A stretch of 64,000 bases of DNA from positions 2,232,001-2,296,000 of the forward strand of contig JAGFXX010000001.1 of assembly GCA_017599285.1 (NCBI GenBank). Reading direction: 5' to 3'. This document shows positions 1 through 64,000 of the stretch, piece by piece. Below the pieces are notes generated by a model that was not told the DNA's origin, did no database searches, and was given only the letters and a program-made list of their open reading frames with translations. This DNA comes from Cereibacter azotoformans. GTDB taxonomy: Bacteria; Pseudomonadota; Alphaproteobacteria; Rhodobacterales; Rhodobacteraceae. The position numbers were made by a program, and so were the translations under genes. The stretch's first letter is position 1; each line of letters begins with the position of its first letter.

Positions 1-169
1 TCCCCCTCATGGGCGGGGCGGTACTGCCAGAACTCGTCGCCCATGCCCGCCCGCCGCCGCCCGTGCTCGCCAAGGATCACGGTCGCGGCGAGATGCTCGG
101 CCGAGGCCAGAAGGGGCGGCAGGGCCTGCCCCAGCGCCTCGGCCCGCGGGCGGAGGGCGAGGATGTCGC

Positions 170-173
<4 letters not shown>
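1..173 (-). CDS. DUF58 protein, N-terminal part (runs off the window)
   Basis: Only the first 57 or so codons are present. Reading leftward from a GTG at 173 the protein begins VSDILALRPRAEALGQ and continues to a GDEFWQYRPAHEG stretch, which resembles the DUF58 motif (R..G.GdEF...R.Y..GD). The GTG overlaps the TGA of the upstream MoxR gene as GTGA, which implies translational coupling. MoxR-DUF58 pairs are a standard arrangement in which the AAA+ ATPase is thought to act as a chaperone for DUF58 and VWA-domain proteins. The function of DUF58 itself is not established. The C-terminal part lies outside the window. Confidence 0.8.
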
Positions 174-1186
<1,013 letters not shown>

Positions 1187-1268
1187 GACAACTCTCCCGG
1201 GGGCGTTATATGAGCATCTGACCAAACTATGACGTGCGGCACAAATGGCAAAAAGCGGGAAGGCACAA

Positions 1269-1832
1269 ATGATCGTGAAACCTTCGGCCGAAGGCGTGAT
1301 GGCCCAGGCCGCGGCCGCCGCGAAAAAAGGCCCCGCGCCGGTCCATCTGTGGAATCCGCCCTTCTGCGGCGATCTCGACATCCGCATCGCGCGGGACGGG
1401 ACGTGGTTCTATCAGGGCACGCCGATCGGCCGGCCCGAGATGGTGCGGCTCTTCTCGTCGATCCTGAAGCGCGAGGACGGGAAGTATTTCCTCGTCACCC
1501 CGGTCGAGAAGGTGGGGATCGCCGTCGATGACGCGCCCTTCGTCGCCGTGGATTTCGAGGCGACCGGAGAATGCCCCGACCAGACGGTGACCTTCACCAC
1601 ACAGGTCGGCGACGAGGTGACGGCTGGCCCCGACCACCCGATCCGGGTCGCGCGGGCCGAGGACGGCGAGCCCTCGCCCTATGTCATGGTGCGCGCGGGG
1701 CTCGAGGCGCTGATCGACCGCAAGTCCTTCTACCGGCTGGTCGAGATCGGCGTCCATCACGAGGGCTGGTTCGGCCTGTGGTCGGGCGGCGCCTTCTTCC
1801 CCATCATCCCCTCGGACGAGTTGCCCGCATGA
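1269..1832 (+). CDS. DUF1285 family protein
   Basis: This 187-residue protein is unlike any enzyme I can name but matches DUF1285: the CGDLDIRIARDGTWFYQGTPI segment, then IGRPEMVRLFSSILKRE and YFLVTPVEK. The ATG at 1269 is preferred because it has GGGAAGG five bases upstream. An in-frame ATG at 1245 would add eight residues but has no Shine-Dalgarno. The gene is divergent from moxR and its stop overlaps the next ATG as ATGA. In related genomes DUF1285 genes often lie beside moxR-DUF58. The biochemical role is unknown. Confidence 0.85.
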   Translation: MIVKPSAEGVMAQAAAAAKKGPAPVHLWNPPFCGDLDIRIARDGTWFYQGTPIGRPEMVRLFSSILKREDGKYFLVTPVEKVGIAVDDAPFVAVDFEATGECPDQTVTFTTQVGDEVTAGPDHPIRVARAEDGEPSPYVMVRAGLEALIDRKSFYRLVEIGVHHEGWFGLWSGGAFFPIIPSDELPA

Positions 1833-2053
1833 TCCCTGCCCGCTTCGCGCCGGTCCTGTTCGGCTTCATCCTGTCGGGCCTGATGTCGGCCATCGTGTCG
1901 GGGGTGGCGACGCTGAAGGCCGTGGGCCTGCCGCCGGGCTTTGCGCTGCAATGGCTGGGGGCCTGGCTCACCTCCTGGAGCATCGCCTTTCCCTCGGTCC
2001 TTGTGGTGGCGCCGGTGGCGCGTCGGGCGGTCGATCGCCTCGTGCGTCGCTGA
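1829..2053 (+). CDS. DUF2798 small membrane protein
   Basis: The predicted protein has 74 residues and two hydrophobic segments (about 9-30 and 42-62), ending with the basic tail ARRAVDRLVRR. The sequence MIPARFAPVLFGFILSGLMS with the following TLKA and W...SW.IAFP pattern is typical of DUF2798, a small two-helix inner-membrane family with no assigned function. The start overlaps the DUF1285 stop by four bases (ATGA), so its expression is probably coupled to that gene. Confidence 0.85.
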   Translation: MIPARFAPVLFGFILSGLMSAIVSGVATLKAVGLPPGFALQWLGAWLTSWSIAFPSVLVVAPVARRAVDRLVRR

Positions 2054-2122
2054 GGGGCCTTGCCCGCGCGGCCCCGGTCGCTATCATGCGCCGCCAGTCG
2101 CAACCCAAAGGAGCCCGCCCGC

Positions 2123-2302
2123 ATGCCCATCGACGCCCCCGAAACAGTCGTCGTTTCGACCTGGAAGGTCGCTTGCGACGGAGGCGAGGGTGCACTCGGC
2201 CATCCGCGCGTCTGGCTGACGATCCCGCACGAGACCGGCTTCGTCGAATGCGGCTATTGCGACCGCCGCTTCGTGCATGAGACCTTCGCCCAGGCGAAGT
2301 GA
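2123..2302 (+). CDS. Zinc-finger domain protein (zf-CHCC type)
   Basis: This 59-residue protein has the spacing C18...H27...C43-x2-C46 with GHPRVWL before ECGYC, the pattern of the CHCC zinc-finger family related to the NDUFS6 subunit of mitochondrial complex I. A single zinc ion is the expected ligand. AAAGGAG lies ten bases before the ATG at 2123, which makes this start preferable to in-frame codons further upstream. The family is conserved in alphaproteobacteria. A link to complex I assembly is a family-level inference, and no nuo genes are nearby. Confidence 0.85.
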
Positions 2303-2349
2303 CCGAAGGGCCCTTCTCGGGGCGACCGATACATTCCGGGGAGGGCGCC

Positions 2350-5163
2350 ATGACGTTCGGCAAGGGCCACCATCTGCATCTCATCGACGGCTCGGCCTTC
2401 ATCTTCCGCGCCTATCACGCGCTGCCTCCGCTGACGCGGAAATCCGACGGCCTGCCGGTGGGCGCCGTCGCGGGCTTCTGCAACATGCTGTTCCGCTATG
2501 TCGAGAACAACAAGGGCCCCGACGCGCCGACCCATGTCGCGGTGATCTTCGACCATTCCTCGAAGACCTTCCGCAACGAGATCTACCCGCTCTACAAGGC
2601 CCAACGCCCGGAGCCGCCCGAGGATCTGCGCCCGCAGTTTCCCCTGACGCGCGAGGCGACGCGGGCCTTCAACATCCCCTGCATCGAGACCGAGGGCTTC
2701 GAGGCCGACGACATCATCGCGGCGCTGGCCTGCCGCGCGCGGGAGGCGGGAGGCACCTGCACGATCCTGTCCTCGGACAAGGACCTGATGCAGCTGGTGG
2801 GCGACGGGGTCGAGATGCTCGACCCGATGAAGAACAAGCGCATCGGCCGCGACGAGGTGATCGAGAAGTTCGGCGTCCCGCCCGAGCGGGTGGTGGACGT
2901 GCAGGCGCTGGCGGGCGATTCCGTGGACAACGTGCCGGGCGCGCCGGGCATCGGGATCAAGACCGCGGCGCTGCTGATCCAGGAATACGGCGACCTCGAA
3001 GGCCTGCTTGCGCGGGCGGGCGAGATCAAGCAGCCCAAGCGCCGCGCCGCCATCGAGGACAACGCCGAGCAGATCCGCATCTCGAAGCGGCTGGTGGAAC
3101 TGGACTGCAACACGCCGCTCGACTTTGCGCTCGAGGATCTCGAGGTGCGGCTTCCGGTGGCGGACGAGCTTCTGGGCTTCCTCAACCGGATGGAGTTCCG
3201 CACGCTGACGACCCGTGTGGCCGCGAGCCTGAAGGTCGAGCCGCCCCCTGCCCCCACGGCCTTCGTGGTCCAGAACGAGAGCGTGCCCGAGATCGTCGAG
3301 CAGGTCGAGGCGGCGCTGCCCGTCGACAGCGCCTCCTATGCCTGCGTGCGCGACGCCGAGGCGCTGGCCGCATGGATCGCGCGCATCCGCGAGCGGGGCC
3401 ATGTCGCCATCGACACCGAGACCACCAGCCTCGACGAGATGCGGGCCGAACTGGTGGGCATCTCGCTCTGCGTCGAGGCGGGATCGGCCTGCTACATCCC
3501 GCTCGGCCACCGCGCGGGCGGGGGCGATCTGTTCGGCAGCTTGGATCTCGTGGCCGACCAGATCCCGCTCGATCTGGCGCTCTCGATGCTGAAGCCGGTG
3601 CTGGAGGATGACGCGATCCTCAAGATCGGCCAGAACATGAAATACGATGCCAAGATCTTCGCGCGGCATGGCATCCGGGTCGCGCCGATCGACGACACGA
3701 TGCTGATGTCCTACGCGATGCACGCCGGCCGCCACGGGCATGGCATGGACGAGCTGTGCGATACCTACCTCGGCCACAAGCCCATCGCGATCAAGACGCT
3801 TCTGGGGTCGGGCAAGAGCCAGATCACCTTCGACCGGGTGCCGGTGGATCAGGCGGTCTGCTACGCCGCCGAGGATGCCGATGTCACGCTGCGGCTGTGG
3901 CGGCTGTTCAAGCCGCAGCTGCACCGCGCGCGGGTGTCGACGGTCTATGAGACGCTGGAGCGCCCGCTTGTCCCGGTCCTGGCCGAGATGGAGATGGCGG
4001 GGGTGCAGGTCGACCGCGATACGCTTTCGCGCATGTCGAACGCCTTCGCACAGAAGATGGCCGCGCTCGAGGCCGAGATCCACGGCCTCGCCGGCGGCCC
4101 CTTCAACGTCGGCAGTCCCAAGCAGCTGGGCGAGATCCTGTTCGAGCGGATGAGCCTTCAGGGCGGGGTCAAGGGCAAGAACGGCGCCTGGGGCACCGGC
4201 GCCGACGTGCTGGAGGATCTGGCGGCCGAGGGCCACGACCTGCCCGCCCGCGTGCTGGACTGGCGCCAGCTCTCCAAGCTGAAATCGACCTATACCGACG
4301 CGCTGCAGGAGCACATCCACCCCGAGACGGGACGCGTTCACACCTCCTATTCCATCGCGGGGGCGAACACCGGACGCCTCGCCTCGACCGACCCGAACCT
4401 GCAGAACATTCCCGTCCGCACCGAGGAAGGCCGCCGCATCCGCGAGGCCTTCGTGGCGCCGAAGGGCAAGCTGCTGGTCAGCCTCGACTATTCCCAGATC
4501 GAGCTGCGCATCCTGGCCCATATCGCCGACATCCCGGCGCTGAAGCAGGCCTTCCGCGAAGGGCACGACATCCACGCCATGACGGCCGCGGAGATGTTCA
4601 ACGTGCCGCTGGAGGGGATGGACCCGATGGTGCGCCGGCAAGCCAAGGCGATCAACTTCGGGGTGATCTACGGCATCTCGGGCTTTGGGCTGGCGCGCAA
4701 CCTGCGCATCCCGCGCGCCGACGCCCAGGGCTTCATCGACCGCTATTTTGAGCGCTTCCCCGGCATCCGCGCCTACATGGACGAGACGGTGGCCTTTGCG
4801 AAGGCCCACGGTTTCGTCCAGACCCTGTTCGGCCGCCGCATCAACACGCCCGAGATCAACGCCAAGGGCCCCGGTGCGGGCTTTGCCCGCCGCGCGGCGA
4901 TCAACGCGCCGATCCAGGGAACCGCGGCCGATGTGATCCGCCGCGCCATGATCCGCATGCCGAAGGCGCTCGACGGGCTGCCGGCGAAGATGCTGCTGCA
5001 GGTCCATGACGAACTGCTGTTCGAGGTGGACGAGGCGGCGGTGGACCCGGTGATCGCCCGGGTCCGCGAGGTGATGGAAAGCGCCTCCGAGCCGGCGGTG
5101 AAACTGTCGGTGCCGCTGACGGTGGATGCGGGCCGCGGCGCCAACTGGGCCGAGGCCCACTGA
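2350..5163 (+). CDS. polA: DNA polymerase I
   Basis: The protein of 937 residues contains all three classical domains. The N-terminal 5'-3' exonuclease shows LIDGSAFIFRAYHAL and TILSSDKDLMQL. The 3'-5' proofreading domain is apparently intact, with the acidic pair D355/E357 in AIDTETTSL, then NMKYDAK and YAAEDADVT. The polymerase domain has motif A (DYSQIELR, about D713), motif B (RRQAKAINFGVIYG) and motif C (HDE, about 886-888). It fills gaps after repair and removes Okazaki primers. The ATG at 2350 is chosen because GGGGAGGG precedes it and the family N-terminus starts there. The gene ends four bases from the convergent HIT gene. Confidence 0.98.
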   Translation: MTFGKGHHLHLIDGSAFIFRAYHALPPLTRKSDGLPVGAVAGFCNMLFRYVENNKGPDAPTHVAVIFDHSSKTFRNEIYPLYKAQRPEPPEDLRPQFPLTREATRAFNIPCIETEGFEADDIIAALACRAREAGGTCTILSSDKDLMQLVGDGVEMLDPMKNKRIGRDEVIEKFGVPPERVVDVQALAGDSVDNVPGAPGIGIKTAALLIQEYGDLEGLLARAGEIKQPKRRAAIEDNAEQIRISKRLVELDCNTPLDFALEDLEVRLPVADELLGFLNRMEFRTLTTRVAASLKVEPPPAPTAFVVQNESVPEIVEQVEAALPVDSASYACVRDAEALAAWIARIRERGHVAIDTETTSLDEMRAELVGISLCVEAGSACYIPLGHRAGGGDLFGSLDLVADQIPLDLALSMLKPVLEDDAILKIGQNMKYDAKIFARHGIRVAPIDDTMLMSYAMHAGRHGHGMDELCDTYLGHKPIAIKTLLGSGKSQITFDRVPVDQAVCYAAEDADVTLRLWRLFKPQLHRARVSTVYETLERPLVPVLAEMEMAGVQVDRDTLSRMSNAFAQKMAALEAEIHGLAGGPFNVGSPKQLGEILFERMSLQGGVKGKNGAWGTGADVLEDLAAEGHDLPARVLDWRQLSKLKSTYTDALQEHIHPETGRVHTSYSIAGANTGRLASTDPNLQNIPVRTEEGRRIREAFVAPKGKLLVSLDYSQIELRILAHIADIPALKQAFREGHDIHAMTAAEMFNVPLEGMDPMVRRQAKAINFGVIYGISGFGLARNLRIPRADAQGFIDRYFERFPGIRAYMDETVAFAKAHGFVQTLFGRRINTPEINAKGPGAGFARRAAINAPIQGTAADVIRRAMIRMPKALDGLPAKMLLQVHDELLFEVDEAAVDPVIARVREVMESASEPAVKLSVPLTVDAGRGANWAEAH

Positions 5164-5166
5164 GCC

Positions 5167-5550
5167 TCAGTCGCGCCGCGACAGCATCGGCCCCAGCGGC
5201 CGGCCGGCCAGGATGTGCATGTGGTAGTGGGGCACCTCCTGCACCGCATCGAGCCCTGCGTTCGAGACGGTGCGGAACCCGTCGCCGCCCGCGCCGGGGC
5301 TGATCCCCAGGTCGGCGCAGACCCGCGCGGCGGTGCGGTGGAAATCCACGATCTCCTCGGCGCTCGCCTCGGCCGCGAAATGGTCGAAACAGACATAGGC
5401 GCCCTTCGGGATCACCAGCAGGTGATGCGGCGTCTGCGGGCGGATGTCGCGGAAGACAAGCGTGTGCTCGGTCTCGAGCACCGTGTCGTTCGGGATCTCG
5501 CCGCGCAGGATGCGGGCAAAGATGTTCTGCGGGTCGTAGTCGTAGGCCAT
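5167..5550 (-). CDS. HIT family nucleotide-binding protein (HinT-like)
   Basis: The 127-residue protein has the histidine triad H108-Y-H110-M-H112 followed by ILAGRPLGPM, and the N-terminal DPQNIFARILRGEIP typical of HinT-like purine nucleoside phosphoramidases. The central histidine is expected to be the nucleophile. The ATG at 5550 begins MAYDYDPQNIF. An upstream in-frame ATG at 5595 would add 15 residues not seen in the family. It is convergent with polA, with almost no intergenic space. Confidence 0.93.
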   Translation of the reverse strand: MAYDYDPQNIFARILRGEIPNDTVLETEHTLVFRDIRPQTPHHLLVIPKGAYVCFDHFAAEASAEEIVDFHRTAARVCADLGISPGAGGDGFRTVSNAGLDAVQEVPHYHMHILAGRPLGPMLSRRD

Positions 5551-5660
5551 GCGTTCATCCATCCTCGGAGATACCGCCCGGAAGCGTCCGGCCAAACCTC
5601 CGAAATCCCCGCGCCAAGCGCAAGGGGCCGCGGCGCGCCGGGTCCGCCTTCCGCGGCAGC

Positions 5661-5701
5661 GGCGCGCGGCGATGGCCCCGGAGGGGCCTGAGCCGCGCGC
5701 C
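5661..5701 (-). terminator. Composite hairpin after the PfkB kinase gene
   Basis: A ten-pair outer stem (GGCGCGCGGC at 5661-5670 with its complement at 5692-5701) encloses a small internal loop and a six-pair inner stem GGCCCC/GGGGCC around a triloop. It lies ten bases beyond the stop of the minus-strand kinase gene. No clear U-tract follows, so termination rather than 3'-end protection is an inference. Confidence 0.6.
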
Positions 5702-5710
5702 TCCCCCCGC

Positions 5711-6703
5711 TCAGATCGCGCCGTGACGCTTGAACAGCGCCTTCAGATCGGCCTCGGCCCGGGCGCCGATATGGCTGATGACCTCCGAGGCCGCGATGCA
5801 GCCCATCCGCCCCGCCGCCTCATGGCCATGCCCGTTGGTGATCCCCCACAGGAACGCCCCGGCGAACAGGTCCCCCGCCCCGGTCGCATCGACGATCTTC
5901 GTCGGAATGGCCGGCACATGCCAGTGCTGCCCCTCGGCCAGCACATGCGCCCCCTTCTCGCTTTCGGTGCAGGCGACGATCGCCACCTCGGCGGCGGCGG
6001 CCTTCAGCGCCGCGCCGAAATCCTCGGTCTGGTACATCGACAGCAGTTCCGCCCGGTTCGCGAACAGCAGGTCCACGTCCTCTCGGATCATCCTGCGGAA
6101 GGCGTCGCGGTGGCGCTCGACGCAGAACGGGTCGGACAGCGTCACCGACACCCGGCCCCCCGCCCCCTTCGCCGCCGCGATGGCCTTGGCAAAGGCGCGG
6201 TGGCTGTCGGGCCCGTCGAAGCGATAGCCCTCCAGATAGATCCACTCGGAAGCCGCCACCTGCGCCTCGTCGATGTCATCGGCGGTCAGGAACTCGGACC
6301 AGCCGAGATAGGTGTTCATCGACCGCTCGCCGTCCGGGGTGACCAGCACGATGCAGCGCCCCGTCTCCTGCGCGCCACCCTTCGGCGCCATCGGCGTCTC
6401 GTAGACCGCCCCCTGCGCGCGCAGGTCATGGGCGAAGATCGCACCCAGCTGGTCGTCGCAGACCTTGCCGACATAGGCTGTCCGGCCGCCCAGATGCGCG
6501 ATCCCCGCGATCGTGTTGGCGGCCGACCCGCCCGAGATCTCCTGCGCAGGGCCGATGCGACCGTAAAGCTCCACCGCGCGATCCATGTCGATCAGCTGCA
6601 TGATGCCCTTGCCCACCCCGTTCGCGTCAAGGAAACCATCGTCGCAATGGGAAAGCACATCGACCATCGCATTGCCGATGCCGACCACCTGGAACGTCTT
6701 CAT
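5711..6703 (-). CDS. PfkB-family sugar/nucleoside kinase (adenosine kinase-like)
   Basis: The protein has 330 residues from the ATG at 6703. It has the ribokinase fold signatures: GIGNAMVDVLSH at the N-terminus, the GGSAANT nucleoside/sugar-binding element, and the catalytic anion-hole motif DATGAGDLFAGAFL near the C-terminus, with the conserved Asp as base. Length and N-terminus are closest to bacterial adenosine kinase-like PfkB proteins, but the substrate cannot be read from sequence with certainty. Its start overlaps the nth stop codon (ATGA), so the two genes form one transcription unit with nth first. Confidence 0.9.
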   Translation of the reverse strand: MKTFQVVGIGNAMVDVLSHCDDGFLDANGVGKGIMQLIDMDRAVELYGRIGPAQEISGGSAANTIAGIAHLGGRTAYVGKVCDDQLGAIFAHDLRAQGAVYETPMAPKGGAQETGRCIVLVTPDGERSMNTYLGWSEFLTADDIDEAQVAASEWIYLEGYRFDGPDSHRAFAKAIAAAKGAGGRVSVTLSDPFCVERHRDAFRRMIREDVDLLFANRAELLSMYQTEDFGAALKAAAAEVAIVACTESEKGAHVLAEGQHWHVPAIPTKIVDATGAGDLFAGAFLWGITNGHGHEAAGRMGCIAASEVISHIGARAEADLKALFKRHGAI

Positions 6704-7344
6704 GCTGTCTTGTCCTCGTAAAGGCAGAGATCGCGGATCGGGCAGATGCCGCATTTCGGTTTGCGCGCGACGCAGATGTAGCGGCCGTGCAGGATGAGCC
6801 AGTGGTGCGCATGCAGCGCGAAGGGCGCGGGCACATGATCCTCGAGCGCCCGCTCGACCGCCTCGACATCGCGGCCGGGCGCGATGCCGGTGCGGTTGGC
6901 CACGCGGAATATGTGCGTGTCCACCGCCATCGCCGGCTGGTGGAACCACATGTTCAGCACCACATTCGCCGTCTTCCGCCCCACCCCCGGCAGCGACTGG
7001 AGCGCCGCGCGCGACGCGGGCACCTCGCCGTCGTAGTGATCGACGAGCAGGCGGCTCAGCGCGATCACGTTCTTCGCCTTGTTGCGGTAGAGGCCGATGG
7101 TGCGGATATGCTCGGTCAGCCCCTCCTCGCCCAGCTCCAGCATCTGGGCGGGCGTTGTCACCCGGGCAAAGAGCGCGCGCGTGGCCTTGTTCACCCCGGC
7201 ATCCGTCGCCTGCGCCGACAGCGCCACCGCCACGAGCAGCGTGTAGGCGTTCACATGTTCAAGCTCGCCCTTCGGCTCCGGCTCCAGCGCATGGAGGCGG
7301 GTGAAGATCTCGTGGATCGTGCGGTAATCGAGTTGGCGCGCCAT
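6700..7344 (-). CDS. nth: Endonuclease III (DNA glycosylase/AP lyase)
   Basis: The 214-residue protein contains the helix-hairpin-helix LPGVGRKTANVVLN with the catalytic lysine, the catalytic aspartate in MAVDTHIFRVANR, and the C-terminal [4Fe-4S] ligand set C191-x6-C198-x2-C201-x5-C207. All key residues of base-excision repair endonuclease III are present. It removes oxidised pyrimidines and nicks the abasic site. The ATG at 7344 starts MARQLDYRTIHEIFTRL, and no better start is visible. It is the first gene of a two-gene unit with the kinase. Confidence 0.97.
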   Translation of the reverse strand: MARQLDYRTIHEIFTRLHALEPEPKGELEHVNAYTLLVAVALSAQATDAGVNKATRALFARVTTPAQMLELGEEGLTEHIRTIGLYRNKAKNVIALSRLLVDHYDGEVPASRAALQSLPGVGRKTANVVLNMWFHQPAMAVDTHIFRVANRTGIAPGRDVEAVERALEDHVPAPFALHAHHWLILHGRYICVARKPKCGICPIRDLCLYEDKTA

Positions 7345-7456
7345 TGCCGCAACCTATGCCCGAGGCCGCAGGGCGGGGCAAGCGAAGCCGCAGGAATCGG
7401 GTCGCGGCGGCCCGTCGCGGCCGCTAGGGTCGGCACAACAGATCCGAGGAGCCGCC

Positions 7457-8305
7457 ATGACCGACAGCCTCGCCCCCGAGCGCCCCGCCTATCATTACGC
7501 CGTCATCGCCCGCGCGCTCGCCGAGATCGACGCGGGCGGCCCCGGCCTCTCGCTCGAGGATCTGGCGGCCCGGATCGGCCTCAGCCCGGCGCATTTCCAG
7601 CGCATCTTCTCGCAATGGGTCGGCGTGTCGCCCAAACGCTACCAGCAGTATCTGACGCTGGACCATGCGCGCCGGCTTCTGGCCGAGCGGTTCACCGTGC
7701 TCGACACGGCCCTGGCCACGGGCCTGTCCGGGGCGGGCCGGCTCCATGACCTGTTCCTGCGCTGGGAAGCGATGAGTCCCGGCGACTTCGCCCGCGCCGG
7801 CGCGGGACTCGAGATCCGCTGGGGGGTCTTTCCCTCCCCCTTCGGCGAGGCGCTGGTCATGGCCACGCCCCGCGGCATCTGCGGCCTCGCCTTCTGCGCC
7901 GAGACGGGCCGCGAGGCCGCCATGGCCGACCTCGCCGGCCGCTGGCCGGCAGCCCGGTTTGTCGAGGCCCCCGCGGACGTGGCACCCATGGCCGAGGCGG
8001 CCTTTGCGGGCGGGGCGGCCGACCTGCACCTGATCGGGGCGCCGTTCCAGATCAAGGTGTGGGAGGCGTTGCTGCGCATCCCTTCGGGTCATGTGACGAC
8101 CTATTCCGAGATCGCGCAGGCCATCGGCCATCCCGCCGCGGTGCGCGCCGTGGGCACGGCCGTCGGGCGCAACCCCGTCTCGTTCCTCATTCCCTGTCAC
8201 CGCGCGCTGCGCAAGTCGGGGGCTCTGGGCGGTTATCACTGGGGCCTGCCGGTCAAGCGCGCCATGCTGGCCTGGGAGGCCGCGCGGACGGACGCAATCG
8301 CGTGA
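7457..8305 (+). CDS. Bifunctional AraC-type HTH / methylated-DNA-protein-cysteine methyltransferase (Ada-like)
   Basis: The 282-residue protein has an AraC helix-turn-helix at about residues 15-100 (IGLSPAHFQRIFSQWVGVSPKRY) joined to an O6-alkylguanine methyltransferase domain with the active site IPCHRAL (acceptor C247) and GLPVKRAMLAWE. It lacks the N-terminal Ada zinc/phosphotriester domain with its four cysteines. It can therefore repair O6-methylguanine, but it cannot sense methylphosphotriesters in the way E. coli Ada does. CCGAGGAG precedes the ATG. It stands alone, divergent from nth. How it is activated is not evident. Confidence 0.93.
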   Translation: MTDSLAPERPAYHYAVIARALAEIDAGGPGLSLEDLAARIGLSPAHFQRIFSQWVGVSPKRYQQYLTLDHARRLLAERFTVLDTALATGLSGAGRLHDLFLRWEAMSPGDFARAGAGLEIRWGVFPSPFGEALVMATPRGICGLAFCAETGREAAMADLAGRWPAARFVEAPADVAPMAEAAFAGGAADLHLIGAPFQIKVWEALLRIPSGHVTTYSEIAQAIGHPAAVRAVGTAVGRNPVSFLIPCHRALRKSGALGGYHWGLPVKRAMLAWEAARTDAIA

Positions 8306-8419
8306 TCTCGGCAGCTTTTCGCCATGCTGCTCCATGGAACCCTCTCCCTCGCCTGTCGCTTGTGCGATATGCAGGGGCGCACCCATCTCCGGGAGCCAAG
8401 GACAATTCGTGAGGCGGCA

Positions 8420-9106
8420 ATGAAGATCGTGAAATCCCCCTTTGTGCTGATGACGGCCGGCGTCGTGCTTCTGGCCGGCTGCGACCCCTACGCCAGCGGC
8501 GGCAATCCCGGCATGGGCGCCCCCGGCAGCTACACCCGTGAGAACCCCCGCGCTTCGGCCGGCATCGCCACCGGCGCGATCCTCGGTGGTCTCGTCGGGG
8601 CCTCGGCCAGCGACAACAAGCTCGAGAAGGCCGTGGTCGGCGCGGCGGTGGGCGGCATCCTGGGCGGCGCTGTCGGCTCGGCGCTCGACCGCCAGGCCGC
8701 GGACCTGCGCAACTCGATCGGAAACAGCCAGGTGAGCGTGACCAACACCGGCTCGGAGCTGGTCGTGACCATGCCGCAGGACATCCTCTTCGCCACCGAC
8801 AGCGCGAACCTCCGGCCCGACCTGCAGCGCGATCTCGCCGCCGTGGCGCAGAACCTGCTGCGCTACCCGAACTCCACGATCATGGTGGTGGGCCACACCG
8901 ACAGCACGGGCTCGGCGGCCTACAACCAGGATCTGTCCTTGCGCCGGGCCCAGTCCGTCGCGGGCGTGCTGATCGGAAACGGCGTGCCCTCCTACCGGGT
9001 CGCATCCCTCGGCCGCGGCGAGGATCAGCCCATCGCCTCGAACCTGACGCCCGAGGGCCGCGCCCAGAACCGGCGCGTGGACATCATCATCCGCCCGACC
9101 AACTGA
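8420..9106 (+). CDS. OmpA-family lipoprotein with glycine-zipper segment
   Basis: The 228-residue precursor has a lipoprotein signal ending LLAGC (lipidated C21). A glycine-zipper region follows (GAILGGLVGA, then GAAVGGILGGAVGSALD), and the C-terminal OmpA peptidoglycan-binding domain contains GHTDSTGSAAYNQDLSLRRAQSV and NRRVDI. This matches the YiaD/OmpA-like lipoproteins of the outer membrane, which tether it to peptidoglycan. The ATG at 8420 is the only start that gives the signal peptide. A UUCG-capped hairpin follows the gene. Confidence 0.93.
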   Translation: MKIVKSPFVLMTAGVVLLAGCDPYASGGNPGMGAPGSYTRENPRASAGIATGAILGGLVGASASDNKLEKAVVGAAVGGILGGAVGSALDRQAADLRNSIGNSQVSVTNTGSELVVTMPQDILFATDSANLRPDLQRDLAAVAQNLLRYPNSTIMVVGHTDSTGSAAYNQDLSLRRAQSVAGVLIGNGVPSYRVASLGRGEDQPIASNLTPEGRAQNRRVDIIIRPTN

Positions 9107-9110
9107 CACG

Positions 9111-9136
9111 GGCGGCGGGCCTTCGGGCCCGCCCCC
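9111..9136 (+). terminator. GC-rich hairpin with UUCG loop after the OmpA-type lipoprotein
   Basis: GGCGGGCC at 9114-9121 pairs with GGCCCGCC at 9126-9133 around a TTCG tetraloop, five bases after the lipoprotein stop. Further pairing around a bulge is possible. Only a short CCTTCC pyrimidine run follows. Confidence 0.65.
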
Positions 9137-9209
9137 TTCCCGGGACGCCTTTCCCGTTGAGCTTCCGCCCCTGCGGTCATAGATTCAGACCGGTTCGAGG
9201 GGAGCTTTG

Positions 9210-9977
9210 ATGCCATTCCAGAAGATCCAGTCCGAAAAGCTGTCGCAGAGTGTGATGCGGCAGATCGAGCTTCTGATCCTGCGCGGCGTTCTCCGGCCCG
9301 GAGAGCGGCTGCCCTCGGAGCGGGACCTCTCCGAGCGGCTGGGCGTCTCGCGCCCCTCCCTGCGTGACGCGATCGCCGAACTGCAGGAGCGGGGACTGCT
9401 GGTCAGTCGCCCCGGCTCCGGCATCTTCGTCGCCGAGGTGCTGGGATCGGCCTTCGCCCCCGCGCTGGTCGAGCTGTTCGCCAGCCACGAAGAGGCCGTG
9501 TTCGACTACATCGACTTCCGTCGCGACCTCGAGAGCCTCTCGGCCGAGCGCGCGGCCAGCCGGGCCTCGGACACCGACCTCCAGGTGATCGACACGATCT
9601 TTCGCAAGATGGAGGCCGCGCATCTGAAACGCGATCCCTCGGACGAGGCGGCGCTCGATGCCCAGTTTCACATGGCCATCATCGAGGCGAGCCACAATGT
9701 CGTCATGCTGCACATGATGCGTTCGATGTTCGACCTGCTTCGGAACGGGGTCTTCTACAATCGCCAGATGATGTTCCGGCAGCGCACGACGCGCGAGTCG
9801 CTGCTCGACCAGCATCGGCGCATCAACGGGGCCCTGCAGGCGCGCGATCCGCAAGAGGCGCGGGCCGCGGTGGAGCTGCACCTCGGCTATGTCGAGAAGG
9901 CCGTGACCGAGGGGCTCCGCGCCGATCGGCACGAGGCGGTGGCCCGGCAGCGGCTCGAGCATGAGAAGAACCGCTAG
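9210..9977 (+). CDS. FadR/PdhR-type GntR transcriptional regulator
   Basis: The 255-residue protein has an N-terminal winged helix-turn-helix (LRPGERLPSERDLSERLGVSRPSLRDAIAEL) and a C-terminal helical FCD ligand-binding domain with FHMAIIEASHN and DQHRRINGALQARDPQEARAAVELHL. These are typical of the FadR subfamily (PdhR, LldR), which sense organic acids and bind palindromic operators. FCD metal-binding histidines appear to be present. The ATG at 9210 has GAGGGGAGC upstream. The effector is unknown because no metabolic genes are adjacent on this strand. Confidence 0.9.
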   Translation: MPFQKIQSEKLSQSVMRQIELLILRGVLRPGERLPSERDLSERLGVSRPSLRDAIAELQERGLLVSRPGSGIFVAEVLGSAFAPALVELFASHEEAVFDYIDFRRDLESLSAERAASRASDTDLQVIDTIFRKMEAAHLKRDPSDEAALDAQFHMAIIEASHNVVMLHMMRSMFDLLRNGVFYNRQMMFRQRTTRESLLDQHRRINGALQARDPQEARAAVELHLGYVEKAVTEGLRADRHEAVARQRLEHEKNR

Positions 9978-10059
9978 GCCGGCCGCCTCTCGCAGGGCAG
10001 CAAGGGGCGCCGCGATGAGGGGGCAACCCCCGCTTCGCCCGGAAGGCCGGCCTATGACA

Positions 10060-10087
10060 AAGGCCCGGTCCTCGCGGACCGGGCCTT
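10060..10087. terminator. Bidirectional terminator between the FadR-type gene and the F0 operon
   Basis: A perfect 12-pair stem (AAGGCCCGGTCC at 10060-10071 and its complement at 10076-10087) has a 4-base loop. It sits between convergent genes, 21 bases beyond the b-subunit stop. T-rich bases flank it only modestly, on both sides. Confidence 0.8.
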
Positions 10088-10107
10088 GCCTTTGATCTGT
10101 CAGCCGC

Positions 10108-10671
10108 TCAGTGGAAGCGGGCTTCCACTTCCTTGATCGACTCGTCGATGGAGGCCGAGGTCGCCGCCGGCGTCATCTGGCGAGCCAGCACGTCCGAGGC
10201 CGCGGCCACGGCGACCGAGATCGCCTGCTCGCGGATCGCCCGCACCGCACCGGCCTCCGCCGAAGCGATCTGGTCCTCGGCCGCGGCGAGACGCCGGGCG
10301 ATCGAGGCCTTCAGGTCGGCCTTGGCCTGTTCGGCCGCGGCCTGCGCCTCGTCCCGGGCCGAAGCCACGATGCGAGCCGCCTGCTCCTGCACTTCCTTCT
10401 GCTTGCGGTCGTAGGAGGCGAGGATGGTCCGCGCTTCCTCGCGCAGGGCGCGGGCCTCTTCCAGCTCGCTGCGGATCTGCACCGCGCGCCGATCCAGCAT
10501 CCCGAGGATGCGGCCCGGCACCTTGGCATAGACCAGGATCCCCATGAAGATGAGGAAGGCGAGCGTCACGATGAAGTTCGTGTTCGACAGCGAGAAGAAC
10601 GGCCCCGTGGCCGCCATCGCCGGCGAAGCGGCCAGCGCCGCGAGGATCGAGAGCTTCTTCATCCCGCTCAC
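10108..10671 (-). CDS. atpF: F0F1 ATP synthase subunit b
   Basis: The protein is 187 residues from GTG at 10671, or 184 from the ATG at 10662 ([17 protein letters not shown], a signal-like N-terminus). It has one membrane segment (about 28-50) and then a long charged helix ([23 protein letters not shown] onward) that forms the peripheral stalk. GTGA overlap with the upstream b' stop favours the GTG. With b' it forms the heterodimeric stator of the alphaproteobacterial and photosynthetic type. It is the last gene of atpI-B-E-b'-b. F1 genes are absent here, as is usual in this group. Confidence 0.95.
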
Positions 10672-11210
10672 CCCTTCATCCGGGCCGCGACGGCCGCATC
10701 GACGCTGGCCGCGTCGGACTTTCCGCCCAGGGCCGCAACGAGCGCCTCGGCCGTATCCTTCGCCACCTCGGTCACGCTTTGCAGCGCGCCCGCGCGGATC
10801 TCGGAAATGCGCGACTCGGACTCGGCCGATTTCGCGGCAATCTCGGAATCGGCCTTCGCCGTGGCCACGGCCAGTTCGGCCTGGATGGCCGCCCGGGTCT
10901 CGGCAATGATGGCCTGAGCTTCGGCACGGGCCTTCGCCAGCGCCTCGTTATAGGCTTTCTCGGCCAGAACGGCCTTCTGCTTCAGCTCTTCGGCCGCGGC
11001 CAGATCGTTGGTGATCGTGCCACGACGTTCGGCGAGAACGGCCCCGATCCGGGGCAGAGCCACCCGCGTCAGCAGGAAATAGATCGCGACCAGTGTGACC
11101 AGAAGCCAGAAGATCTGGTTCGGCCAGTAGTCGAAGTTGAGCTGCGGCATGCCAACGGCTTGCCCAGCGTGGCCGGCCGCACCCGCCGCTTCATGCACTT
11201 CGGTTTCCAT
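10668..11210 (-). CDS. F0F1 ATP synthase subunit b'
   Basis: The 180-residue protein has a short N-terminal tail and one membrane helix ([27 protein letters not shown], about 21-47). An Ala/Glu-rich coiled coil follows ([22 protein letters not shown]). The motif [11 protein letters not shown] with ALPRI after the helix is characteristic of b' rather than b. It pairs with b in the peripheral stalk. It follows atpE after a gap of 69 bases and overlaps the b gene by four. It is often named atpG or atpF2 in different genomes, so no symbol is given. Confidence 0.95.
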
Positions 11211-11279
11211 CTCGTTCTCCTGCAGCCCCGATGCTCCGGCCGGAGGGGCGCGAGGCCCGACCGGCCGGGTTCGCCGTCA

Positions 11280-11516
11280 TCAGACGGCGAACATCAGCAG
11301 GAGCGCGATCAGGAACGAGAAGATGCCGAGAGCTTCCGCGAAGGCGATGCCAACGAAGAGGTTCGCCATCTGGCCCGGAGCGGCCGACGGGTTGCGGAGG
11401 GCGCCGGCGAGGAAGTTGCCAGCGACGTGGCCCACGCCGATACCAGCACCGCCGAGGCCGATGGTGGCCAGGCCCGCGCCGATGAATTTGCCCATTTCTG
11501 CGATATCGCCTTCCAT
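11280..11516 (-). CDS. atpE: F0F1 ATP synthase subunit c
   Basis: The 78-residue proteolipid consists of two membrane helices. The first has the glycine-rich stretch [21 protein letters not shown] and the second [23 protein letters not shown], where the Glu in AEALGI is the proton-carrying carboxylate. AAGGAG at 11526-11531 is ten bases upstream of the ATG at 11516, so the longer in-frame extension to 11597 is not used. It forms the rotor ring of F0 and probably has the highest translation rate in the operon. Confidence 0.97.
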
Positions 11517-11568
11517 AGCATTCAGCTCCTTGGTGGAATGGTCAATTGAGGGTTTTCGGGGTCCGACC

Positions 11569-12354
11569 TCAGTGGTGGGCGTCGCCCACCGCGTCACGAA
11601 GGTAGACGCAGGTCAGGATGGTGAAGACATAGGCCTGCACGACGGCGACCAGCAGCTCGAGCGCATAGATCGCGGTCACGGCGCCGACGACGACCGGCGA
11701 GACCACCGCGATCGAGGCAAAGCCCGCGATCACCTTGATCACCGCGTGGCCGGCCATCATGTTGCCGGCAAGTCGGATCGAGTGGCTGACGGGGCGCACG
11801 AAGTAGGAGATCACCTCGATCACGGCCAGCACCGGACGGATGGCCAGCGGCGCCGACGTCACCCAGAACATCTTGAGGAAGCCGGGGCCGTTCCTCATGA
11901 AGCCGAGAGCTGTCACGCCGACGAAGACCATGAGCGCGAGCGGCACGGTCACGGCCATGTGGCTCGTGGTGGTGAAGGAGAGGGGCAGCAGGCCCAGCAC
12001 GTTCCCGCAGAGGACGAAGAGGAACAGCGTCATCACATAGGGGAAGTATTTCACCCCCTCGTGGCCGGTCACTTCCTCGACCATATTGTGGATGAAGCCG
12101 TAGAGCAGTTCCGCGACCGACTGGCTGCGCGAGGGCACGATCGCCCGGCGCCGCGTGCCGAGCACGAGGATCGCCGCGATCACCAGCACCGCGATCGCCA
12201 TCCACATGGTGACATTGGTGATGTCATACCAGTGGATGTTGGTGGTGCACTCGTTCATCGGCGAGGCGCTCTCCGTGTGGCAGAAGAGCTTCCTCACGAT
12301 GAACTGGTCCATCGGGTGAATGGCCAACCCGGTGTGCTCGACTTCCGTTTCCAC
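11569..12354 (-). CDS. atpB: F0F1 ATP synthase subunit a
   Basis: The 261-residue polytopic protein carries the essential arginine in [14 protein letters not shown], which faces the c-ring glutamate, and the C-terminal [20 protein letters not shown] block. It forms the proton half-channels of F0. The start is a GTG at 12354 ([18 protein letters not shown]); no ATG is available before codon 15. The atpI stop lies four bases upstream. A segment with two cysteines (about residues 25 and 36) lies before the first helix. Confidence 0.96.
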
Positions 12355-12357
12355 GCG

Positions 12358-12693
12358 TCAATCCCCTCTTGCAGACGTGTCTGCCGTCCTGTCCCGATCC
12401 GACACCTGAAGCTGCCGCGCGGTCCGCAGCATTGTCTTCACCCCGGCGACGAACCCCAGCAGGGCGAAGATCATCAGGAAGATGGGCATCGTGCCGAACG
12501 TCCAGTCCAGCCCGTAGCCGATCGCCAGACCCAGCACCATGCCGGAGACCAGTTCGATCACCATCCGCCAGGCAACTTCACCCTGCGAAAATCCCTTGCC
12601 TGCCGTCGAACGCCCACTCTTGCGACCCGAGTTCGCCTTCGCGATCCGCTCTTCCAGCGCCCGCAGCCGGTCGGGATCGGGCTCTTCCGCCAT
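12358..12693 (-). CDS. atpI: ATP synthase protein I (AtpI/AtpQ-like)
   Basis: The 111-residue protein has a charged N-terminus (MAEEPDPDRLRALEERIAKA), two membrane helices (about 48-70 and 73-93) and the motifs AWRMVIELVSGMVLGLAIGYGLDWTFGT and FGTMPIFLMIFALLGFVAGVKTM of the AtpI family. It is thought to assist F0 assembly or magnesium supply. The ATG at 12693 has AAGGGA upstream. As first gene of the F0 operon its promoter should lie in 12694-12900, shared with the divergent ArsR regulator. Confidence 0.92.
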   Translation of the reverse strand: MAEEPDPDRLRALEERIAKANSGRKSGRSTAGKGFSQGEVAWRMVIELVSGMVLGLAIGYGLDWTFGTMPIFLMIFALLGFVAGVKTMLRTARQLQVSDRDRTADTSARGD

Positions 12694-12771
12694 CCTGAGC
12701 GTCCCTTCAACAGTCCCGGCCTTCCTAAGCAGGGGTCGGCACCGAGTCAAGCCGCCATTTATCGGCGCTTT

Positions 12772-12790
12772 ACCATTGAAATACAATGGT
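12772..12790. promoter_or_regulatory. Palindrome in the atpI-arsR intergenic region (candidate operator)
   Basis: ACCATTG at 12772-12778 and CAATGGT at 12784-12790 form a perfect seven-base inverted repeat with the 5-base AT-only spacer AAATA. It lies 79 bases before the atpI start and 111 before the divergent ArsR-type start, in an AT-richer patch. The size and shape fit a winged-helix dimer operator. Which protein binds is inference. Confidence 0.45.
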
Positions 12791-12900
12791 TTTCCCGAGG
12801 GTCGGGCCACGCCGGGACGGCGGTTTGGGCGCTAACGGAGGCCCCGCACACATTCAACCTCGAGGTTGACGATGCCGCGGCGCCGCGTCACACCAAGGCC

Positions 12901-13254
12901 ATGACCGGCGCTCTCGACATCATCTTCTCGGCCTTGGCCGACCCGACGCGGCGGGCGATCCTGACCATGCTGCTCGAGGACGACATGGCGGTGACCGACG
13001 TCGCCCACCCGTTTGACATGTCACTGGCCGCCATCTCGAAGCATCTTCAGGTGCTGGCCGAGGCGGGCCTCATCACGCAGGAAAAGCGCGGCCGGGTGAA
13101 ATGGTGCAAGCTGGAACCCGACGCGCTCAAGGCGGCCTCGGTCTGGATGCAGGGCTTTGGCCAGTTCGAGCCGGTGAACCTCGACGCGTTCGAACGGTTC
13201 CTGGCGTGCGAACTGGACGAGCGCCACGAGCCGCCAGACGCCCCCCTGCCCTGA
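12901..13254 (+). CDS. ArsR-family winged-helix transcriptional regulator
   Basis: The 117-residue protein shows DPTRRAILTMLLEDDMAVTDVA and the recognition-helix region MSLAAISKHLQVLAEAGLI followed by the wing QEKRGRVKWCKLEP. This is the canonical ArsR fold. The metal ligands of ArsR/SmtB (the CVC pair) are absent, so it belongs to the non-metal class often linked to SRPBCC-type or other partners. The ATG at 12901 gives the expected family length. It is divergent from the ATP synthase F0 operon and convergent with mipZ. Target and signal are unknown. Confidence 0.9.
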   Translation: MTGALDIIFSALADPTRRAILTMLLEDDMAVTDVAHPFDMSLAAISKHLQVLAEAGLITQEKRGRVKWCKLEPDALKAASVWMQGFGQFEPVNLDAFERFLACELDERHEPPDAPLP

Positions 13255-13259
13255 GCCCT

Positions 13260-14069
13260 TCAGAAGTCGGGCTTCACACCGGGCAACTTCAGCTCGATCA
13301 GCAGGTCGCGCACCTCCTGCCGCGCCGCGATGTTCGAGAGGCTGAGCTGCTCCACCCCTGTGTCGCGAAGGTCGAGAAGCGTCAGACCGCGCGGAAAGAG
13401 TTCGCGGAAGATCACCCGCTCGGAAAAGCCCGCGGCGACGCGGAAGCCGATCCGACGCGAGAGATCCTCGAGTGCCGCCCCCACCTTCTTCTTGTTGTGC
13501 ATCTGCTGGGCCCCGAGGCGGTTGCGCAGCACGATCCAGTCGATCGGCTTGAGCCCGGCCTGCGCGCGGAACTGCCGCGCGCTCCAGACCATCTCGGCGT
13601 AGATCGAGGGCCCCTTGACCTTGCCGCTTTCGGGATCAAGGCGGGCGAGCAGGTCGAAATCAACGAAACTGTCGTTCAGCGGCGTCACCAGCGTGTCCGC
13701 GAGCGAGTGGGCCACCTGGCTCAGCCGCGTGTGCGAGCCGGGGCAGTCGATCAGGATGAAGTCCGAAACCGGGCCGAGATCGGCCATCCCCTTGGCAAGC
13801 CGCACGTCGAGCGGGTTCTCTCCCTCGGGCACCTCACCCTCCTCGACGTCGGGCAGGAGTCGGTAGTCGGGCATCGGCAGCGCAAGCCCCGAGCTGGCCG
13901 CAAAGGCCTGCCGGTTCTCGACGTAGCGGCCGAAACTGCGCTGGCGCAGATCGAGGTCGAGCGCGCCCACGCGGAAGCCGAGCCGCACGAGCGCGGTCGC
14001 TACATGCATGCAGGTCGTGGATTTGCCCGAGCCACCCTTCTCGTTGCCCACCACGATGATATGCGCCAC
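13260..14069 (-). CDS. mipZ: Division-plane positioning ATPase MipZ
   Basis: The 269-residue ParA-like ATPase starts at a GTG (14069): MAHIIVVGNEKGGSGKST contains the deviant Walker A K11-GGSGK-S17. Later motifs are GALDLDLRQRSFGRY and DFILIDCPGSHTRLSQ, plus the C-terminal RVIFRELFPRGLTLLD that distinguishes MipZ from ParA and MinD. In alphaproteobacteria MipZ binds ParB at the origin and inhibits FtsZ polymerisation near the poles, placing the Z-ring at midcell. No parAB or ftsZ gene is adjacent. Confidence 0.95.
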   Translation of the reverse strand: MAHIIVVGNEKGGSGKSTTCMHVATALVRLGFRVGALDLDLRQRSFGRYVENRQAFAASSGLALPMPDYRLLPDVEEGEVPEGENPLDVRLAKGMADLGPVSDFILIDCPGSHTRLSQVAHSLADTLVTPLNDSFVDFDLLARLDPESGKVKGPSIYAEMVWSARQFRAQAGLKPIDWIVLRNRLGAQQMHNKKKVGAALEDLSRRIGFRVAAGFSERVIFRELFPRGLTLLDLRDTGVEQLSLSNIAARQEVRDLLIELKLPGVKPDF

Positions 14070-14283
14070 GGGAAGCCCTCTTTACTTGCCCCTCCGTCCG
14101 CGACTAGCCGCTGTCTCTCATCGGCGCAAGGGCACGGGGGGCCGCGGCCCCATTCCCGCGGGCAGGCATGGCGCGAAGAGCGCAGCCGACGAGGCGACGG
14201 GCGCGGGACCGCCATCAGGCGCGGATCGACGCGGGCCGGTGGTTCGGCGGCGACCGCGTGCCGAAGACTCCGCTCCAAAGGAA

Positions 14284-14308
14284 AAGGGCGCACCCGAGGC
14301 GCGCCCTT
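14284..14308 (-). terminator. Terminator after rpmE
   Basis: AAGGGCGC at 14284-14291 pairs with GCGCCCTT at 14301-14308 across a 9-base loop, 20 bases past the rpmE stop. On the minus strand the stem is followed by the T-rich TTCCTTTGG, as expected for an intrinsic terminator at the end of the ribosomal series. Confidence 0.75.
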
Positions 14309-14327
14309 CGCAGAAGTCGGTCCGAAC

Positions 14328-14549
14328 TCAGAAGCCGAGGCCGGCGTACTTGTTCTTGAACTTCGACACGCGGCCCCCGGTGTCCATCAGCTTGGCGGTG
14401 CCGCCGGTCCAGGCGGGATGGGCGAGCGGGTCGATCTCGAGCGCCATCTGTTCGCCTTCCTTGCCCCAGGTCGAGCGGACCTGGAACACGGTGCCGTCCG
14501 TCATCTTGACGTCGATCATGTGGTAGTCGGGGTGGATGCCCTTTTTCAT
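14328..14549 (-). CDS. rpmE: 50S ribosomal protein L31
   Basis: The 73-residue protein begins [20 protein letters not shown] and contains the [11 protein letters not shown] core of bacterial L31. It has no cysteines, so it is the zinc-free (C-minus) type. It binds the 50S central protuberance and the bridge to 30S. It follows rplS by 12 bases and is the last gene of the minus-strand series before a terminator. Confidence 0.97.
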
Positions 14550-14561
14550 CGGCGCCGCTCC

Positions 14562-14936
14562 TTACTCGGATTTTTCTTTGTAGTTGGTGACTTCCGCGAT
14601 CCGGGCCGACTTGCCGCGGCGCGAGCGGAGGTAGTAGAGCTTCGCGCGGCGCACGCGGCCACGACGCACCACCTCGATCGAGTCGATGTTGGTCGAGTAG
14701 AGCGGGAAGACGCGCTCGACGCCTTCGCCGAAGGAGATCTTGCGCACGGTGAACGAGGCCGAGATCGTGTTGCCGCCCTTGCGGCCGATCACGACGCCTT
14801 CGTAGTTCTGCACACGCGAGCGGGTGCCTTCGGTCACCTTGTAGCCGACGCGAACGGTGTCGCCGGCCTTGAAATCCGGGATGGTCTTGCCGAGGGCGGC
14901 GATCTGCTCCGCCTCGAGTTGTGCGATCAGGTTCAT
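14562..14936 (-). CDS. rplS: 50S ribosomal protein L19
   Basis: The 124-residue protein has the L19 hallmarks [43 protein letters not shown] and [21 protein letters not shown]19 lies at the 30S-50S interface. AAAGGA lies just upstream of the ATG at 14936. It lies downstream of trmD and upstream of rpmE. The standard bacterial order rpsP-rimM-trmD-rplS is preserved here with one insertion. Confidence 0.97.
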
Positions 14937-14984
14937 CGCAAGTCCTTTCCTCTGCTCGCGGTTTCCCCGCGAAGTGATGCCGCC

Positions 14985-15821
14985 TCAGAGCTCTCGGTCT
15001 TCGTCCGGGTCCCTACCCTGCGCCGCAAGGTAAGCCCGCCAGAGATCAGGCCTGCGTTCCTTCGTCAGCCTTTCGGCCTCGGCCCTCCGCCAGCGGGAGA
15101 TGTTCGCGTGATGGCCGGAAAGAAGAATCTCCGGGATCGCGCGATCCTGCCAGACGGTCGGCCTCGTATACTGCGGAAATTCAAGAAGTCCCTCCGAAAA
15201 GGATTCCTCTTCGGTGGAGACATGATTCCCGAGCACGCGCGGTATAAGACGCACGGTGGCGTCGATCAAGGCCTGCGCCGCGATCTCGCCCCCTGTCAGG
15301 ACGAAATCGCCGAGACTCACTTCCTCGACCGCGTAGGCATCGAGGACGCGCTGGTCCACCCCCTCGAAGCGGCCGCACAGAAGCGTCAGCCCCTCGGCCT
15401 GAGCCCAGTCCCGCGCCATGGCCTGACTGAACGGCCGGCCGCGGGGCGAAAGATAGACGACGGGCCAGCGCGGCCGCTCGGGCGGGGTGCCCACGGCCGC
15501 CGCATCGAGCGCACGGGCCACGATGTCGGCCCGCAGCACCATGCCTGCTCCCCCGCCCGCGGGATTGTCGTCCACGTTGCGGTGCTTGCCCTCGCCGAAG
15601 CTGCGCAGGTCGATCGTCTCGAGCGCCCACAGGCCCATGTCCAGCGCCTTCCCGGTCAGCGACAGGCCCAGCGTGCCGGGGAAGGCCTCGGGAAACAGGG
15701 TCACCACGCGCGCCTGCCACGCGCCTTTCAGCGTCGGAGGTCCGCCCAGCTCGCGCGGCTGCAACGAGGGGCGGATGGCAAGTCGGCCGTGAGAACGGGG
15801 AACGTCGGGTCTGTCGCTCAT
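14985..15821 (-). CDS. trmD: tRNA (guanine-N1-)-methyltransferase
   Basis: The 278-residue protein carries the trefoil-knot SAM-binding motifs LLCGRFEGVDQRVLD and SLGDFVLTGGEIAA, plus the N-terminal VVTLFPEAFPGTLG. It methylates G37 of tRNAs that read CNN-type codons, preventing frameshifts. An N-terminal extension of about 36 residues (from the ATG at 15821) precedes the usual start; similar extensions occur in Rhodobacterales, so I keep it. The gene lies between a membrane protein gene and rplS. Confidence 0.96.
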   Translation of the reverse strand: MSDRPDVPRSHGRLAIRPSLQPRELGGPPTLKGAWQARVVTLFPEAFPGTLGLSLTGKALDMGLWALETIDLRSFGEGKHRNVDDNPAGGGAGMVLRADIVARALDAAAVGTPPERPRWPVVYLSPRGRPFSQAMARDWAQAEGLTLLCGRFEGVDQRVLDAYAVEEVSLGDFVLTGGEIAAQALIDATVRLIPRVLGNHVSTEEESFSEGLLEFPQYTRPTVWQDRAIPEILLSGHHANISRWRRAEAERLTKERRPDLWRAYLAAQGRDPDEDREL

Positions 15822-15878
15822 GGCCGTGGTATGGGCGAAGCCGGCCTTGCGGGCAAGGGCGGAAGCCCACCCCCTGCG

Positions 15879-16730
15879 TCAGGCGGCCCGGCGCCGGCCG
15901 ATCCGGTCCAGCACCGTCGCACGGGAGGCCGCGGCCCGCAGATCCGGGATCGAGGGGCAGTCGCCCTCGGCCTGCGGGCGCTGCTCCAGCAGGTCGCGCA
16001 GCCGCAAGGTCAGCAGGTGGAGGAGGCCCCGGTCGTCCGCCGCCACGCGCAAGGCCCGCATCGGCTCGGCCCGTCCCTGGCAGGTGTCGGCCGTGGCCAC
16101 CGACGTGGCCTGAAGGATCAGCGCGCGGCGTGCGGCGCGGGCCGGCCCGTCCGCCGCTTCGATCCCCCTGTCGAGCGCGTCGAGCAGCGCGGCGCTCGTC
16201 AGCGCGGGCGCCAGTGCCACGAGCCGCCGCATCAGCTCGACCTCGCCGGTATCGTCCGGCAACCGCAGGAAGGGCGCCACCAGCCGGTCCGCGCGCTGCC
16301 CCTCCAGCTCGACGGCCAACTCTTCGGGCACCTCCTCAAGGTAGCCGCGGGCGAACGCCAGCCGCTCGGGATCGAGAGCCAGCCGCGACAGCGGGATCGA
16401 CACCAGCGCCAGTGCGAGCGGCAGGGATAGCGGGATGGTCACGTCGGGCAGAAAGCCCCCGATGCCGCGGCCGATGGCGTGGAGCAGCACGACGAGGAAC
16501 GTCTGCATGGCGGCCGTGGCAGCGACCCGGACGACCACGCCCGGCCCTCGCCAGCCGGCCCGATCGCGCGGCCACTGCGCGGGGCGCACCACCATCGTCC
16601 AGAGGAGGAACAGGGCCACGAAAGCCGGGACGACGGGCCAGGGATGCCGGCCGACACCCGCGAACAGGGGCCCGAGGTAGAGAAAGGCCGTGAACAGCAG
16701 CGAAAGACGGAGTTGAAGCCCGAGCGGCAT
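15879..16730 (-). CDS. Uncharacterised membrane protein inside the rimM-trmD interval
   Basis: I do not recognise a family. The 283-residue protein has about four hydrophobic segments in the first half (about 7-25, 30-47, 65-90 and 97-116). A soluble, helical, Arg/Leu/Ala-rich second half follows, with cysteines in TADTCQGR and EGDCPSIPD. It lies between rimM and trmD, where most bacteria have no gene, and is transcribed with them. Codon use is like its neighbours. It could be lineage-specific and merely hitchhiking. No function is suggested by sequence. Confidence 0.75.
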   Translation of the reverse strand: MPLGLQLRLSLLFTAFLYLGPLFAGVGRHPWPVVPAFVALFLLWTMVVRPAQWPRDRAGWRGPGVVVRVAATAAMQTFLVVLLHAIGRGIGGFLPDVTIPLSLPLALALVSIPLSRLALDPERLAFARGYLEEVPEELAVELEGQRADRLVAPFLRLPDDTGEVELMRRLVALAPALTSAALLDALDRGIEAADGPARAARRALILQATSVATADTCQGRAEPMRALRVAADDRGLLHLLTLRLRDLLEQRPQAEGDCPSIPDLRAAASRATVLDRIGRRRAA

Positions 16731-16825
16731 GGGATCACCTTTTGCGGTCCGGCGGACAGCATCCCGGGCAAAAATGGTGAAGGTTTGGCAGGCGCGGGCT
16801 GATTGCGCGGCGCCCGAGGTGGCCC

Positions 16826-17335
16826 TTATTCGAGACCTTCGGGCGGGTCGGCCACGATCCGTCCAGTGGACAGATCGACCGTCGGCACCACGGCCCGGGT
16901 AAAGGGCAGAAGCAGCGCCTCGCGCCGGCCCGCCCCCGTCACCTCGAGGATGTCGCCCGCGCCATGATTGTGCACCGCATGGACACGCCCGAGCAGGGCG
17001 CCGCCGGTGTCACGCACCTCGAGCCCGATCAGATCGGCGTGATAGAACTCGTCATCGCCCAGCGAGGGAAGCCGGTCCCGGTCGGCATAAAGCTGCACGC
17101 CGCGGAGCGCATCGGCCTCTTCCTTGGTGGCCACGCCGGACAGACGCGCCCCGAGGGCCCCGGCGACCGGGCGGGTGAGGGTGACGCGAAAGCTGCGGCC
17201 GCCGTCCTCGGTGAAGAGCGGACCGTAGGAAGCGATGTCGGACGGCTCGGCGCAGAAGGATTTCAGCCGCACCTCGCCCTTCACGCCGAAGGCTCCGGCG
17301 ATGGCACCCACACAGAGGCGGTCGGTCCTGGTCAT
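16826..17335 (-). CDS. rimM: 16S rRNA processing protein RimM
   Basis: The protein has 169 residues from the ATG at 17335 ([27 protein letters not shown]); an in-frame ATG at 17353 would add six residues. The N-terminal RimM fold ([34 protein letters not shown]) is followed by a PRC-barrel domain ([27 protein letters not shown]). RimM helps 30S head maturation through S19. It follows rpsP after a GC-rich hairpin. Confidence 0.95.
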
Positions 17336-17403
17336 GTTCGGCCCCGGATGCAACGATGCCGCGACGGGCCGGGCCTCCAGGCCCGAACCCGTCGCGGGAA
17401 GGT

Positions 17404-17425
17404 GGCGGCCCCCGCAGGGGCCGCC
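17404..17425 (-). terminator. Hairpin between rpsP and rimM (attenuator-like)
   Basis: GGCGGCCCC at 17404-17412 pairs perfectly with GGGGCCGCC at 17417-17425 over a CGCA loop, eight bases after the rpsP stop. No U-tract follows. It may lower readthrough from a highly expressed ribosomal gene into rimM, or protect the rpsP mRNA 3' end. Confidence 0.5.
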
Positions 17426-17432
17426 GGCCCGA

Positions 17433-17783
17433 TCACTCGGCCGAAGCCGCGGCGCGCTCGGCCTTCTTCTTGGCCAGTTCGGCCATGCGCTTGCCCGGCA
17501 CGGCGGCCTTGGGGTTGTTGCGCACGGCCTTTTCCTTCAGGCCGGCGGCCTCGAGGAAGCGGGCGACGCGGTCGGTCGGCTGGGCGCCCTGCGAGAGCCA
17601 GTACTGAACGCGCTCGACGTTCATCTTGATGCGGTCCTCGCTGTCCTTGGCGAGCAGCGGGTTGTAGGTGCCGAGCTTCTCGAGGAAGCGGCCGTCGCGC
17701 GGCATGCGGCTGTCGGACGCGACGATCGAATAGTGCGGACGCTTCTTCGAACCGCCACGGGCGAGACGGATTTTCATAGCCAT
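17433..17783 (-). CDS. rpsP: 30S ribosomal protein S16
   Basis: The protein is 116 residues from the ATG at 17783 ([21 protein letters not shown]) and contains [10 protein letters not shown] and [15 protein letters not shown], all diagnostic of S16. It has a lineage-typical Lys/Ala-rich C-terminal tail. It participates in 30S assembly. It follows the chorismate mutase gene by 40 bases and precedes rimM. Confidence 0.97.
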
Positions 17784-17823
17784 GGGTCTTCTCCTGTCTT
17801 GGCTTTTGCCGGGCAGAACCCGG

Positions 17824-18162
17824 TCATTTCTGCAGTTTCTCGTGATGCCTGATGACTTCGGAAATGATGAAGTTCAGGAATTTCCTTGCAAACTCCGGGT
17901 CGAGGTCGGCCTCTTTCGAGAGCCATTCCAGCCGCTCGATCTGGCGCGCCTCGCGCGCGGGATCCGAGGGCGGAAGATCGTGCTCGGCCTTGAGCCGGCC
18001 GACCGCCTGGGTCTGCTTGAACCGTTCGGCGAGCGTATAGACGAGGATCGCGTCCAGCCGGTCGATGCTGTCGCGATGTTCGCGCAACAGCGCCTGGGCG
18101 CGGGCAGCAGCGTCGGTCATGGGAACGGGACCCTCTGGATCGTCGGAACAGGGGACACTCAT
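17824..18162 (-). CDS. Chorismate mutase (AroQ class)
   Basis: The all-helical 112-residue protein (98 if the ATG at 18120 is used) has the AroQ pattern: [36 protein letters not shown] with the conserved Arg and Lys, then [22 protein letters not shown]. It converts chorismate to prephenate for Phe and Tyr synthesis as a monofunctional enzyme. The start overlaps the preceding acetyltransferase stop (ATGA). Its place directly before rpsP in an ffh-ribosomal operon is also seen in related alphaproteobacteria. Confidence 0.92.
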
Positions 18163-18719
18163 ACGGACAACTCCGGCACGGGGTGACGGTACACGAGCAC
18201 GCCATCCAGCGTGCCGGGATCGGGACGGGCGCCAAGCCTTTCAGCCAGCCGGCGCGACCGGAAATTCTCGGGTGCGATGCAGGAGACCAGCCCCGGCAGC
18301 CCCAGGTCGCGGAACGCATGGGCGCGCGCGGCCTCGGCCGCTTCCTGCGCGTAGCCCTGCCCCTCGGCCTCGGCGGTGAAGAGGAAGCCGAGTTCGGGCT
18401 CGGGGTCGCCGGGCTCCATCCCGATCAGGACGAAGCCCAGAAGCCCACCCTGCCCCTCGACCGACCAGAGCCCGTGGCCGCGCAGCAGCCAGGTGGCCAC
18501 CATGCGGCAGAAATCGTCCCAGGCCTCGGCCGGATCCATCGGGCCGCCGACGTGGAGCCCGCGGTCCGAGCTCATGATCTCGGCATAGGTGCCGAAGTCG
18601 TCGAGCCGGGGCGCACGCAGCCGAAGCCGCGCGGTGCACAGTTCCGGCAGGGCCGCCGCGATGCCCGCGGCCTGCATCGCAGCCTCGCGGGTCAGGGGAT
18701 GGGTCCAGGGCTGCCTCAT
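18159..18719 (-). CDS. GNAT-family N-acetyltransferase (third of three tandem copies)
   Basis: The 186-residue protein resembles RimJ/RimL-type GNATs: LCTARLRLRAPRLDDFGTYAEI at the start, LLGFVLIGMEPGDPEPELGFLFTAEAEGQGYAQEA for the acetyl-CoA loop (EGQGYA), and CIAPENFRSRRLAERLGA near the end. The substrate is unknown. It overlaps both neighbours by four bases (ATGA) and belongs to a run of three related genes, whose likely origin is duplication. Confidence 0.9.
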   Translation of the reverse strand: MRQPWTHPLTREAAMQAAGIAAALPELCTARLRLRAPRLDDFGTYAEIMSSDRGLHVGGPMDPAEAWDDFCRMVATWLLRGHGLWSVEGQGGLLGFVLIGMEPGDPEPELGFLFTAEAEGQGYAQEAAEAARAHAFRDLGLPGLVSCIAPENFRSRRLAERLGARPDPGTLDGVLVYRHPVPELSV

Positions 18720-19246
18720 CGGCGCGCCTCCGGGCCCGGATGCCGGAACACGAGCGCGGGGCCGTCGCCGGGGAAGGACGCATCCTCGTCACGCACCGCG
18801 CCCAGCCGTTCGGCCAAGGCAAGCGAGCGGACATTGTGCGGATGGATGTAGCTCACCGCCGTCTTCCAGCCGAGGTTCTGAAAGGCATGGCGGCGCGCGG
18901 CCTCGGCCGCCTCGCGGGCGTAGCCCTGCCCCTCGCCCGCCTCGGAAAAGACCGACCAGCCGATCTCATGCTCGGGCCAGCCTTCGGGATACCAGGGCCC
19001 CGCCATGCCCAGCGCCTCGTCGCTGCCGCGCAGGGTGAAGATGAACATGCCGTAGCCGCGCAACACCCAGTGGCCGACCATGTGGCCGAAGGCGCGCCAG
19101 GCCTTGTCCCGCGTGAGCGTGCCGCCGATGTAGCGGACCCGGTCGGACGTGAGGAAGCCCGCGACCGGCTCCCAGTCGCGCGCTGCGGGCATCCGCAGCG
19201 TCAGCCGCTCGGTCGTGATGGCGGGGCTGCCGGTGACGGCGATCAT
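18716..19246 (-). CDS. GNAT-family N-acetyltransferase (second of three)
   Basis: The 176-residue RimJ-type GNAT shows ITTERLTLRMPAARDWEPV, HWVLRGYGMFIFT, the acetyl-CoA loop GEGQGYAREAAEAARRHAF and HPHNVRSLALAERLGA. It shares this architecture with both neighbours, including the VG..GYG.. and ARHAF-type helix. Start and stop overlap the flanking GNAT genes by four bases each. The substrate cannot be predicted. Confidence 0.9.
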   Translation of the reverse strand: MIAVTGSPAITTERLTLRMPAARDWEPVAGFLTSDRVRYIGGTLTRDKAWRAFGHMVGHWVLRGYGMFIFTLRGSDEALGMAGPWYPEGWPEHEIGWSVFSEAGEGQGYAREAAEAARRHAFQNLGWKTAVSYIHPHNVRSLALAERLGAVRDEDASFPGDGPALVFRHPGPEARR

Positions 19247-19779
19247 GCGTAGGCCTCCATCCCGCCATCCTCTTCGCCCGGGTGACGGTAGATGTGGATG
19301 AGGCGCCCGCCCTCCTCCAGCACCCGCTCGAGCGTGGCGCCGAGGCGCCGGGCGAGCGAGAGGCTGCGGAGGTTCTCGGCATCGATCATGGTGATGAGCG
19401 GCCCCATCCCCAACTTGCCCTGCATGTGGTCCCGGACCGCCAGGGCCGCCTCATAGGCATAGCCCTTGCCCTCGTGCCCCTCATAAAGGTGCCAGCCCAG
19501 TTCGGGCTCGGGCCAGCCGATGTGGTTGATGACGCCGACGCGGCCAACGAAGGCGCCCCCGCGGGTGTCCACCGACCACATGCCGTAGCCGCGCAGGGCC
19601 CAGTGGCCGATCCCGGCCAGGAAGATCCGCCAGGTTCCGAAGCTGTCCTGCCGCCCGCCGATGAAGCGCGTGCGGTCGCTCTGGCCAAAGGCGATCATGG
19701 CGGGCAGGTCGCTTTCGCGCGGCCCGCGCAGGACGAGCCTGTCGGTCTCGATCACGGGGATGGGGAAGGGAAGGCTCAT
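19243..19779 (-). CDS. GNAT-family N-acetyltransferase (first of three)
   Basis: The protein is 178 residues from the ATG at 19779 (MSLPFPIPVIETDRLVLRG); a GTG at 19791 would add four residues. Features are HWALRGYGMWSVDTRGGAFVGRVG, PELGWHLYEGHEGKGYAYEAALAVRDHM (acetyl-CoA loop) and DAENLRSLSLARRLGATLERV. It follows ffh by 76 bases and is translationally coupled to the next GNAT. Confidence 0.9.
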   Translation of the reverse strand: MSLPFPIPVIETDRLVLRGPRESDLPAMIAFGQSDRTRFIGGRQDSFGTWRIFLAGIGHWALRGYGMWSVDTRGGAFVGRVGVINHIGWPEPELGWHLYEGHEGKGYAYEAALAVRDHMQGKLGMGPLITMIDAENLRSLSLARRLGATLERVLEEGGRLIHIYRHPGEEDGGMEAYA

Positions 19780-19855
19780 GCGCGCACCCACGGCCCATGC
19801 GCCGACACCCGCGTGCAGGCGGGATCGGTCGCAAAAGCGGACTGCGCGCGAGCCA

Positions 19856-21361
19856 TCATTTCTTCTTGCCCGTGCCCAGGCCCGAGAGGCCCGGCGGCAG
19901 CTTCATCCCGCCCGGCATCCCCGGAAAACCACCCATGCCGCCGGGCATCCGGCCCTTCATGGCCGCGGCGGCGGCCTGCATCTCCTCGGGGCTGATGCCG
20001 GACATGTCGGGCGCACCGCCCTTGCCCATCATCTGCTTGAGGGCCTGCTTCATCATGCCCCCCTTGCCCATCTTCTTCATCATGTCGGCCATCTGCCGGT
20101 GCTGCTTCAGGAGCCGGTTCAGCTCCTGCACCTCGAGCCCGGCGCCGGCCGCGATCCGTTTCTTGCGGCTGGCCTGCAGAAGGTCGGGGTTGGCCCGCTC
20201 CTTCTTGGTCATCGAGTTGATGAGCGCCACCTGGCGGCGGATGAACCTGTCGTCGAAGCCCGCCTCCTCGGCCGCCTTCGACATCTTGCCCATGCCGGGC
20301 ATCATGCCCATCATGCCCTGGATACCGCCCATCTTGAGCATCTGCTCCAGCTGCATCTTCAGGTCGTTCATGTTGAAGAGGCCCTTCTGGAACCGCTTCA
20401 TCATCTTGGCGGCCTGCTCGGCCTCGAACGTCTCCTGCGCCTTCTCGACGAGCGCCACGATGTCGCCCATGCCGAGGATGCGGCCGGCGATCCGATCGGG
20501 CTCGAAGGTCTCGAGCGCGTCCATCTTCTCGCCCAGACCCACGAAGCGGATCGGCTTGCCGGTGACGGCGCGCATCGACAGCGCAGCACCGCCGCGGCCG
20601 TCGCCGTCCATCCGGGTCAGCACCACGCCCGAGATGCCCACCTTGCCGTCGAATTCGGCCGCGACATTCACCGCGTCCTGACCCGTGAGGCCATCGACCA
20701 CCAGCAGCGTCTCGCGCGGCTGGGCCAGATCGCGGACGGCCTGAACCTCGTCCATCAGCACTTCGTCGATGTGCAGGCGGCCGGCGGTGTCCAGCATGAT
20801 CACGTCATAGCCGCCCATCGACCCTTGGGTCTTGGCGCGCTTGGCGATCTGCACCGCGGTCTCGCCCTTGACGATCGGCAGCGTGTCCACCCCGATCTGC
20901 GCGCCGAGGATCTGCAGCTGCTCCATCGCGGCCGGACGGTTGGTGTCGAGCGAGGCCATCAGCACCCGCTTGCCCTGCTTCTCGCTGAGCCGTTTGGCCA
21001 GCTTCGCCGTCGTCGTCGTCTTGCCCGAGCCCTGCAGGCCCACCATCAGGATCGTCGCCGGCGGGTTGTCGATCTTCAGCGCATCGGCCGGACCCTCGCC
21101 GCGCAGCACGGTGACCAGCTCGTCATGGACGATCTTCACGACCTGCTGGCCCGGCGTCACCGACTTGGTGACGCCCTGCCCGGTCGCCTTCTCCTGCACC
21201 CGCTTGACGAAATCGCGCGCGACCGGCAGCGAGACATCCGCCTCGAGCAGCGCCACGCGCACCTCGCGCAGCGCGGTCGCCACGTCGTCCTCGGTCAGCG
21301 CCCCCTGCTTGGTGAGCCGCTCGAACACGCCGCCAAGGCGTTCGGACAGACTTTCGAACAT
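19856..21361 (-). CDS. ffh: Signal recognition particle protein Ffh
   Basis: The 501-residue SRP54 homologue has an N domain, a G domain with GLQGSGKTT (about 108-116), DTAGRLHIDE and GLGEKMDALETF, and a Met-rich M domain that binds 4.5S RNA and signal peptides. The last 60 or so residues are exceptionally rich in Met, Gly and Pro. It targets inner-membrane proteins to the translocon together with FtsY. It is the first gene of the minus-strand series that runs through the GNATs, chorismate mutase and rpsP. Confidence 0.98.
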   Translation of the reverse strand: MFESLSERLGGVFERLTKQGALTEDDVATALREVRVALLEADVSLPVARDFVKRVQEKATGQGVTKSVTPGQQVVKIVHDELVTVLRGEGPADALKIDNPPATILMVGLQGSGKTTTTAKLAKRLSEKQGKRVLMASLDTNRPAAMEQLQILGAQIGVDTLPIVKGETAVQIAKRAKTQGSMGGYDVIMLDTAGRLHIDEVLMDEVQAVRDLAQPRETLLVVDGLTGQDAVNVAAEFDGKVGISGVVLTRMDGDGRGGAALSMRAVTGKPIRFVGLGEKMDALETFEPDRIAGRILGMGDIVALVEKAQETFEAEQAAKMMKRFQKGLFNMNDLKMQLEQMLKMGGIQGMMGMMPGMGKMSKAAEEAGFDDRFIRRQVALINSMTKKERANPDLLQASRKKRIAAGAGLEVQELNRLLKQHRQMADMMKKMGKGGMMKQALKQMMGKGGAPDMSGISPEEMQAAAAAMKGRMPGGMGGFPGMPGGMKLPPGLSGLGTGKKK

Positions 21362-21703
21362 CGCGGTCTCCCCCGACCTGTTGAACTCTGCCCCGACCTA
21401 GGACGGGACGGCCAAAATAACAACGTCACCCATGGGCGCATCGCGCTGATGGGTGGCGATCCCGGACAAGCACCGGGACCGGAGGCTCCAACGGAACTCC
21501 GGAAATCCCTGCGGCGATACGCGTGCCCGCCCGGAGAGTCAAGCCCGCCCGAACGCGAGGGTGCCCCCGCGCGCGCCAGACGCGTCACCCGGCGCTTCTC
21601 GTTGCCGGCCATCGTGACGCGCAGGGAGGTGCCGGCCGTGGCCGGAGTCAGACGAGGGGCCGCGCCTTGCGGACGCGGTCCCGGATGGGTGGCGGTCCGC
21701 CGT
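21362..21703. other. Intergenic stretch between ffh and the DUF805 gene
   Basis: No convincing gene is visible on either strand in these 342 bases. Open frames are GC-rich and lack homology or Shine-Dalgarno sequences. The promoter of ffh should lie in the part nearest 21362, where an AT-richer AAAATAACAACG patch occurs at about 21413-21424. Confidence 0.6.
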
Positions 21704-22348
21704 TCAGGCGCGCTTCACCGGCACGCCATACTTGTTCTCGTGCGGCTGGCCCTCCACGACCAGAAGCAGGACCGTCGCGATCAGGGCAATCAAGGCGCCC
21801 ACGTAGGGAATGAGGCTGATCGCCGTCACAACGAAGATGATCCACCCGGGCTGGCCGAGGTCGTGCAGCCGCCGAAAGTTCACCGCCCAGGACGGGACGA
21901 TCAGCGCGAGAAAGACAATACCCAAGATCACCAGAGGCAGCGTCATTGCCTCGTCTGACCCGGTTGCCGCCGCAGGAATGAACAACAGCGACGGGATCAG
22001 CAGAAGCAGGAAGTAGATCACGCCAAACCCCCAGGCTTCCTTGCGGCGCGCACGACCACTGAAAGCTGCGTACTTGGCAGTGACCGCTCGCCAGCCATAG
22101 CCGAACAATCCCAGATCAGGTTCGACCTTGCCCACGTAACTGCCTTGATGGGCAGCCGCGGCCCCGCCGATCACATAGATGTCGCGCGCGGCGCCGTTCC
22201 GCGGCTCGAAATCGACTTCCGCTCCCACCGCTGGCCGGACCGGCTGCTTCAGGTCCTGCTGGCTGAAGTCATAGCGATGGCCGTCCGCGCCGGAAATCCG
22301 GCCGGTCGAGGTGGCGTTGTCGAAAAAGATCACTCGTCCTTGCATCAT
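21704..22348 (-). CDS. DUF805 membrane protein with N-terminal cold-shock-like (OB-fold) domain
   Basis: The protein is 214 residues from the ATG at 22348 (a second ATG follows directly), with AGGGA upstream on the minus strand. Residues 2-60 (GRVIFFDNATSTGRISGADG, YDFSQQDL, GAEVDFEP, ARDIYVI) follow the pattern of a cold-shock/OB-fold domain. The rest is a DUF805 unit: YAAFSGRARRKEAWGFGVIYF, several membrane helices, and NFRRLHDLGQPGW. DUF805 proteins are inner-membrane proteins of unknown function. The combination suggests a membrane-tethered nucleic-acid or ligand binder, which is inference. Confidence 0.85.
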   Translation of the reverse strand: MMQGRVIFFDNATSTGRISGADGHRYDFSQQDLKQPVRPAVGAEVDFEPRNGAARDIYVIGGAAAAHQGSYVGKVEPDLGLFGYGWRAVTAKYAAFSGRARRKEAWGFGVIYFLLLLIPSLLFIPAAATGSDEAMTLPLVILGIVFLALIVPSWAVNFRRLHDLGQPGWIIFVVTAISLIPYVGALIALIATVLLLVVEGQPHENKYGVPVKRA

Positions 22349-22685
22349 CAAGTCCCTGGTACTGAAATCAGAAGTTCGTCCCGGCAGCGGAGACTGCCGG
22401 ACATATGCGGCAGGATTGCGGCTCGAACCGCAAGGGTCCGGACACACATCCGGATACTGCCTCGCGTGGGCGGTGCTGGACAGTGCATGACTCGGTAAAA
22501 GGCGGGATGTGGCACCCGCATCGCACCCAACCCTCTTGCCCGGTCGAGCGGCCGATCAAGGCGTCGGCGCTGCGGTGGGTGCAGGATCCGCAAGGCGGGA
22601 CATGCAGGAGCCACCGGCCAAACCGAGCCTGAAAGAACGCCCTCCGCTACGAAAGGCGGGCTGTTCAAAACTTCATGCGGGAAAT
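22349..22685. other. Intergenic stretch between the DUF805 gene and tRNA-Pro
   Basis: I see no gene in these 337 bases. A seven-pair hairpin CCGGCAG/CTGCCGG lies at 22381-22400 and a TCCGGA repeat at about 22436-22453. Part of the region should contain the DUF805 promoter and the tRNA 3' trailer. Confidence 0.55.
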
Positions 22686-22762
22686 TGGTCGGAGCGAGAG
22701 GATTCGAACCTCCGACCCCCTGCTCCCGAAGCAGGTGCGCTACCAGGCTGCGCTACGCTCCG
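22686..22762 (-). tRNA. tRNA-Pro (anticodon CGG)
   Basis: Read on the minus strand, a 77-base cloverleaf is complete. The acceptor stem CGGAGCG pairs with CGCTCCG, the D-arm is present, the anticodon stem CCTGC/GCAGG encloses the loop TTCGGGA (anticodon CGG), and the T-arm contains GGTTCGAATCC. The discriminator is A, followed by an encoded CCA. It reads the Pro codon CCG, which is frequent in this GC-rich genome. Confidence 0.96.
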
Positions 22763-22823
22763 ACCGTGGCGTGCGGAATAGATCGTCGCGCACGCGAATG
22801 CAAGGGGGTCCGCGCGCTTTTCG

Positions 22824-23777
22824 CTACGCGCCGTCTCGCGTGTCGCGACGGCGGAGCAGACGCGGCATGAGCCCGACCTCGGGGCGCAGGCGCGTCTGGC
22901 TCGCCGGACGGTGCTCGGACACGTTGCGGCGTGCCTCGCGCCCCACGATGTAGAGGCCACTCGCGATGATCACCCCCGCCCCGAGCCACGTCCAGACATC
23001 AGCGCGCTCGCCGAAAACCAGCCATCCGAAGATCGCGGCCCAGATCATCTGCGAATATTGCATGGGCGCCACGATCACGGCCTCGGCCATGCGATAGGCC
23101 GCGATGGTGAGCAGCATCGCCACAAGACTGAAGACCGCGATGATGCCCATCATGCCCAGATGCTCGAGCGGCATGGGCCGATAGACGAACGGCAGCGCGA
23201 GGCCCAGGACGAAGAAGTTGGCCACCATCGGATAGAGGAGCAGCACCACGGACCGCTCATCCTGGCCGATCTTGCGCACGATGACCGATCCCAGCGACGA
23301 GGTGGCCGCGGCGAGGAGTGCGGCCCCATGCCCCAGGCTCAGCGGCTCGGCGCCCGGGCGCAGCACGATCAGGACACCGCAGAGCCCCGCCGCGATGGCG
23401 CAGCCGCGGTGGAGGCCGATCGTCTCGCCGAGCAACGGAATGGCGAGCAGCGTCACGAGAAGCGGCATGGTGAAGAGGATCGCGTAGGTCTGCGCCAGGG
23501 GCAACACCGAGAAGGCATAGAAGGCGCAGAGGGCCGTCGTCACGATGCAGCCCGTGCGCAGCAGCACCCACCAGGGATGGCGGGGCCTGAGGTTGCCCGA
23601 AACCCGGTCGCGCATCAGGATGATCGTGGCGAGCGGGAAGCCCAGGAGCGTCGCGAAGAACAGGATCTGGACAGCCGAATAGTCGCGACCGAGGAGCTTC
23701 ACCACGACGTCGTGGGTGGCGTAGATCGCGAATGCCAGCAGCGCGAGAAACGCGCCGCGCGTGTTGGATTTGGCCAC
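22824..23777 (-). CDS. DMT-superfamily (EamA) transporter
   Basis: The protein is 317 residues if started at the GTG at 23777, where homology begins (AKSNTRGAFLALLAFAIYATHDVVVKLL); no ATG lies near. Ten hydrophobic segments in two EamA repeats are visible, with LPLAQTYAILFTMPLLVTLLAIPLLGE in the first and AEAVIVAPMQYSQMIWAAIFGWLVFGE in the second. EamA proteins export metabolites or drugs; the substrate is unknown. Upstream codons to 24122 read into leuB antisense and are not real. The C-terminus is hydrophilic and basic. Confidence 0.9.
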   Translation of the reverse strand: MAKSNTRGAFLALLAFAIYATHDVVVKLLGRDYSAVQILFFATLLGFPLATIILMRDRVSGNLRPRHPWWVLLRTGCIVTTALCAFYAFSVLPLAQTYAILFTMPLLVTLLAIPLLGETIGLHRGCAIAAGLCGVLIVLRPGAEPLSLGHGAALLAAATSSLGSVIVRKIGQDERSVVLLLYPMVANFFVLGLALPFVYRPMPLEHLGMMGIIAVFSLVAMLLTIAAYRMAEAVIVAPMQYSQMIWAAIFGWLVFGERADVWTWLGAGVIIASGLYIVGREARRNVSEHRPASQTRLRPEVGLMPRLLRRRDTRDGA

Positions 23778-23859
23778 GGGAAGGGACCGCCGCTTGCTTT
23801 CGGGAAGGTTCGGCGCACCATTGCCCGGAACCGCCGCGAGCGCAAGCGGCCGCCGGATA

Positions 23860-23885
23860 AAAAGGGGCGGCGGGCCGCCCCTTTT
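23860..23885 (-). terminator. Intrinsic terminator after leuB
   Basis: AAAAGGGGCGG at 23860-23870 pairs with CCGCCCCTTTT at 23875-23885 over a CGGG loop. On the minus strand the stem runs into TTTTTAT, a good U-tract. It begins eight bases past the leuB stop. Confidence 0.85.
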
Positions 23886-23892
23886 CAGCGGA

Positions 23893-25002
23893 TCACAGGC
23901 TTGCGTCGAGCGCCGCGAGGATCGCGTCGCCCATGCCCGAGGTCGAGACCGGCGTGCCGCCCTCGGGGCCCATGAGGTCGGCGGTGCGGATGCCGTCGGC
24001 CAGCACCTTCTCGACCGCCTTCTCGAGGCGCGTGGCCTCGTCGCCCATGTCGAACGAATAGCGCAGCGCCATGGCAAAGCTGAGGATGCAGGCGATCGGG
24101 TTGGCCTTGCCCTGCCCGGCAATGTCGGGAGCCGAACCGTGCACGGGCTCGTAAAGCGCCTTGGGGCGACCGTTCGCCATCGGCGCGCCCAGGGAGGCCG
24201 AGGGCAGCATCCCCAGCGAACCCGTCAGCATGGCGGCGCAGTCGGACAGGATGTCGCCGAACAGGTTGTCGGTCACGATCACGTCGAACTGGCGCGGCCA
24301 CCGCACAAGCTGCATGGCGCCATTGTCGGCATACATGTGGCTCAGCTCGACATCCGGATATTCGTTGTCGTGGACCCACCGCAGCTCTTCCCGCCAGAGG
24401 ATGCCCGACTCCATGACGTTGGCCTTCTCCATCGAGCAGACCTTGTTGTTGCGCCGGCGGGCAAGCTCGAAGGCCGAGCGGGCCACGCGGCGGATTTCCT
24501 CGGTCGTGTAGCGCTGGGTGTTGATGCCGACGCGGCCGCCCTCATTGTCCGGGAAGATCCCGCGCGGTTCGCCGAAATAGACGCCCGAGGTCAGTTCCCG
24601 CACGATCATGATGTCGAGCCCGGCCACGATCTCGCGCTTGAGGCTCGAGAACTCGGCCAGCGCGTCGAAGCACTGGGCGGGGCGCAGGTTGGAATAGAGG
24701 TCCATCTCCTTGCGCAGGCGCAGGAGGCCACGCTCGGGCTTTACCGAGAAATCCAGCACGTCGTATTTCGGCCCCCCCACGGCGCCGAGCAGAACCGCAT
24801 CCACCTCCTGCGCCTTGGCCATGGTGGCATCCGCCAGGGGCACGCCGTGAACGTCATAGGCCGCGCCCCCGACGAGATCCTCGGACAGGTCGAAGGTCAC
24901 GCCGCGCTTCTCACCGAACCAGCCGATGATGCGTTTCACCTCGGCCATGACTTCGGGACCGATGCCGTCGCCGGCGAGGATGAGAAGGGAGGGATTGGCC
25001 AA
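23893..25002 (-). CDS. leuB: 3-isopropylmalate dehydrogenase
   Basis: The 369-residue protein starts at a TTG (25002) with AGGAG eight bases upstream. The family blocks are present: [44 protein letters not shown] (catalytic Lys), [10 protein letters not shown] and [18 protein letters not shown]. It oxidatively decarboxylates 3-isopropylmalate in leucine synthesis. leuC and leuD lie on the same strand upstream at 27.2-29.3 kb, separated from leuB by two unrelated genes, so it may have its own promoter. Confidence 0.98.
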
Positions 25003-25129
25003 GGGACGCTCCTGCTAGCAATGGGATGTGCCGTGGCTACGCTCTCGCCCCTGTCGGGTCAAGCATCGCCCCCTCGGGGCCACGGGTGCCGGAGCCCGAT
25101 GGGCAACGGCCCTTGTGGCGGCCGCGCCG

Positions 25130-26263
25130 TCAGGGAGGCTCAAGCTCCACCCAGACCGGGCGGTGGCGCGAGGCCCGCGCGACGACATGTGCCAGCGGAT
25201 CCTCGGGCGGTGGCCAGAGGACGCCGGAGCGCAGCACCCGCAAGCCGCGATCCGGCAGGATATAGTCCGTCCGCAGCAGACCCGGTCCGTTCGCGGCCCG
25301 GAAGTCGGCCGTGGCAAGGCTGCCGTCCGGCCCCGCCGGGGCCGGATCCCGCAGGCCTGGATAGGCCAGCAGGGCACGGATGGCACCCTGCGCCCCGTCT
25401 CCGGCCGAAGGGTCGATGTTGGCCTTGCCCATCAGAAGAACCGGGCCCTGCGGCGGCGCATGAGGCAGCCGCCCCTCCAGCAGGTGCAGCCAGAACAGGG
25501 CCTCATCTCCGCCGCGCCGCCCGTTTCGATCTTCCGGGCCATCGAAGATCGGCGGCGTGGCCGACCAGAGCAGAAGCCGCAGATCCGGCCCGTCCGGCAG
25601 GCGCAGGGGGACGTCCCAGTGGCCGGTCGTGGACAGACGCTGCACCGCCCGCGCCTCGGGCGCCATGGGGGGCAGGTTGGCCGCGGGCAGATCGCGCCAG
25701 AGGACATCGGAGAAGTCGCGCGCCTCTCCGAGCGGCAGCCGCGACAGAAGCGCCATCCCCCCCTGCCCCGAGAACCGGCCCCACCCCTGCGCGTCGCCCG
25801 CACCTCCGCGCCGGCCATCGCCGTCGAGGTCGAGCCCGGTCTGGAGCCCCGTGTTGGGCCTCAGCGCGAACAGATGGGGATAGAGGTCACCGGCCAGCGC
25901 CCGCACCGCGAGATGGCCGGCATCATAGTCCACATCGAGCAGCAGGAGCACATCGGCATCGAGCGCCTCGATCACCTGACGAACCGCGAGGATCTGCGGA
26001 TCCTCTCCCCTCAGGATGTCGCGAAGCAGCAGGCCGGGCCCCTTCCGCGACAGCCCGGCATCCCATACGGCGAAGCGAAGGACCTCTGCGCCGGCCGCTC
26101 GCGGCAGGAGCAGGAGGAGCGCGATCAGACAGGCACAAAGCCCGCGTTGCCAATCATCTCTCCCATGCGCCGCTTCTCGCGGATCATCTGCGCGATACGG
26201 GCCATGCCCACGCCGCGCATGAAGAGACTTGCCGGAAGGAAGGCCCATGCCGCCGTCGTCCAC
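25130..26263 (-). CDS. Endonuclease/exonuclease/phosphatase-family protein with altered active site
   Basis: The exported EEP-fold protein has a hydrophobic signal (CLIALLLLLPRAAGA) then EVLRFAVWDAGL, LDADVLLLLDVDYD, TGLDLDGDGR, RTDYILPDRGLRVL and ASRHRPVWVEL. The usual GDFN metal/catalytic motif reads GKANID, so the acidic residue is lost and activity is doubtful. The start is uncertain. The only ATGs (26263 and 26248) lie 120-140 bases inside the upstream gene. A CTG at 26128 overlaps that gene's stop as CTGA and would give a 332-residue protein beginning directly with the signal peptide. Confidence 0.8.
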   Translation of the reverse strand: MDDGGMGLPSGKSLHARRGHGPYRADDPREAAHGRDDWQRGLCACLIALLLLLPRAAGAEVLRFAVWDAGLSRKGPGLLLRDILRGEDPQILAVRQVIEALDADVLLLLDVDYDAGHLAVRALAGDLYPHLFALRPNTGLQTGLDLDGDGRRGGAGDAQGWGRFSGQGGMALLSRLPLGEARDFSDVLWRDLPAANLPPMAPEARAVQRLSTTGHWDVPLRLPDGPDLRLLLWSATPPIFDGPEDRNGRRGGDEALFWLHLLEGRLPHAPPQGPVLLMGKANIDPSAGDGAQGAIRALLAYPGLRDPAPAGPDGSLATADFRAANGPGLLRTDYILPDRGLRVLRSGVLWPPPEDPLAHVVARASRHRPVWVELEPP

Positions 26264-26961
26264 ACCAGGGTCTGTGGCGATTCCAGCGTCAGCGGATCGA
26301 GCCCGCTGCTGCCCATCTTCACCACCGTCGGGATCAGGAATGGCAGCAGAAAGCCTAAGGCCACGTTAAGACGCGCGTCCCGCTGAAGGCGTTGCACCAC
26401 GTCTCCGCCGGCCGTGGCCTCGAAGGTGGGCAGGTTGACCCAGACGTTGAAGGCGGCGTGGCGCGAGGGCCAGCGGTTCAGCCGGATCACCGCCACGAAG
26501 ACGGCAATGGCGGCCGTGGCCACGAGATAGGCGATGCCCGCCGCGTTGCGCACCGCCTCCAGATCCTCCTGCGTGGCGCCCTCCGAGAGCATCAGGGTGG
26601 CAAGCCGGACGGGGCTGTAGGGAAAATCCATTGCATCGCCGATGGCGGCAGCCACCGCCGCGAAGAGCGTGGTCAGCGTGGAGGGGTCGCTTGCGTCCCG
26701 CTGCATCAGCGTGAGCGACAGGACCAGCACGAAGAGCAGCGCGTAACGCAGCCGGTTGAAGGGGGGCGCATCTCGGAACTCCACCAGCCCGGGATAGGTC
26801 GCGTTGTATTCGACAAAGGTGAGGACGCCCCCGAACAGGGCGACGAGGGCCACCATCTGCTTGCCGTCCGGGCCTACGCCCGGCAGCAGGATCGAGGGGG
26901 TCGCCAGAAGAATGACGACGAGAAACGCGCGCAGGAGCGCGCCCGCCAGCCTTGGAATCAC
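26125..26961 (-). CDS. Uncharacterised multi-pass membrane protein
   Basis: I cannot assign a family. The 278-residue protein has about six hydrophobic segments: MIPRLAGALLRAFLVVILLATPSILL, MVALVALFGGVLTFVEYN, LRYALLFVLVLSLTLM, IAYLVATAAIAVFVAVI, VALGFLLPFLIPTVV and TLVWTTAAWAFLPASLFM. A basic C-terminus follows (RIAQMIREKRRMGEMIGN). It overlaps the EEP-family gene, which follows at once and is probably co-transcribed. Some Rhodobacterales carry the same pair. No function is evident. Confidence 0.75.
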   Translation of the reverse strand: MIPRLAGALLRAFLVVILLATPSILLPGVGPDGKQMVALVALFGGVLTFVEYNATYPGLVEFRDAPPFNRLRYALLFVLVLSLTLMQRDASDPSTLTTLFAAVAAAIGDAMDFPYSPVRLATLMLSEGATQEDLEAVRNAAGIAYLVATAAIAVFVAVIRLNRWPSRHAAFNVWVNLPTFEATAGGDVVQRLQRDARLNVALGFLLPFLIPTVVKMGSSGLDPLTLESPQTLVWTTAAWAFLPASLFMRGVGMARIAQMIREKRRMGEMIGNAGFVPV

Positions 26962-27066
26962 GTCCGTCCCACCCCTATCCGGATTGCCCGGAGCACCTGC
27001 CCCGGCCTGTTTCCGAAATTTCCCGCTCGTTTCGGCGGGTTGTCATGTCTCTGCTCAAATTGCCGT

Positions 27067-27086
27067 CTTCCACTTTCGGCCGCAAT
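27067..27086 (-). terminator. Terminator after leuD
   Basis: The hairpin itself is at 27167-27186: AGGCCGCC pairs with GGCGGCCT over a CGAA loop, 24 bases beyond the leuD stop. On the minus strand it runs into TTTTATTACC, a U-tract. Coordinates of this entry are replaced by the next one; the low confidence here reflects that. Confidence 0.02.
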
Positions 27087-27131
27087 CTGGGGTAAGAGTA
27101 AGCTAACCTTTGTGACGTAATCGGGGAGATT

Positions 27132-27161
27132 GTGTCGCCGAACTGCACCAAAAGGAGGTAA
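27132..27161 (+). CDS. Possible nine-codon small ORF ending in a Shine-Dalgarno sequence
   Basis: GTG at 27132 opens a tiny frame, MSPNCTKRR-stop, whose last codons plus stop spell AAGGAGGT, the perfect anti-SD complement. GGGGAG lies only three bases upstream of the GTG, which is short. No ATG, GTG or TTG follows the SD at a useful distance. It may be a leader peptide, a ribosome-binding decoy or chance. There is no homology I can name. Confidence 0.2.
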   Translation: MSPNCTKRR

Positions 27162-27166
27162 TAAAA

Positions 27167-27186
27167 AGGCCGCCCGAAGGCGGCCT
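27167..27186 (-). terminator. Intrinsic terminator after leuD
   Basis: AGGCCGCC at 27167-27174 pairs with GGCGGCCT at 27179-27186 over a CGAA tetraloop, 24 bases beyond the leuD stop. On the minus strand a run of Ts (TTTTAT) follows the stem. This is the leuCD transcription end. Confidence 0.8.
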
Positions 27187-27209
27187 CTCATCCATAGGTG
27201 GACAGGGCT

Positions 27210-27815
27210 TCAGACCCATGGCCTCAAGGTTGCGGCCGTCTTCTCGAAGCCGTCGATGGCCGCCACTTTTTCCAGCGTCAGACCGATGTCGTCGAGGCCG
27301 TTCATCAGGCAGTGACGGCGGAACGAATCAACCTGGAACGGGAAGGACTGCCCGTCCGAGGTGGTGACGGTCTGCGCCTCGAGATCCACGGTCATGCGGG
27401 CGTTGGCGCCCTTGCGGGCGTCCTCCATCAGCACGGCGACCACTTCGGGCGGCATCACGATGGGCAGGATGCCGTTCTTGAAGCAGTTGTTGTAGAAGAT
27501 GTCGGCGAAGCTGGTCGCGATCACGCAGCGGATGCCGAAATCCAGAAGCGCCCAGGGCGCGTGTTCGCGCGAGGAACCGCAGCCGAAGTTGTCGCCCGCC
27601 ACGATGATCTGGGCCTGCCGATAGGCCGGCTGGTTCAGCACGAAGTCGGCGATCTCGGTGCCGTCCTGGTTGTAGCGCATCTCGTCGAACAGGTTCTTGC
27701 CGAGACCCGAGCGCTGGATCGTCTTCAGGAACTGTTTCGGGATGATCATGTCGGTGTCGATGTTCACGAGCGGCATGGGCGCCGCGACGCCGGTGAGCTT
27801 GGTAAATTTGTCCAT
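27210..27815 (-). CDS. leuD: 3-isopropylmalate dehydratase small subunit
   Basis: The 201-residue protein has the swivel-domain blocks [33 protein letters not shown] and [21 protein letters not shown]. With LeuC it isomerises 2-isopropylmalate to 3-isopropylmalate. It lies 63 bases after leuC with a hairpin in between, and is followed by an intrinsic terminator. Confidence 0.98.
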
Positions 27816-27847
27816 TTCGATTTCCCTGGGTGGTCCGCCGCAGCGGC

Positions 27848-27872
27848 GCCGGAGGCGGGCTTCGCCTCCGGC
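27848..27872 (-). terminator. Hairpin in the leuC-leuD spacer
   Basis: GCCGGAGGCG at 27848-27857 pairs with CGCCTCCGGC at 27863-27872 over a 5-base loop, between the leuC stop and the leuD start. No U-tract is present. It may adjust leuD expression or stabilise leuC mRNA. Confidence 0.4.
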
Positions 27873-27878
27873 CGGGGA

Positions 27879-29297
<1,419 letters not shown>

Positions 29298-29540
29298 GGC
29301 TCTCTCGCGATGGCTGTGGATTTAGGGGGGAAGGCAGGCGAAAGCCGCACGCCGACTCAAAGTCGGGCGAGGATCGAGAGGCTGGCGCCGTAGAACCGCC
29401 AAGGCAGCCGGGCGCGATCGTCCATGTCGAAGATGCGTTCCATGCCGGGGCTTTTACGTTGTTATGCGCGCGCAGGCAACAACTGCGTGAACCGGAAGCA
29501 CCTTCGCGGAGTTGTTCCCGATCCGCAAAGGAGTCGCGAG

Positions 29541-30080
29541 ATGAATGGTGTCATCGACTACAAGGGATACGAGCAGCCCCACTACCAGGTCGAATCCGTC
29601 GATGCCGGCGCCGAGATCCGGCAATATGGCTCGCATCTCGTGGCCGAGGTCGCCATGAGAGGCGATCGCTCCACCGCCATCACCCGCGGCTTCCGCGTGC
29701 TCGCCCGCTACATCTTCGGCGGCAATGCCCAGAGCCGGAAGATCGAAATGACCGTTCCGGTAAGCCAGTTGCCGGAAGGGTCCGACGGGTGGGTCGTCCG
29801 CTTCATGATGCCCGCCGGGATGAGCGCGGGCACCCTGCCCGTGCCCAACGACAGCCGCATCCGCTTTGTCACCGTGCCGCCATCGCGGCAGGCGGTGCGC
29901 CGCTTCTCGGGCTGGCCCACGTCGAACCTGCTCCAGCGCCAGTCGGGCGAGCTTGCGCAATGGATCGACGCGCGCGGGCTGACGATACGCGAAGGGCCCT
30001 TCTACTACTTCTACGATTCGCCCATGACCCTGCCCTGGCAGCGGCGCAACGAGGTTGCCTTCCGCCTCGGCGAGGGCTAA
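29541..30080 (+). CDS. SOUL family haem-binding protein
   Basis: The 179-residue protein has the SOUL/HBP pattern: YKGYEQPHYQVESVDAGAEIRQYGSHLVAEV, FRVLARYIFGGNAQSRKIEMTVPV, WVVRFMMPAGM and GPFYYFYDSPMTLPWQRRNEVAF near the C-terminus. No signal peptide is visible. AAAGGAG at 29527-29533 supports the ATG at 29541. Members bind haem or porphyrin in some organisms, but here the ligand is unproven. It stands alone upstream of rsfS and divergent from leuC. Confidence 0.92.
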   Translation: MNGVIDYKGYEQPHYQVESVDAGAEIRQYGSHLVAEVAMRGDRSTAITRGFRVLARYIFGGNAQSRKIEMTVPVSQLPEGSDGWVVRFMMPAGMSAGTLPVPNDSRIRFVTVPPSRQAVRRFSGWPTSNLLQRQSGELAQWIDARGLTIREGPFYYFYDSPMTLPWQRRNEVAFRLGEG

Positions 30081-30118
30081 CCGCAGCCTGCCGCCCGCAT
30101 TGAGATTCCGGCGCGGCA

Positions 30119-30613
30119 ATGTTACCTTTGACGGATAGCCCGGCGCCGGGGCCTGTCGGCGCGCCACACGGGAGGACGACCCTGTCACATTCTGACCCCG
30201 CGACCGGACTTCCGGTCGGGCAGCGGCCGGCTCGCACGAGCACCGCGAACGAACCCGCCAACGAGCCTTCGAGCGAGGAGCTGCTGCAGGCTGTGCTCGC
30301 CTCGGTGGAAGATGACAAGGCCGAGGACATCGTCCAGATCGATCTCCGCGGACGCTCGGACATGGCCGATTACATGGTCATCTGCTCGGGCCGCTCGTCG
30401 CGTCAGGTCGCCGCGATCTCGGAAAAGCTGATGGACCGGGTGAAACAGCAGTTCGGCCGGCTCTCGAAGGTCGAAGGCAAGGAAACCGGCGACTGGGTGC
30501 TGATCGACACGGGCGACGTGATCGTCCATGTCTTCCGACCCGAGGTGCGCGAGTTCTACCAGCTCGAGAAGATGTGGATGCCGGGCGGCGCCCAGGGCCT
30601 GTCGCGCGGCTGA
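30119..30613 (+). CDS. rsfS: Ribosomal silencing factor RsfS
   Basis: The core (LLQAVLASVEDDKAEDIVQIDLRG, MADYMVICSGRSSRQVAAISEKL, GDWVLIDTGDVIVHVFRPEVREFYQLEKMW) is RsfS. It binds uL14 and blocks subunit joining in starvation. The first ATG (30119) lacks a Shine-Dalgarno and would give 164 residues. A CTG at 30182 has GGAGG six bases upstream and would give 143 residues beginning SHSDPATG, so the true start may be the CTG. It overlaps rlmH as TGATG. Confidence 0.93.
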   Translation: MLPLTDSPAPGPVGAPHGRTTLSHSDPATGLPVGQRPARTSTANEPANEPSSEELLQAVLASVEDDKAEDIVQIDLRGRSDMADYMVICSGRSSRQVAAISEKLMDRVKQQFGRLSKVEGKETGDWVLIDTGDVIVHVFRPEVREFYQLEKMWMPGGAQGLSRG

Positions 30614-31080
30614 TGAAGCTGCAGCTCTGTGCCGTGGGACGGCTGCGCAGCGGCCCCGAGCGGGATCTGGTCGAGGATTATCTCGGCCGGTTCGAGCGGA
30701 CGGGCCGCCCGCTGGGCCTGCCCCCGGTGCAGCTTCTCGAGGTCGAGGACCGCAAGGGCGGCGGCATGGAGGCCGAGGCCGACCTTCTCGCGCGGGCCAT
30801 GGCGCCGGGTGCGGTTCTCGCCATCCTGGACGAGCGCGGGCGCACCCTCTCCTCGCCCGAGTTTGCCGAGCAGCTCGCGCGCTGGCGCGACGCCGGGCGG
30901 GACGTGGCGCTGGCGATCGGCGGGGCGGACGGCCTCGCCCCGCGCCTGCGCGACCGGGCCGATCTCGCGCTTTCCTTCGGACGGATGGTCTGGCCGCACA
31001 TGCTGGTGCGGGTGATGCTCGCAGAACAGCTTTACCGGGCCGCCACCATTCTCGCCGGCTCGCCCTACCATCGGGTCTAG
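30613..31080 (+). CDS. rlmH: 23S rRNA pseudouridine-1915 N3-methyltransferase RlmH
   Basis: The 155-residue SPOUT protein has LVEDYLGRFERTGRPLGLPPVQLLEVED, LLARAMAPGAVLAILDERGRTLSSPEFAEQL, VALAIGGADGLAPRLRDRADLALSFGRMVWPHMLVRVMLAEQLYRAATILAGSPYHR, the full set of RlmH motifs including the knot. It methylates pseudouridine 1915 of helix 69 after subunit joining. It is coupled to rsfS (TGATG), a conserved bacterial pairing. Confidence 0.97.
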   Translation: MKLQLCAVGRLRSGPERDLVEDYLGRFERTGRPLGLPPVQLLEVEDRKGGGMEAEADLLARAMAPGAVLAILDERGRTLSSPEFAEQLARWRDAGRDVALAIGGADGLAPRLRDRADLALSFGRMVWPHMLVRVMLAEQLYRAATILAGSPYHRV

Positions 31081-31131
31081 CGCCCAAGCCACCCGCTTGT
31101 GCACCGCCGCCGCTTGGGCTAGGCCCGCACC

Positions 31132-31587
31132 ATGTCAGATCTCTTTGCCTATACCGATGGTGCCTGCAGTGGAAATCCCGGCCCCGGAGGCTGGGGCGTG
31201 CTGATGCTCGCCCGCGACGGCGAGGCGGTGGTCAAGGAGCGCACGCTTCAGGGGGGCGAGGCGCTCACCACCAACAACCGGATGGAGCTGATGGCGGCGA
31301 TCTCGGCGCTCGAGGCGCTGACGCGGCCGACCGAGATCACCATCGTGACCGACAGCGCCTATGTGAAGAACGGCGTCACCACCTGGATCCACGGCTGGAA
31401 GCGGAACGGCTGGAAGACGGCCGACAGGAAGCCCGTGAAGAACGCCGAACTGTGGGAGAGGCTGGACGCCGCGCAGCAGCGGCACAAGGTCGTCTGGCGC
31501 TGGATCAAGGGCCACGCCGGCCACGCGGAGAACGAACGCGCGGACGCGCTGGCTCGCGCGGGCATGGCCCCCTTCAAGACGCGCTAG
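31132..31587 (+). CDS. rnhA: Ribonuclease HI
   Basis: The 151-residue protein has all four acidic active-site positions: [17 protein letters not shown] (D), [12 protein letters not shown] (E), [19 protein letters not shown] (D) and [14 protein letters not shown] (D). It cleaves RNA in RNA-DNA hybrids. The ATG at 31132 is preceded by a weak purine-rich site. It is flanked by rlmH and a TetR-like gene on the same strand. Confidence 0.97.
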
Positions 31588-31619
31588 TTTTCGAGCCTTC
31601 GTTCGGTTACAGTCGGGCG

Positions 31620-32111
31620 ATGGCCCGACCCCGCTCCCTGCCCGACGCCGAGGTTCATGACACGATCTGCCGGATGCTCTCGGGCAACGGCGACCGGGCG
31701 GTGTCCTTCGGCACCGTCTCGCGGGCCACCGGCCTCGCGGCCGCGACGCTCGCGGGGCGCTACGGCACGCGCGACGGGATGGTGCAGGCGGCGCTTGGCC
31801 ACTTCTGGGACCGGCTCGAGGCGGCGGCCGAGGACAGCGCCGCAGAGACCAAGGCGCCCGCCTTCCTGAAGGCTCTGGGAGAGGCGGCCGATCCGCATCT
31901 CGTGGCCCTTTCGCTCACGCTGCCCGAGTTGCGCCCGCGCGCCGAGGCCTGGCGCCAGACGGTCGAGGCGGCGCTTGCCCTGCGTCTCGGCCGGGCGGAA
32001 CCGGCGGCGATGATGTTCGCGCTCTGGCAGGGCCAGCGGCTCTGGCAGGAGGCGGGCGGGCGCAGCTTCAGGCTGAAGGACGCCGCCAGACGGCTCACCC
32101 CCTCGGGCTGA
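31620..32111 (+). CDS. TetR-like transcriptional regulator
   Basis: The 163-residue protein has a TetR-type N-terminal helix-turn-helix: CRMLSGNGDRAVSFGTVSRATGLAAATLAGRYGTRDGMVQAALGHFWDRL. The C-terminal domain is short and Ala/Leu-rich (about residues 70-163) and has no assignable ligand. It is shorter than usual TetR proteins (about 190-210). The gene begins 32 bases after rnhA and is convergent with the GlsB-type gene. Confidence 0.75.
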   Translation: MARPRSLPDAEVHDTICRMLSGNGDRAVSFGTVSRATGLAAATLAGRYGTRDGMVQAALGHFWDRLEAAAEDSAAETKAPAFLKALGEAADPHLVALSLTLPELRPRAEAWRQTVEAALALRLGRAEPAAMMFALWQGQRLWQEAGGRSFRLKDAARRLTPSG

Positions 32112-32122
32112 GGCCTGCGGGC

Positions 32123-32359
32123 TCAGGACATGTAGCGCCGCCAGAGCCAGATCAGCAGCATCGCCCCCGCCACCGCGCCCACGAAGGTGCCGATGGCGCC
32201 GGTCAGGGCCATGAGCAGGCGCAACAGCAGCCAGCCCACCACCGCCCCGCCCATGCCGATGGCGACGGTCGTCGGCACATCGGTCTCGACGCGCATGATG
32301 CGCGTGGCGAGGAAGCCCGCCGCCGCGCCAATGATCAGAAGCATGAGGAACAGGGCCAT
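32123..32359 (-). CDS. GlsB/YeaQ/YmgE-family small membrane protein
   Basis: The 78-residue protein has three hydrophobic segments and the family glycine pattern IGAAAGFLATRIM, GMGGAVVGWLLL and GAIGTFVGAVAGAMLLIWLW. Members are stress-induced inner-membrane proteins of unknown mechanism, formerly called transglycosylase-associated. The gene is on the minus strand, between fmt and the TetR-like gene. Confidence 0.85.
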   Translation of the reverse strand: MALFLMLLIIGAAAGFLATRIMRVETDVPTTVAIGMGGAVVGWLLLRLLMALTGAIGTFVGAVAGAMLLIWLWRRYMS

Positions 32360-32416
32360 CGGCCACCTCCGGGAACGGGTTGAACCGCGCCGCCCGGCCC
32401 CCGCGGGAACGGAGGC

Positions 32417-33325
32417 TCAGGACGCCGTGGCGAGGCTGCCCCTAGGCAGCGCAAAGCCGCGCAGGAATTCGTCGCGCTCCATCGGGCGCTTGCCCTCGCG
32501 CTGCGCGAGCGTGATCTCGACCGCGCCCGAGCCGCAGGCGATCACGAGCCCCTCGAGCAGCTCGCCCGGAGCGCCCTGCCCCTCGGCCAGCCGGCAGCGC
32601 AAGAGCTTGACCCGCTCGCCGCCCAGCATCGTCCAGGCGCCGGGGAATGGCGAGAGGCCACGGATCTGCCGATCGATCTCCGCTGCCGGGCGACTCCAGT
32701 CGATGCCCGCCTCGGCCTTGGCGATCTTCTCGGCATAGGTGACGCCCTCTTCGGGCTGCGGCTGCGGCACGAGATCGTCGAGCGCCTCGATCGCGCCGAG
32801 GATCAGCCGCGCCCCCATGCCGGACAGCCGGTCATGCAGATCCTGCACCGTGTCTTCGGCGCCGATGTGGGTCTTTTCGCACATCAGCACCGGCCCGGTG
32901 TCGAGCCCGGCCTCCATCTGCATGATGCAGATGCCGGTCTCATTGTCCCCCGCAAGGATCGCGCGGTGGATCGGCGCCGCCCCCCGCCAGCGCGGCAGCA
33001 GCGAGGCATGGATGTTCAGGCAGCCGCGGTCCGGCGCATCGAGGATCGGTTGCGGCAGGATCAGCCCGTAGGCCACGACCACCGCCACCTCGGCCCCGAG
33101 CGCCGCGAACTCGGCCTGCACCTCGGGCGTGCGCAGCGATTTCGGGTGACGGACCGGCAGGCCCAGCTCTTCGGCACGGGCCTGCACCGGCGTCGGCCGG
33201 TCCTTCTTCCCCCGCCCCGCGGGCCGGGGCGGCTGGCAATAGACGCAGACGACCTCGTGATGGGCGTGCAGCGCCTCGAGCACGGGAACCGAGAAGTCGG
33301 GCGAGCCCATGAAGACCACGCGCAT
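32417..33325 (-). CDS. fmt: Methionyl-tRNA formyltransferase
   Basis: The 302-residue protein has [20 protein letters not shown], the folate/catalytic block [29 protein letters not shown] with the catalytic His and Asn region, and the C-terminal OB-type domain. It formylates initiator Met-tRNA. It lies four bases downstream of the third deformylase paralogue and continues the def-def-def-fmt operon. Confidence 0.97.
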
Positions 33326-33328
33326 GGC

Positions 33329-33832
33329 TCAGCCCACCCGGCGCAGGTATTTCTCGGACTTCGCGATCACCATCTTCCGCTTCAGGGCCGAAAGATGGTC
33401 GATGTAGAGCTTGCCGTTCAGGTGGTCGATCTGGTGCTGAACCGAGGTCGCCCAGATGTCCACGAAGTCGCGTTCTTCCATCTCGCCGGCCGGGTTCAGG
33501 AAGCGCACGGTCACGGCGCGCGGGCGCGAGATCACGGCCGTGGCGCCGGGCAGGTTCGGGCTGCCCTCCTCATGCTCGCGAAACTGGCCCGAGGCATGGA
33601 GGATCTCGGGGTTGGCGAGCCGGATCGCCTTGCCGCGGCTGTCCGAGCAATCGACCACGGCGAGCCTCAGCATCACCCCGATCTGCGGCCCGGCAAGACC
33701 GTAGCCCGGCATCGCGTCCATCGTCTCGACCATGTCGTCCCAGATCGCGCGGATCTCGTCGGTGACGGCGCCAACCGGCGCGGCGGCCGTCTTCAGCCGC
33801 TTGTCGGGATACATCACGAAGGGGCGGATCAT
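33329..33832 (-). CDS. Peptide deformylase-like protein lacking key active-site residues
   Basis: The 167-residue protein aligns along its length with peptide deformylase but two of three motifs are altered. Motif I is GYGLAGPQ (43-50). Motif II reads E89-G-S-P-N93 in place of EGCLS, so the metal-binding cysteine is lost. Motif III reads H133-Q-I-D-H137 in place of HEIDH, so the catalytic glutamate is glutamine. It is therefore unlikely to be an active deformylase. The ATG at 33832 overlaps the second paralogue's stop (ATGA). It could be a regulator, an N-terminal-peptide binder or a decaying copy. Confidence 0.93.
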   Translation of the reverse strand: MIRPFVMYPDKRLKTAAAPVGAVTDEIRAIWDDMVETMDAMPGYGLAGPQIGVMLRLAVVDCSDSRGKAIRLANPEILHASGQFREHEEGSPNLPGATAVISRPRAVTVRFLNPAGEMEERDFVDIWATSVQHQIDHLNGKLYIDHLSALKRKMVIAKSEKYLRRVG

Positions 33833-34320
33833 GGCTGCATCTCCCGCAGGGCCGCGTCGCGCGCCGCGGGCGCTGCGCGGTCGAGGATCACGATCCCGTC
33901 CAGATGGTCGATCTCGTGCTGGGCGCAGATGGCGGCAAAGCCCGAGAGCAGCGCCTCCTGCTCGGCGCCGAAAAGGCTCGTCCAGCGCAGGCGGATCTCG
34001 GGCGCGCGGGCGACGGTCAGGCGGGGGCCGGCGATCGAGAGGCAACCTTCCGGCCCCTCCACGCGCTCCCCGGACATCCAGAGGATCTCGGGATTGACGA
34101 AGACCTGCGGCTCGGCCGGCCCGTCCTTCCAGACCGCATCCATCACGAAGAGCCGCACCATCTCGCCCACCTGCGGCGCCGCAAGCCCGCGGCCCTGCGC
34201 GTGATACATGGTGGCCAGCATGTCCGACGCCAGCTCTTCCAGCGCCGGCCCCGGCACGGCGGGGGCGCAGGGCTGCGACAGGCGCGGGTCTGGCCAGCGC
34301 AGGATCGGACGGACCGCCAT
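33829..34320 (-). CDS. Peptide deformylase (second paralogue)
   Basis: The 163-residue protein keeps all catalytic motifs: GRGLAAPQ (43-50), E91-G-C93-L-S95 and H135-E136-I-D-H139, so it should bind Fe2+ or Zn2+ and be active. It differs from the first copy by a shorter C-terminus and a GRG in motif I, which places it nearer the def2-type of bacterial paralogues. Its start shares one base with the stop of the first def (TGATG). It probably removes N-formyl groups from nascent chains. Confidence 0.93.
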   Translation of the reverse strand: MAVRPILRWPDPRLSQPCAPAVPGPALEELASDMLATMYHAQGRGLAAPQVGEMVRLFVMDAVWKDGPAEPQVFVNPEILWMSGERVEGPEGCLSIAGPRLTVARAPEIRLRWTSLFGAEQEALLSGFAAICAQHEIDHLDGIVILDRAAPAARDAALREMQP

Positions 34321-34853
34321 CAGGCCTTCTGCACCAGACCCGAGGCCTGGGCCCGCTTGAACTTCTCCATCTTGCGCGTGATCATCTGCCGCTTGAGGGG
34401 GCGCAGGTAGTCGATGAAGAGCTTGCCGTCGAGATGGTCGATCTCGTGCTGCACGCAGGTGGCCCAGAGGCCCGAGAACTGCTCCTCCTCCTCGCGGCCG
34501 TCGATGCCGGTCCAGCGGACCTTGACCTCGGCCGGGCGCTCCACCTCGGCGAAGACGTTGGGCAGCGAGAGGCAGCCCTCCTCGTAGGTCGAGAGATCCT
34601 CCGACGCCCAGACGACCTGCGGATTGATCAACGCGATCGGGCGCCGCGGCGCTTCGGGCTGCTTGTTGCAGTCCATCACCACGAGCCGCCGCATCACGCC
34701 CACCTGAGGCGCCGCAAGCCCGATGCCCGGCGCGTCATACATCGTGGCCAGCATGTCATCGGCCAGGCGGCGCAGATCGTCCGTGATCTCGGCGACGGGG
34801 TCGCAGATCTTCTTCAGGCGCGGGTCCGGGTGGATCAGGATGGAGCGTATCAT
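34320..34853 (-). CDS. def: Peptide deformylase (canonical copy)
   Basis: The 177-residue protein has canonical motif I GIGLAAPQ (43-50), motif II E92-G-C94-L-S96 and motif III H136-E137-I-D-H140, with both histidines and the cysteine as metal ligands and Glu as base. It removes formyl from initiator Met of nascent polypeptides. It starts MIRSILIHPDPRLKKICDPV and is the first gene of the def-def-def'-fmt set. It is divergent from the PatB-type gene. Confidence 0.97.
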   Translation of the reverse strand: MIRSILIHPDPRLKKICDPVAEITDDLRRLADDMLATMYDAPGIGLAAPQVGVMRRLVVMDCNKQPEAPRRPIALINPQVVWASEDLSTYEEGCLSLPNVFAEVERPAEVKVRWTGIDGREEEEQFSGLWATCVQHEIDHLDGKLFIDYLRPLKRQMITRKMEKFKRAQASGLVQKA

Positions 34854-34996
34854 GGGCGTGATTTACGACCTGCCGAAGCTTCGCGCAATGGGCGGGGCGC
34901 CCGGCGGCTGCGGCACGCTCTCGCAGATCCCGGCAGGCCCGGCCGCCCTTGCGCCTGCCGCCGCGTCGGCTAGGCTCGCCCCAAACAGGAGCGACC

Positions 34997-36169
34997 ATGA
35001 ACTTCGACGAGCGCATCGACCGCCGCGGCTCTCACTCGGTCAAGTGGGACATGATGGAGACCCTCTACGGCGTGCCCGCCTCGACCGGCATCGCCATGTG
35101 GGTGGCCGACATGGAGTTCCGGCCGCCGGCCGCCATCCAGAAGGCCGTCGAAGGCATGGCGGCGCATGGTCTCTACGGCTACTTCGGCGACGACCGCGAC
35201 TATCTGGCCGCGATCCGCTGGTGGATGGAGCACCGCCACGGCTGGGAAGTGGCGCCCGAATGGATCTTCACCGTCCACGGCCTCGTGAACGGCACCGCCC
35301 TCTGCGTCGATGCCTTCACCCAGCCGGGGGATGGGGTGGTGCTGATGACGCCGGTGTATCACGCCTTCTCGCGCGTGATCCGCGCGGCGGGGCGCGACGT
35401 GGTCGAATGCCGGCTGGCGCAGGACAATGGCCGCTATGTCATGGACCTTGACGCCTGGGACGCGCAGATGACGGGGCGCGAGCGGATGCTCATCCTCTGT
35501 TCGCCGCACAATCCCGGCGGCCGGGTCTGGACCGTCGAGGAACTGCGGCAGGTCGCCGATTTCTGCGTGCGGCACGACCTGATCCTCGTGTCGGACGAGA
35601 TCCACCACGATCTCGTCTATCCCGGTCAGCGCCATACGGTGATGCCGCTGGCCGCGCCCGAGGTGCTCGAGCGGCTGGTCATGCTCACGGCCGGGACCAA
35701 GACCTTCAACATCGCCGGCGCCCATTGCGGCAATGTCATCATTCCCGACCCCACGCTCCGCGCCACCATGGCCCGCAGGATCGGGGCGCTCGGGATCTCG
35801 CCGAACTCGTTCGGGCTGTTCATGGTGTCGGCCGGCTATTCGCCGGAAGGCGCGGAATGGGCCGATGCGCTGATGCGCTATCTCGAGGGCAACCGCGCGC
35901 TGTTCGACGAGCGGATCAACCGGATCCCCGGCCTGCGCTCGATGCCGCTCGAGGCGACCTATCTGTCCTGGGTCGATTTCGCCGGAACCGGCATGAGCGC
36001 CGAAGAGATCCACTGTCGCGTGCAGTCCGAGGCGCAGATCGCCGCCAACCACGGCGCAACCTTCGGCGCGGGCGGCGAGAGCTTCTTTCGCTTCAACATC
36101 GCGGCCCCGCGAGCGCAGGTCGAAGAGGCGCTGGAGAGGCTCTCCCGTGCCTTCGCCGACCTGCAATGA
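34997..36169 (+). CDS. MalY/PatB-type PLP-dependent C-S lyase (cystathionine beta-lyase)
   Basis: The 390-residue aminotransferase-fold protein begins MNFDERIDRRGSHSVKWDMME and has MWVADMEFRPP, LILCSPHNPGGRVW, LVSDEIHHDLVYPG, the PLP lysine K235 in AGTKTFNIAGAHCGN and the C-terminal RFNIAAPR. It probably cleaves cystathionine or other S-alkyl cysteines. The fusion with a regulatory MalY role is known only in enterics. AGGAG precedes the ATG. It ends where the convergent gene ends. Confidence 0.92.
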   Translation: MNFDERIDRRGSHSVKWDMMETLYGVPASTGIAMWVADMEFRPPAAIQKAVEGMAAHGLYGYFGDDRDYLAAIRWWMEHRHGWEVAPEWIFTVHGLVNGTALCVDAFTQPGDGVVLMTPVYHAFSRVIRAAGRDVVECRLAQDNGRYVMDLDAWDAQMTGRERMLILCSPHNPGGRVWTVEELRQVADFCVRHDLILVSDEIHHDLVYPGQRHTVMPLAAPEVLERLVMLTAGTKTFNIAGAHCGNVIIPDPTLRATMARRIGALGISPNSFGLFMVSAGYSPEGAEWADALMRYLEGNRALFDERINRIPGLRSMPLEATYLSWVDFAGTGMSAEEIHCRVQSEAQIAANHGATFGAGGESFFRFNIAAPRAQVEEALERLSRAFADLQ

Positions 36170-36520
36170 TCAGGCGCGCGGCAGATATCCGGCGGGCGGC
36201 TCCTGCTCCTGCCAGAAATCCAGCGGCGGCCGATCCGTCGGAGCGGTCGCGCGTTTGAAGTCGCAGATGAGTTCGCCCTTCTCGACCACCGCGCAGACGA
36301 TCAGGCACTGGCACACCAGACGCTCACCGTCATACAGGTTCACAAGGCCACGAAGGGTCCGGATCTGGTCCGCGTCGAGCGCGAACCCGCCATCCCAGAG
36401 CCGCAGCACCGGGATCTCGGTGCCGCCGAAGCGGACCCGGAGCCGCGACTTGCGTTTCATCTCGGCCTTCTGCGCCGCGGCGAGGCCGTCCCTGATCTCT
36501 TGAGGCAGATACTCGAGCAT
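36170..36520 (-). CDS. Uncharacterised basic protein (possible PilZ-like fold)
   Basis: The 116-residue protein starts MLEYLPQEIRDGLAAAQKAEMKRKSRLRVRFGG and continues IPVLRLWDGGFALDADQIRTLRGLVNLYDGERLVCQC. The KRKSRLRV start and beta-rich middle with a D.G.F pattern faintly recall PilZ domains, but the RxxxR and (D/N)xSxxG motifs are not both present. I do not claim a function. AGGGAGTC precedes the ATG at 36520. It lies after the receiver gene on the same strand, with an AT-rich 111-base gap between. Confidence 0.6.
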   Translation of the reverse strand: MLEYLPQEIRDGLAAAQKAEMKRKSRLRVRFGGTEIPVLRLWDGGFALDADQIRTLRGLVNLYDGERLVCQCLIVCAVVEKGELICDFKRATAPTDRPPLDFWQEQEPPAGYLPRA

Positions 36521-36631
36521 GAATGACTCCCTGGTGCTCAAATGTGAGTCTGGGGGCAAATGGTAAAAAATCAAGCTATCCGAAAGAATATTTCACAATA
36601 CGGGGGTCGTATGATAATAATAATGCGCACC
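36521..36631 (-). promoter_or_regulatory. AT-rich promoter-like spacer upstream of the basic protein gene
   Basis: This 111-base spacer is strikingly AT-rich for the window (GGTAAAAAATC, AAGAATATTTCACAA, ATGATAATAATAATG). It probably carries the promoter of the gene ending at 36170. I could not identify unambiguous -35/-10 boxes. Confidence 0.4.
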
Positions 36632-36994
36632 CTAGGCGGCGTGAACGTAATGTTCGACAATGGTTGCCAGATCGTTCACGGGAGTCGAGATGGCAAAATA
36701 GCCACAGGCGTTCTGGCAATGGCTGAAGATCGACCCGTCCGAGAACACGGCCGTGTCCGTCAGGAACACCACCTTCGCCCAGGGCTGCCGGAAGGCCGCG
36801 AAATCCGCCACCGCCAGCGCCGAGCCTTCATCGAGCATCAGGTCCAGCATCACCACCTGGATCCGGTGCGCGCAGAGCACCCGCACCGCGCATTCCTGGC
36901 TGTGGGTCACATGAACCGTGATGCCGCCCTCGCGCAGCCGCTCGGCCCATTGGCTGGCAAGATCCTCGCGGCTTTCCACGATCAGGACATGCAT
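36632..36994 (-). CDS. Degenerate stand-alone response-regulator receiver protein
   Basis: The 120-residue protein is a single receiver fold. The phospho-acceptor position D51 is kept (VVMLDLMLDEGS) and so is a T79-like LTD, but the acidic pocket is E7 (with E10/D11 further on) and the conserved Lys at the beta5 position is replaced by S103 in ISTP. Phosphorylation may be weak or absent. AAGGAAAG precedes the ATG. No output domain is present. A CtrA-type box lies 55 bases upstream, so CtrA control is plausible. Confidence 0.85.
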   Translation of the reverse strand: MHVLIVESREDLASQWAERLREGGITVHVTHSQECAVRVLCAHRIQVVMLDLMLDEGSALAVADFAAFRQPWAKVVFLTDTAVFSDGSIFSHCQNACGYFAISTPVNDLATIVEHYVHAA

Positions 36995-37452
36995 TCTGGC
37001 TTTCCTTCGATTTTGCCGAGAACTTGTCTCACCTTGGGCCAGAATGTTTTAACGTGTCGTTAACGCAATCGATCATGTTGGGAAAATTGGCGTGAGCCGG
37101 CGGATCCCGGCCGCCGGACCCCGAACGGGCCGACGCCACGGCTCGCCGCGTTCCGCACGGGTTTGCCGAGATCCCGTCGGCGCATCCATGGCGCGTTCCC
37201 GCGCGGGGAGGCGGCACGAACCCTGCCCTTTCCGCGCAAACCTGCCTTCCGGCCGTGCCCTCCGGTATCCGCGCAAGCTTATCAGTCCAAGAAGATCTGG
37301 AGCGCCACTGCGCTCGGCCGGTGCCGCCGCCGCTCGGGCGCTGGTCCTGCAAGATGCGATAGCCGCAGCCGATGGAGGCGGGGTGGCTTGAACGTCATGC
37401 GCGCATCGAGCGGCCGCTCGGGCGCAGGACGATTCCCCGCGGCGCACGCCCG
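36995..37452. other. Gene-poor 458-base stretch between the receiver gene and smc
   Basis: No convincing coding frame is visible on either strand: open frames here are Arg/Pro-rich shadows without homology or ribosome-binding sites. The AT-richer 37040-37090 part holds the CtrA-like box. The remainder is GC-rich and is the 3' flank of smc. Confidence 0.6.
37049..37064. promoter_or_regulatory. CtrA-type binding site (TTAA-N7-TTAAC)
   Basis: TTAA at 37049-37052, seven bases (CGTGTCG) and TTAAC at 37060-37064 match the alphaproteobacterial CtrA consensus TTAA-N7-TTAAC exactly. The core is also palindromic (TTAACG-TGT-CGTTAA). It is 55 bases upstream of the minus-strand receiver gene start, suitable for activation or repression. 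Such exact matches are rare in this GC-rich sequence. Confidence 0.65.
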
Positions 37453-40400
37453 TCAGGCGACCAGCGCCTCGGCCTTCTTCAGATCCACCGAGACAAGCTG
37501 GCTCACGCCCTGTTCGGCCATCGTCACGCCGAACAGGCGGTCCATGCGCGCCATCGTCACCGCATGATGGGTGATGATCAGGAACCGCGTCTCGGTCCGC
37601 CGGGTCATCTCGTCCAGCAGGTCGCAGAACCGCGTGACGTTGGCATCGTCGAGCGGCGCATCCACCTCGTCGAGCACGCAGATCGGCGCCGGATTGGCGA
37701 GGAACACCGCGAAGATCAACGCGAGCGCCGTCAGCGTCTGCTCGCCGCCCGACAGCAGCGACAGAGTCGACAGCTTCTTGCCCGGCGGCTGGCACATGAT
37801 CTCGAGCCCGGCTTCCAGCGGGTCGTCGCTTTCCACCATCACCAGCCGCGCCTCGCCGCCGCCGAAGAGATGGGTGAAGAGCGTGCCGAAACTGCCGTTC
37901 ACCTGCTCGAAGGCGGTCAGCAGCCGTTCGCGCCCCTCGCGGTTCAGGCCCTGGATGCCGGCGCGCAGCTTTTTCACCGCCTCCTCGAGATCGATCTTCT
38001 CGGCCTTCAGCGTGTCATGCTCGGTCTGGACGGCCTGCGCATCCTCTTCGGCGCGCAGGTTCACCGCGCCAAGCGCCTCGCGCTGCCGCTTGAGCCGCGC
38101 GACGTCGGTTTCCAGCGCCTCGACGGAGGGAATGGCCTCGGGATCGACCGCCAGCGTCTCGAGAAGCTGCTGGGGCGTCCGTTCGGTCTCTTCCCGGATC
38201 CGCTCGGCGGCCAGCTGCAGCGCCTCGGTCGCGGCATCGGCCCGGGCCTCGGCGCGGGCGCGCGCCTCGCGGCTCTCGCCCGCCTGACGCTCGGCCTCGC
38301 GCTCGGCCTCCTGCGCGGCGCGCAGCCCGGCCTCGGCGGCGGCCAGCGCGTCGGCGGCACGGGCACGGCGCTCCTCGGCCGCCTCGATGGCCTCGGCCAG
38401 CTCCTCGCGCCGGGCCGCGATCTCTTCGGGCGCCTCGGCGGCCTCGCGCAGATCCTCCTCGGTCTCGGCCTTGCGCTCGGCCAGCTCGGTGCTGCGCTTC
38501 TCGGCGGTCTCCAGCCGGTGCTTCCAGCCCGAGAGGTCCTTCGTCACCTCCTGCCGCCGCTTCACCCGCGCCTCGCCCTCGCGGCGCAACTCGTCATGGA
38601 GCGACCGGCGCGACATCATCGCGATCCGGGCGGCCTCGACCGCCATCTTCAGATCCTCGATGCCCGCCCGCGCCGCCTCGAGATCGGGCAGGGCCGCAGC
38701 CACGCCTTCCGCCTCGCGCAGCCGCGCGCGGGCCTCCATTGCCTCGTCCTCGTAGCGCTTCACCGCAAGGCGCGCCGATTCGAGCTTGCCACCCGCGATC
38801 GAGCGTTCGGCCTCGGCCTTCGAGGCCGCACGGCTCGCCTCGGTCACGCGGGCGTCGGCCGCCCGGCGGGCCTCGCGCGCCTCCTGATCGGCGCGGGTCA
38901 GTTGCGCAAGCCGGGCCTGCAGCGCCTCGTGCCCCTGCCGCGCGCCCTCGGCGCGGGCCGCCACCTCCTCCAGGTCGCGCTTCAGAGCCACCAGCCGGTT
39001 CAACTGCCTGAGCCGCAGGGCCGCGGCCGATGGGGCATCCTCAGCCCCCGCGCGAAACCCGTCCCAGCGCCAGAGGTCGCCCTCGAGGCTCACCAGCCGC
39101 TGACCCGGTTGCAGCAGCGGCTGGAGCGCCGCGCCCTGATCGCGGCCGACGAGGCCGATCTGGCCGATCCGGCGGCGCAGCACCTCGGGCACGCCCACAT
39201 GCGGCGCGAGGGGCTCGGCGCCCGCAGGCAGCGGGGCCGTCGCGTCATAATCGGGCAGCGCGGCCCAGCCAGAGGGCGCATCCGCCGCCACCTCGGGCGC
39301 GCGCAGATCGTCGGAGAGTGCCGCACCCAAGGCCGCCTCAAAGCCCGGCTCGACCTGAATGCGGTCGAGAAGCTGGCTGCCCGCCTGCGCCTCGCGCTCG
39401 ACGAGCCGCGCCAGAGCCGCCACCTCGGCCCGCAGCGCGTTGGCCTCGCCCTCGGCCGCCGACCGCTGCGCCCGCGCCTCGGCCTCGCGCGACTGCGCCT
39501 CGGCCCGCGCCTCGTCGGCCTGAACCAGCGCCTCCTCGGCGGCCTCGGCGCGCTCCTGCGCCTCCTCCTGCAGGGCCGCCGCCTCTTCCCAGGCCTCGGC
39601 CGCGCGCTCCTGCGCCTCTGACGCCGTCTCGACCGCCTCACGCGCGCGCGCGGCCTCGGCTTCGGATCTGGCCAGCGTCGTGCGGCTGTCGGCCAGCATC
39701 CGCTGGGCCGACTGGTGGCGCGCCGACAGCCGCGCCACATCCTCGGTGCGCTCCGACAGGATCTCCTCACGCTCGCTGAGCGCGGCCCCCGCCTCCCGCG
39801 CCGCCTCGGCGGCCTCGGCCAGCCGCTCGTCGTGGCCCTCGTGCGCCGCCTCGAGCGCCCCGCGCTCCCATTCCAGCCGTCCGATCGTGTCGGCCGCGTC
39901 GCGGTTCAGGCCGGCCTCACGCTCGATGTCGCGGGCCAGCTGGTCCACCCGCGAGGTCAGGGTGGCGATGGTGGCCCGCGCGCGATCCTCTTCGGCGGCC
40001 AGCGCATCGCGCTGCACCGACAGCCGCTGGAGCACGGCGCCCGCAATCGCCTCTTCCTCGCGCTTGGGCGGCAGCGTCTCCTCGGCCTCGGCGCGGGTGA
40101 GGACGGCCTTGCGCGCGGCGGCCTCGGCGTTCCCCGCGGCCATCATCCGCTCGCGCAGGATCGCGAGCGCCTCGGTCCGCGCCAGATCCGCCTCGCGCCA
40201 GCGGCGATAGAGCAGCGAGCCCTCGGCCCGCCGCAGTTCCTCGCCGATCTCGCGATAGCGCGCCGCCTGCCTCGCCTGCCGCGCCAGCGTGGCGAGCTGC
40301 TGGGCCAGCTGGTCGAGCACATCCTCGACCCGCGCAAGATTCTGCTCGGTCGCCGCCAGCCGCAGCTCGGCCTCGTGCCGGCGCTGGTAGAGGCCCGAGA

Positions 40401-40908
40401 TGCCCGCCGCCTCCTCGAGGATGCGGCGACGGGCCCTGGGCTTGGCGTTGATCAGCTCCGAGATCTGGCCCTGCCGCACGAGCGCGGGGGAATGCGCCCC
40501 GGTCGAGGCGTCGGCGAACAGCATCTGGATGTCGCGCGCCCGCACATCCTTGCTGTTGGCCTTGTAGGCCGAGCCCGCATCCCGCGTGATCCGGCGCACG
40601 ATCTCGATCGTGTCGGCGTCGTTGAAGCCCGAGGGGGCCAGCCGGTCGGCGTTGTCGAGAACCAGCGCCACCTCGGCGAAGTTGCGCGCGGGCCGCGTGG
40701 CCGCCCCGGCAAAGATCACATCCTCCATACCTGCGCCGCGCATCGCCGTGGGGCGGTTCTCGCCCATCACCCAGCGCAGGGCTTCCAGAAGGTTCGACTT
40801 GCCGCAACCGTTCGGCCCCACGACACCCGTCAGCCCGTCGTGGATCACCAGGTCGGTGGGGTCCACGAAGCTCTTGAAGCCGTTCAGTCTGAGGCGGGTG
40901 AACCGCAA
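37453..40908 (-). CDS. smc: Chromosome segregation protein SMC
   Basis: The protein is 1151 residues if started at the TTG at 40908 (MRFTRLRLNGFKSFVDPTDL, AGAAGGA upstream). An ATG at 40965 would add 19 residues with no homology. The N-terminal Walker A GPNGCGKS is at 31-38, followed by two very long Glu/Ala/Arg-rich coiled coils around a hinge (GQIGLVGRDQGAALQPLL region, FAEVA). C-terminal motifs are the signature LLSGGEQTLTALAL and Walker B PICVLDEVDAPLDDANV. It condenses chromosomes with ScpA and ScpB, whose genes are not in this window. Confidence 0.97.
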   Translation of the reverse strand: MRFTRLRLNGFKSFVDPTDLVIHDGLTGVVGPNGCGKSNLLEALRWVMGENRPTAMRGAGMEDVIFAGAATRPARNFAEVALVLDNADRLAPSGFNDADTIEIVRRITRDAGSAYKANSKDVRARDIQMLFADASTGAHSPALVRQGQISELINAKPRARRRILEEAAGISGLYQRRHEAELRLAATEQNLARVEDVLDQLAQQLATLARQARQAARYREIGEELRRAEGSLLYRRWREADLARTEALAILRERMMAAGNAEAAARKAVLTRAEAEETLPPKREEEAIAGAVLQRLSVQRDALAAEEDRARATIATLTSRVDQLARDIEREAGLNRDAADTIGRLEWERGALEAAHEGHDERLAEAAEAAREAGAALSEREEILSERTEDVARLSARHQSAQRMLADSRTTLARSEAEAARAREAVETASEAQERAAEAWEEAAALQEEAQERAEAAEEALVQADEARAEAQSREAEARAQRSAAEGEANALRAEVAALARLVEREAQAGSQLLDRIQVEPGFEAALGAALSDDLRAPEVAADAPSGWAALPDYDATAPLPAGAEPLAPHVGVPEVLRRRIGQIGLVGRDQGAALQPLLQPGQRLVSLEGDLWRWDGFRAGAEDAPSAAALRLRQLNRLVALKRDLEEVAARAEGARQGHEALQARLAQLTRADQEAREARRAADARVTEASRAASKAEAERSIAGGKLESARLAVKRYEDEAMEARARLREAEGVAAALPDLEAARAGIEDLKMAVEAARIAMMSRRSLHDELRREGEARVKRRQEVTKDLSGWKHRLETAEKRSTELAERKAETEEDLREAAEAPEEIAARREELAEAIEAAEERRARAADALAAAEAGLRAAQEAEREAERQAGESREARARAEARADAATEALQLAAERIREETERTPQQLLETLAVDPEAIPSVEALETDVARLKRQREALGAVNLRAEEDAQAVQTEHDTLKAEKIDLEEAVKKLRAGIQGLNREGRERLLTAFEQVNGSFGTLFTHLFGGGEARLVMVESDDPLEAGLEIMCQPPGKKLSTLSLLSGGEQTLTALALIFAVFLANPAPICVLDEVDAPLDDANVTRFCDLLDEMTRRTETRFLIITHHAVTMARMDRLFGVTMAEQGVSQLVSVDLKKAEALVA

Positions 40909-41143
40909 GGCCGGATCCTTCTGATTCCCGTCGGGGGCGGCATCGTCCGGCCTGACGCGCCTCAAGTCAACCGCACCACCCTCGATCTGGCGGCAACCGG
41001 CCGGTTATCCCCAAGATGTTGCCGTCAGCAGGCGTCGGAGAGCCGACCCTGCGAAAAGCGGCGAGCGATCCTCGCACTGCTCCTGCGCGCCTTCACGGGG
41101 GCTGGATCGTTCCACACTGCCCGGCCCGACCAGCCGACCGCGC

Positions 41144-42028
41144 TCACCTTCCGGCGCGCGCCCGTGCCCGCACCTGCTCGCGCCAGAGGGTGAAGAGCCC
41201 CGCCGAAACCACCACGCAGGCGCCGAGGATGACATTGATCTCGGGACGCTCGTTGAAGACGAAGAAGCCGAGCAACGCCGCAAAGGGAAGTTGCAGATAG
41301 GCGAAGGGTTGCACCGCGCTCGCCTCGGCCACCTCGTAGGCCCGGATCAGGAACCAGTGCCCCAGCGCCGCCGAACAGCACAGCGCCGCCATCCAGAGCC
41401 AGTCCTGGGGGGCCATCGGCTCCCAGTGCCAGAGGCCGACGGCGCTCATGGCGATCGCGCCGACCGTCCCCGTCCAGAAGAAGCTGACGGCCGCCGAGTC
41501 GCCGCGCGCGACATAGCGTGTCAGCAACGAGTAGATCGCGAAGAGCAACGCCGCTCCCAGCGGGATCAGCGCCCAGGGCGAGAAGACGGCAACTCCGGGC
41601 TGAAGGATGATGAGGATGCCCACGAAGCCCGCCGCAATGGCGAGCCAGCGGCGCCAGCCCACCCGCTCGCCCAGCACCGGCCCCGAGAGCGCGGCAACCA
41701 GCAGCGGATAGCAGGTGAAGACCGCGTGACTGGCGACAAGGCCCAGCTTCACGAAGCCCAGGACCATGATGCAGACCTCGGCCGCCAGCAGCAGCCCGCG
41801 CAGCACCTGAAGAACCGGAAAGCGCGACCGGACGGCCGGCGCGAGACCGCCCGCCTGCCGCGCGGCCACAGCGATCACGAAGGCCGCGAAGAACCAGTAG
41901 CGGATCATCACGACCATGAAGACGCTGTAATGTTCGGCCAGGTGGCGCGAAATGCCGTCCTGCAGGGCGAAGATGCAGGTGGTGAGCACCATGAGCCCGA
42001 TGCCAAGCCGCGTGTTCTGTTCGGTCAT
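41144..42028 (-). CDS. DMT-superfamily (EamA) transporter
   Basis: The 294-residue protein has ten hydrophobic segments in two EamA repeats, e.g. GLMVLTTCIFALQDGISRHLAEHYSVFMVVMIRYWFF, KLGLVASHAVFTCYPLLVAALSGPVLGERVGW and AEASAVQPFAYLQLPFAALLGFFVFNERPEINVILGACVVVSAGLF. It resembles the DMT protein at 22.8 kb in topology and in its start (VLTTCIFALQD versus FAIYATHDV). The substrate is unknown. Its start overlaps the MnmD stop as ATGA. Confidence 0.9.
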   Translation of the reverse strand: MTEQNTRLGIGLMVLTTCIFALQDGISRHLAEHYSVFMVVMIRYWFFAAFVIAVAARQAGGLAPAVRSRFPVLQVLRGLLLAAEVCIMVLGFVKLGLVASHAVFTCYPLLVAALSGPVLGERVGWRRWLAIAAGFVGILIILQPGVAVFSPWALIPLGAALLFAIYSLLTRYVARGDSAAVSFFWTGTVGAIAMSAVGLWHWEPMAPQDWLWMAALCCSAALGHWFLIRAYEVAEASAVQPFAYLQLPFAALLGFFVFNERPEINVILGACVVVSAGLFTLWREQVRARARAGR

Positions 42029-42753
42029 CCGCCGAGGACTCCGGTCGTCATGTGCCGCTTGCGGCCGTGGCCGGGCTGGCGCGTGACGGCAAAGCCGGCC
42101 TGCGCCAACGCGCGCCGGACATGGCCCGCCGCCGTGTAGGTGGCGAAGGTGCCGCCGGGCGTCGTATGGCGCCCGACCTCGGCCATGAGCGCGTCGGACC
42201 AGAGTTCCGGGTTCCGGGCCGGTGCGAATCCGTCCAGATACCAGGCATCCGCCCGACCCTCCCAGCCCGGCAGACGGGTGCGGGCATCGCCGATCAGCAC
42301 CTCGACCTCGAGCCCGTCATTCACGAAGCGCGAATGACCGGCGGCCCAGGCGTCCAGAAACGGGCCGGCCACCGCTTCGGCCTCGGGGAAGGCCCGGAGG
42401 GCGCGGGCGATGTCGCGCGCCTCCATCGGAAAGGCCTCGAACGAGGTGTAGCGCAGCCGCCCCGGCCGCCCCGCCTGCCGCCAGGCGATCAGCGTGGCCA
42501 GCATGTTGAGCCCGGTGCCAAAGCCGAGTTCGGCGATCGCAAACCCGTCCCGGAAGCGTCCCGGCAGCCCGTTCCCGGCCAGAAAGACGTGCCGCGTCTC
42601 GGCCAGCCCGTCGGCGAGCGAGAAGTAGGGATCGTCGAACCGCGTCGAGACCGGCACGATCCCGTCGCGCCATTCCAGGCTGGCCGGGCCGCCGGCCGTC
42701 GCTGCGGGGTCCTGCGCGGAAGCGACATCCGTGCTCTGGCCTGTGGCTGGCAT
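42025..42753 (-). CDS. mnmD: tRNA U34 5-methylaminomethyl-2-thiouridine methyltransferase (MnmD)
   Basis: The 242-residue protein corresponds to the methyltransferase half of enteric MnmC. It has SLEWRDGIVPVSTRFDDPYFSLADGLAETRHVFLAGNGLP, the SAM-binding FAIAELGFGTGLNMLATLIAW, and DAWYLDGFAPARNPELWSDAL near the C-terminus with TPGGTFATYTAAGHVRRAL. It would finish mnm5s2U at the wobble base. The FAD-dependent half is a separate divergent gene (42808-43869), so the enzyme is split. Confidence 0.93.
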   Translation of the reverse strand: MPATGQSTDVASAQDPAATAGGPASLEWRDGIVPVSTRFDDPYFSLADGLAETRHVFLAGNGLPGRFRDGFAIAELGFGTGLNMLATLIAWRQAGRPGRLRYTSFEAFPMEARDIARALRAFPEAEAVAGPFLDAWAAGHSRFVNDGLEVEVLIGDARTRLPGWEGRADAWYLDGFAPARNPELWSDALMAEVGRHTTPGGTFATYTAAGHVRRALAQAGFAVTRQPGHGRKRHMTTGVLGG

Positions 42754-42807
42754 CTGTCCTAAGCCTGCTGTCTTCGAAGGTGCGGACATTGGGCGAGGAC
42801 AGGGCGA

Positions 42808-43869
42808 ATGGCAACGCCGGATCTGACAATTCGCGGCGGCGGGATCTTCGGTCTCGCGGTCGCCTGGGCGGCGGCACGGCGTGGCGCGCGGGTGCGGCTG
42901 ATCGAGACGGCGCGGATTGGCGCTGGCTCGTCCGGGGGCGTGGTGGGCGCGCTGTCGCCGCATGTGCCCGAGCAGTGGAACGAGAAGAAGGCCTTCCAGT
43001 TCGAGAGCCTCGCCATGGGCGAGGAGTGGTGGGCGGCGGTGGCCGAGGCCTCCGGCCTTGCCACGGGCTACGACCGGCTCGGCCGGTTCCAGCCGCTGGC
43101 CGACGCGCGCGCGGTGGACCATGCCCGCGCCCGCGCCGAGGAGGCCCGGACGCTCTGGCAGGGCCGCTTTGCCTGGGAGGTCGTGCCGGCGGACGGCGAG
43201 TTCATGCCGCAAAGCCCCACGGGCCTCGTGATCCACGACACGCTGACGGCCCGACTCAACCCGCGGCTCGCGGTGCCGGCGCTGGTCGAGGCGATCCGCG
43301 CAAAAGGCGGCGAGATCCTGATCGGCGAGGGCGATGAGGCGGGGCCCGTGGTCTGGGCCACCGGCGTGGCGGGGCTCGAGGCGCTGTCGCAGGATCTGGG
43401 CAAGCCGGTCGGCAACGGCGTCAAGGGACAGGCGATGGTCGTGGGCCTGGACGCCCGCGACCGTCCGCAGATCTTCGGGCCGGGCCTCCTGATCGTGCCC
43501 CACGCCGACGGCACGACCGCCGTCGGCTCGACCGCCGAGAAGGACTGGGTCGCGCCGGACACGACCGATGCCCAGCTCGACGAGGTTCATGCCCGCGCGG
43601 TGGCGCTCTGCCCCTGGCTCGAGGGGGCGCCGGTCCTGACCCGCTGGGCCGGCCTGCGCCCGCGCGCCCGCAGCCTCGCGCCGATGCTGGGCGAATGGCC
43701 GGGACGGCCCGGGCACTTTGTGGCGAACGGGGGCTTCAAGATCGGCTTCGGCATGGCTCCGAAGGTCGGCGAGGTGATGGCCGCGCTGGTTCTGGAAGGG
43801 ACGGACGCGATCCCCGAGAGCTTCCGGGTCGAGGCCTCGCTGAAGAAGAAGGTGAAGTCCGAGGATTAA
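42808..43869 (+). CDS. FAD-dependent oxidoreductase (MnmC oxidase-half-like / DAO family)
   Basis: The 353-residue protein has an FAD-binding GGGIFGLAVAWAAARRGARVRLIE start, GVVGALSPHVPEQWNEKKAFQFESLAMGEEWW, and the C-terminal GLRPRARSLAPMLGEWPG and ANGGFKIGFGMAPKVGEVMAALV typical of DAO-fold enzymes. Being divergent from the MnmD gene, it is most likely the MnmC(o)-type oxidase that converts cmnm5s2U to nm5s2U for MnmD. A D-amino-acid or glycine oxidase role cannot be excluded. Confidence 0.85.
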   Translation: MATPDLTIRGGGIFGLAVAWAAARRGARVRLIETARIGAGSSGGVVGALSPHVPEQWNEKKAFQFESLAMGEEWWAAVAEASGLATGYDRLGRFQPLADARAVDHARARAEEARTLWQGRFAWEVVPADGEFMPQSPTGLVIHDTLTARLNPRLAVPALVEAIRAKGGEILIGEGDEAGPVVWATGVAGLEALSQDLGKPVGNGVKGQAMVVGLDARDRPQIFGPGLLIVPHADGTTAVGSTAEKDWVAPDTTDAQLDEVHARAVALCPWLEGAPVLTRWAGLRPRARSLAPMLGEWPGRPGHFVANGGFKIGFGMAPKVGEVMAALVLEGTDAIPESFRVEASLKKKVKSED

Positions 43870-43952
43870 CCCACGGAAGGCACGCCATCGGCGGGCATCG
43901 GGGGTTGGCGCACACGACAACAACCCGGGCCCGCGATGCGGATGCCGCGCGG

Positions 43953-44163
43953 CGCCGCCCATCGGGCACCCACGGGGCGACCGTTCGGGGCTCGGACGCT
44001 CCACCGGAGCGTCCGCGAGACGCCGCCCATTGGCCGCCCACGGGGCGACCGTTCGCGGCTCGGACGCTCCACCGGAGCGTCCGCGAGACGCCGCCCATTG
44101 GCCGCCCACGGGGCGACCGTTCGCGGCTCGGACGCTCCACCGGAGCGTCCGCGAGACGCCGCT
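43953..44163. repeat. 68-bp tandem repeat with a 10-pair hairpin in each unit
   Basis: About 3.1 copies of a 68-base unit lie head to tail between convergent genes. Copies two and three are nearly identical, and the first differs at a few bases. Each unit carries CGGACGCTCC-ACC-GGAGCGTCCG, a perfect ten-pair stem with a triloop, at 43993-44015, 44061-44083 and 44129-44151. Because 68 is not a multiple of three, the repeat is not coding. The third copy abuts the slt stop (44163). It may act as a bidirectional terminator array or mRNA 3' protector. Confidence 0.9.
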
Positions 44164-46133
44164 CACCCGGTAAGCTCGGGGGTGATGCGGACGGGGCCGC
44201 CGCTGCCACGCAATTTCGCCCGGTAGATCACCACCGACTCCGTCACCCGCATGACGTAGGTGCGCGTCTCGGCGAAGGGGATCTGCTCGACCCAGTCCAC
44301 CGGATCCACATCGCCGGAACGGGGATCACCGAACTCGGTGATCCAGCGCCTCGGCCGGCCGGGCCCGGCATTGTAGCCCGAGGCCACCAGCGCAAGCGAC
44401 GGTCCGAACTCCTCGACAAGCTGCGCGAGATAGGCCGTGCCGAGTCGAACGTTGTAGGCCGCATCCTGCGTGAGCCGGGCAGGCTCGTAGTCGAGCCCCA
44501 GCTTCGGCGCCACCAGCTTGGCCGTTCCCGGCATCACCTGCATAAGACCGCGGGCACCGGCCGGGCTGACGACCACCGGGTTGAACTCGCTCTCGCGCCG
44601 CGCGATCGAGAGCGCGAGCGCCCGGCTCACCGGCAGCCCATCGCCCGGCACGAGATCGGGAACCGGGAAATAGGCTTGCGGCAGGATCGTCCCCTGCTCG
44701 GCCGCCTGCTTGGCGATCAGCACCGCCACATGCGGCTCGCCCATGTCCAGCGCCATCTCGGCAAGCCGCCCGAGATCGCCGGCATCGAGGCTCTCGGCCA
44801 GATGCAGCAGGAACCGCTTGCCCAGATCGCGCTCACCCGCCGCCAGCAGCAGCCGACCCGCGGCCAGCACCGACGAAGAGGCAAAGCCCGCTTGCCGCCA
44901 GTCGCCCGCACGCGGCACCGAGATGAGGGCCGGATCGAGCGGAATGCCCGCCCGCTCGGCCGACAGAAGCCCGTAATAGGCCGTCTGGTAGCGCGCACCC
45001 TCGGCGAAGGCCGCCCCCGCCGCGTCGTAGCGGCCCAGCTGCTCCAGCGCACGGCCCTGCCAGTAATGCGCCCGTGACAGGCTGATCGGCGTCCGCACCG
45101 CCGCCTGCAGGCGCTGGAAATGCGTCAGGGCTGCCGCCGGATCGCCCAGCTTGCGCAGCGCGATGAAGCCCGCAAGGAACTCCAGCTCGGCAAAGTCCGC
45201 GCCGCCCTCGAGATGATGGCTCGCCGCGATCCGGTAGGCCGTGCGCGCCTCGCCCCTTTCGTTCATCGCCCGCGCCAGCCCCGCACGGCGGCCCGACCAC
45301 AGTGAGGGGCTGCCAAGGCCCGCCACGCTCTCGGACCGTTCGATGAGCAGCGCCACCGCATCCGCCGTCCGCCCCTTCCGCGCGCGCCAGAGAAACCGCT
45401 CATAGGCCAGGCCCGGATCCGATGAGAGGGCCGCGGGCACGGCCGCGATCAGCGCGTCCACGCCGTCCGCATCGGCGCGCAACGCAAGACGCGCCGCGGC
45501 GAGGCGCTTCCAGCCGTCCGGAACGCGGGTCAGCATCCGGCGCGCCTGATCGGGCCGGTTCTCCCACAGAAGCATGTCGAGCCGCGCCTCATGCGCCTGC
45601 ACAAGCACGTCGGGAAAGGCGGCGATCGCGGCCGATTCCTCTTCGGCCGTGAAGGCCAGCGTCGTCCATGCCCGGCGGATGACGGCTTCGGCCTCGGGGC
45701 GACGGCTCGATTCCGCCAGTGCGCGGGCAAGCGCAAGCGCCCCCTTCGCCGTCGCCGGCGTCCGCGAGCCGAAATAGTCGATCACCCGGGCGGGTGTCGA
45801 GGAGCGCGCCACCGCCTCTTCGCCCTTGTCCTGCAAGAGCTTCAGCCCGGGCCAGTCGGGATGCCGCGCCAGAAAGCCCTCGTAGTCGCCGAGAAGCCCT
45901 TCGCCCGCGCGCAACCGGTGCCACTCGACGAGGGACTGGGCGAGCGGCCCCGCAACCCGCGCCTGCGCCGCCGCCTCGCTCCAGTTCTTGGACCAGGCAG
46001 CGCGGAGCGCAAGGCGGAGCGCGCCCGGATCCTCGGCCCGCGCGGGCAGGGGCGCGCAGATCAGCGGCAGGATCAGGCAGGCCACGAGGTGAAGCGTGCG
46101 GAGGCGGGCGGGGGCGGACGTGGGGCGCGACAT
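44163..46133 (-). CDS. slt: Soluble lytic murein transglycosylase
   Basis: The 656-residue precursor starts [35 protein letters not shown] with a signal peptide, then a large helical (Slt70-type superhelical) domain and a C-terminal SLT lysozyme-like domain. Key features are the catalytic Glu514 in [23 protein letters not shown] and [15 protein letters not shown]. It cleaves peptidoglycan with 1,6-anhydro products in the periplasm. It follows the 68-bp repeats at its 3' end. The ATG at 46133 is chosen because it gives the signal peptide. Confidence 0.95.
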
Positions 46134-46284
46134 GGGCGCAATCTGCCCAAGCCCGTGCCCGCCCGCAACACACAAGCTGTCGAGCGCGTCGTGGCTTGGG
46201 GACAACTTGGCAAGTCCTGCGCCGGGCGCTAGGAAGACGCGGTTCAACCGGGCGAGTCTGCCCATTCAGATGGAGTTGCGTGTC

Positions 46285-47157
46285 ATGATCAGAGGGTCCA
46301 TTCCCGCCCTTGTGACGCCGTTCAAGAACGGCGAACTGGATCTGGACACGCTGAAGAAGCTGGTTGACTGGCAGATCGCCGAAGGCTCGACCGGCCTTGT
46401 GCCGGTGGGCACCACGGGCGAAAGCCCGACCCTCAGCCACGAAGAGCACGAGACGGTGATCGAGGCGGTGGTGCAGGCCGCCGCGGGCCGCGTGCCAGTG
46501 ATCGCGGGCGCGGGGTCGAACTCGACCACCGAGGGGATCCGGCTGATCCGCTTTGCCGAGCGGGTGGGGGCCGACGCGGCGCTGGTGGTGACGCCCTACT
46601 ACAACAAGCCCACGCAGGCGGGCCTGATCGCGCATTTCACCGCGCTTCACGACTGCTGCAACCTGCCGATCGTGATCTACAACATTCCCGGGCGCTCGGT
46701 GGTGGACATGACACCCGAGACGATGGGCCGGCTCGCACAGCTGCCGCGGATCATCGGGGTCAAGGACGCGACCGGCAAGATCGAGCGCGTGAGCCAGCAG
46801 CGGGCCTCCTGCGGGGCGGAGTTTCTCCAGCTTTCCGGCGAGGATGCGACGGCGCTCGGCTTCAACGCGCACGGCGGCGTGGGCTGCATCTCGGTCACGG
46901 CGAACGTGGCGCCGCGGCTCTGCGCCGAGTTCCAGCAGGCAACCCTGCGCGGCGACTATGCCACGGCGCTGGAGTACCAGGACCGGCTGATGCCGCTGCA
47001 CGAGGCGATCTTCCTCGAGCCGGGGCTCGTCGGGGCCAAATATGCGCTCTCGCAGCTCGGCCTCTGCTCGGACGAGGTGCGCCTGCCGCTCGTGGGCCTC
47101 ACCGATCCGACGAAGACACGCATCGACGCCGCCATGCGCCACGCCGGACTGATCTGA
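46285..47157 (+). CDS. dapA: 4-hydroxy-tetrahydrodipicolinate synthase
   Basis: The 290-residue TIM-barrel enzyme shows [47 protein letters not shown], the Schiff-base lysine K160 in [11 protein letters not shown] and GHTYR-like catalytic Tyr in YYNKP. It condenses pyruvate with aspartate semialdehyde for lysine and diaminopimelate. The start could also be the ATG at 46270, five codons upstream. A strong hairpin follows the gene. Confidence 0.97.
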
Positions 47158-47183
47158 GCCGGGCGTTCCGCGTCCGCGGCAGC

Positions 47184-47218
47184 GCCGTCCGAGGGGGTTC
47201 GATGCCCCCTCGGACGGC
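47184..47218 (+). terminator. Strong hairpin terminator after dapA
   Basis: GCCGTCCGAGGGGG (47184-47197) pairs perfectly with CCCCCTCGGACGGC (47205-47218) over a seven-base loop: a 14-pair stem beginning 27 bases after the dapA stop. It lacks a clear U-tract. Confidence 0.8.
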
Positions 47219-47286
47219 TCCCCCGCCCCATCACGGCGCGCCGGACGCTGGACAGCGGCCCGGCTCTCGCCTATCTCCGTCCGGTC

Positions 47287-47760
47287 ATGGTCAAGCACTC
47301 CGATCCCAACAGCAAGCTCATCGCCGAGAACCGGCGCGCCCGCTTCGATTACTTCATCGAGGAGGAGATCGAGGCCGGGATCATTCTCATGGGCTCCGAG
47401 GTCAAGTCGCTCCGGCAGGGCGGCTCGAACATCGGTGAAAGCTATGCCTCGGTCGAAAATGGCGAGCTGTGGCTGATCAACGGCTACATCGCCCCCTACC
47501 TGCAGGCCAAGACCTGGGGCCACGAAGAGCGGCGCAAGCGCAAGCTGCTCGTCTCGCGGCGCGAACTGGCCCGGCTCTGGAACGCGACCGCCCGCGAAGG
47601 CATGACCATCGTGCCGATCCGCATGTATTTCAACGACCGCGGAATCGTGAAGCTCAAGATCGGCATCGCCAAGGGCAAGAAGCTGTCCGACAAGCGCGCG
47701 ACCGAAGCCAAGCGCGACTGGGGCCGCGAAAAGCAGCGGCTGCTCAAGCAACATTCCTGA
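47287..47760 (+). CDS. smpB: SsrA-binding protein SmpB
   Basis: The 157-residue protein has the SmpB signatures [61 protein letters not shown] and [19 protein letters not shown], plus the basic C-terminal tail. It binds tmRNA and enables rescue of stalled ribosomes. The tmRNA gene itself is not in this window. The start (ATG 47287) is the only one that fits the family. Confidence 0.97.
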
Positions 47761-47852
47761 ACCACGGGCTTGCGCGCACGCGCCACGCCCGAGCGGGCTT
47801 GCCTGCGGGCACCGGCAGGATTAAGCGGGATTGGCTTTCCGAGGAGCCCGAC

Positions 47853-48701
47853 ATGACCGATGATCCCCGAACGCTCGTCTCCACCGATTGGCTCGCCGCC
47901 CATCTGCGCGACCCCGACCTGAGGATCCTCGACGGCTCCTGGTATCTGCCGCAGGAGAACCGGGATCCACGGGCGGAGTACGAGGCCGAGCACATTCCCG
48001 GCGCGCGCTTCTTCGACATCGACGAGATCGCCGACCGGCGCTCGGCGCTGCCGCACATGGCGCCGCCACCCGAGAAGTTCATCAGCCGGATGCGGGCCAT
48101 GGGGATCGGCGACGGCCATCAGGTCGTCATCTACGACGGCTCGGGGCTGCGCTCGGCCGCGCGGGTCTGGTGGACCTTCCGCCTGATGGGCAAGACGGAC
48201 GTGGCCGTGCTTGACGGCGGCCTGCCGAAATGGAAGGCCGAGGGCCATCCGACCGAGGACATGCCGCCCGTGATGCGCGACCGGCACATGACGGTGCAGC
48301 GCCAGGCGGGGCTGGTGAAGGATGTGACGCAGGTCGCTCATGCCTCGAAGCTCGGCGAGGCCGAGATCATCGACGCGCGCTCGGAAGGCCGCTTCCGGGG
48401 CACCGAGGCCGAGCCGCGGCCCGGCCTCCGCTCCGGCCACATTCCGGGCTCGAAGAACGTGCCCTTCCCGACGCTCCTCACGCCTCAGGGCACGATGAAG
48501 TCGCCCGACGAGCTGCGCGCCATCTTCGAGGCGGCGGGCGTGGATCTTTCCAAGCCCGCCATCACCACCTGCGGCTCGGGCGTGACGGCCGCGGTCCTGA
48601 GCCTCGCGCTCGAGATCCTCGGGCACCGCAACCATGCGCTCTACGACGGGTCCTGGGCCGAGTGGGGCATGTATGACGATCTCAAGGTCGCGAAAGGATG
48701 A
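47853..48701 (+). CDS. sseA: 3-mercaptopyruvate sulfurtransferase (rhodanese-like, two domains)
   Basis: The 282-residue protein has two rhodanese domains. The first has LRILDGSWYLPQENRDPRAEYEAEHIPGARFFDIDEIAD, the second VIDARSEGR-like EIIDARSEGRFRG, HIPGSKNVPF and the active-site loop C240-GSGVTA. The CGSGVTA loop is typical of mercaptopyruvate rather than thiosulfate sulfurtransferases. GAGGAG precedes the ATG at 47853. The next gene begins eight bases after its stop, so the two are probably co-transcribed. Confidence 0.93.
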   Translation: MTDDPRTLVSTDWLAAHLRDPDLRILDGSWYLPQENRDPRAEYEAEHIPGARFFDIDEIADRRSALPHMAPPPEKFISRMRAMGIGDGHQVVIYDGSGLRSAARVWWTFRLMGKTDVAVLDGGLPKWKAEGHPTEDMPPVMRDRHMTVQRQAGLVKDVTQVAHASKLGEAEIIDARSEGRFRGTEAEPRPGLRSGHIPGSKNVPFPTLLTPQGTMKSPDELRAIFEAAGVDLSKPAITTCGSGVTAAVLSLALEILGHRNHALYDGSWAEWGMYDDLKVAKG

Positions 48702-48708
48702 CGACGGA

Positions 48709-49893
48709 ATGCTGACCGCCCTGAAACCGCAGCCTGCGGACAAGATCCTGCAACTGATCCAGATGTTCCGCGAGGATGCGCGCGCGGACAAGATCGACCT
48801 GGGCGTGGGCGTCTATAAGGATCCGACCGGGCTTACCCCGGTCATGCGGGCCGTGAAGGCGGCCGAAAAGCGGCTGTGGGAGGTCGAGACCACCAAGACC
48901 TACACGGGTCTTGCGGGCGAGCCGGCCTACAACGCCGCCATGGCGAAGCTGATCCTTGCCGGGGCGGTGCCGTCCGACCGGCTGGCCTCGGTCGCCACGC
49001 CGGGGGGCACGGGCGCCGTGCGTCAGGCGCTCGAGCTGATCCGCATGGCCGCACCCGATGCCACCGTCTGGATCTCGAACCCGACCTGGCCGAACCACCT
49101 GTCGATCGTGAAATATCTCGGCATTCCCATGAAGGAATACCGCTACTTCGACGTCGAGACCGGCGCGGTGGATTTCGACGGCATGATGGCCGATCTCGCG
49201 CAGGTGAAGGCGGGCGACGTGGTGCTGCTGCACGGATGCTGCCACAACCCGACCGGGGCCAACCCGAACCCGGTGCAGTGGCTCGCCATCTGCGAGGCGC
49301 TGGCCAAGGCCGGCGCGCTGCCGCTGATCGACCTCGCCTATCAGGGCTTCGGCGACGGGCTCGAGATGGATGCGGCGGCGACGCGCCTTCTGGCCACGCG
49401 GCTGCCCGAGGTGCTGATCGCGGCCTCCTGCTCGAAGAACTTCGGCATCTACCGCGAGCGGACGGGCATCCTCATGGCCATCGGCGACGCGTTGGCCAAG
49501 GCGACGGTGCAGGCCAACCTCAACTTCCTGAACCGGCAGAACTATTCCTTCCCGCCGGATCACGGCGCGCGGCTGGTGACGATGATCCTCGAGGATGAGA
49601 TCCTGACCGCCGACTGGAAGTCCGAACTTGAGGAGGTGCGGCTGAACATGCTGACCCTGCGCCGCCAGCTCGCCGATGCGCTTCAGGCCGAGACCGGCTC
49701 GAACCGCTTCGGCTTCGTGGCCGAGCATCGGGGCATGTTCTCGCGGCTCGGCCTCTCGCCTGAGCAGGTCGAGAAGCTGCGGATGGAACATGCGGTCTAT
49801 ATGGTGGGCGACTCGCGGCTGAACATCGCGGGCCTGAACAGCACGACCGTGCCGGTTCTGGCGAAGGCGGTGGCGCAGGTGCTGCGCGGCTGA
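48709..49893 (+). CDS. Aromatic/aspartate aminotransferase (TyrB/AspC-like)
   Basis: The 394-residue PLP-dependent class I aminotransferase has MLTALKPQPADKILQLIQMFREDARADKIDLGVGVYKD, HGCCHNPTGANPNPVQW, DLAYQGFGDGLEMDAAA, the PLP lysine K243 in ASCSKNFGIYRERTG and RLNIAGLN near the end. The first block is the TyrB/AspC-type N-terminus. It may transaminate aromatic acids or aspartate. Rhodobacter proteins of this type act on aromatic amino acids. It is the second gene after the sulfurtransferase. Confidence 0.92.
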   Translation: MLTALKPQPADKILQLIQMFREDARADKIDLGVGVYKDPTGLTPVMRAVKAAEKRLWEVETTKTYTGLAGEPAYNAAMAKLILAGAVPSDRLASVATPGGTGAVRQALELIRMAAPDATVWISNPTWPNHLSIVKYLGIPMKEYRYFDVETGAVDFDGMMADLAQVKAGDVVLLHGCCHNPTGANPNPVQWLAICEALAKAGALPLIDLAYQGFGDGLEMDAAATRLLATRLPEVLIAASCSKNFGIYRERTGILMAIGDALAKATVQANLNFLNRQNYSFPPDHGARLVTMILEDEILTADWKSELEEVRLNMLTLRRQLADALQAETGSNRFGFVAEHRGMFSRLGLSPEQVEKLRMEHAVYMVGDSRLNIAGLNSTTVPVLAKAVAQVLRG

Positions 49894-49986
49894 CGACGGC
49901 TCGGAGACCGCTTTGGGGGGGCGCAGGCACGGACCTGCGCCCCTTTTGCATGGGCTGTGCTGCGGGGGGCCGATCGGAAAAGGAAG

Positions 49987-50012
49987 AAGGCCCGGATCTT
50001 CATCCGGGCCTT
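49987..50012 (-). terminator. Terminator after amtB
   Basis: AAGGCCCGGAT at 49987-49997 pairs with ATCCGGGCCTT at 50002-50012 over a CTTC loop. It lies about 45 bases beyond the amtB stop. On the minus strand a pyrimidine run (CTTCCTTTTTCC) follows, fitting an intrinsic terminator. Confidence 0.75.
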
Positions 50013-50056
50013 CCTCTCGAACGGCGGGGGGAGGAGATCCCGCCGCTCGATCCGCA

Positions 50057-51409
50057 TCATCCGTGATAGGCGGCCTCGCCGTGCGCGGTCTGGTCGAGAC
50101 CGATGCGCTCGCTCTCGGTATCGACGCGCAGGCCCACGATCAGATCGGCGATCTTGAAGGCCACAACCGACACGACGGCCGTCCAGATCAGCGTCACGAC
50201 GACGGCCTGGATCTGGATGATGGTCTGGCCGACGATGGAATAGTCGTCGCCGTTCACGCCGCCCAGCGTCGCCGCCGAGAAGATGCCGGTTCCGACCGCG
50301 CCGATGATGCCGCCGATGCCGTGGATGCCGAACACGTCGAGGCTGTCGTCATAGCCCATGGCGTTCTTGACCGTGGTCACGAAGAAGTAGCAGACCCCCG
50401 AGGCCGCGGCGCCGAGCACGATGGCGCCCATCGGGCCAATGGTCCCGCAGGCCGGCGTCACCGCCACGAGGCCCGAGATCATGCCCGAGGCGGCACCCAG
50501 CATCGAGGCCTTGCCGCGGGCCAGAGCCTCGATCAGCGACCAGGCCACGACGGCGGCGGCGGTGGCGACGAAGGTGTTGATCATGGCCAGCGTCGCGCCG
50601 CCGTTGGCTTCCAGGTTCGAGCCCACGTTGAAGCCGAACCAGCCGAACCACAGCATCGAGGCGCCGATCATGGTCATGACCATCGAATGCGGAGCCATGT
50701 TCTCCTTGCCGAGCCCGATCCGCTTGCCGACCATGATCGCGCCGATCAGGGCCGCGACGCCCGCGTTGATGTGGACCACGGTGCCGCCGGCAAAGTCGAT
50801 GGCGCCCCAGTTGAAGATCAGGCCCGAGCCGTCCCAAACCATGTGGGCGATCGGGAAGTAGGCGAAGGTCACCCAGATCACGGTGAAGATCATCACCGCC
50901 GAGAACTTGATCCGCTCGGCGAAGCCGCCGATGATCAGCGCGGGCGTCAGCGCCGCGAAGGTCATCTGGAAGCAGATGAAGAGATATTCGGGAATGACGA
51001 ACTCGTCCGAGAAGGTGGCCGCCATGCTGTCGGCCGTCACCCCGGACAGGAACAGCTTGCCCAGTCCGCCCCAGAAGGGGCTGGTCCCGCCGCCGAAGGC
51101 GAAGGAATAGCCATAGATCACCCAGATCACCATGACGGTGCAGGCGATCAGCGTGGTCTGCATCAGCACCGAGAGCATGTTCTTCGCGCGCACGAGGCCG
51201 CCGTAGAACAGCGCGATCCCCGGCAGGATCATGAAGAACACGAGCACGGTGGACATCAGCATCCAGGCCACGTCGCCCTTGTCCATCACCGGGGTGACGG
51301 TTTCGGCCACGGCCTCGACGGCATCGGTCGCGGCCTCCTGGGCCCAGGCCGGCAGGGCCGCCGCCGCGGCGAGCGCCGAGAGCCCCATGAATTGCGAGAT
51401 TTTCTTCAT
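50057..51409 (-). CDS. amtB: Ammonium transporter AmtB
   Basis: The 450-residue precursor has a cleavable signal (MKKISQFMGLSALAAAAALPAWAQ) and about 11 membrane helices. Family motifs include DVAWMLMSTVLVFFMILPGIALFYGGLV, FAALTPALIIGGFAERIKFSAVM and DFAGGTVVHINAGVAALIGA (channel His), and DVFGIHGIGGIIGAVGTGIF. It imports ammonium when nitrogen is scarce and is closed by GlnK. It follows glnK by 27 bases. Confidence 0.97.
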   Translation of the reverse strand: MKKISQFMGLSALAAAAALPAWAQEAATDAVEAVAETVTPVMDKGDVAWMLMSTVLVFFMILPGIALFYGGLVRAKNMLSVLMQTTLIACTVMVIWVIYGYSFAFGGGTSPFWGGLGKLFLSGVTADSMAATFSDEFVIPEYLFICFQMTFAALTPALIIGGFAERIKFSAVMIFTVIWVTFAYFPIAHMVWDGSGLIFNWGAIDFAGGTVVHINAGVAALIGAIMVGKRIGLGKENMAPHSMVMTMIGASMLWFGWFGFNVGSNLEANGGATLAMINTFVATAAAVVAWSLIEALARGKASMLGAASGMISGLVAVTPACGTIGPMGAIVLGAAASGVCYFFVTTVKNAMGYDDSLDVFGIHGIGGIIGAVGTGIFSAATLGGVNGDDYSIVGQTIIQIQAVVVTLIWTAVVSVVAFKIADLIVGLRVDTESERIGLDQTAHGEAAYHG

Positions 51410-51436
51410 TTTACCCTATCCCTCTGCCGGCCCGCG

Positions 51437-51775
51437 TTACAGCGCGTCGTCGTTGATTTCGCCCGTGCGGACGCGGACCGCCTGTTCGACATCGAGCACG
51501 AAGATCTTGCCGTCGCCGATCTTGTCGGTCTTGGCGGTGGTGCGGATGGTCTCGACAACCGAGTCGGCAAGGCTGTCGGCCACGACGATCTCGAGGCGGA
51601 CCTTCGGCACGAAATTCACGGCATATTCGGCGCCGCGATAGATTTCCGTGTGACCGGACTGCGAGCCGAAGCCCTTGATCTCGGTCACCATCATGCCGCG
51701 CACGCCGATGGTGGTGAGCGCCTCGCGCACCTCCTCCAGCTTGAACGGCTTGATTGCTGCAATGATCAGTTTCAC
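51437..51775 (-). CDS. glnK: Nitrogen regulatory protein P-II (GlnK)
   Basis: The protein is 112 residues from the GTG at 51775 (MKLIIAAIKPFKLEEVREAL) with AGGGGATC upstream. The uridylylation site Y51 in the T-loop (HTEIYRGAEYAVNFVPK) and the C-terminal GDGKIFVLDVEQAVRVRTGEIND are intact. It senses ATP/ADP and 2-oxoglutarate and blocks AmtB. It is coupled in one operon with amtB. A 37-base hairpin precedes it in the 5' leader. Confidence 0.97.
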   Translation of the reverse strand: MKLIIAAIKPFKLEEVREALTTIGVRGMMVTEIKGFGSQSGHTEIYRGAEYAVNFVPKVRLEIVVADSLADSVVETIRTTAKTDKIGDGKIFVLDVEQAVRVRTGEINDDAL

Positions 51776-51806
51776 GACGATCCCCTGTTCTGCACCGGGC
51801 CGCTGC

Positions 51807-51843
51807 GGACCCCACGAGGCCAAGAGGCTCGCTGGTGGGGTCC
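51807..51843 (-). promoter_or_regulatory. Extended hairpin in the glnK leader
   Basis: GGACCCCAC (51807-51815) and GTGGGGTCC (51835-51843) form a nine-pair outer stem. Inside, CGAG-(G)-CC pairs with GGCTCG with one bulged G and a short AAGA loop. The hairpin ends 32 bases before the GTG of glnK. It could be a leader RNA element, a protein-binding site or transcription attenuator. There is no U-tract. Confidence 0.4.
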
Positions 51844-51888
51844 TGCACAACAAAACGGCGCCAGACGGAGAGGGCCGGGACGCGGAAG

Positions 51889-51905
51889 TTGCACATTTTT
51901 TGCAC
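51889..51905. promoter_or_regulatory. Tandem TTGCAC element (near sigma-54-like spacing)
   Basis: TTGCAC at 51889-51894 is repeated at 51900-51905, eleven bases or one helical turn apart, with an A/T-only spacer (ATTTT). On the plus strand it also resembles a -24/-12 promoter (TGGCAC-N5-TTGC) with one G replaced by T. It lies 114 bases before the glnK start and about 130 before the penicillin-binding protein start. Function is not established. Confidence 0.3.
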
Positions 51906-52036
51906 TTACCCGCGGGATAGCCCATTTTTAATGCAACATGCGGAGAGGATTCAAAGCCACTTCACCTCCACATTCGCGGCCCCTGCGGGTAGAGTCGCAC
52001 GAAGGTCCACAAGAGCCAGAAGGCGGGCAACGAGGC

Positions 52037-54304
52037 ATGAGCGGGTCGAACGGGCGGCGTCCGCCGCTGGTCGCGGACAGGCGCTACGGCGCGCCGGCCG
52101 CGAAGAAGACGACATCGAAGGGCGGCGGCGGCGGGCGGGGCGCGAAGCCTCCGCCCAAGTCAACGCCTCGGCGGCGGCCCCGCAAGCGCGATCCGCTCTC
52201 GGCGGCAGTAGCTTGGGTGCTCGGGCTGATCTGGGGGATCGTGATGTTCTTCTGGCGCATCCTGTGGGGCGTGGGCTGGCGCATCGCCGCGGTGGTGGGC
52301 CTCGTTCTGGGGCTCTCGGCCTATTACTTCTACTCGCAGCTTCCCGAGGTGACGCAGCTCGTGGACGGCCGTGCCCGCGGCTCGGTCACCATGCTCGACC
52401 GCGAGGGCAAGGTCTTCGCCTGGCGCGGCGAGACCTACGGCGGCCTCGTCACCTCCGACAAGGTCTCGGAACATCTGCGCGAGGCCGTGGTGGCGACCGA
52501 GGACCGCCGCTTCTACCGGCATTTCGGCATCAGCCCCCGCGGCATCGCCTCGGCGGTCAGGATCAACCTGGCCGAGGGGCGCGGCCCGCTTGAGGGCAAC
52601 GGCGGCTCGACGATCACCCAGCAGGTGGCCAAGCTGCTCTGTCTCGGGGTGCAGTACGATCCGCAACAGTGGAAGAGCGAGGCCGACTATGAGGCGGACT
52701 GCCGCCGGGGCGGCATCTGGCGGAAGGTGAAGGAAGTGCCCTTCTCCCTCGCGATGGAGGCCAAGTACACCAAGGCCGAGATCCTGACGATCTACTTCAA
52801 CCGCGCCTATCTGGGGGCTGGCGCACGCGGCTTCGAGGCGGCGGCGCAGCGTTACTTCGGCAAGTCCGCAAGCCAGGTGAACGCGGCCGAGGCGGCAATG
52901 CTGGCGGGCCTGCTCAAGGCGCCGTCCTACTACGCTCCGACGGCGAACCTTCAGCGGGCGCGCGACCGGGCGAATGTCATCATCGGTCTCATGGAAGAGC
53001 AGGGCTACCTGACGCGCGCCGAGGCCGAGCAGGCGCGGCGCAATCCGGCCCAGCTCTCCGAGGCGGCCCAGAGCCGGTCCGGCGGCTTCTTTGCCGATTG
53101 GGTGATGGAATCGGGCCCCGCTTTCCTCACGCGCGACACGACCGAGGACGTGATCATCCGCACCACCCTCGACCAGCGGCTGCAGAAAGCCGCCGAAGGT
53201 GCGCTCGCCGATGTCTTCAAGTCCAAGGTGAGCGAAGGCTCCAAGGCGCAGGCGGCCGTTGTCGTGATGTCGGCCGACGGCGCGGTGCGCGCGATGGTCG
53301 GAGGCCGGAAGCTCGAGGCCGCGGGCTCGTTCAACCGGGCGACGCAGGCGCTCCGCCAGACCGGCTCGGCCTTCAAGCCCTTCATCTATGCGGCGGCGAT
53401 GGATCTCGGCTACAGCCCGGCGGATTTCGTGGACGACAGCCCGCTCACCGTCATGGTGAAGGGCTCCGGCCCCTGGACGCCCGCGAACTACGACCGGAAG
53501 TTCCGCGGGATCGTGACGCTGACCGCGGCCCTGAAACAGTCGCTGAACATTCCGGCGGTGCGGATCACCGAGGCCGTGGGCCGCGACAAGGTCCGTCAGG
53601 TCGCCTCGGAGTTCGGCATCCAGAGCAACCTTGCCGCCGGCCCCGCCCTCGCGCTCGGGGTCTCGGAGGCCACGCTCATCGAGATGACGGGCGCCTATGC
53701 CGGCATCCTGAACGGCGGCTCGGCCGTCAAGCCCTATGGACTCGTGGAACTGCGGCTTCAGGGCGAGGAGACGCCGCTCATCGGGCAGGAAGGCGGCATC
53801 GGCGAGCGGGTGATCTCCGAACAGGCGGCGCAGCTTCTGACCTACATGATGACCGAGGTCATCAACAGCGGCACGGGCACCCGCGCCCGCCTGCCCGACC
53901 GCGAGGCCGCGGGCAAGACGGGCACGACCCAGGCTGCGCGCGACGCATGGTTCGTCGGCTTCACCGCCGACTATGTGGCCGGCGTCTGGATGGGCTATGA
54001 CGACAACACACCGCTCAAGGGCGTGACCGGCGGGGGACTGCCGGCCGAGATCTGGCGCGAGGTGATGGTCCGGGTGCACGAGGGCGTGCCCCCTGCCCCG
54101 TTGCGCAAGATCGTGCCCGAGCCCCGGCTGCCGCCCCAGTCCACGGCCGAGGTCCGCACAGAACCCGTGCCGCAGGATACGGGCGACTGGCAGGCCGCCC
54201 GGCCGCGGGACACGGGCGACTGGCAGGCTGCACCCCGTCAGCCGAGCGCCGGCGAACAGATCGTGCGGGACGTGCTCGGGATCTTCGGCGGCGGCCGGAA
54301 CTGA
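52037..54304 (+). CDS. Class A penicillin-binding protein (PBP1A-type)
   Basis: The 755-residue bifunctional enzyme has a cytoplasmic basic Gly/Lys/Pro-rich tail and a membrane anchor at about 65-100. A GT51 glycosyltransferase domain follows (catalytic E155 in ATEDRRFYRHFGIS, GGSTITQQVAKLL), and then a transpeptidase domain with S444-A-F-K447, KQSLNIP and K627-TGTTQ. The C-terminal tail repeats DTGDWQAA twice. It polymerises and crosslinks peptidoglycan. The ATG at 52037 is preferred over 51938 because upstream codons are unlike the family. Confidence 0.95.
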   Translation: MSGSNGRRPPLVADRRYGAPAAKKTTSKGGGGGRGAKPPPKSTPRRRPRKRDPLSAAVAWVLGLIWGIVMFFWRILWGVGWRIAAVVGLVLGLSAYYFYSQLPEVTQLVDGRARGSVTMLDREGKVFAWRGETYGGLVTSDKVSEHLREAVVATEDRRFYRHFGISPRGIASAVRINLAEGRGPLEGNGGSTITQQVAKLLCLGVQYDPQQWKSEADYEADCRRGGIWRKVKEVPFSLAMEAKYTKAEILTIYFNRAYLGAGARGFEAAAQRYFGKSASQVNAAEAAMLAGLLKAPSYYAPTANLQRARDRANVIIGLMEEQGYLTRAEAEQARRNPAQLSEAAQSRSGGFFADWVMESGPAFLTRDTTEDVIIRTTLDQRLQKAAEGALADVFKSKVSEGSKAQAAVVVMSADGAVRAMVGGRKLEAAGSFNRATQALRQTGSAFKPFIYAAAMDLGYSPADFVDDSPLTVMVKGSGPWTPANYDRKFRGIVTLTAALKQSLNIPAVRITEAVGRDKVRQVASEFGIQSNLAAGPALALGVSEATLIEMTGAYAGILNGGSAVKPYGLVELRLQGEETPLIGQEGGIGERVISEQAAQLLTYMMTEVINSGTGTRARLPDREAAGKTGTTQAARDAWFVGFTADYVAGVWMGYDDNTPLKGVTGGGLPAEIWREVMVRVHEGVPPAPLRKIVPEPRLPPQSTAEVRTEPVPQDTGDWQAARPRDTGDWQAAPRQPSAGEQIVRDVLGIFGGGRN

Positions 54305-54366
54305 CCCGTCCGCCGGATGCGGGGCCGCCGGTTCGCGGGGAGGCCCCGCGAAAGCTCCGAAAGCAG

Positions 54367-54389
54367 AACGCCGCCCCAAGGGCGGCGTT
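54367..54389. terminator. Hairpin between the convergent PBP and mlaC genes
   Basis: AACGCCGCCC (54367-54376) pairs with GGGCGGCGTT (54380-54389) over a three-base loop. It lies between two converging genes, so it can serve both. U-runs are short on both sides. Confidence 0.7.
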
Positions 54390-54412
54390 TCAGGTCGCTC
54401 CGGCGGCGTCTC

Positions 54413-55036
54413 TCAGCTTGAACGGCGCAGCTGCTCGGCCAGGGCCGGGATCGAGCCGCGGTTCCGGTCGAGCAGCGCCCCGATCTCGGCCCGCTCGGAG
54501 GCAAGCATGTTGACGCCCTCGATGATGATGTTGAAGAACGCCGGCCGGCCCGAGCGATCCGACACATGCCAGCGCACCTCGAACGGATTCTCGTTGCGCA
54601 GGTAGGCCGTCGAGATCACCTCGACCGCGCTCTTCATCGGGCGGGCGTCGATCACCTTGATCTCGCTGCCGACGAACTCGCGGAATCGCTTGCCATACTT
54701 GCGCGCGATGTAGCCCTGATAGGCCTGGGTGAAGGCGGAAAGCTCGGACTGGCTCGCGCCGCGGGCAGCGACCCCCAGGGCGGTGCGCGCGATGGCCGGC
54801 ACGTCGGCATAGCGCGAGAAGAGGCGCTCGAACTCGACATACATCTGCTGCTCGGACTTGCCGGAGTTGATGGTCTGGTTCACCTGAGCCACGGCCTCGA
54901 CCACAAGCGCACGCGCGCTTCCGGTGTCGAGCGCCAGCGCACGCCACGGCAGGACGGTGGCGGCGATGCCCGCGGCAAGGCCCAGCGTCATGGTCCGGCG
55001 GCTGGGCCGTGCGTCGAAGAAAAGGTCATTGGGCAT
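54413..55036 (-). CDS. mlaC: MlaC/Ttg2D-type phospholipid-binding periplasmic protein
   Basis: The protein is 207 residues from the ATG at 55036. An apparently Tat-like or Sec signal (PSRRTMTLGLAAGIAATVLPWRALAL) precedes the MlaC domain: YVEFERLFSRYADVPAIARTALG, FTQAYQGYIARKYGKRF, FEVRWHVSDRSGRPAFFNIIIEGVNMLASERAEI. It shuttles phospholipids between MlaA in the outer membrane and MlaFEDB. It overlaps the end of mlaA by 11 bases. Confidence 0.92.
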   Translation of the reverse strand: MPNDLFFDARPSRRTMTLGLAAGIAATVLPWRALALDTGSARALVVEAVAQVNQTINSGKSEQQMYVEFERLFSRYADVPAIARTALGVAARGASQSELSAFTQAYQGYIARKYGKRFREFVGSEIKVIDARPMKSAVEVISTAYLRNENPFEVRWHVSDRSGRPAFFNIIIEGVNMLASERAEIGALLDRNRGSIPALAEQLRRSS

Positions 55037-55811
55037 CGTATTCCTCATAGGGATCGGCGGCGTAGGGATCGATGAAGACGTCATCGGTCCCGCCGGTCTG
55101 ACCAAGTTCGAAGCGCCGGTTCTGCAGGTAGAGCAGACGGGCCTGCGAATAGCTGTCCGCGCTTTCATATAGGACAGAGTCGATCGTTTCGGAATACTGC
55201 GCCCGATCACCAAGTATTGAGCCCGCCTCGGCCGCCCGTCCCGCCGTCCGCACGCCGGGCGGCACGATCAGCCGCACCGGGTTCAGCGCAATGTCCACGA
55301 CATCGCCCACCAGATCGCGCTCGGTCCGCGGCCCGAGGAACGGCACCTCGCCATAAACCCCCTCGTCGGCGCCCCAGGTATAGAGCGTCTCGCCAAAGCC
55401 GGTTTCGCGCCCCTCCAGCCCCATCGAGCGGGCCGGGTCGAACAGACCCCCGATCCCGATCGTGCTGTTGACGACGAAACGCGCCGCATTCTCGACCGCA
55501 GCCCCGGGCCGCCCCTGCAGAAGGCTGTTGAGCGACTCGCCCGGCAGATCGAGGTTCTCGGCAAAGTTCTCGATCCCGCGCTCCACCGGATCGGGCAGGA
55601 CGGCATAGGTCCGCGACGCCGGCCGCAGGACCGTCCGGTCCACATCCTTGTTGAACTCGTGGATCTGGCGGTTGTGGGCCTCGTCTGGGTCATTTATCGC
55701 CTGCGTGGGCCCCGCCGTGGCGCAGGCAGAGACGAAGGCGCCGAGAACGGCTAGAAGGGCGCCGTGAGCCGCGATTCGGCATCCACGGAAATTGGCAGTT
55801 CGATGTTCCAC
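55026..55811 (-). CDS. mlaA: MlaA (VacJ) family lipoprotein
   Basis: The 261-residue precursor begins at a GTG (55811) and has a lipobox (VLGAFVSAC). VacJ motifs follow: NDPDEAHNRQIHEFNKDVDRTVLRP, NLDLPGESLNSLLQGRPGAAVENAARFVVNSTIGIGGLFDPA, and GVYGEVPFLGPRTERDLVGDVVD. It removes misplaced phospholipids from the outer leaflet and hands them to MlaC. The MlaFEDB ABC genes are not in the window. A C-terminal acidic tail (YAADPYEEYDAQ) is present. Confidence 0.93.
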   Translation of the reverse strand: MEHRTANFRGCRIAAHGALLAVLGAFVSACATAGPTQAINDPDEAHNRQIHEFNKDVDRTVLRPASRTYAVLPDPVERGIENFAENLDLPGESLNSLLQGRPGAAVENAARFVVNSTIGIGGLFDPARSMGLEGRETGFGETLYTWGADEGVYGEVPFLGPRTERDLVGDVVDIALNPVRLIVPPGVRTAGRAAEAGSILGDRAQYSETIDSVLYESADSYSQARLLYLQNRRFELGQTGGTDDVFIDPYAADPYEEYDAQ

Positions 55812-56019
55812 GCTGATGATCCCGGTCTGCGAAAGATGCCGTGCGAAGAGGAATCGCTATTACGAACAAGGGTCAAGGCATAAGCAGCTTGCAGGGACAA
55901 GGCAACGCGCGAATGCAGGACCACCTCGGGGCTCGGGGATTCTCGCCCAACTTTGTTGCGGCGGATAACGAAATCGTAAGTCGGCCGTGCGACATGGATG
56001 CAGGGCCGAGAGGGTTCAG

Positions 56020-57756
56020 ATGAACGGAATGGACATTCGCAAGGGGCTGGCGGAGTTGCGGGCCGCGCGACACAGCTCGATGGGCTCTCTGGCCGCGGTT
56101 TTTCTCTTCAGCATCTTCGTGAACCTGCTGATGCTGACCGGGCCGCTCTACATGCTTCAGGTCTATGACCGGGTGCTCGGTTCGGGATCGGAAGAGACGC
56201 TCCTCGCGCTCTCGCTCCTGGTGACCTTTCTCTTTCTGGCCATGGGTTTCCTCGACCATGCCCGCGCCCGCGTGATGGCGCGCGTGGGCGCGGGCTTTCA
56301 GGAGAAACTGGATCGCCGGGTGTTCGAGGCATCGGTCCGCAGGCTCTCGCTGGCCCCCGGCGATCCGTCCGCCGTGGCTGCCCAACGCGACCTCGAGGCG
56401 GTGCAGCGCCTGTGGGCGTCGCCGGTGCTGATCGCGCTCTTCGACATCCCCTGGACGCCCCTGTTCATCGCCGCGATCTTCATCTTTCATCCCTGGATGG
56501 GATGGCTGGCCGTCGGTGGCGGCGCCGTGCTCGTGATGGTGACGCTGCTGAACCAGCGCCTCTCCGAGGGGCCGATGCAGCGCGCCAACATGGTCTCGTT
56601 GCAGGCGGACCGTTTCGCCGAGAACCTGAAGTCCGAATCCGAAGTGGTGCAGGCGCTGGGCATGGCCGGCAACGGCTTCGACCGCTGGCAGAAGGCGCGT
56701 TCGGTGGCCCTCGCGTCGAACATGTCGGCGTCCGACCTCACGGGCGCCTTCGGCACGCTGACCAAGACGCTCCGTCTCTTCCTGCAGTCGGCGATGCTGG
56801 GTCTGGGCGCCTGGCTCGTCCTGCAACAGGAGCTGACCGCCGGTGCGATGATCGCCGGCTCGATCCTGATGGGTCGGGCCCTCGCCCCGATCGAAAGCGC
56901 CATCGGCCAATGGTCGCTCGTGCAGCGCGCCAGCGAAGGGTGGAAGCGGCTGGGAGAGCTGTTGTCGCGTCAGCCGGTCGAACCGGCACGCATCGCCCTC
57001 CCGCGGCCGCGAGCGCTGATCGAGGCCCAGAACCTGACCGTCGTTCCACCGGGAGAGATGACGCCCGTCCTGCGCGGCGTGACATTCCGGCTCGAACCAG
57101 GCCAGGCGCTCGGGGTGATCGGCCCGTCCGGCTCCGGGAAGTCCACGCTCGCGCGCGCGCTCATCGGCGTCTGGCGCCCGGCGGCGGGTCATATGCGCCT
57201 CGATGGTGCGGCGCTGGACCAGTATGATCCCGACGTGCTGGGCGGCTACATCGGCTACCTCCCACAACGCGTGACGCTCTTCGAGGGCACGATCGGAGAG
57301 AACATTGCCCGTCTCCGCGGTGCACCGGATGGCGAGGCGGTGGTCGCGGCCGCGCGCAAGGCCGCCGCCCATGACATGATCGTGGCCCTGCCTTCCGGCT
57401 ACGACACCCGTGTGTCGGCGCTGGGCGGCCGCCTCTCCGGCGGCCAGATCCAGCGAATCGGCCTGGCGCGGGCCATGTTCGGAAATCCGGTGTTCCTCGT
57501 TCTGGACGAGCCCAACTCGAATCTGGACAATGAGGGGTCACTGGCCCTCAACGCGGCGATCCGCGCGATGAAGCAGGCCGGAGGGTCGGTCTTCATCATG
57601 GCGCACCGGCCCGCCGCCATTCAGGAATGCGATCTGTTGATGGTGATGGAAAACGGCATGCGCGCGGCCTTCGGCCCGCGCGACACGGTCCTGCGCGAAA
57701 TGGTCAAGAACCACACCGAGATCGTCCGAAACGCCGGCCCCGGAGGCGTGTCATGA
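56020..57756 (+). CDS. Type I secretion ABC transporter, permease-ATPase (PrtD-like)
   Basis: The 578-residue protein has six membrane helices in the first half (MLTGPLYMLQVYDRVLGSGSEETL is the PrtD/HlyB signature) and a nucleotide-binding domain. Walker A is GPSGSGKST (368-376), the signature is LSGGQIQRIGLARAMFG, and Walker B is FLVLDEPNSNLD. It lacks the C39 peptidase domain and closely matches PrtD-type exporters for RTX proteins and proteases. The ATG at 56020 overlaps nothing; the next gene overlaps it by four bases. No TolC or substrate gene is visible in the window. Confidence 0.93.
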   Translation: MNGMDIRKGLAELRAARHSSMGSLAAVFLFSIFVNLLMLTGPLYMLQVYDRVLGSGSEETLLALSLLVTFLFLAMGFLDHARARVMARVGAGFQEKLDRRVFEASVRRLSLAPGDPSAVAAQRDLEAVQRLWASPVLIALFDIPWTPLFIAAIFIFHPWMGWLAVGGGAVLVMVTLLNQRLSEGPMQRANMVSLQADRFAENLKSESEVVQALGMAGNGFDRWQKARSVALASNMSASDLTGAFGTLTKTLRLFLQSAMLGLGAWLVLQQELTAGAMIAGSILMGRALAPIESAIGQWSLVQRASEGWKRLGELLSRQPVEPARIALPRPRALIEAQNLTVVPPGEMTPVLRGVTFRLEPGQALGVIGPSGSGKSTLARALIGVWRPAAGHMRLDGAALDQYDPDVLGGYIGYLPQRVTLFEGTIGENIARLRGAPDGEAVVAAARKAAAHDMIVALPSGYDTRVSALGGRLSGGQIQRIGLARAMFGNPVFLVLDEPNSNLDNEGSLALNAAIRAMKQAGGSVFIMAHRPAAIQECDLLMVMENGMRAAFGPRDTVLREMVKNHTEIVRNAGPGGVS

Positions 57757-59054
57757 GCCGCTCCCCCTCCTGGTCAAGCCGCAGGCCGCTCCTGATCGGA
57801 TACCTCACGCTCGGCGTTCTCGTCGGCGGCTTCGGCACCTGGAGCGCCTTCTCCTCCATTGCCGGCGCCATCGTCGTATCGGGCCAGATCGAGGTCGCTC
57901 AGAACCGCCAGGTCGTCCAGCACCCGGATGGCGGCGTCGTCGAGAGCATCGAGGTCACGGAAGGCGCGAGCGTCCGCGCCGGCGACATCCTGCTGCGTTT
58001 CGACGGCGCGTCCCTGCGCACCGAACTTGCGATCGTCGAGGGGCAGCTCTTCGAGATGCTCGCCCGCCGGGCACGTCTCGAGGCCGAGCGCGACGACGCC
58101 GAAGCCCTCGCCTTCCGGCCCGAGCTTCTCGAGGCCGGCAAGGGACGCACCGCCGTCGCCGAGCAGGTCGAGGGCCAGCAACGCCTGTTCGTTGCGCGGC
58201 GAGAGAGTTTCGCGCAGCAGATCGACCAGCTCGGCAAACGCAAGGGCCAGATCAACAGCCAGATCGCGGGTGTTGACGCGCAGATGGCAGCGCTCGGCAC
58301 GCAGCTTCGCCTGATCGAGGAAGAGCTCACAGACCAGCAGGGACTCCTCGCCAAGGGGCTTGCCCAGGCAAGCCGCGTGCTCAGCCTGCAGCGCGAACAG
58401 GCTCGACTGCAAGGCGAACTGGGCGAGCTCGCAGCTTCACGCGCCAACGCCGAGGGCCGCATCACGGAACTGGACATCGAGATCCTGCGCCTCGGCTCCA
58501 CGCGCCGCGAGGAGGCCATCACGCAGCTTCGCGACTTCGGCTACCGCGAACTCGAACTGGCAGAGCGGCGGGGCGCACTGATCGAACAGATCCAAAGGCT
58601 CGATCTGCGCGCTCCCGTCTCGGGGATCGTCCTCGGCTTGCAGGTGACGACACCACGGGCCGTCATTCGCCCCGCCGATCCTGTTCTCTACCTGATCCCC
58701 CAAGACCGACCGCTGGTGATCGCCGCTCAGGTTCCTCCGATCCATGTCGACGAAGTGCGGGAAGGCCAGCCGGTCCGTCTCGTCTTTTCGGCCTTTTCCA
58801 GCCGCACTACGCCCGAACTCGCGGGACATGTATCGGTCCTTTCGGCAGATGCCTTGACCGACAACCGAACGCAGACCGCCTTCTATCGGGCAGAGATCGC
58901 GCTTGAGCCGGGCGAGATGGAGAAATTGGATGATCGCACTCTTCTTCCCGGCATGCCCGTCGAAGCTTTCATCCGGACGTCGGAACGCTCTCCCATCGCG
59001 TATCTGCTCAAGCCCTTCACCGACTATTTCAACCGCGCCCTGCGGGAAACATGA
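57753..59054 (+). CDS. HlyD-family type I secretion adaptor (PrtE-like)
   Basis: The 433-residue protein has one N-terminal membrane helix (PLLIGYLTLGVLVGGFGTWSAFSSIAGAIVV). Lipoyl-like beta segments follow (VVQHPDGGVVESIEV), then a long coiled coil (ITELDIEILRLGSTRREEAITQLRDFGYRELEL) and a C-terminal barrel domain with LRAPVSGIVLGLQVTTPRAVI and ALTDNRTQTAFYRAEI. It links the ABC transporter to an outer-membrane TolC. The start overlaps the transporter stop (ATGA). Confidence 0.93.
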   Translation: MSRSPSWSSRRPLLIGYLTLGVLVGGFGTWSAFSSIAGAIVVSGQIEVAQNRQVVQHPDGGVVESIEVTEGASVRAGDILLRFDGASLRTELAIVEGQLFEMLARRARLEAERDDAEALAFRPELLEAGKGRTAVAEQVEGQQRLFVARRESFAQQIDQLGKRKGQINSQIAGVDAQMAALGTQLRLIEEELTDQQGLLAKGLAQASRVLSLQREQARLQGELGELAASRANAEGRITELDIEILRLGSTRREEAITQLRDFGYRELELAERRGALIEQIQRLDLRAPVSGIVLGLQVTTPRAVIRPADPVLYLIPQDRPLVIAAQVPPIHVDEVREGQPVRLVFSAFSSRTTPELAGHVSVLSADALTDNRTQTAFYRAEIALEPGEMEKLDDRTLLPGMPVEAFIRTSERSPIAYLLKPFTDYFNRALRET

Positions 59055-59404
59055 GAACCGGGCGCGATAGTCGCCAGCCTCCTGCGCCTGGCTGGCCTCG
59101 ACCAGCCGGTTCCGGACTGCTCCGCTCTGTGCCGTCGTAGATGTCTCTGGTTGAGGGGATTCCGTATCGCCGCGCCGACGGGCCACCGAACTGCTGGGCG
59201 ACGGCACCGGGATCACGTTGAGGCAGGACCGTGGACCAGCAATCAAAGGCTACGATGCTGCGCCTCAAGGCCTATGGAGAACCCTGACCGTCAGACCACC
59301 GACATCCACGCTCGCGCCGCGCTTCAGCGCCCTGGGACCACCAAGTTCTGCTCCGTCACCCGAACCGATCGCGGAGAGCGGCGGTCACGCCTCAGGCCGG
59401 TGCT
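59055..59404. other. Non-coding flank between the secretion operon and the transposase remnant
   Basis: No gene is convincing. Short frames here lack recognisable domains. The stretch may be part of the same decayed element as the remnant that follows. Confidence 0.5.
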
Positions 59405-59644
59405 TTGCAGCGCACTTCCGGTCAGCTGTCCGGCAGCCCCCACCATTGCCAAGACGATGACGTTGCGCAGGACGAGGCGCGCATGGTCATCACGATCGAG
59501 ACGAAGGTGCGGGAACTCGCCGCAGCCGCGGTGCTGCGCGACCGCTTCCACCGCATGATCCGAAAGCGAAGCGCCGAGCATCTGGCCGAGTGGCTGGAGG
59601 CAGGCCGCGCATTGAAAGGCGGGGTTCATGGAAGTGATCGATGA
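59405..59644 (+). pseudogene. ISL3-type transposase remnant
   Basis: About 70 codons survive. The segment QDEARMVITIETKVRELAAA-AVLRDRFHRMIRKRSAEHLAEWLEAG resembles the helical C-terminal part of ISL3-family transposases (the part before the PWSNG.VEG motif), which is missing. No terminal inverted repeats or intact DDE segment were recognised. It abuts the region upstream of tRNA-Ala. It is a decayed element, and I cannot define its ends. Confidence 0.5.
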
Positions 59645-59685
59645 GGATCCGGGCAAGGCTACGGCCCTCGTCTTCCGAAACAGAC

Positions 59686-59712
59686 AAAACTCCGCTGGAG
59701 ATGCGGAGTTTT
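59686..59712 (-). terminator. Terminator after tRNA-Ala
   Basis: AAAACTCCGC at 59686-59695 pairs with GCGGAGTTTT at 59703-59712 over a seven-base loop, 26 bases from the tRNA 3' end. Both flanks are T-rich (TTTTTT on plus, GTTTTGTC on minus), so it can work in both directions. Confidence 0.8.
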
Positions 59713-59737
59713 TTGCGACCCGAGCTTTCTGTATTTT

Positions 59738-59813
<76 letters not shown>

Positions 59814-59931
59814 ACCGGAGGTGCGGACCGTTGCCGATCCGCTTGGGCTTTGCGATCCGCTTCCGGTTCGCTCGGGCTGTCTAGTGTCTCACGACGGAAG
59901 GCGCAAGAGGAAAAATCGCCTTCCGCTGCTC

Positions 59932-60267
59932 TCAACCTTCCTCGTCGTCGCCGGCCACATCAGCCAGTTCGTCGAGCGACACGTTGTCGTCCGAATCATC
60001 TTCGAGCAGGTCATCATCGACATCCGTATCTTCCGTCGCTTCGGAGTCGAGCAGGTCATCTTCGCCGTCGATGTCGTCCACGAGCAGTTCGTCGTCCTTC
60101 TCGGGCGCGACGCGCGATATGACGGCCGCCACGGCCTTCCGGCGCGCGCTTTCGATATCCACGACCTCGCCGGTATAGGGGCTGACGACGGGTGAACGGT
60201 TGAGGTCGTAGAAGCGCTTGCCCGTCGTCGGGCAGACACGCTTCGTGCCCCATTCTTCCTTGGGCAT
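59932..60267 (-). CDS. TIGR02300-family protein (FYDLN acid domain)
   Basis: The 111-residue protein starts MPKEEWGTKRVCPTTGKRFYDLNRSPVVSPYTGE, with the diagnostic FYDLN motif, and ends in a strongly acidic tail (EATEDTDVDDDLLEDDSDDN). The family occurs throughout alphaproteobacteria; its function is not known. The Cys near position 12 with the CP..G...YD pattern looks like a partial zinc-knuckle. The start at 60267 is the family start. Confidence 0.92.
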   Translation of the reverse strand: MPKEEWGTKRVCPTTGKRFYDLNRSPVVSPYTGEVVDIESARRKAVAAVISRVAPEKDDELLVDDIDGEDDLLDSEATEDTDVDDDLLEDDSDDNVSLDELADVAGDDEEG

Positions 60268-60425
60268 GGTGATCCCCTTGCAAGGCTGTCTGCTGCAGAA
60301 TTGGGGAGCCATGCCACAAGCCCCCGGGACTGTCAAAGCCTTTCCACCCGCAGGTTCCGCCGAATTTTCACTGCTTTTTCTTGGACCGGCCGCCCGTTAG
60401 ACTGCCGCCCGGAAGGAGATTTTCC

Positions 60426-61112
60426 ATGCCCGTTCTGCCCGGTTCCCCTCCGGTCGAGGTCACGCTGCGCCGGTCGGCGCAGGCTCGGCGCTTTTCGCTG
60501 CGGGTGTCGCGGCTTGACGGGCGCGTCACCCTGACCGTTCCTGCACGGGCGAGAGAGGCCGAGGCGCTGGCCTTTGCCCGGGATCAGGAGGGCTGGATCC
60601 GTCGCGCCCTGCTGGATGTGCCCCGGACGGCGTCGGTCGGGCTGGATACGCTTCTGCCTGTCGAGGGGCGACAGCTTCTGGTCCGGCCGGGAAGCGGGCG
60701 CTGCGTTCGGATCGAGGATGATTCGCTTCTTGTGCCCGGCGATCCCGCACTGGCGCCGGTGCGGCTGGCTGCCTTCCTCAAGGCGCTGGCGCGGGAGCGC
60801 CTCGCTGCGGCCTGCGACCACCATGCCCGTACACTGGGACGCTCTTATGCGCGCCTCACCTTGCGCGACACGCGGTCGCGCTGGGGGTCGTGCACGCATG
60901 ACGGCTGCCTGATGTTCTCGTGGCGGCTGATTCTCGCGCCGCCGCCGGTTCTCGACTATGTGGCGGCCCATGAGGTGGCGCATCTGGCGCAGATGAATCA
61001 CTCGCCCGCCTTCTGGGCCGAGGTCTCGCGGCTCATGCCCGACTATGCCCCGCACCGCCTCTGGCTGAGGCGGCATGGGCAGGCGCTGCACGGCTTCCGC
61101 TTCGGGGATTGA
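60426..61112 (+). CDS. YgjP-like (M48-related) metallopeptidase domain protein
   Basis: The 228-residue protein has the UPF0758/YgjP pattern: RRSAQARRFSLRVSRLDGRVTLTVP, TRSRWGSCTHDGCLMFSWRLILAPP and the zinc site H182-E183-VA-H186 in YVAAHEVAHLAQMNH with H192. The enzyme is expected to be cytoplasmic with an unknown substrate. GGAGA lies upstream of the ATG at 60426. It is followed by a GntR-type gene. Confidence 0.9.
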   Translation: MPVLPGSPPVEVTLRRSAQARRFSLRVSRLDGRVTLTVPARAREAEALAFARDQEGWIRRALLDVPRTASVGLDTLLPVEGRQLLVRPGSGRCVRIEDDSLLVPGDPALAPVRLAAFLKALARERLAAACDHHARTLGRSYARLTLRDTRSRWGSCTHDGCLMFSWRLILAPPPVLDYVAAHEVAHLAQMNHSPAFWAEVSRLMPDYAPHRLWLRRHGQALHGFRFGD

Positions 61113-61144
61113 CCGCAGGCGGGCAGGAGTGCTTGCTCGCGCAC

Positions 61145-61795
61145 ATGCCGACCCAGACGCGCCCCTCAGACCTGACCGCCGCCGCCCATGAGAGGCTTTA
61201 TCGTGCCCTGAGGGCACAGGTGATGCATGGCGAACTGTCGCCGGGGCAGGCTCTCACGCTGCGCGGTCTCGCGCGCAGTTTCGAGGTCTCGATGACCCCC
61301 GCGCGCGAGGCCGTCCGGCGCCTCGTGGCCGAAGGTGCCCTGTCGCTCTCATCGTCGGGCCGGGTGGCGACACCCGACCCCAGCCCGGAGCGAATCGAAG
61401 AGCTGGCGGCGATCCGGGCCCTGCTCGAGCCCGAACTCGCGGCTCGCGCCCTTCCCCGCGCCCATTTCGCGCTGCTCGACCGGCTGGCCGCCATCAACGC
61501 CGCCAATGCCGAGGCGGTCGTGAAGGGCGATGCCGTGGCCTACATCCGCACCAACCTCGAGTTCCACCGGACACTCTACCTCCGGGCCCAGGCGCCCGCG
61601 ATGCTCGCGATGGCCGAGACCGTCTGGCTGCAGCTCGGCCCGACCATGCGCGCGCTCTATGGACGGCTGCGGAGGAACGAGCCTCCGCAGCATCATCGCA
61701 GCATCCTGGCCGCGCTGCGGGCGGGGGATGAGCCGGGGCTGCGGCTGGCGGTCCGCATGGACGTGACGCAGGGGCTGCGACACCTGATCGGCTGA
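61145..61795 (+). CDS. GntR-family (FCD) transcriptional regulator
   Basis: The 216-residue protein has an N-terminal winged helix (LRGLARSFEVSMTPAREAVRRLVAEGAL) and a C-terminal FCD ligand domain (YIRTNLEFHRTLYLRAQAPAML, HHRSILAALRAGDEPGLRLAV). It lies 32 bases after the metallopeptidase. The effector is unknown. No neighbouring catabolic genes hint at its regulon. Confidence 0.88.
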   Translation: MPTQTRPSDLTAAAHERLYRALRAQVMHGELSPGQALTLRGLARSFEVSMTPAREAVRRLVAEGALSLSSSGRVATPDPSPERIEELAAIRALLEPELAARALPRAHFALLDRLAAINAANAEAVVKGDAVAYIRTNLEFHRTLYLRAQAPAMLAMAETVWLQLGPTMRALYGRLRRNEPPQHHRSILAALRAGDEPGLRLAVRMDVTQGLRHLIG

Positions 61796-61798
61796 ATT

Positions 61799-61815
61799 GG
61801 TCACTTTATTTGACC
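61799..61815. promoter_or_regulatory. Inverted repeat GGTCA-N7-TGACC upstream of the DUF6455 gene
   Basis: GGTCA (61799-61803) and TGACC (61811-61815) flank CTTTATT, four bases past the GntR stop and about 75 before the DUF6455 start. It might be an operator for the adjacent GntR-type protein. The match to known GntR operators is not specific. Confidence 0.25.
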
Positions 61816-61889
61816 GGGATCATGTTTTGCGCGCGGGTAAAAGGTTACTCGTGGGTCGACGAAATGGATCAGACCCAGGGAGAATGGCC

Positions 61890-62252
61890 ATGCTGGACCG
61901 AGTTCGCGCTTTTTTCGACCGTTGGCACCGGCTTCAGGAAGTGCACGCGATGACCGACCGCGATCTTGAGGATCTGGGCATCACGCGCTGGCAGATGGAG
62001 CAGTTCGCGCGCATGCCCGAACATGTGGGCGATCGTCTGCTGCAGATGGCGCAGGTCTTCGGGCTGGACCCGGCGGAAGTCCAGCACGCCTATGCCGATT
62101 ATCTGGAACTGCTGGAGGTGTGCCGGCACTGCGGCAGCACGCGGCTCTGCCAGTGCCGTCTGGCCGAAGCCGACCGGCTGGCGCCCGCCGACTGCGGCTT
62201 CTGCCCGAACGCCGCCACCTACGAACTGATGGCCCGACACACGCTGCACTAG
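61890..62252 (+). CDS. DUF6455 family protein with cysteine cluster
   Basis: The protein is 120 residues from the ATG at 61890; AGGGAG is about seven bases upstream, which fits better than the in-frame ATG at 61884. The N-terminus (MTDRDLEDLGITRWQMEQFA, 21-40) resembles the DUF1127 core. The C-terminus carries C78-x2-C81, C87, C89 and C102-x2-C105, likely a zinc or Fe-S site. Function is unknown. It stands alone between the GntR gene and a terminator shared with sdhB. Confidence 0.82.
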   Translation: MLDRVRAFFDRWHRLQEVHAMTDRDLEDLGITRWQMEQFARMPEHVGDRLLQMAQVFGLDPAEVQHAYADYLELLEVCRHCGSTRLCQCRLAEADRLAPADCGFCPNAATYELMARHTLH

Positions 62253-62277
62253 CGACCCGGGCCGCCGGAAAGGCGAA

Positions 62278-62297
62278 CGGCGCCCTCTCGGGCGCCG
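62278..62297. terminator. Hairpin between DUF6455 and sdhB genes
   Basis: CGGCGCCC at 62278-62285 pairs with GGGCGCCG at 62290-62297 over TCTC. It sits between converging genes. U-tracts are weak. Confidence 0.6.
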
Positions 62298-62303
62298 CGG
62301 ATG

Positions 62304-63080
62304 TCAGATGACGCGCTCGACCATCATCTTCTTGATCTCGGCGATGGCCTTGGCCGGGTTGAGGCCCTTGGGGCAGGTCTTCGCGCAGTTCATGATCGTG
62401 TGGCAGCGGTAGAGCTTGAACGGATCCTCGAGCATGTCGAGCCGTTCGGGCGTGGCCTCGTCGCGGCTGTCCACGATCCAGCGATAGGCGTGCAACAGCG
62501 CCGCCGGCCCGAGGTAGCGGTCGCCGTTCCACCAGTAGCTCGGGCACGAGGTCGAGCAGCAGGCGCACATCACGCATTCATAAAGCCCGTCGAGCTTGGC
62601 CCGGTCCTCGACCGACTGGCGCCACTCCTTCGCGGGCTCGACCGTCTTGGTCTCGAGCCACGGCATGATCGAGGCGTGCTGCGCGTAGAACAGCGACAGG
62701 TCGGGGATCAGGTCCTTGATCACCGGCATGTGCGGCAGCGGGTAGATCTTCACGTCGCCCTTGATCTCGTCGAGACCGTAGATGCAGGCCAGCGTGTTGA
62801 TCCCGTCGATGTTCATCGCGCAGGAGCCGCAGATCCCCTCACGGCAGGAGCGGCGGAAGGTCAGCGTGGGATCGACCTCGTTCTTGATCTTGATCAGCGC
62901 GTCCAGAACCATCGGGCCGCACTTGTCCATGTCGAGGAAGTAGGTGTCCACCCGCGGGTTCTCGCCCGTGTCGGGATCCCAGCGATAGATCATGAACTTG
63001 CGGACGTTCCTGCCCTCGGGCTTCGGCCAGGTCTTGCCGGTGCGGACCTTGGAGTTCTTGGGGAGCGTGAGCTGGACCAT
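62304..63080 (-). CDS. sdhB: Succinate dehydrogenase iron-sulfur subunit
   Basis: The 258-residue protein carries the [2Fe-2S] ligands C79, C84, C87 and C99 ([13 protein letters not shown]...), the [4Fe-4S] motif [16 protein letters not shown] and the [3Fe-4S] motif [14 protein letters not shown]. It passes electrons from SdhA to quinone at the inner membrane. It is the last of four genes read leftward, after sdhA and two small lipoproteins. Confidence 0.98.
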
Positions 63081-63098
63081 GGTTCATCCCTTCCGGTC

Positions 63099-63371
63099 TT
63101 AGCGGGAGTAGAGCGGCCGCGTCGGGGGCTGGCCGGATTTCTGATAGACGCAGGCGTCGTAGATGGCCGAGGGATCCCGGCCCATGAGATAGTCCGAGGT
63201 CACGGTCAGCTCGACGTTGCTGACCATGCCGCCGCTGCCGGCGCCCACCCCGACCGACCCGCGCGGGGCCTCGGCAAGGCGCGCGCGCTCGGCACAGGCC
63301 CTCTCGGCCTGCTCGACCGTGACGGGTCCGCAGGCGGCGAGAAGCAAGACGAGCAGCAGCGGCTTTTGCAT
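63099..63371 (-). CDS. Small lipoprotein between sdhA and sdhB (second)
   Basis: The 90-residue precursor has a lipobox at MQKPLLLVLLLAAC. The mature part has a CAERARLAEAPRGSVGVG segment with cysteines at AERACAERA and YDACVYQKSG. It has no family I can name. It starts three bases after the preceding lipoprotein stop and ends 18 before sdhB. Conserved small lipoproteins in this place occur in related Rhodobacterales, but the role in SDH is not known. Confidence 0.75.
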   Translation of the reverse strand: MQKPLLLVLLLAACGPVTVEQAERACAERARLAEAPRGSVGVGAGSGGMVSNVELTVTSDYLMGRDPSAIYDACVYQKSGQPPTRPLYSR

Positions 63372-63374
63372 GGC

Positions 63375-63695
63375 CTAGACCGCGGGCAGGAGCGGCAGGC
63401 CGCTCGTCTGGAGGCACCGGATCGTGTCCGGCCGGGTGGCGATCGTCACCACGTTCTGCACCGTGGTCGTGCCGGCGCGCACGCCCACGTCGCGGGACAG
63501 GGCGCTGAGTTCCTGCGCCGTGGCATTGTCGATGATGCAGGTGGTGACGCCCTGCGCGGCGGGGCCGGGCATGTATTGCTCGACCACCGGCAGCACGACG
63601 GTGCGCGCGGTCTGCCGCGCCACGCTGTCGGCCACCGACTGCGGACTGCAGGCGGCGAGCGCGAGGGCGCAGGAGGCGAGAGCCGCGCCCCGCAT
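63375..63695 (-). CDS. Small lipoprotein between sdhA and sdhB (first)
   Basis: The 106-residue precursor starts [16 protein letters not shown], with the lipobox ALAAC. The body contains SVADSVARQTARTVVLPVVEQYMPGPAAQGVTTCIIDNATAQEL and NVVTIATRPDTIRCLQTSG. Two cysteines (TTCIIDN and IRCLQT) may form a disulfide. The start overlaps the sdhA stop by four bases (ATGA). Function unknown; location suggests co-expression with SDH. Confidence 0.78.
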   Translation of the reverse strand: MRGAALASCALALAACSPQSVADSVARQTARTVVLPVVEQYMPGPAAQGVTTCIIDNATAQELSALSRDVGVRAGTTTVQNVVTIATRPDTIRCLQTSGLPLLPAV

Positions 63696-64000
63696 CAATA
63701 GACCCGCGCCTTGGGCGCGATCTTCTTCAGGTCGATCCCGCCTTCGGACTGTTTGGTCAGCGGGTCGAGATGGACCGGCCGGGAGGCGAGCGTGACCTCG
63801 TTGCCCTTCACCGTGGCGAGGCTGTGCACGCGCCAGTTCTCGTCGTCGCGGTTCGGCCAGTCCTCGTGGGCGTGGGCGCCGCGGCTTTCCTTGCGCGCCT
63901 CGGCCGCTACGATCGTGGCCAGCGCGTTCGGCATCAGGTTGGTCAGTTCCAGCGTCTCCATCAGGTCCGAGTTCCAGATGAGGCTGCGGTCGGTGACCTT
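63695..64000 (-). CDS. sdhA: Succinate dehydrogenase flavoprotein subunit, C-terminal part
   Basis: Only about 101 C-terminal residues are present: [48 protein letters not shown] and the tail [14 protein letters not shown]. The [18 protein letters not shown] stretch is diagnostic of SdhA. The rest, including the FAD domain, is beyond the edge. The next gene overlaps its stop. Confidence 0.97.

Follow-up and report, generated by a model that had tools for sequence, protein, structure and literature searches.

Clustered and inactive peptide deformylases

Most bacterial proteins are first processed by deformylation, a step that is also a drug target, and the roles of Cys90, the backbone NH of Leu91 and Glu133 in the mechanism of the E. 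coli peptide deformylase (PDF) are established. The PDF metal is coordinated by one Cys and two His residues, as described in the available portion of PMC8712518. PDF genes are clustered in 98.1% of Rhodobacterales reference species, with three of them grouped in 62.5% of those clustered-PDF genomes, and the rationale for this arrangement was called elusive in the accessible parts of the study by Lamberioux et al. (2025; PMC12690207). Type 3 PDFs, a term for weakly active or inactive forms with changes in motifs I and II (PMC12690207), are described for S. aureus, S. pneumoniae, archaea and trypanosomatids in the accessible text of PMC12690207 and PMC5591237.

Judged against these partial texts, the Rhodobacterales cluster and the inactive type 3 PDFs are known, while the substitution signature of the third clustered copy (def3) and an apparent division of catalysis and ribosome docking among the three copies are new. 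Neither a uniform Ser/Pro/Gln member nor a split between catalysis and docking helix was found in the main-text parts of PMC12690207, and neither the def3 signature nor the division of functions turned up in the literature searched, including the available portions of PMC8712518, PMC5591237, PMC3101196, PMC4964514, PMC3130931 and PMC3024229. A literature search for "HQIDH" together with peptide deformylase returned no paper.

Three deformylase genes ahead of fmt

The window, that is, the whole analysed stretch of 64,000 nucleotides from Cereibacter azotoformans, carries def1, def2, def3 and then fmt, in this order on the minus strand. The 177-aa product of def1 (34320-34853) is a canonical class I PDF whose motifs are intact and whose C-terminal helix is basic, and that of def2 (33829-34320, 163 aa) has intact catalytic motifs, lacks the basic ribosome-docking residues and is the fastest evolving of the three. 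def3 (33329-33832, 167 aa) reads as a pseudo-deformylase, in which Cys90, Leu91, Cys129 and Glu133 (E. coli numbering) are replaced by Ser, Pro, Ser and Gln, respectively, and both metal His are kept. The methionyl-tRNA formyltransferase gene fmt (32417-33325) matches Formyl_trans_N and Formyl_trans_C above the cut-offs.

A first-pass annotation made from the letters alone had placed three tandem deformylase genes ahead of fmt, and both the PF01327 matches and the coordinates bear it out. Its residues were also correct, with EGCLS and HEIDH in def1 and def2 and EGSPN and HQIDH in def3, where motif I reads GYGLAGPQ. As for the operon coupling it described, the ATGA overlap of four bases between def2 and def3 is present, but the def3 stop codon is separated from the ATG of fmt by three bases (33326-33328) instead of four; def1 and def2 share a single base. 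A class I/II aminotransferase gene (PF00155) lies at 34997-36169 on the plus strand, divergent from def1.

A 4-base overlap ahead of def3 recurs in 71 of 85 def2-def3 junctions and in 48 of 92 def1-def3 junctions among the relatives, and fmt lies downstream of def3 in all 167 loci where both genes were read, with a median gap of 3 bases and a gap of 20 bases or less in only 102 of them. Adjacent PDF genes on one strand beside fmt are what marks the Rhodobacterales PDF cluster, and the locus belongs to the same gene cluster as that treated in the accessible parts of PMC12690207.

Exactly these three genes match PF01327 in the C. azotoformans genome (assembly 84% complete). def3 is a member of the peptide deformylase family by its PF01327 score (133.2 bits, cut-off 22.8), and it reaches 124.8 bits against TIGR00079 (cut-off 103.95), a model that matches all 66 def3 orthologues described below at E 0.001 or better. 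Since TIGR00079 accepts def3, an automatic pipeline would label it as peptide deformylase, and counts of active PDFs in the Rhodobacterales may be too high because standard models give def3-type proteins this name.

A fixed signature in the third copy

A protein search of 80 Rhodobacteraceae genomes from 79 genera recovered def3 in 66 genomes, a single PDF match that was read as def1 in 11, and no match in three. Third PDF matches, counted as def2, were present in 36 of the 66 genomes (35 of them were read) and in none of the 11, that is, only alongside def3 (Fisher p 0.0006, without kinship correction). All 66 def3 orthologues carry Ser90, Pro91, Ser129, His132, Gln133 and His136, and Cys90 and Glu133 were found in 69/69 def1 and 35/35 def2 proteins of the same 80 genomes. 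The replacement of both the metal-ligand Cys and the catalytic Glu in the third copy, recognized in the first-pass annotation for the one locus, is thus fixed, and no orthologue keeps Cys and Glu (0/66, and 0/174 distinct proteins in the enlarged set below).

The enlarged set adds named genomes, for example Rhodobacter viridis, Paracoccus, Celeribacter and Roseovarius, and an order-level sample. The six-position signature occurs without exception in its 174 distinct def3 proteins, and Cys90/Glu133 in 180/180 def1 and 83/83 def2. Copies were sorted by BLAST score, with motif I additionally for def2, and not by the residues under test; the 174 count each distinct sequence once and cover PDFs of 120-260 aa. 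Scans or rankings favouring the def3 model contributed 105 of the 174, and the other 69 (66 from the family sample plus three) agree fully. In the order-level sample, 119 of 121 genomes had a match of more than 240 bits to the def3 model, the remaining two reaching at most about 190, and loci were taken from the best 30 of the 119; the scan of named genomes used four patterns, two of them containing the def3 signature.

Motif I is largely kept in def3, and motifs II and III are changed. EGCLS with its metal-ligand Cys is absent and Ser90-Pro91 stands in 174/174, encoded in the window by codon 91 (AGC, 33560-33562, minus strand) and codon 92 (CCG, 33557-33559, minus strand). HExxH with its catalytic Glu is likewise absent, HQxDH being present in 174/174, with Gln133 encoded by codon 134 (CAG, 33431-33433, minus strand). 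Ser90 has an AGY codon in 123 of the 174 and a TCN codon in the other 51, so the residue has survived switches of codon family. Sequencing error as the source of the def3 residues is ruled out by identical residues in 66/66 orthologues from 66 genomes and 65 genera. The first-pass annotation did not mention the fixed replacement of Leu91 by Pro and of Cys129 by Ser, nor the basic helix, which def3 retains and def2 has lost.

Outside the Rhodobacteraceae, a class-level sample of 289 genomes gave only four whose score against the def3 model exceeded 190 bits, all from the family itself, and the 26 best non-family loci all read Cys/His/Glu/His. One viral scan for phage relatives returned two loci, on two IMG/VR contigs, whose PDFs are related to the query and have EGCLS and HEIDH intact.

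Evolutionary constraint and origin

Within the genus, in 10 non-independent pairs drawn from five genomes, dN/dS estimated by a counting method was 0.08-0.13 for def3, 0.08-0.27 for def1, 0.09-0.21 for fmt and 0.10-0.47 for def2. Mean pairwise identity across 159 genomes was 0.685 for def3, 0.695 for def1 and 0.697 for fmt; def2 reached 0.517 in the 72 genomes having all four genes. In its slow rate of evolution def3 is close to def1 and fmt, and this dead-looking copy is better conserved than def2, which looks alive. Selection guards def3 about as strictly as the working enzyme, so def3 probably has a job of its own, which agrees with the earlier proposal that the inactive copy is preserved for a role of its own.

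A functionless duplicate in decay is very improbable. It would be in keeping with the lack of def3 in 11 of the 77 family genomes having any PDF, probably through several losses, but one fixed signature runs through the whole family, and a dN/dS of about 0.1, not near 1 in any of the 10 pairs, together with an identity close to that of def1 and fmt rejects it. The def3 substitutions are neither error nor decay.

In a tree built without columns 90-92 and 133, the def3 sequences group in a single clade (support 100) whose long stem arises among the family's PDFs (92), and in a second tree, built without the catalytic columns and the helix, def3 stands beside def1 (87). The placement of def2 differs, being nested among def1 in the first tree and outside the def1-def3 branch in the second. 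Mapping the presence of def3 on a def1+fmt tree calls for at least seven changes, four of them forced by well-supported branches, with deep branches weak; some early family branches may never have had def3.

Predicted fold and pocket

The AlphaFold2 model of def3 (mean pLDDT 97.2) has the fold of the E. coli PDF (TM 0.95 and 1.2 A to 1bsj). Gly43, Gly45, Gln50, Glu88, His132, Asp135 and His136 are retained in 174/174 def3 proteins. In the pocket, Leu91 and Cys129 are replaced by Pro and Ser, respectively, in 174/174, Gly89 by Ala in 161/174 and the Ser at position 92 by Asn in most, and position 97 is Ser in 126/174, where def1 has Tyr or Phe. The residue just before E87 is His in 165/174 def3 and Tyr in 169/180 def1, and an Arg two residues ahead of this His (165/174) is a further mark of def3; a one-residue insertion lies beside E. 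coli residues 86/87, and column 86 is not a clean match.

Position 97 of def1 is Tyr in 138 and Phe in 42 of the 180 proteins, the def1 of the window having Phe and its def2 Arg. In V. cholerae, an Arg97 to Tyr change is given as the cause of lowered actinonin susceptibility in the available part of PMC12690207.

Across a chosen list of pocket columns, the mean entropy of def3 is 0.43 against 0.98 in the rest of the protein (permutation p 0.0008), and against 0.24 for the same columns of def1, so the def3 pocket is the more variable of the two. A pocket that is partly re-made and more variable than that of def1 means that unchanged formyl-Met binding is not to be assumed, and its higher entropy speaks against a fully kept ligand site.

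These features bear on two alternatives. The first is an altered enzyme, which would hold its metal through the two His and another group and carry out slow or different chemistry, perhaps as a thiol-free, oxidation-proof form. Cys90 and Cys129 are both Ser, His132, His136, Gln50 and Glu88 are invariant, the pocket is more conserved than the rest of the protein, and the His before E87 replaces the Tyr of def1, all of which suit such an enzyme, as do the proposed stress-active type 3 PDFs (accessible part of PMC12690207) and the low activity of the T. brucei type 3 PDF (available portions of PMC12690207 and PMC5591237). We nevertheless judge it quite unlikely: the general base, the NH of residue 91 and the Cys ligand are jointly gone, which is most of the mechanism known for the E. 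coli enzyme, and the "HQIDH" search brought up no paper. The second is a reader of formyl-Met N-termini acting off the ribosome, which would shield or mark formylated chains in the manner of an N-degron recognin. The Glu to Gln change in HExxH is a classical way to retain binding and stop hydrolysis, the His pair and Gln50 are kept, and def3 mostly adjoins fmt, the source of fMet-tRNA; the pocket and backbone-contact changes at 89, 91, 129 and 97 weigh against such a reader and leave it decidedly doubtful.

The C-terminal docking helix

In the E. coli PDF, L149, K150, R153 and K157 of the C-terminal helix contact uL22, and K160 and R163 contact 23S rRNA (available part of PMC12690207). The counterpart in def3, residues 149-166 (33335-33388, minus strand), is a helix in the predicted model and carries Leu149, Lys150, Met153, Lys157, Lys160 and Arg163 in the window. 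Positions 150, 157 and 160 are each basic in 174/174 def3 and in 179, 179 and 180 of 180 def1, compared with just 3, 4 and 8 of 83 def2, and position 151 is also basic in 174/174 def3. The subset that was not chosen by the def3 model gives the same picture, with 69/69 def3 basic at all three positions, 78, 78 and 79 of 79 def1, and 2/38 def2 at each. Taken over the tail, the net charge has a median of +7 in def3, +8 in def1 and -1 in def2.

Sequence comparison thus suggests that def1 combines catalysis with the basic helix, that def2 has only the former and that def3 has only the latter. The putative docking helix of def3 is only partly identical to that of E. coli, since position 153 is mostly Met (158/174, as in 144/180 def1) and position 163 varies. 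By a by-eye alignment, the uL22 residue of this genome at the place of E. coli Glu52, the partner of PDF Arg153, is presumably Gln. Together with Met153 in def1 and def3, this Gln would be a possible matched change on both sides.

PDF and methionine aminopeptidase (MAP) compete for this docking site on the ribosome, where PDF stays about 15 ms per visit (accessible part of PMC8712518). The available text of PMC5591237 cites the helix as crucial in vivo and also cites its removal with activity intact. The helix may also be retained for folding, pointing back to the N-terminal domain, which counts against a docking role.

If the helix were kept merely as part of the fold, def3 could be a partner protein that complexes def1 (or fmt) and activates, stabilizes or restrains it. 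Dead paralogues sometimes act on active partners, the genes are tightly coupled (4-base overlaps ahead of def3, short def3-fmt gap), and Trp31, Met41, Ala58, Ser63, Arg66 and Ala73, which lie off the pocket list, are near-fixed in def3 only (166-173 of 174). To our knowledge, PDFs are generally monomers. The 11 family genomes that keep def1 without def3 indicate that def1 is not everywhere dependent on it, and a partner role leaves the loss of the helix in def2 and its retention in def3 unexplained, so we regard such a complex as unlikely.

A candidate ribosome-docked pseudo-deformylase

The kept docking helix, absent from the first-pass annotation, is the strongest clue to the role of def3. 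Its residues and predicted structure point to a ribosome-docked pseudo-deformylase that would work without deformylating, a reading whose chances we put at about even. def3 would have arisen early in the Rhodobacteraceae, when the PDF of the family was duplicated in tandem. Its chemistry would have gone with the metal-ligand Cys, the backbone NH of residue 91 and the Glu that acts as general base, while the fold, the two metal-binding His and the basic helix with which the E. coli PDF docks beside the ribosomal exit tunnel stayed in place. def3 would then bind the same uL22/23S site as def1 and MAP and alter the timing or the choice of nascent chains for N-terminal processing, either by competition with def1 and MAP or by holding the N-terminus. 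The data show that the catalytic residues are gone from the def3 sequence, that the signature is fixed and the gene under purifying selection, that a PDF fold is predicted, that the helix is conserved and that the gene overlaps its neighbours; that the protein is inactive in vitro, binds ribosomes and influences how N-termini are processed is what we infer. The occurrence of a third PDF only beside def3 and the basic helix residues of 8/9 substituted PDFs elsewhere (see below) also favour this reading, and the ninth, a Tyr90 copy without these residues, speaks against it. The absence of def3 from 11 of 77 family genomes means that def3 is dispensable, which counts against this role.

A dead-looking deformylase constrained about as strongly as a live one would suggest a layer of tunnel-exit regulation presumably missing from E. 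coli, which has a single PDF, and the three-way split of catalysis and docking would serve as a natural experiment.

Substituted deformylases elsewhere in the Alphaproteobacteria

From 22 other alphaproteobacterial genomes, chosen for at least two PDF matches, 58 PDFs were read, with the catalytic sets (positions 90/132/133/136) C/H/E/H in 49, S/H/E/Q in six, S/H/E/Y in two and Y/H/E/H in one. The eight Ser90 copies, having Gln or Tyr at 136, keep Glu133, have lost His136 and Gln50, and are all basic at 150, 157 and 160; the Tyr90 copy lacks the three basic residues. Outside the family, these residues are found in 8/9 substituted PDFs versus 22/49 intact ones, the latter 22 being the best-scoring copy of each genome. 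Six or seven of the Ser90 copies were compared through 20 surrounding ORFs, one of which is the PDF itself, and showed no shared gene context; neither fmt nor def was among the neighbours searched. A single origin of def3 and both other substituted groups was not rejected (AU p 0.398), nor was one of the two non-def3 groups alone (AU p 0.494).

A wider conjecture, tentative and rather unlikely as it stands, is that Alphaproteobacteria, perhaps repeatedly, made a non-enzymatic exit-tunnel deformylase that gates N-terminal processing. In the Rhodobacteraceae, def1 would dock and cut, def2 only cut and def3 only dock; def3 might hold on to formyl-Met N-termini and thereby leave some proteins formylated or delay their processing.

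Comparison with known systems

Like type 3 PDFs, whose mark is substituted conserved motifs, def3 has altered catalytic motifs (II and III, with motif I largely kept), and in bacteria such proteins stand beside an active PDF, as def3 does. By description, it differs from them in its kept motif I, closeness to class I PDFs, basic helix and place in the def-fmt cluster. The Ser90/Gln136 and Ser90/Tyr136 copies of other Alphaproteobacteria share with def3 the exchange of the metal-ligand Cys for Ser and the basic residues at 150, 157 and 160, but Glu133 is still present in them and His136 and Gln50 are gone, the reverse of def3. With the E. coli PDF (1bs4, 1bsj), def3 has in common the predicted fold, both metal His, Gln50, Glu88 and a helix with basic residues at 150, 157 and 160, while Cys90, Leu91, Cys129 and Glu133 are replaced and Arg153 is Met in most.
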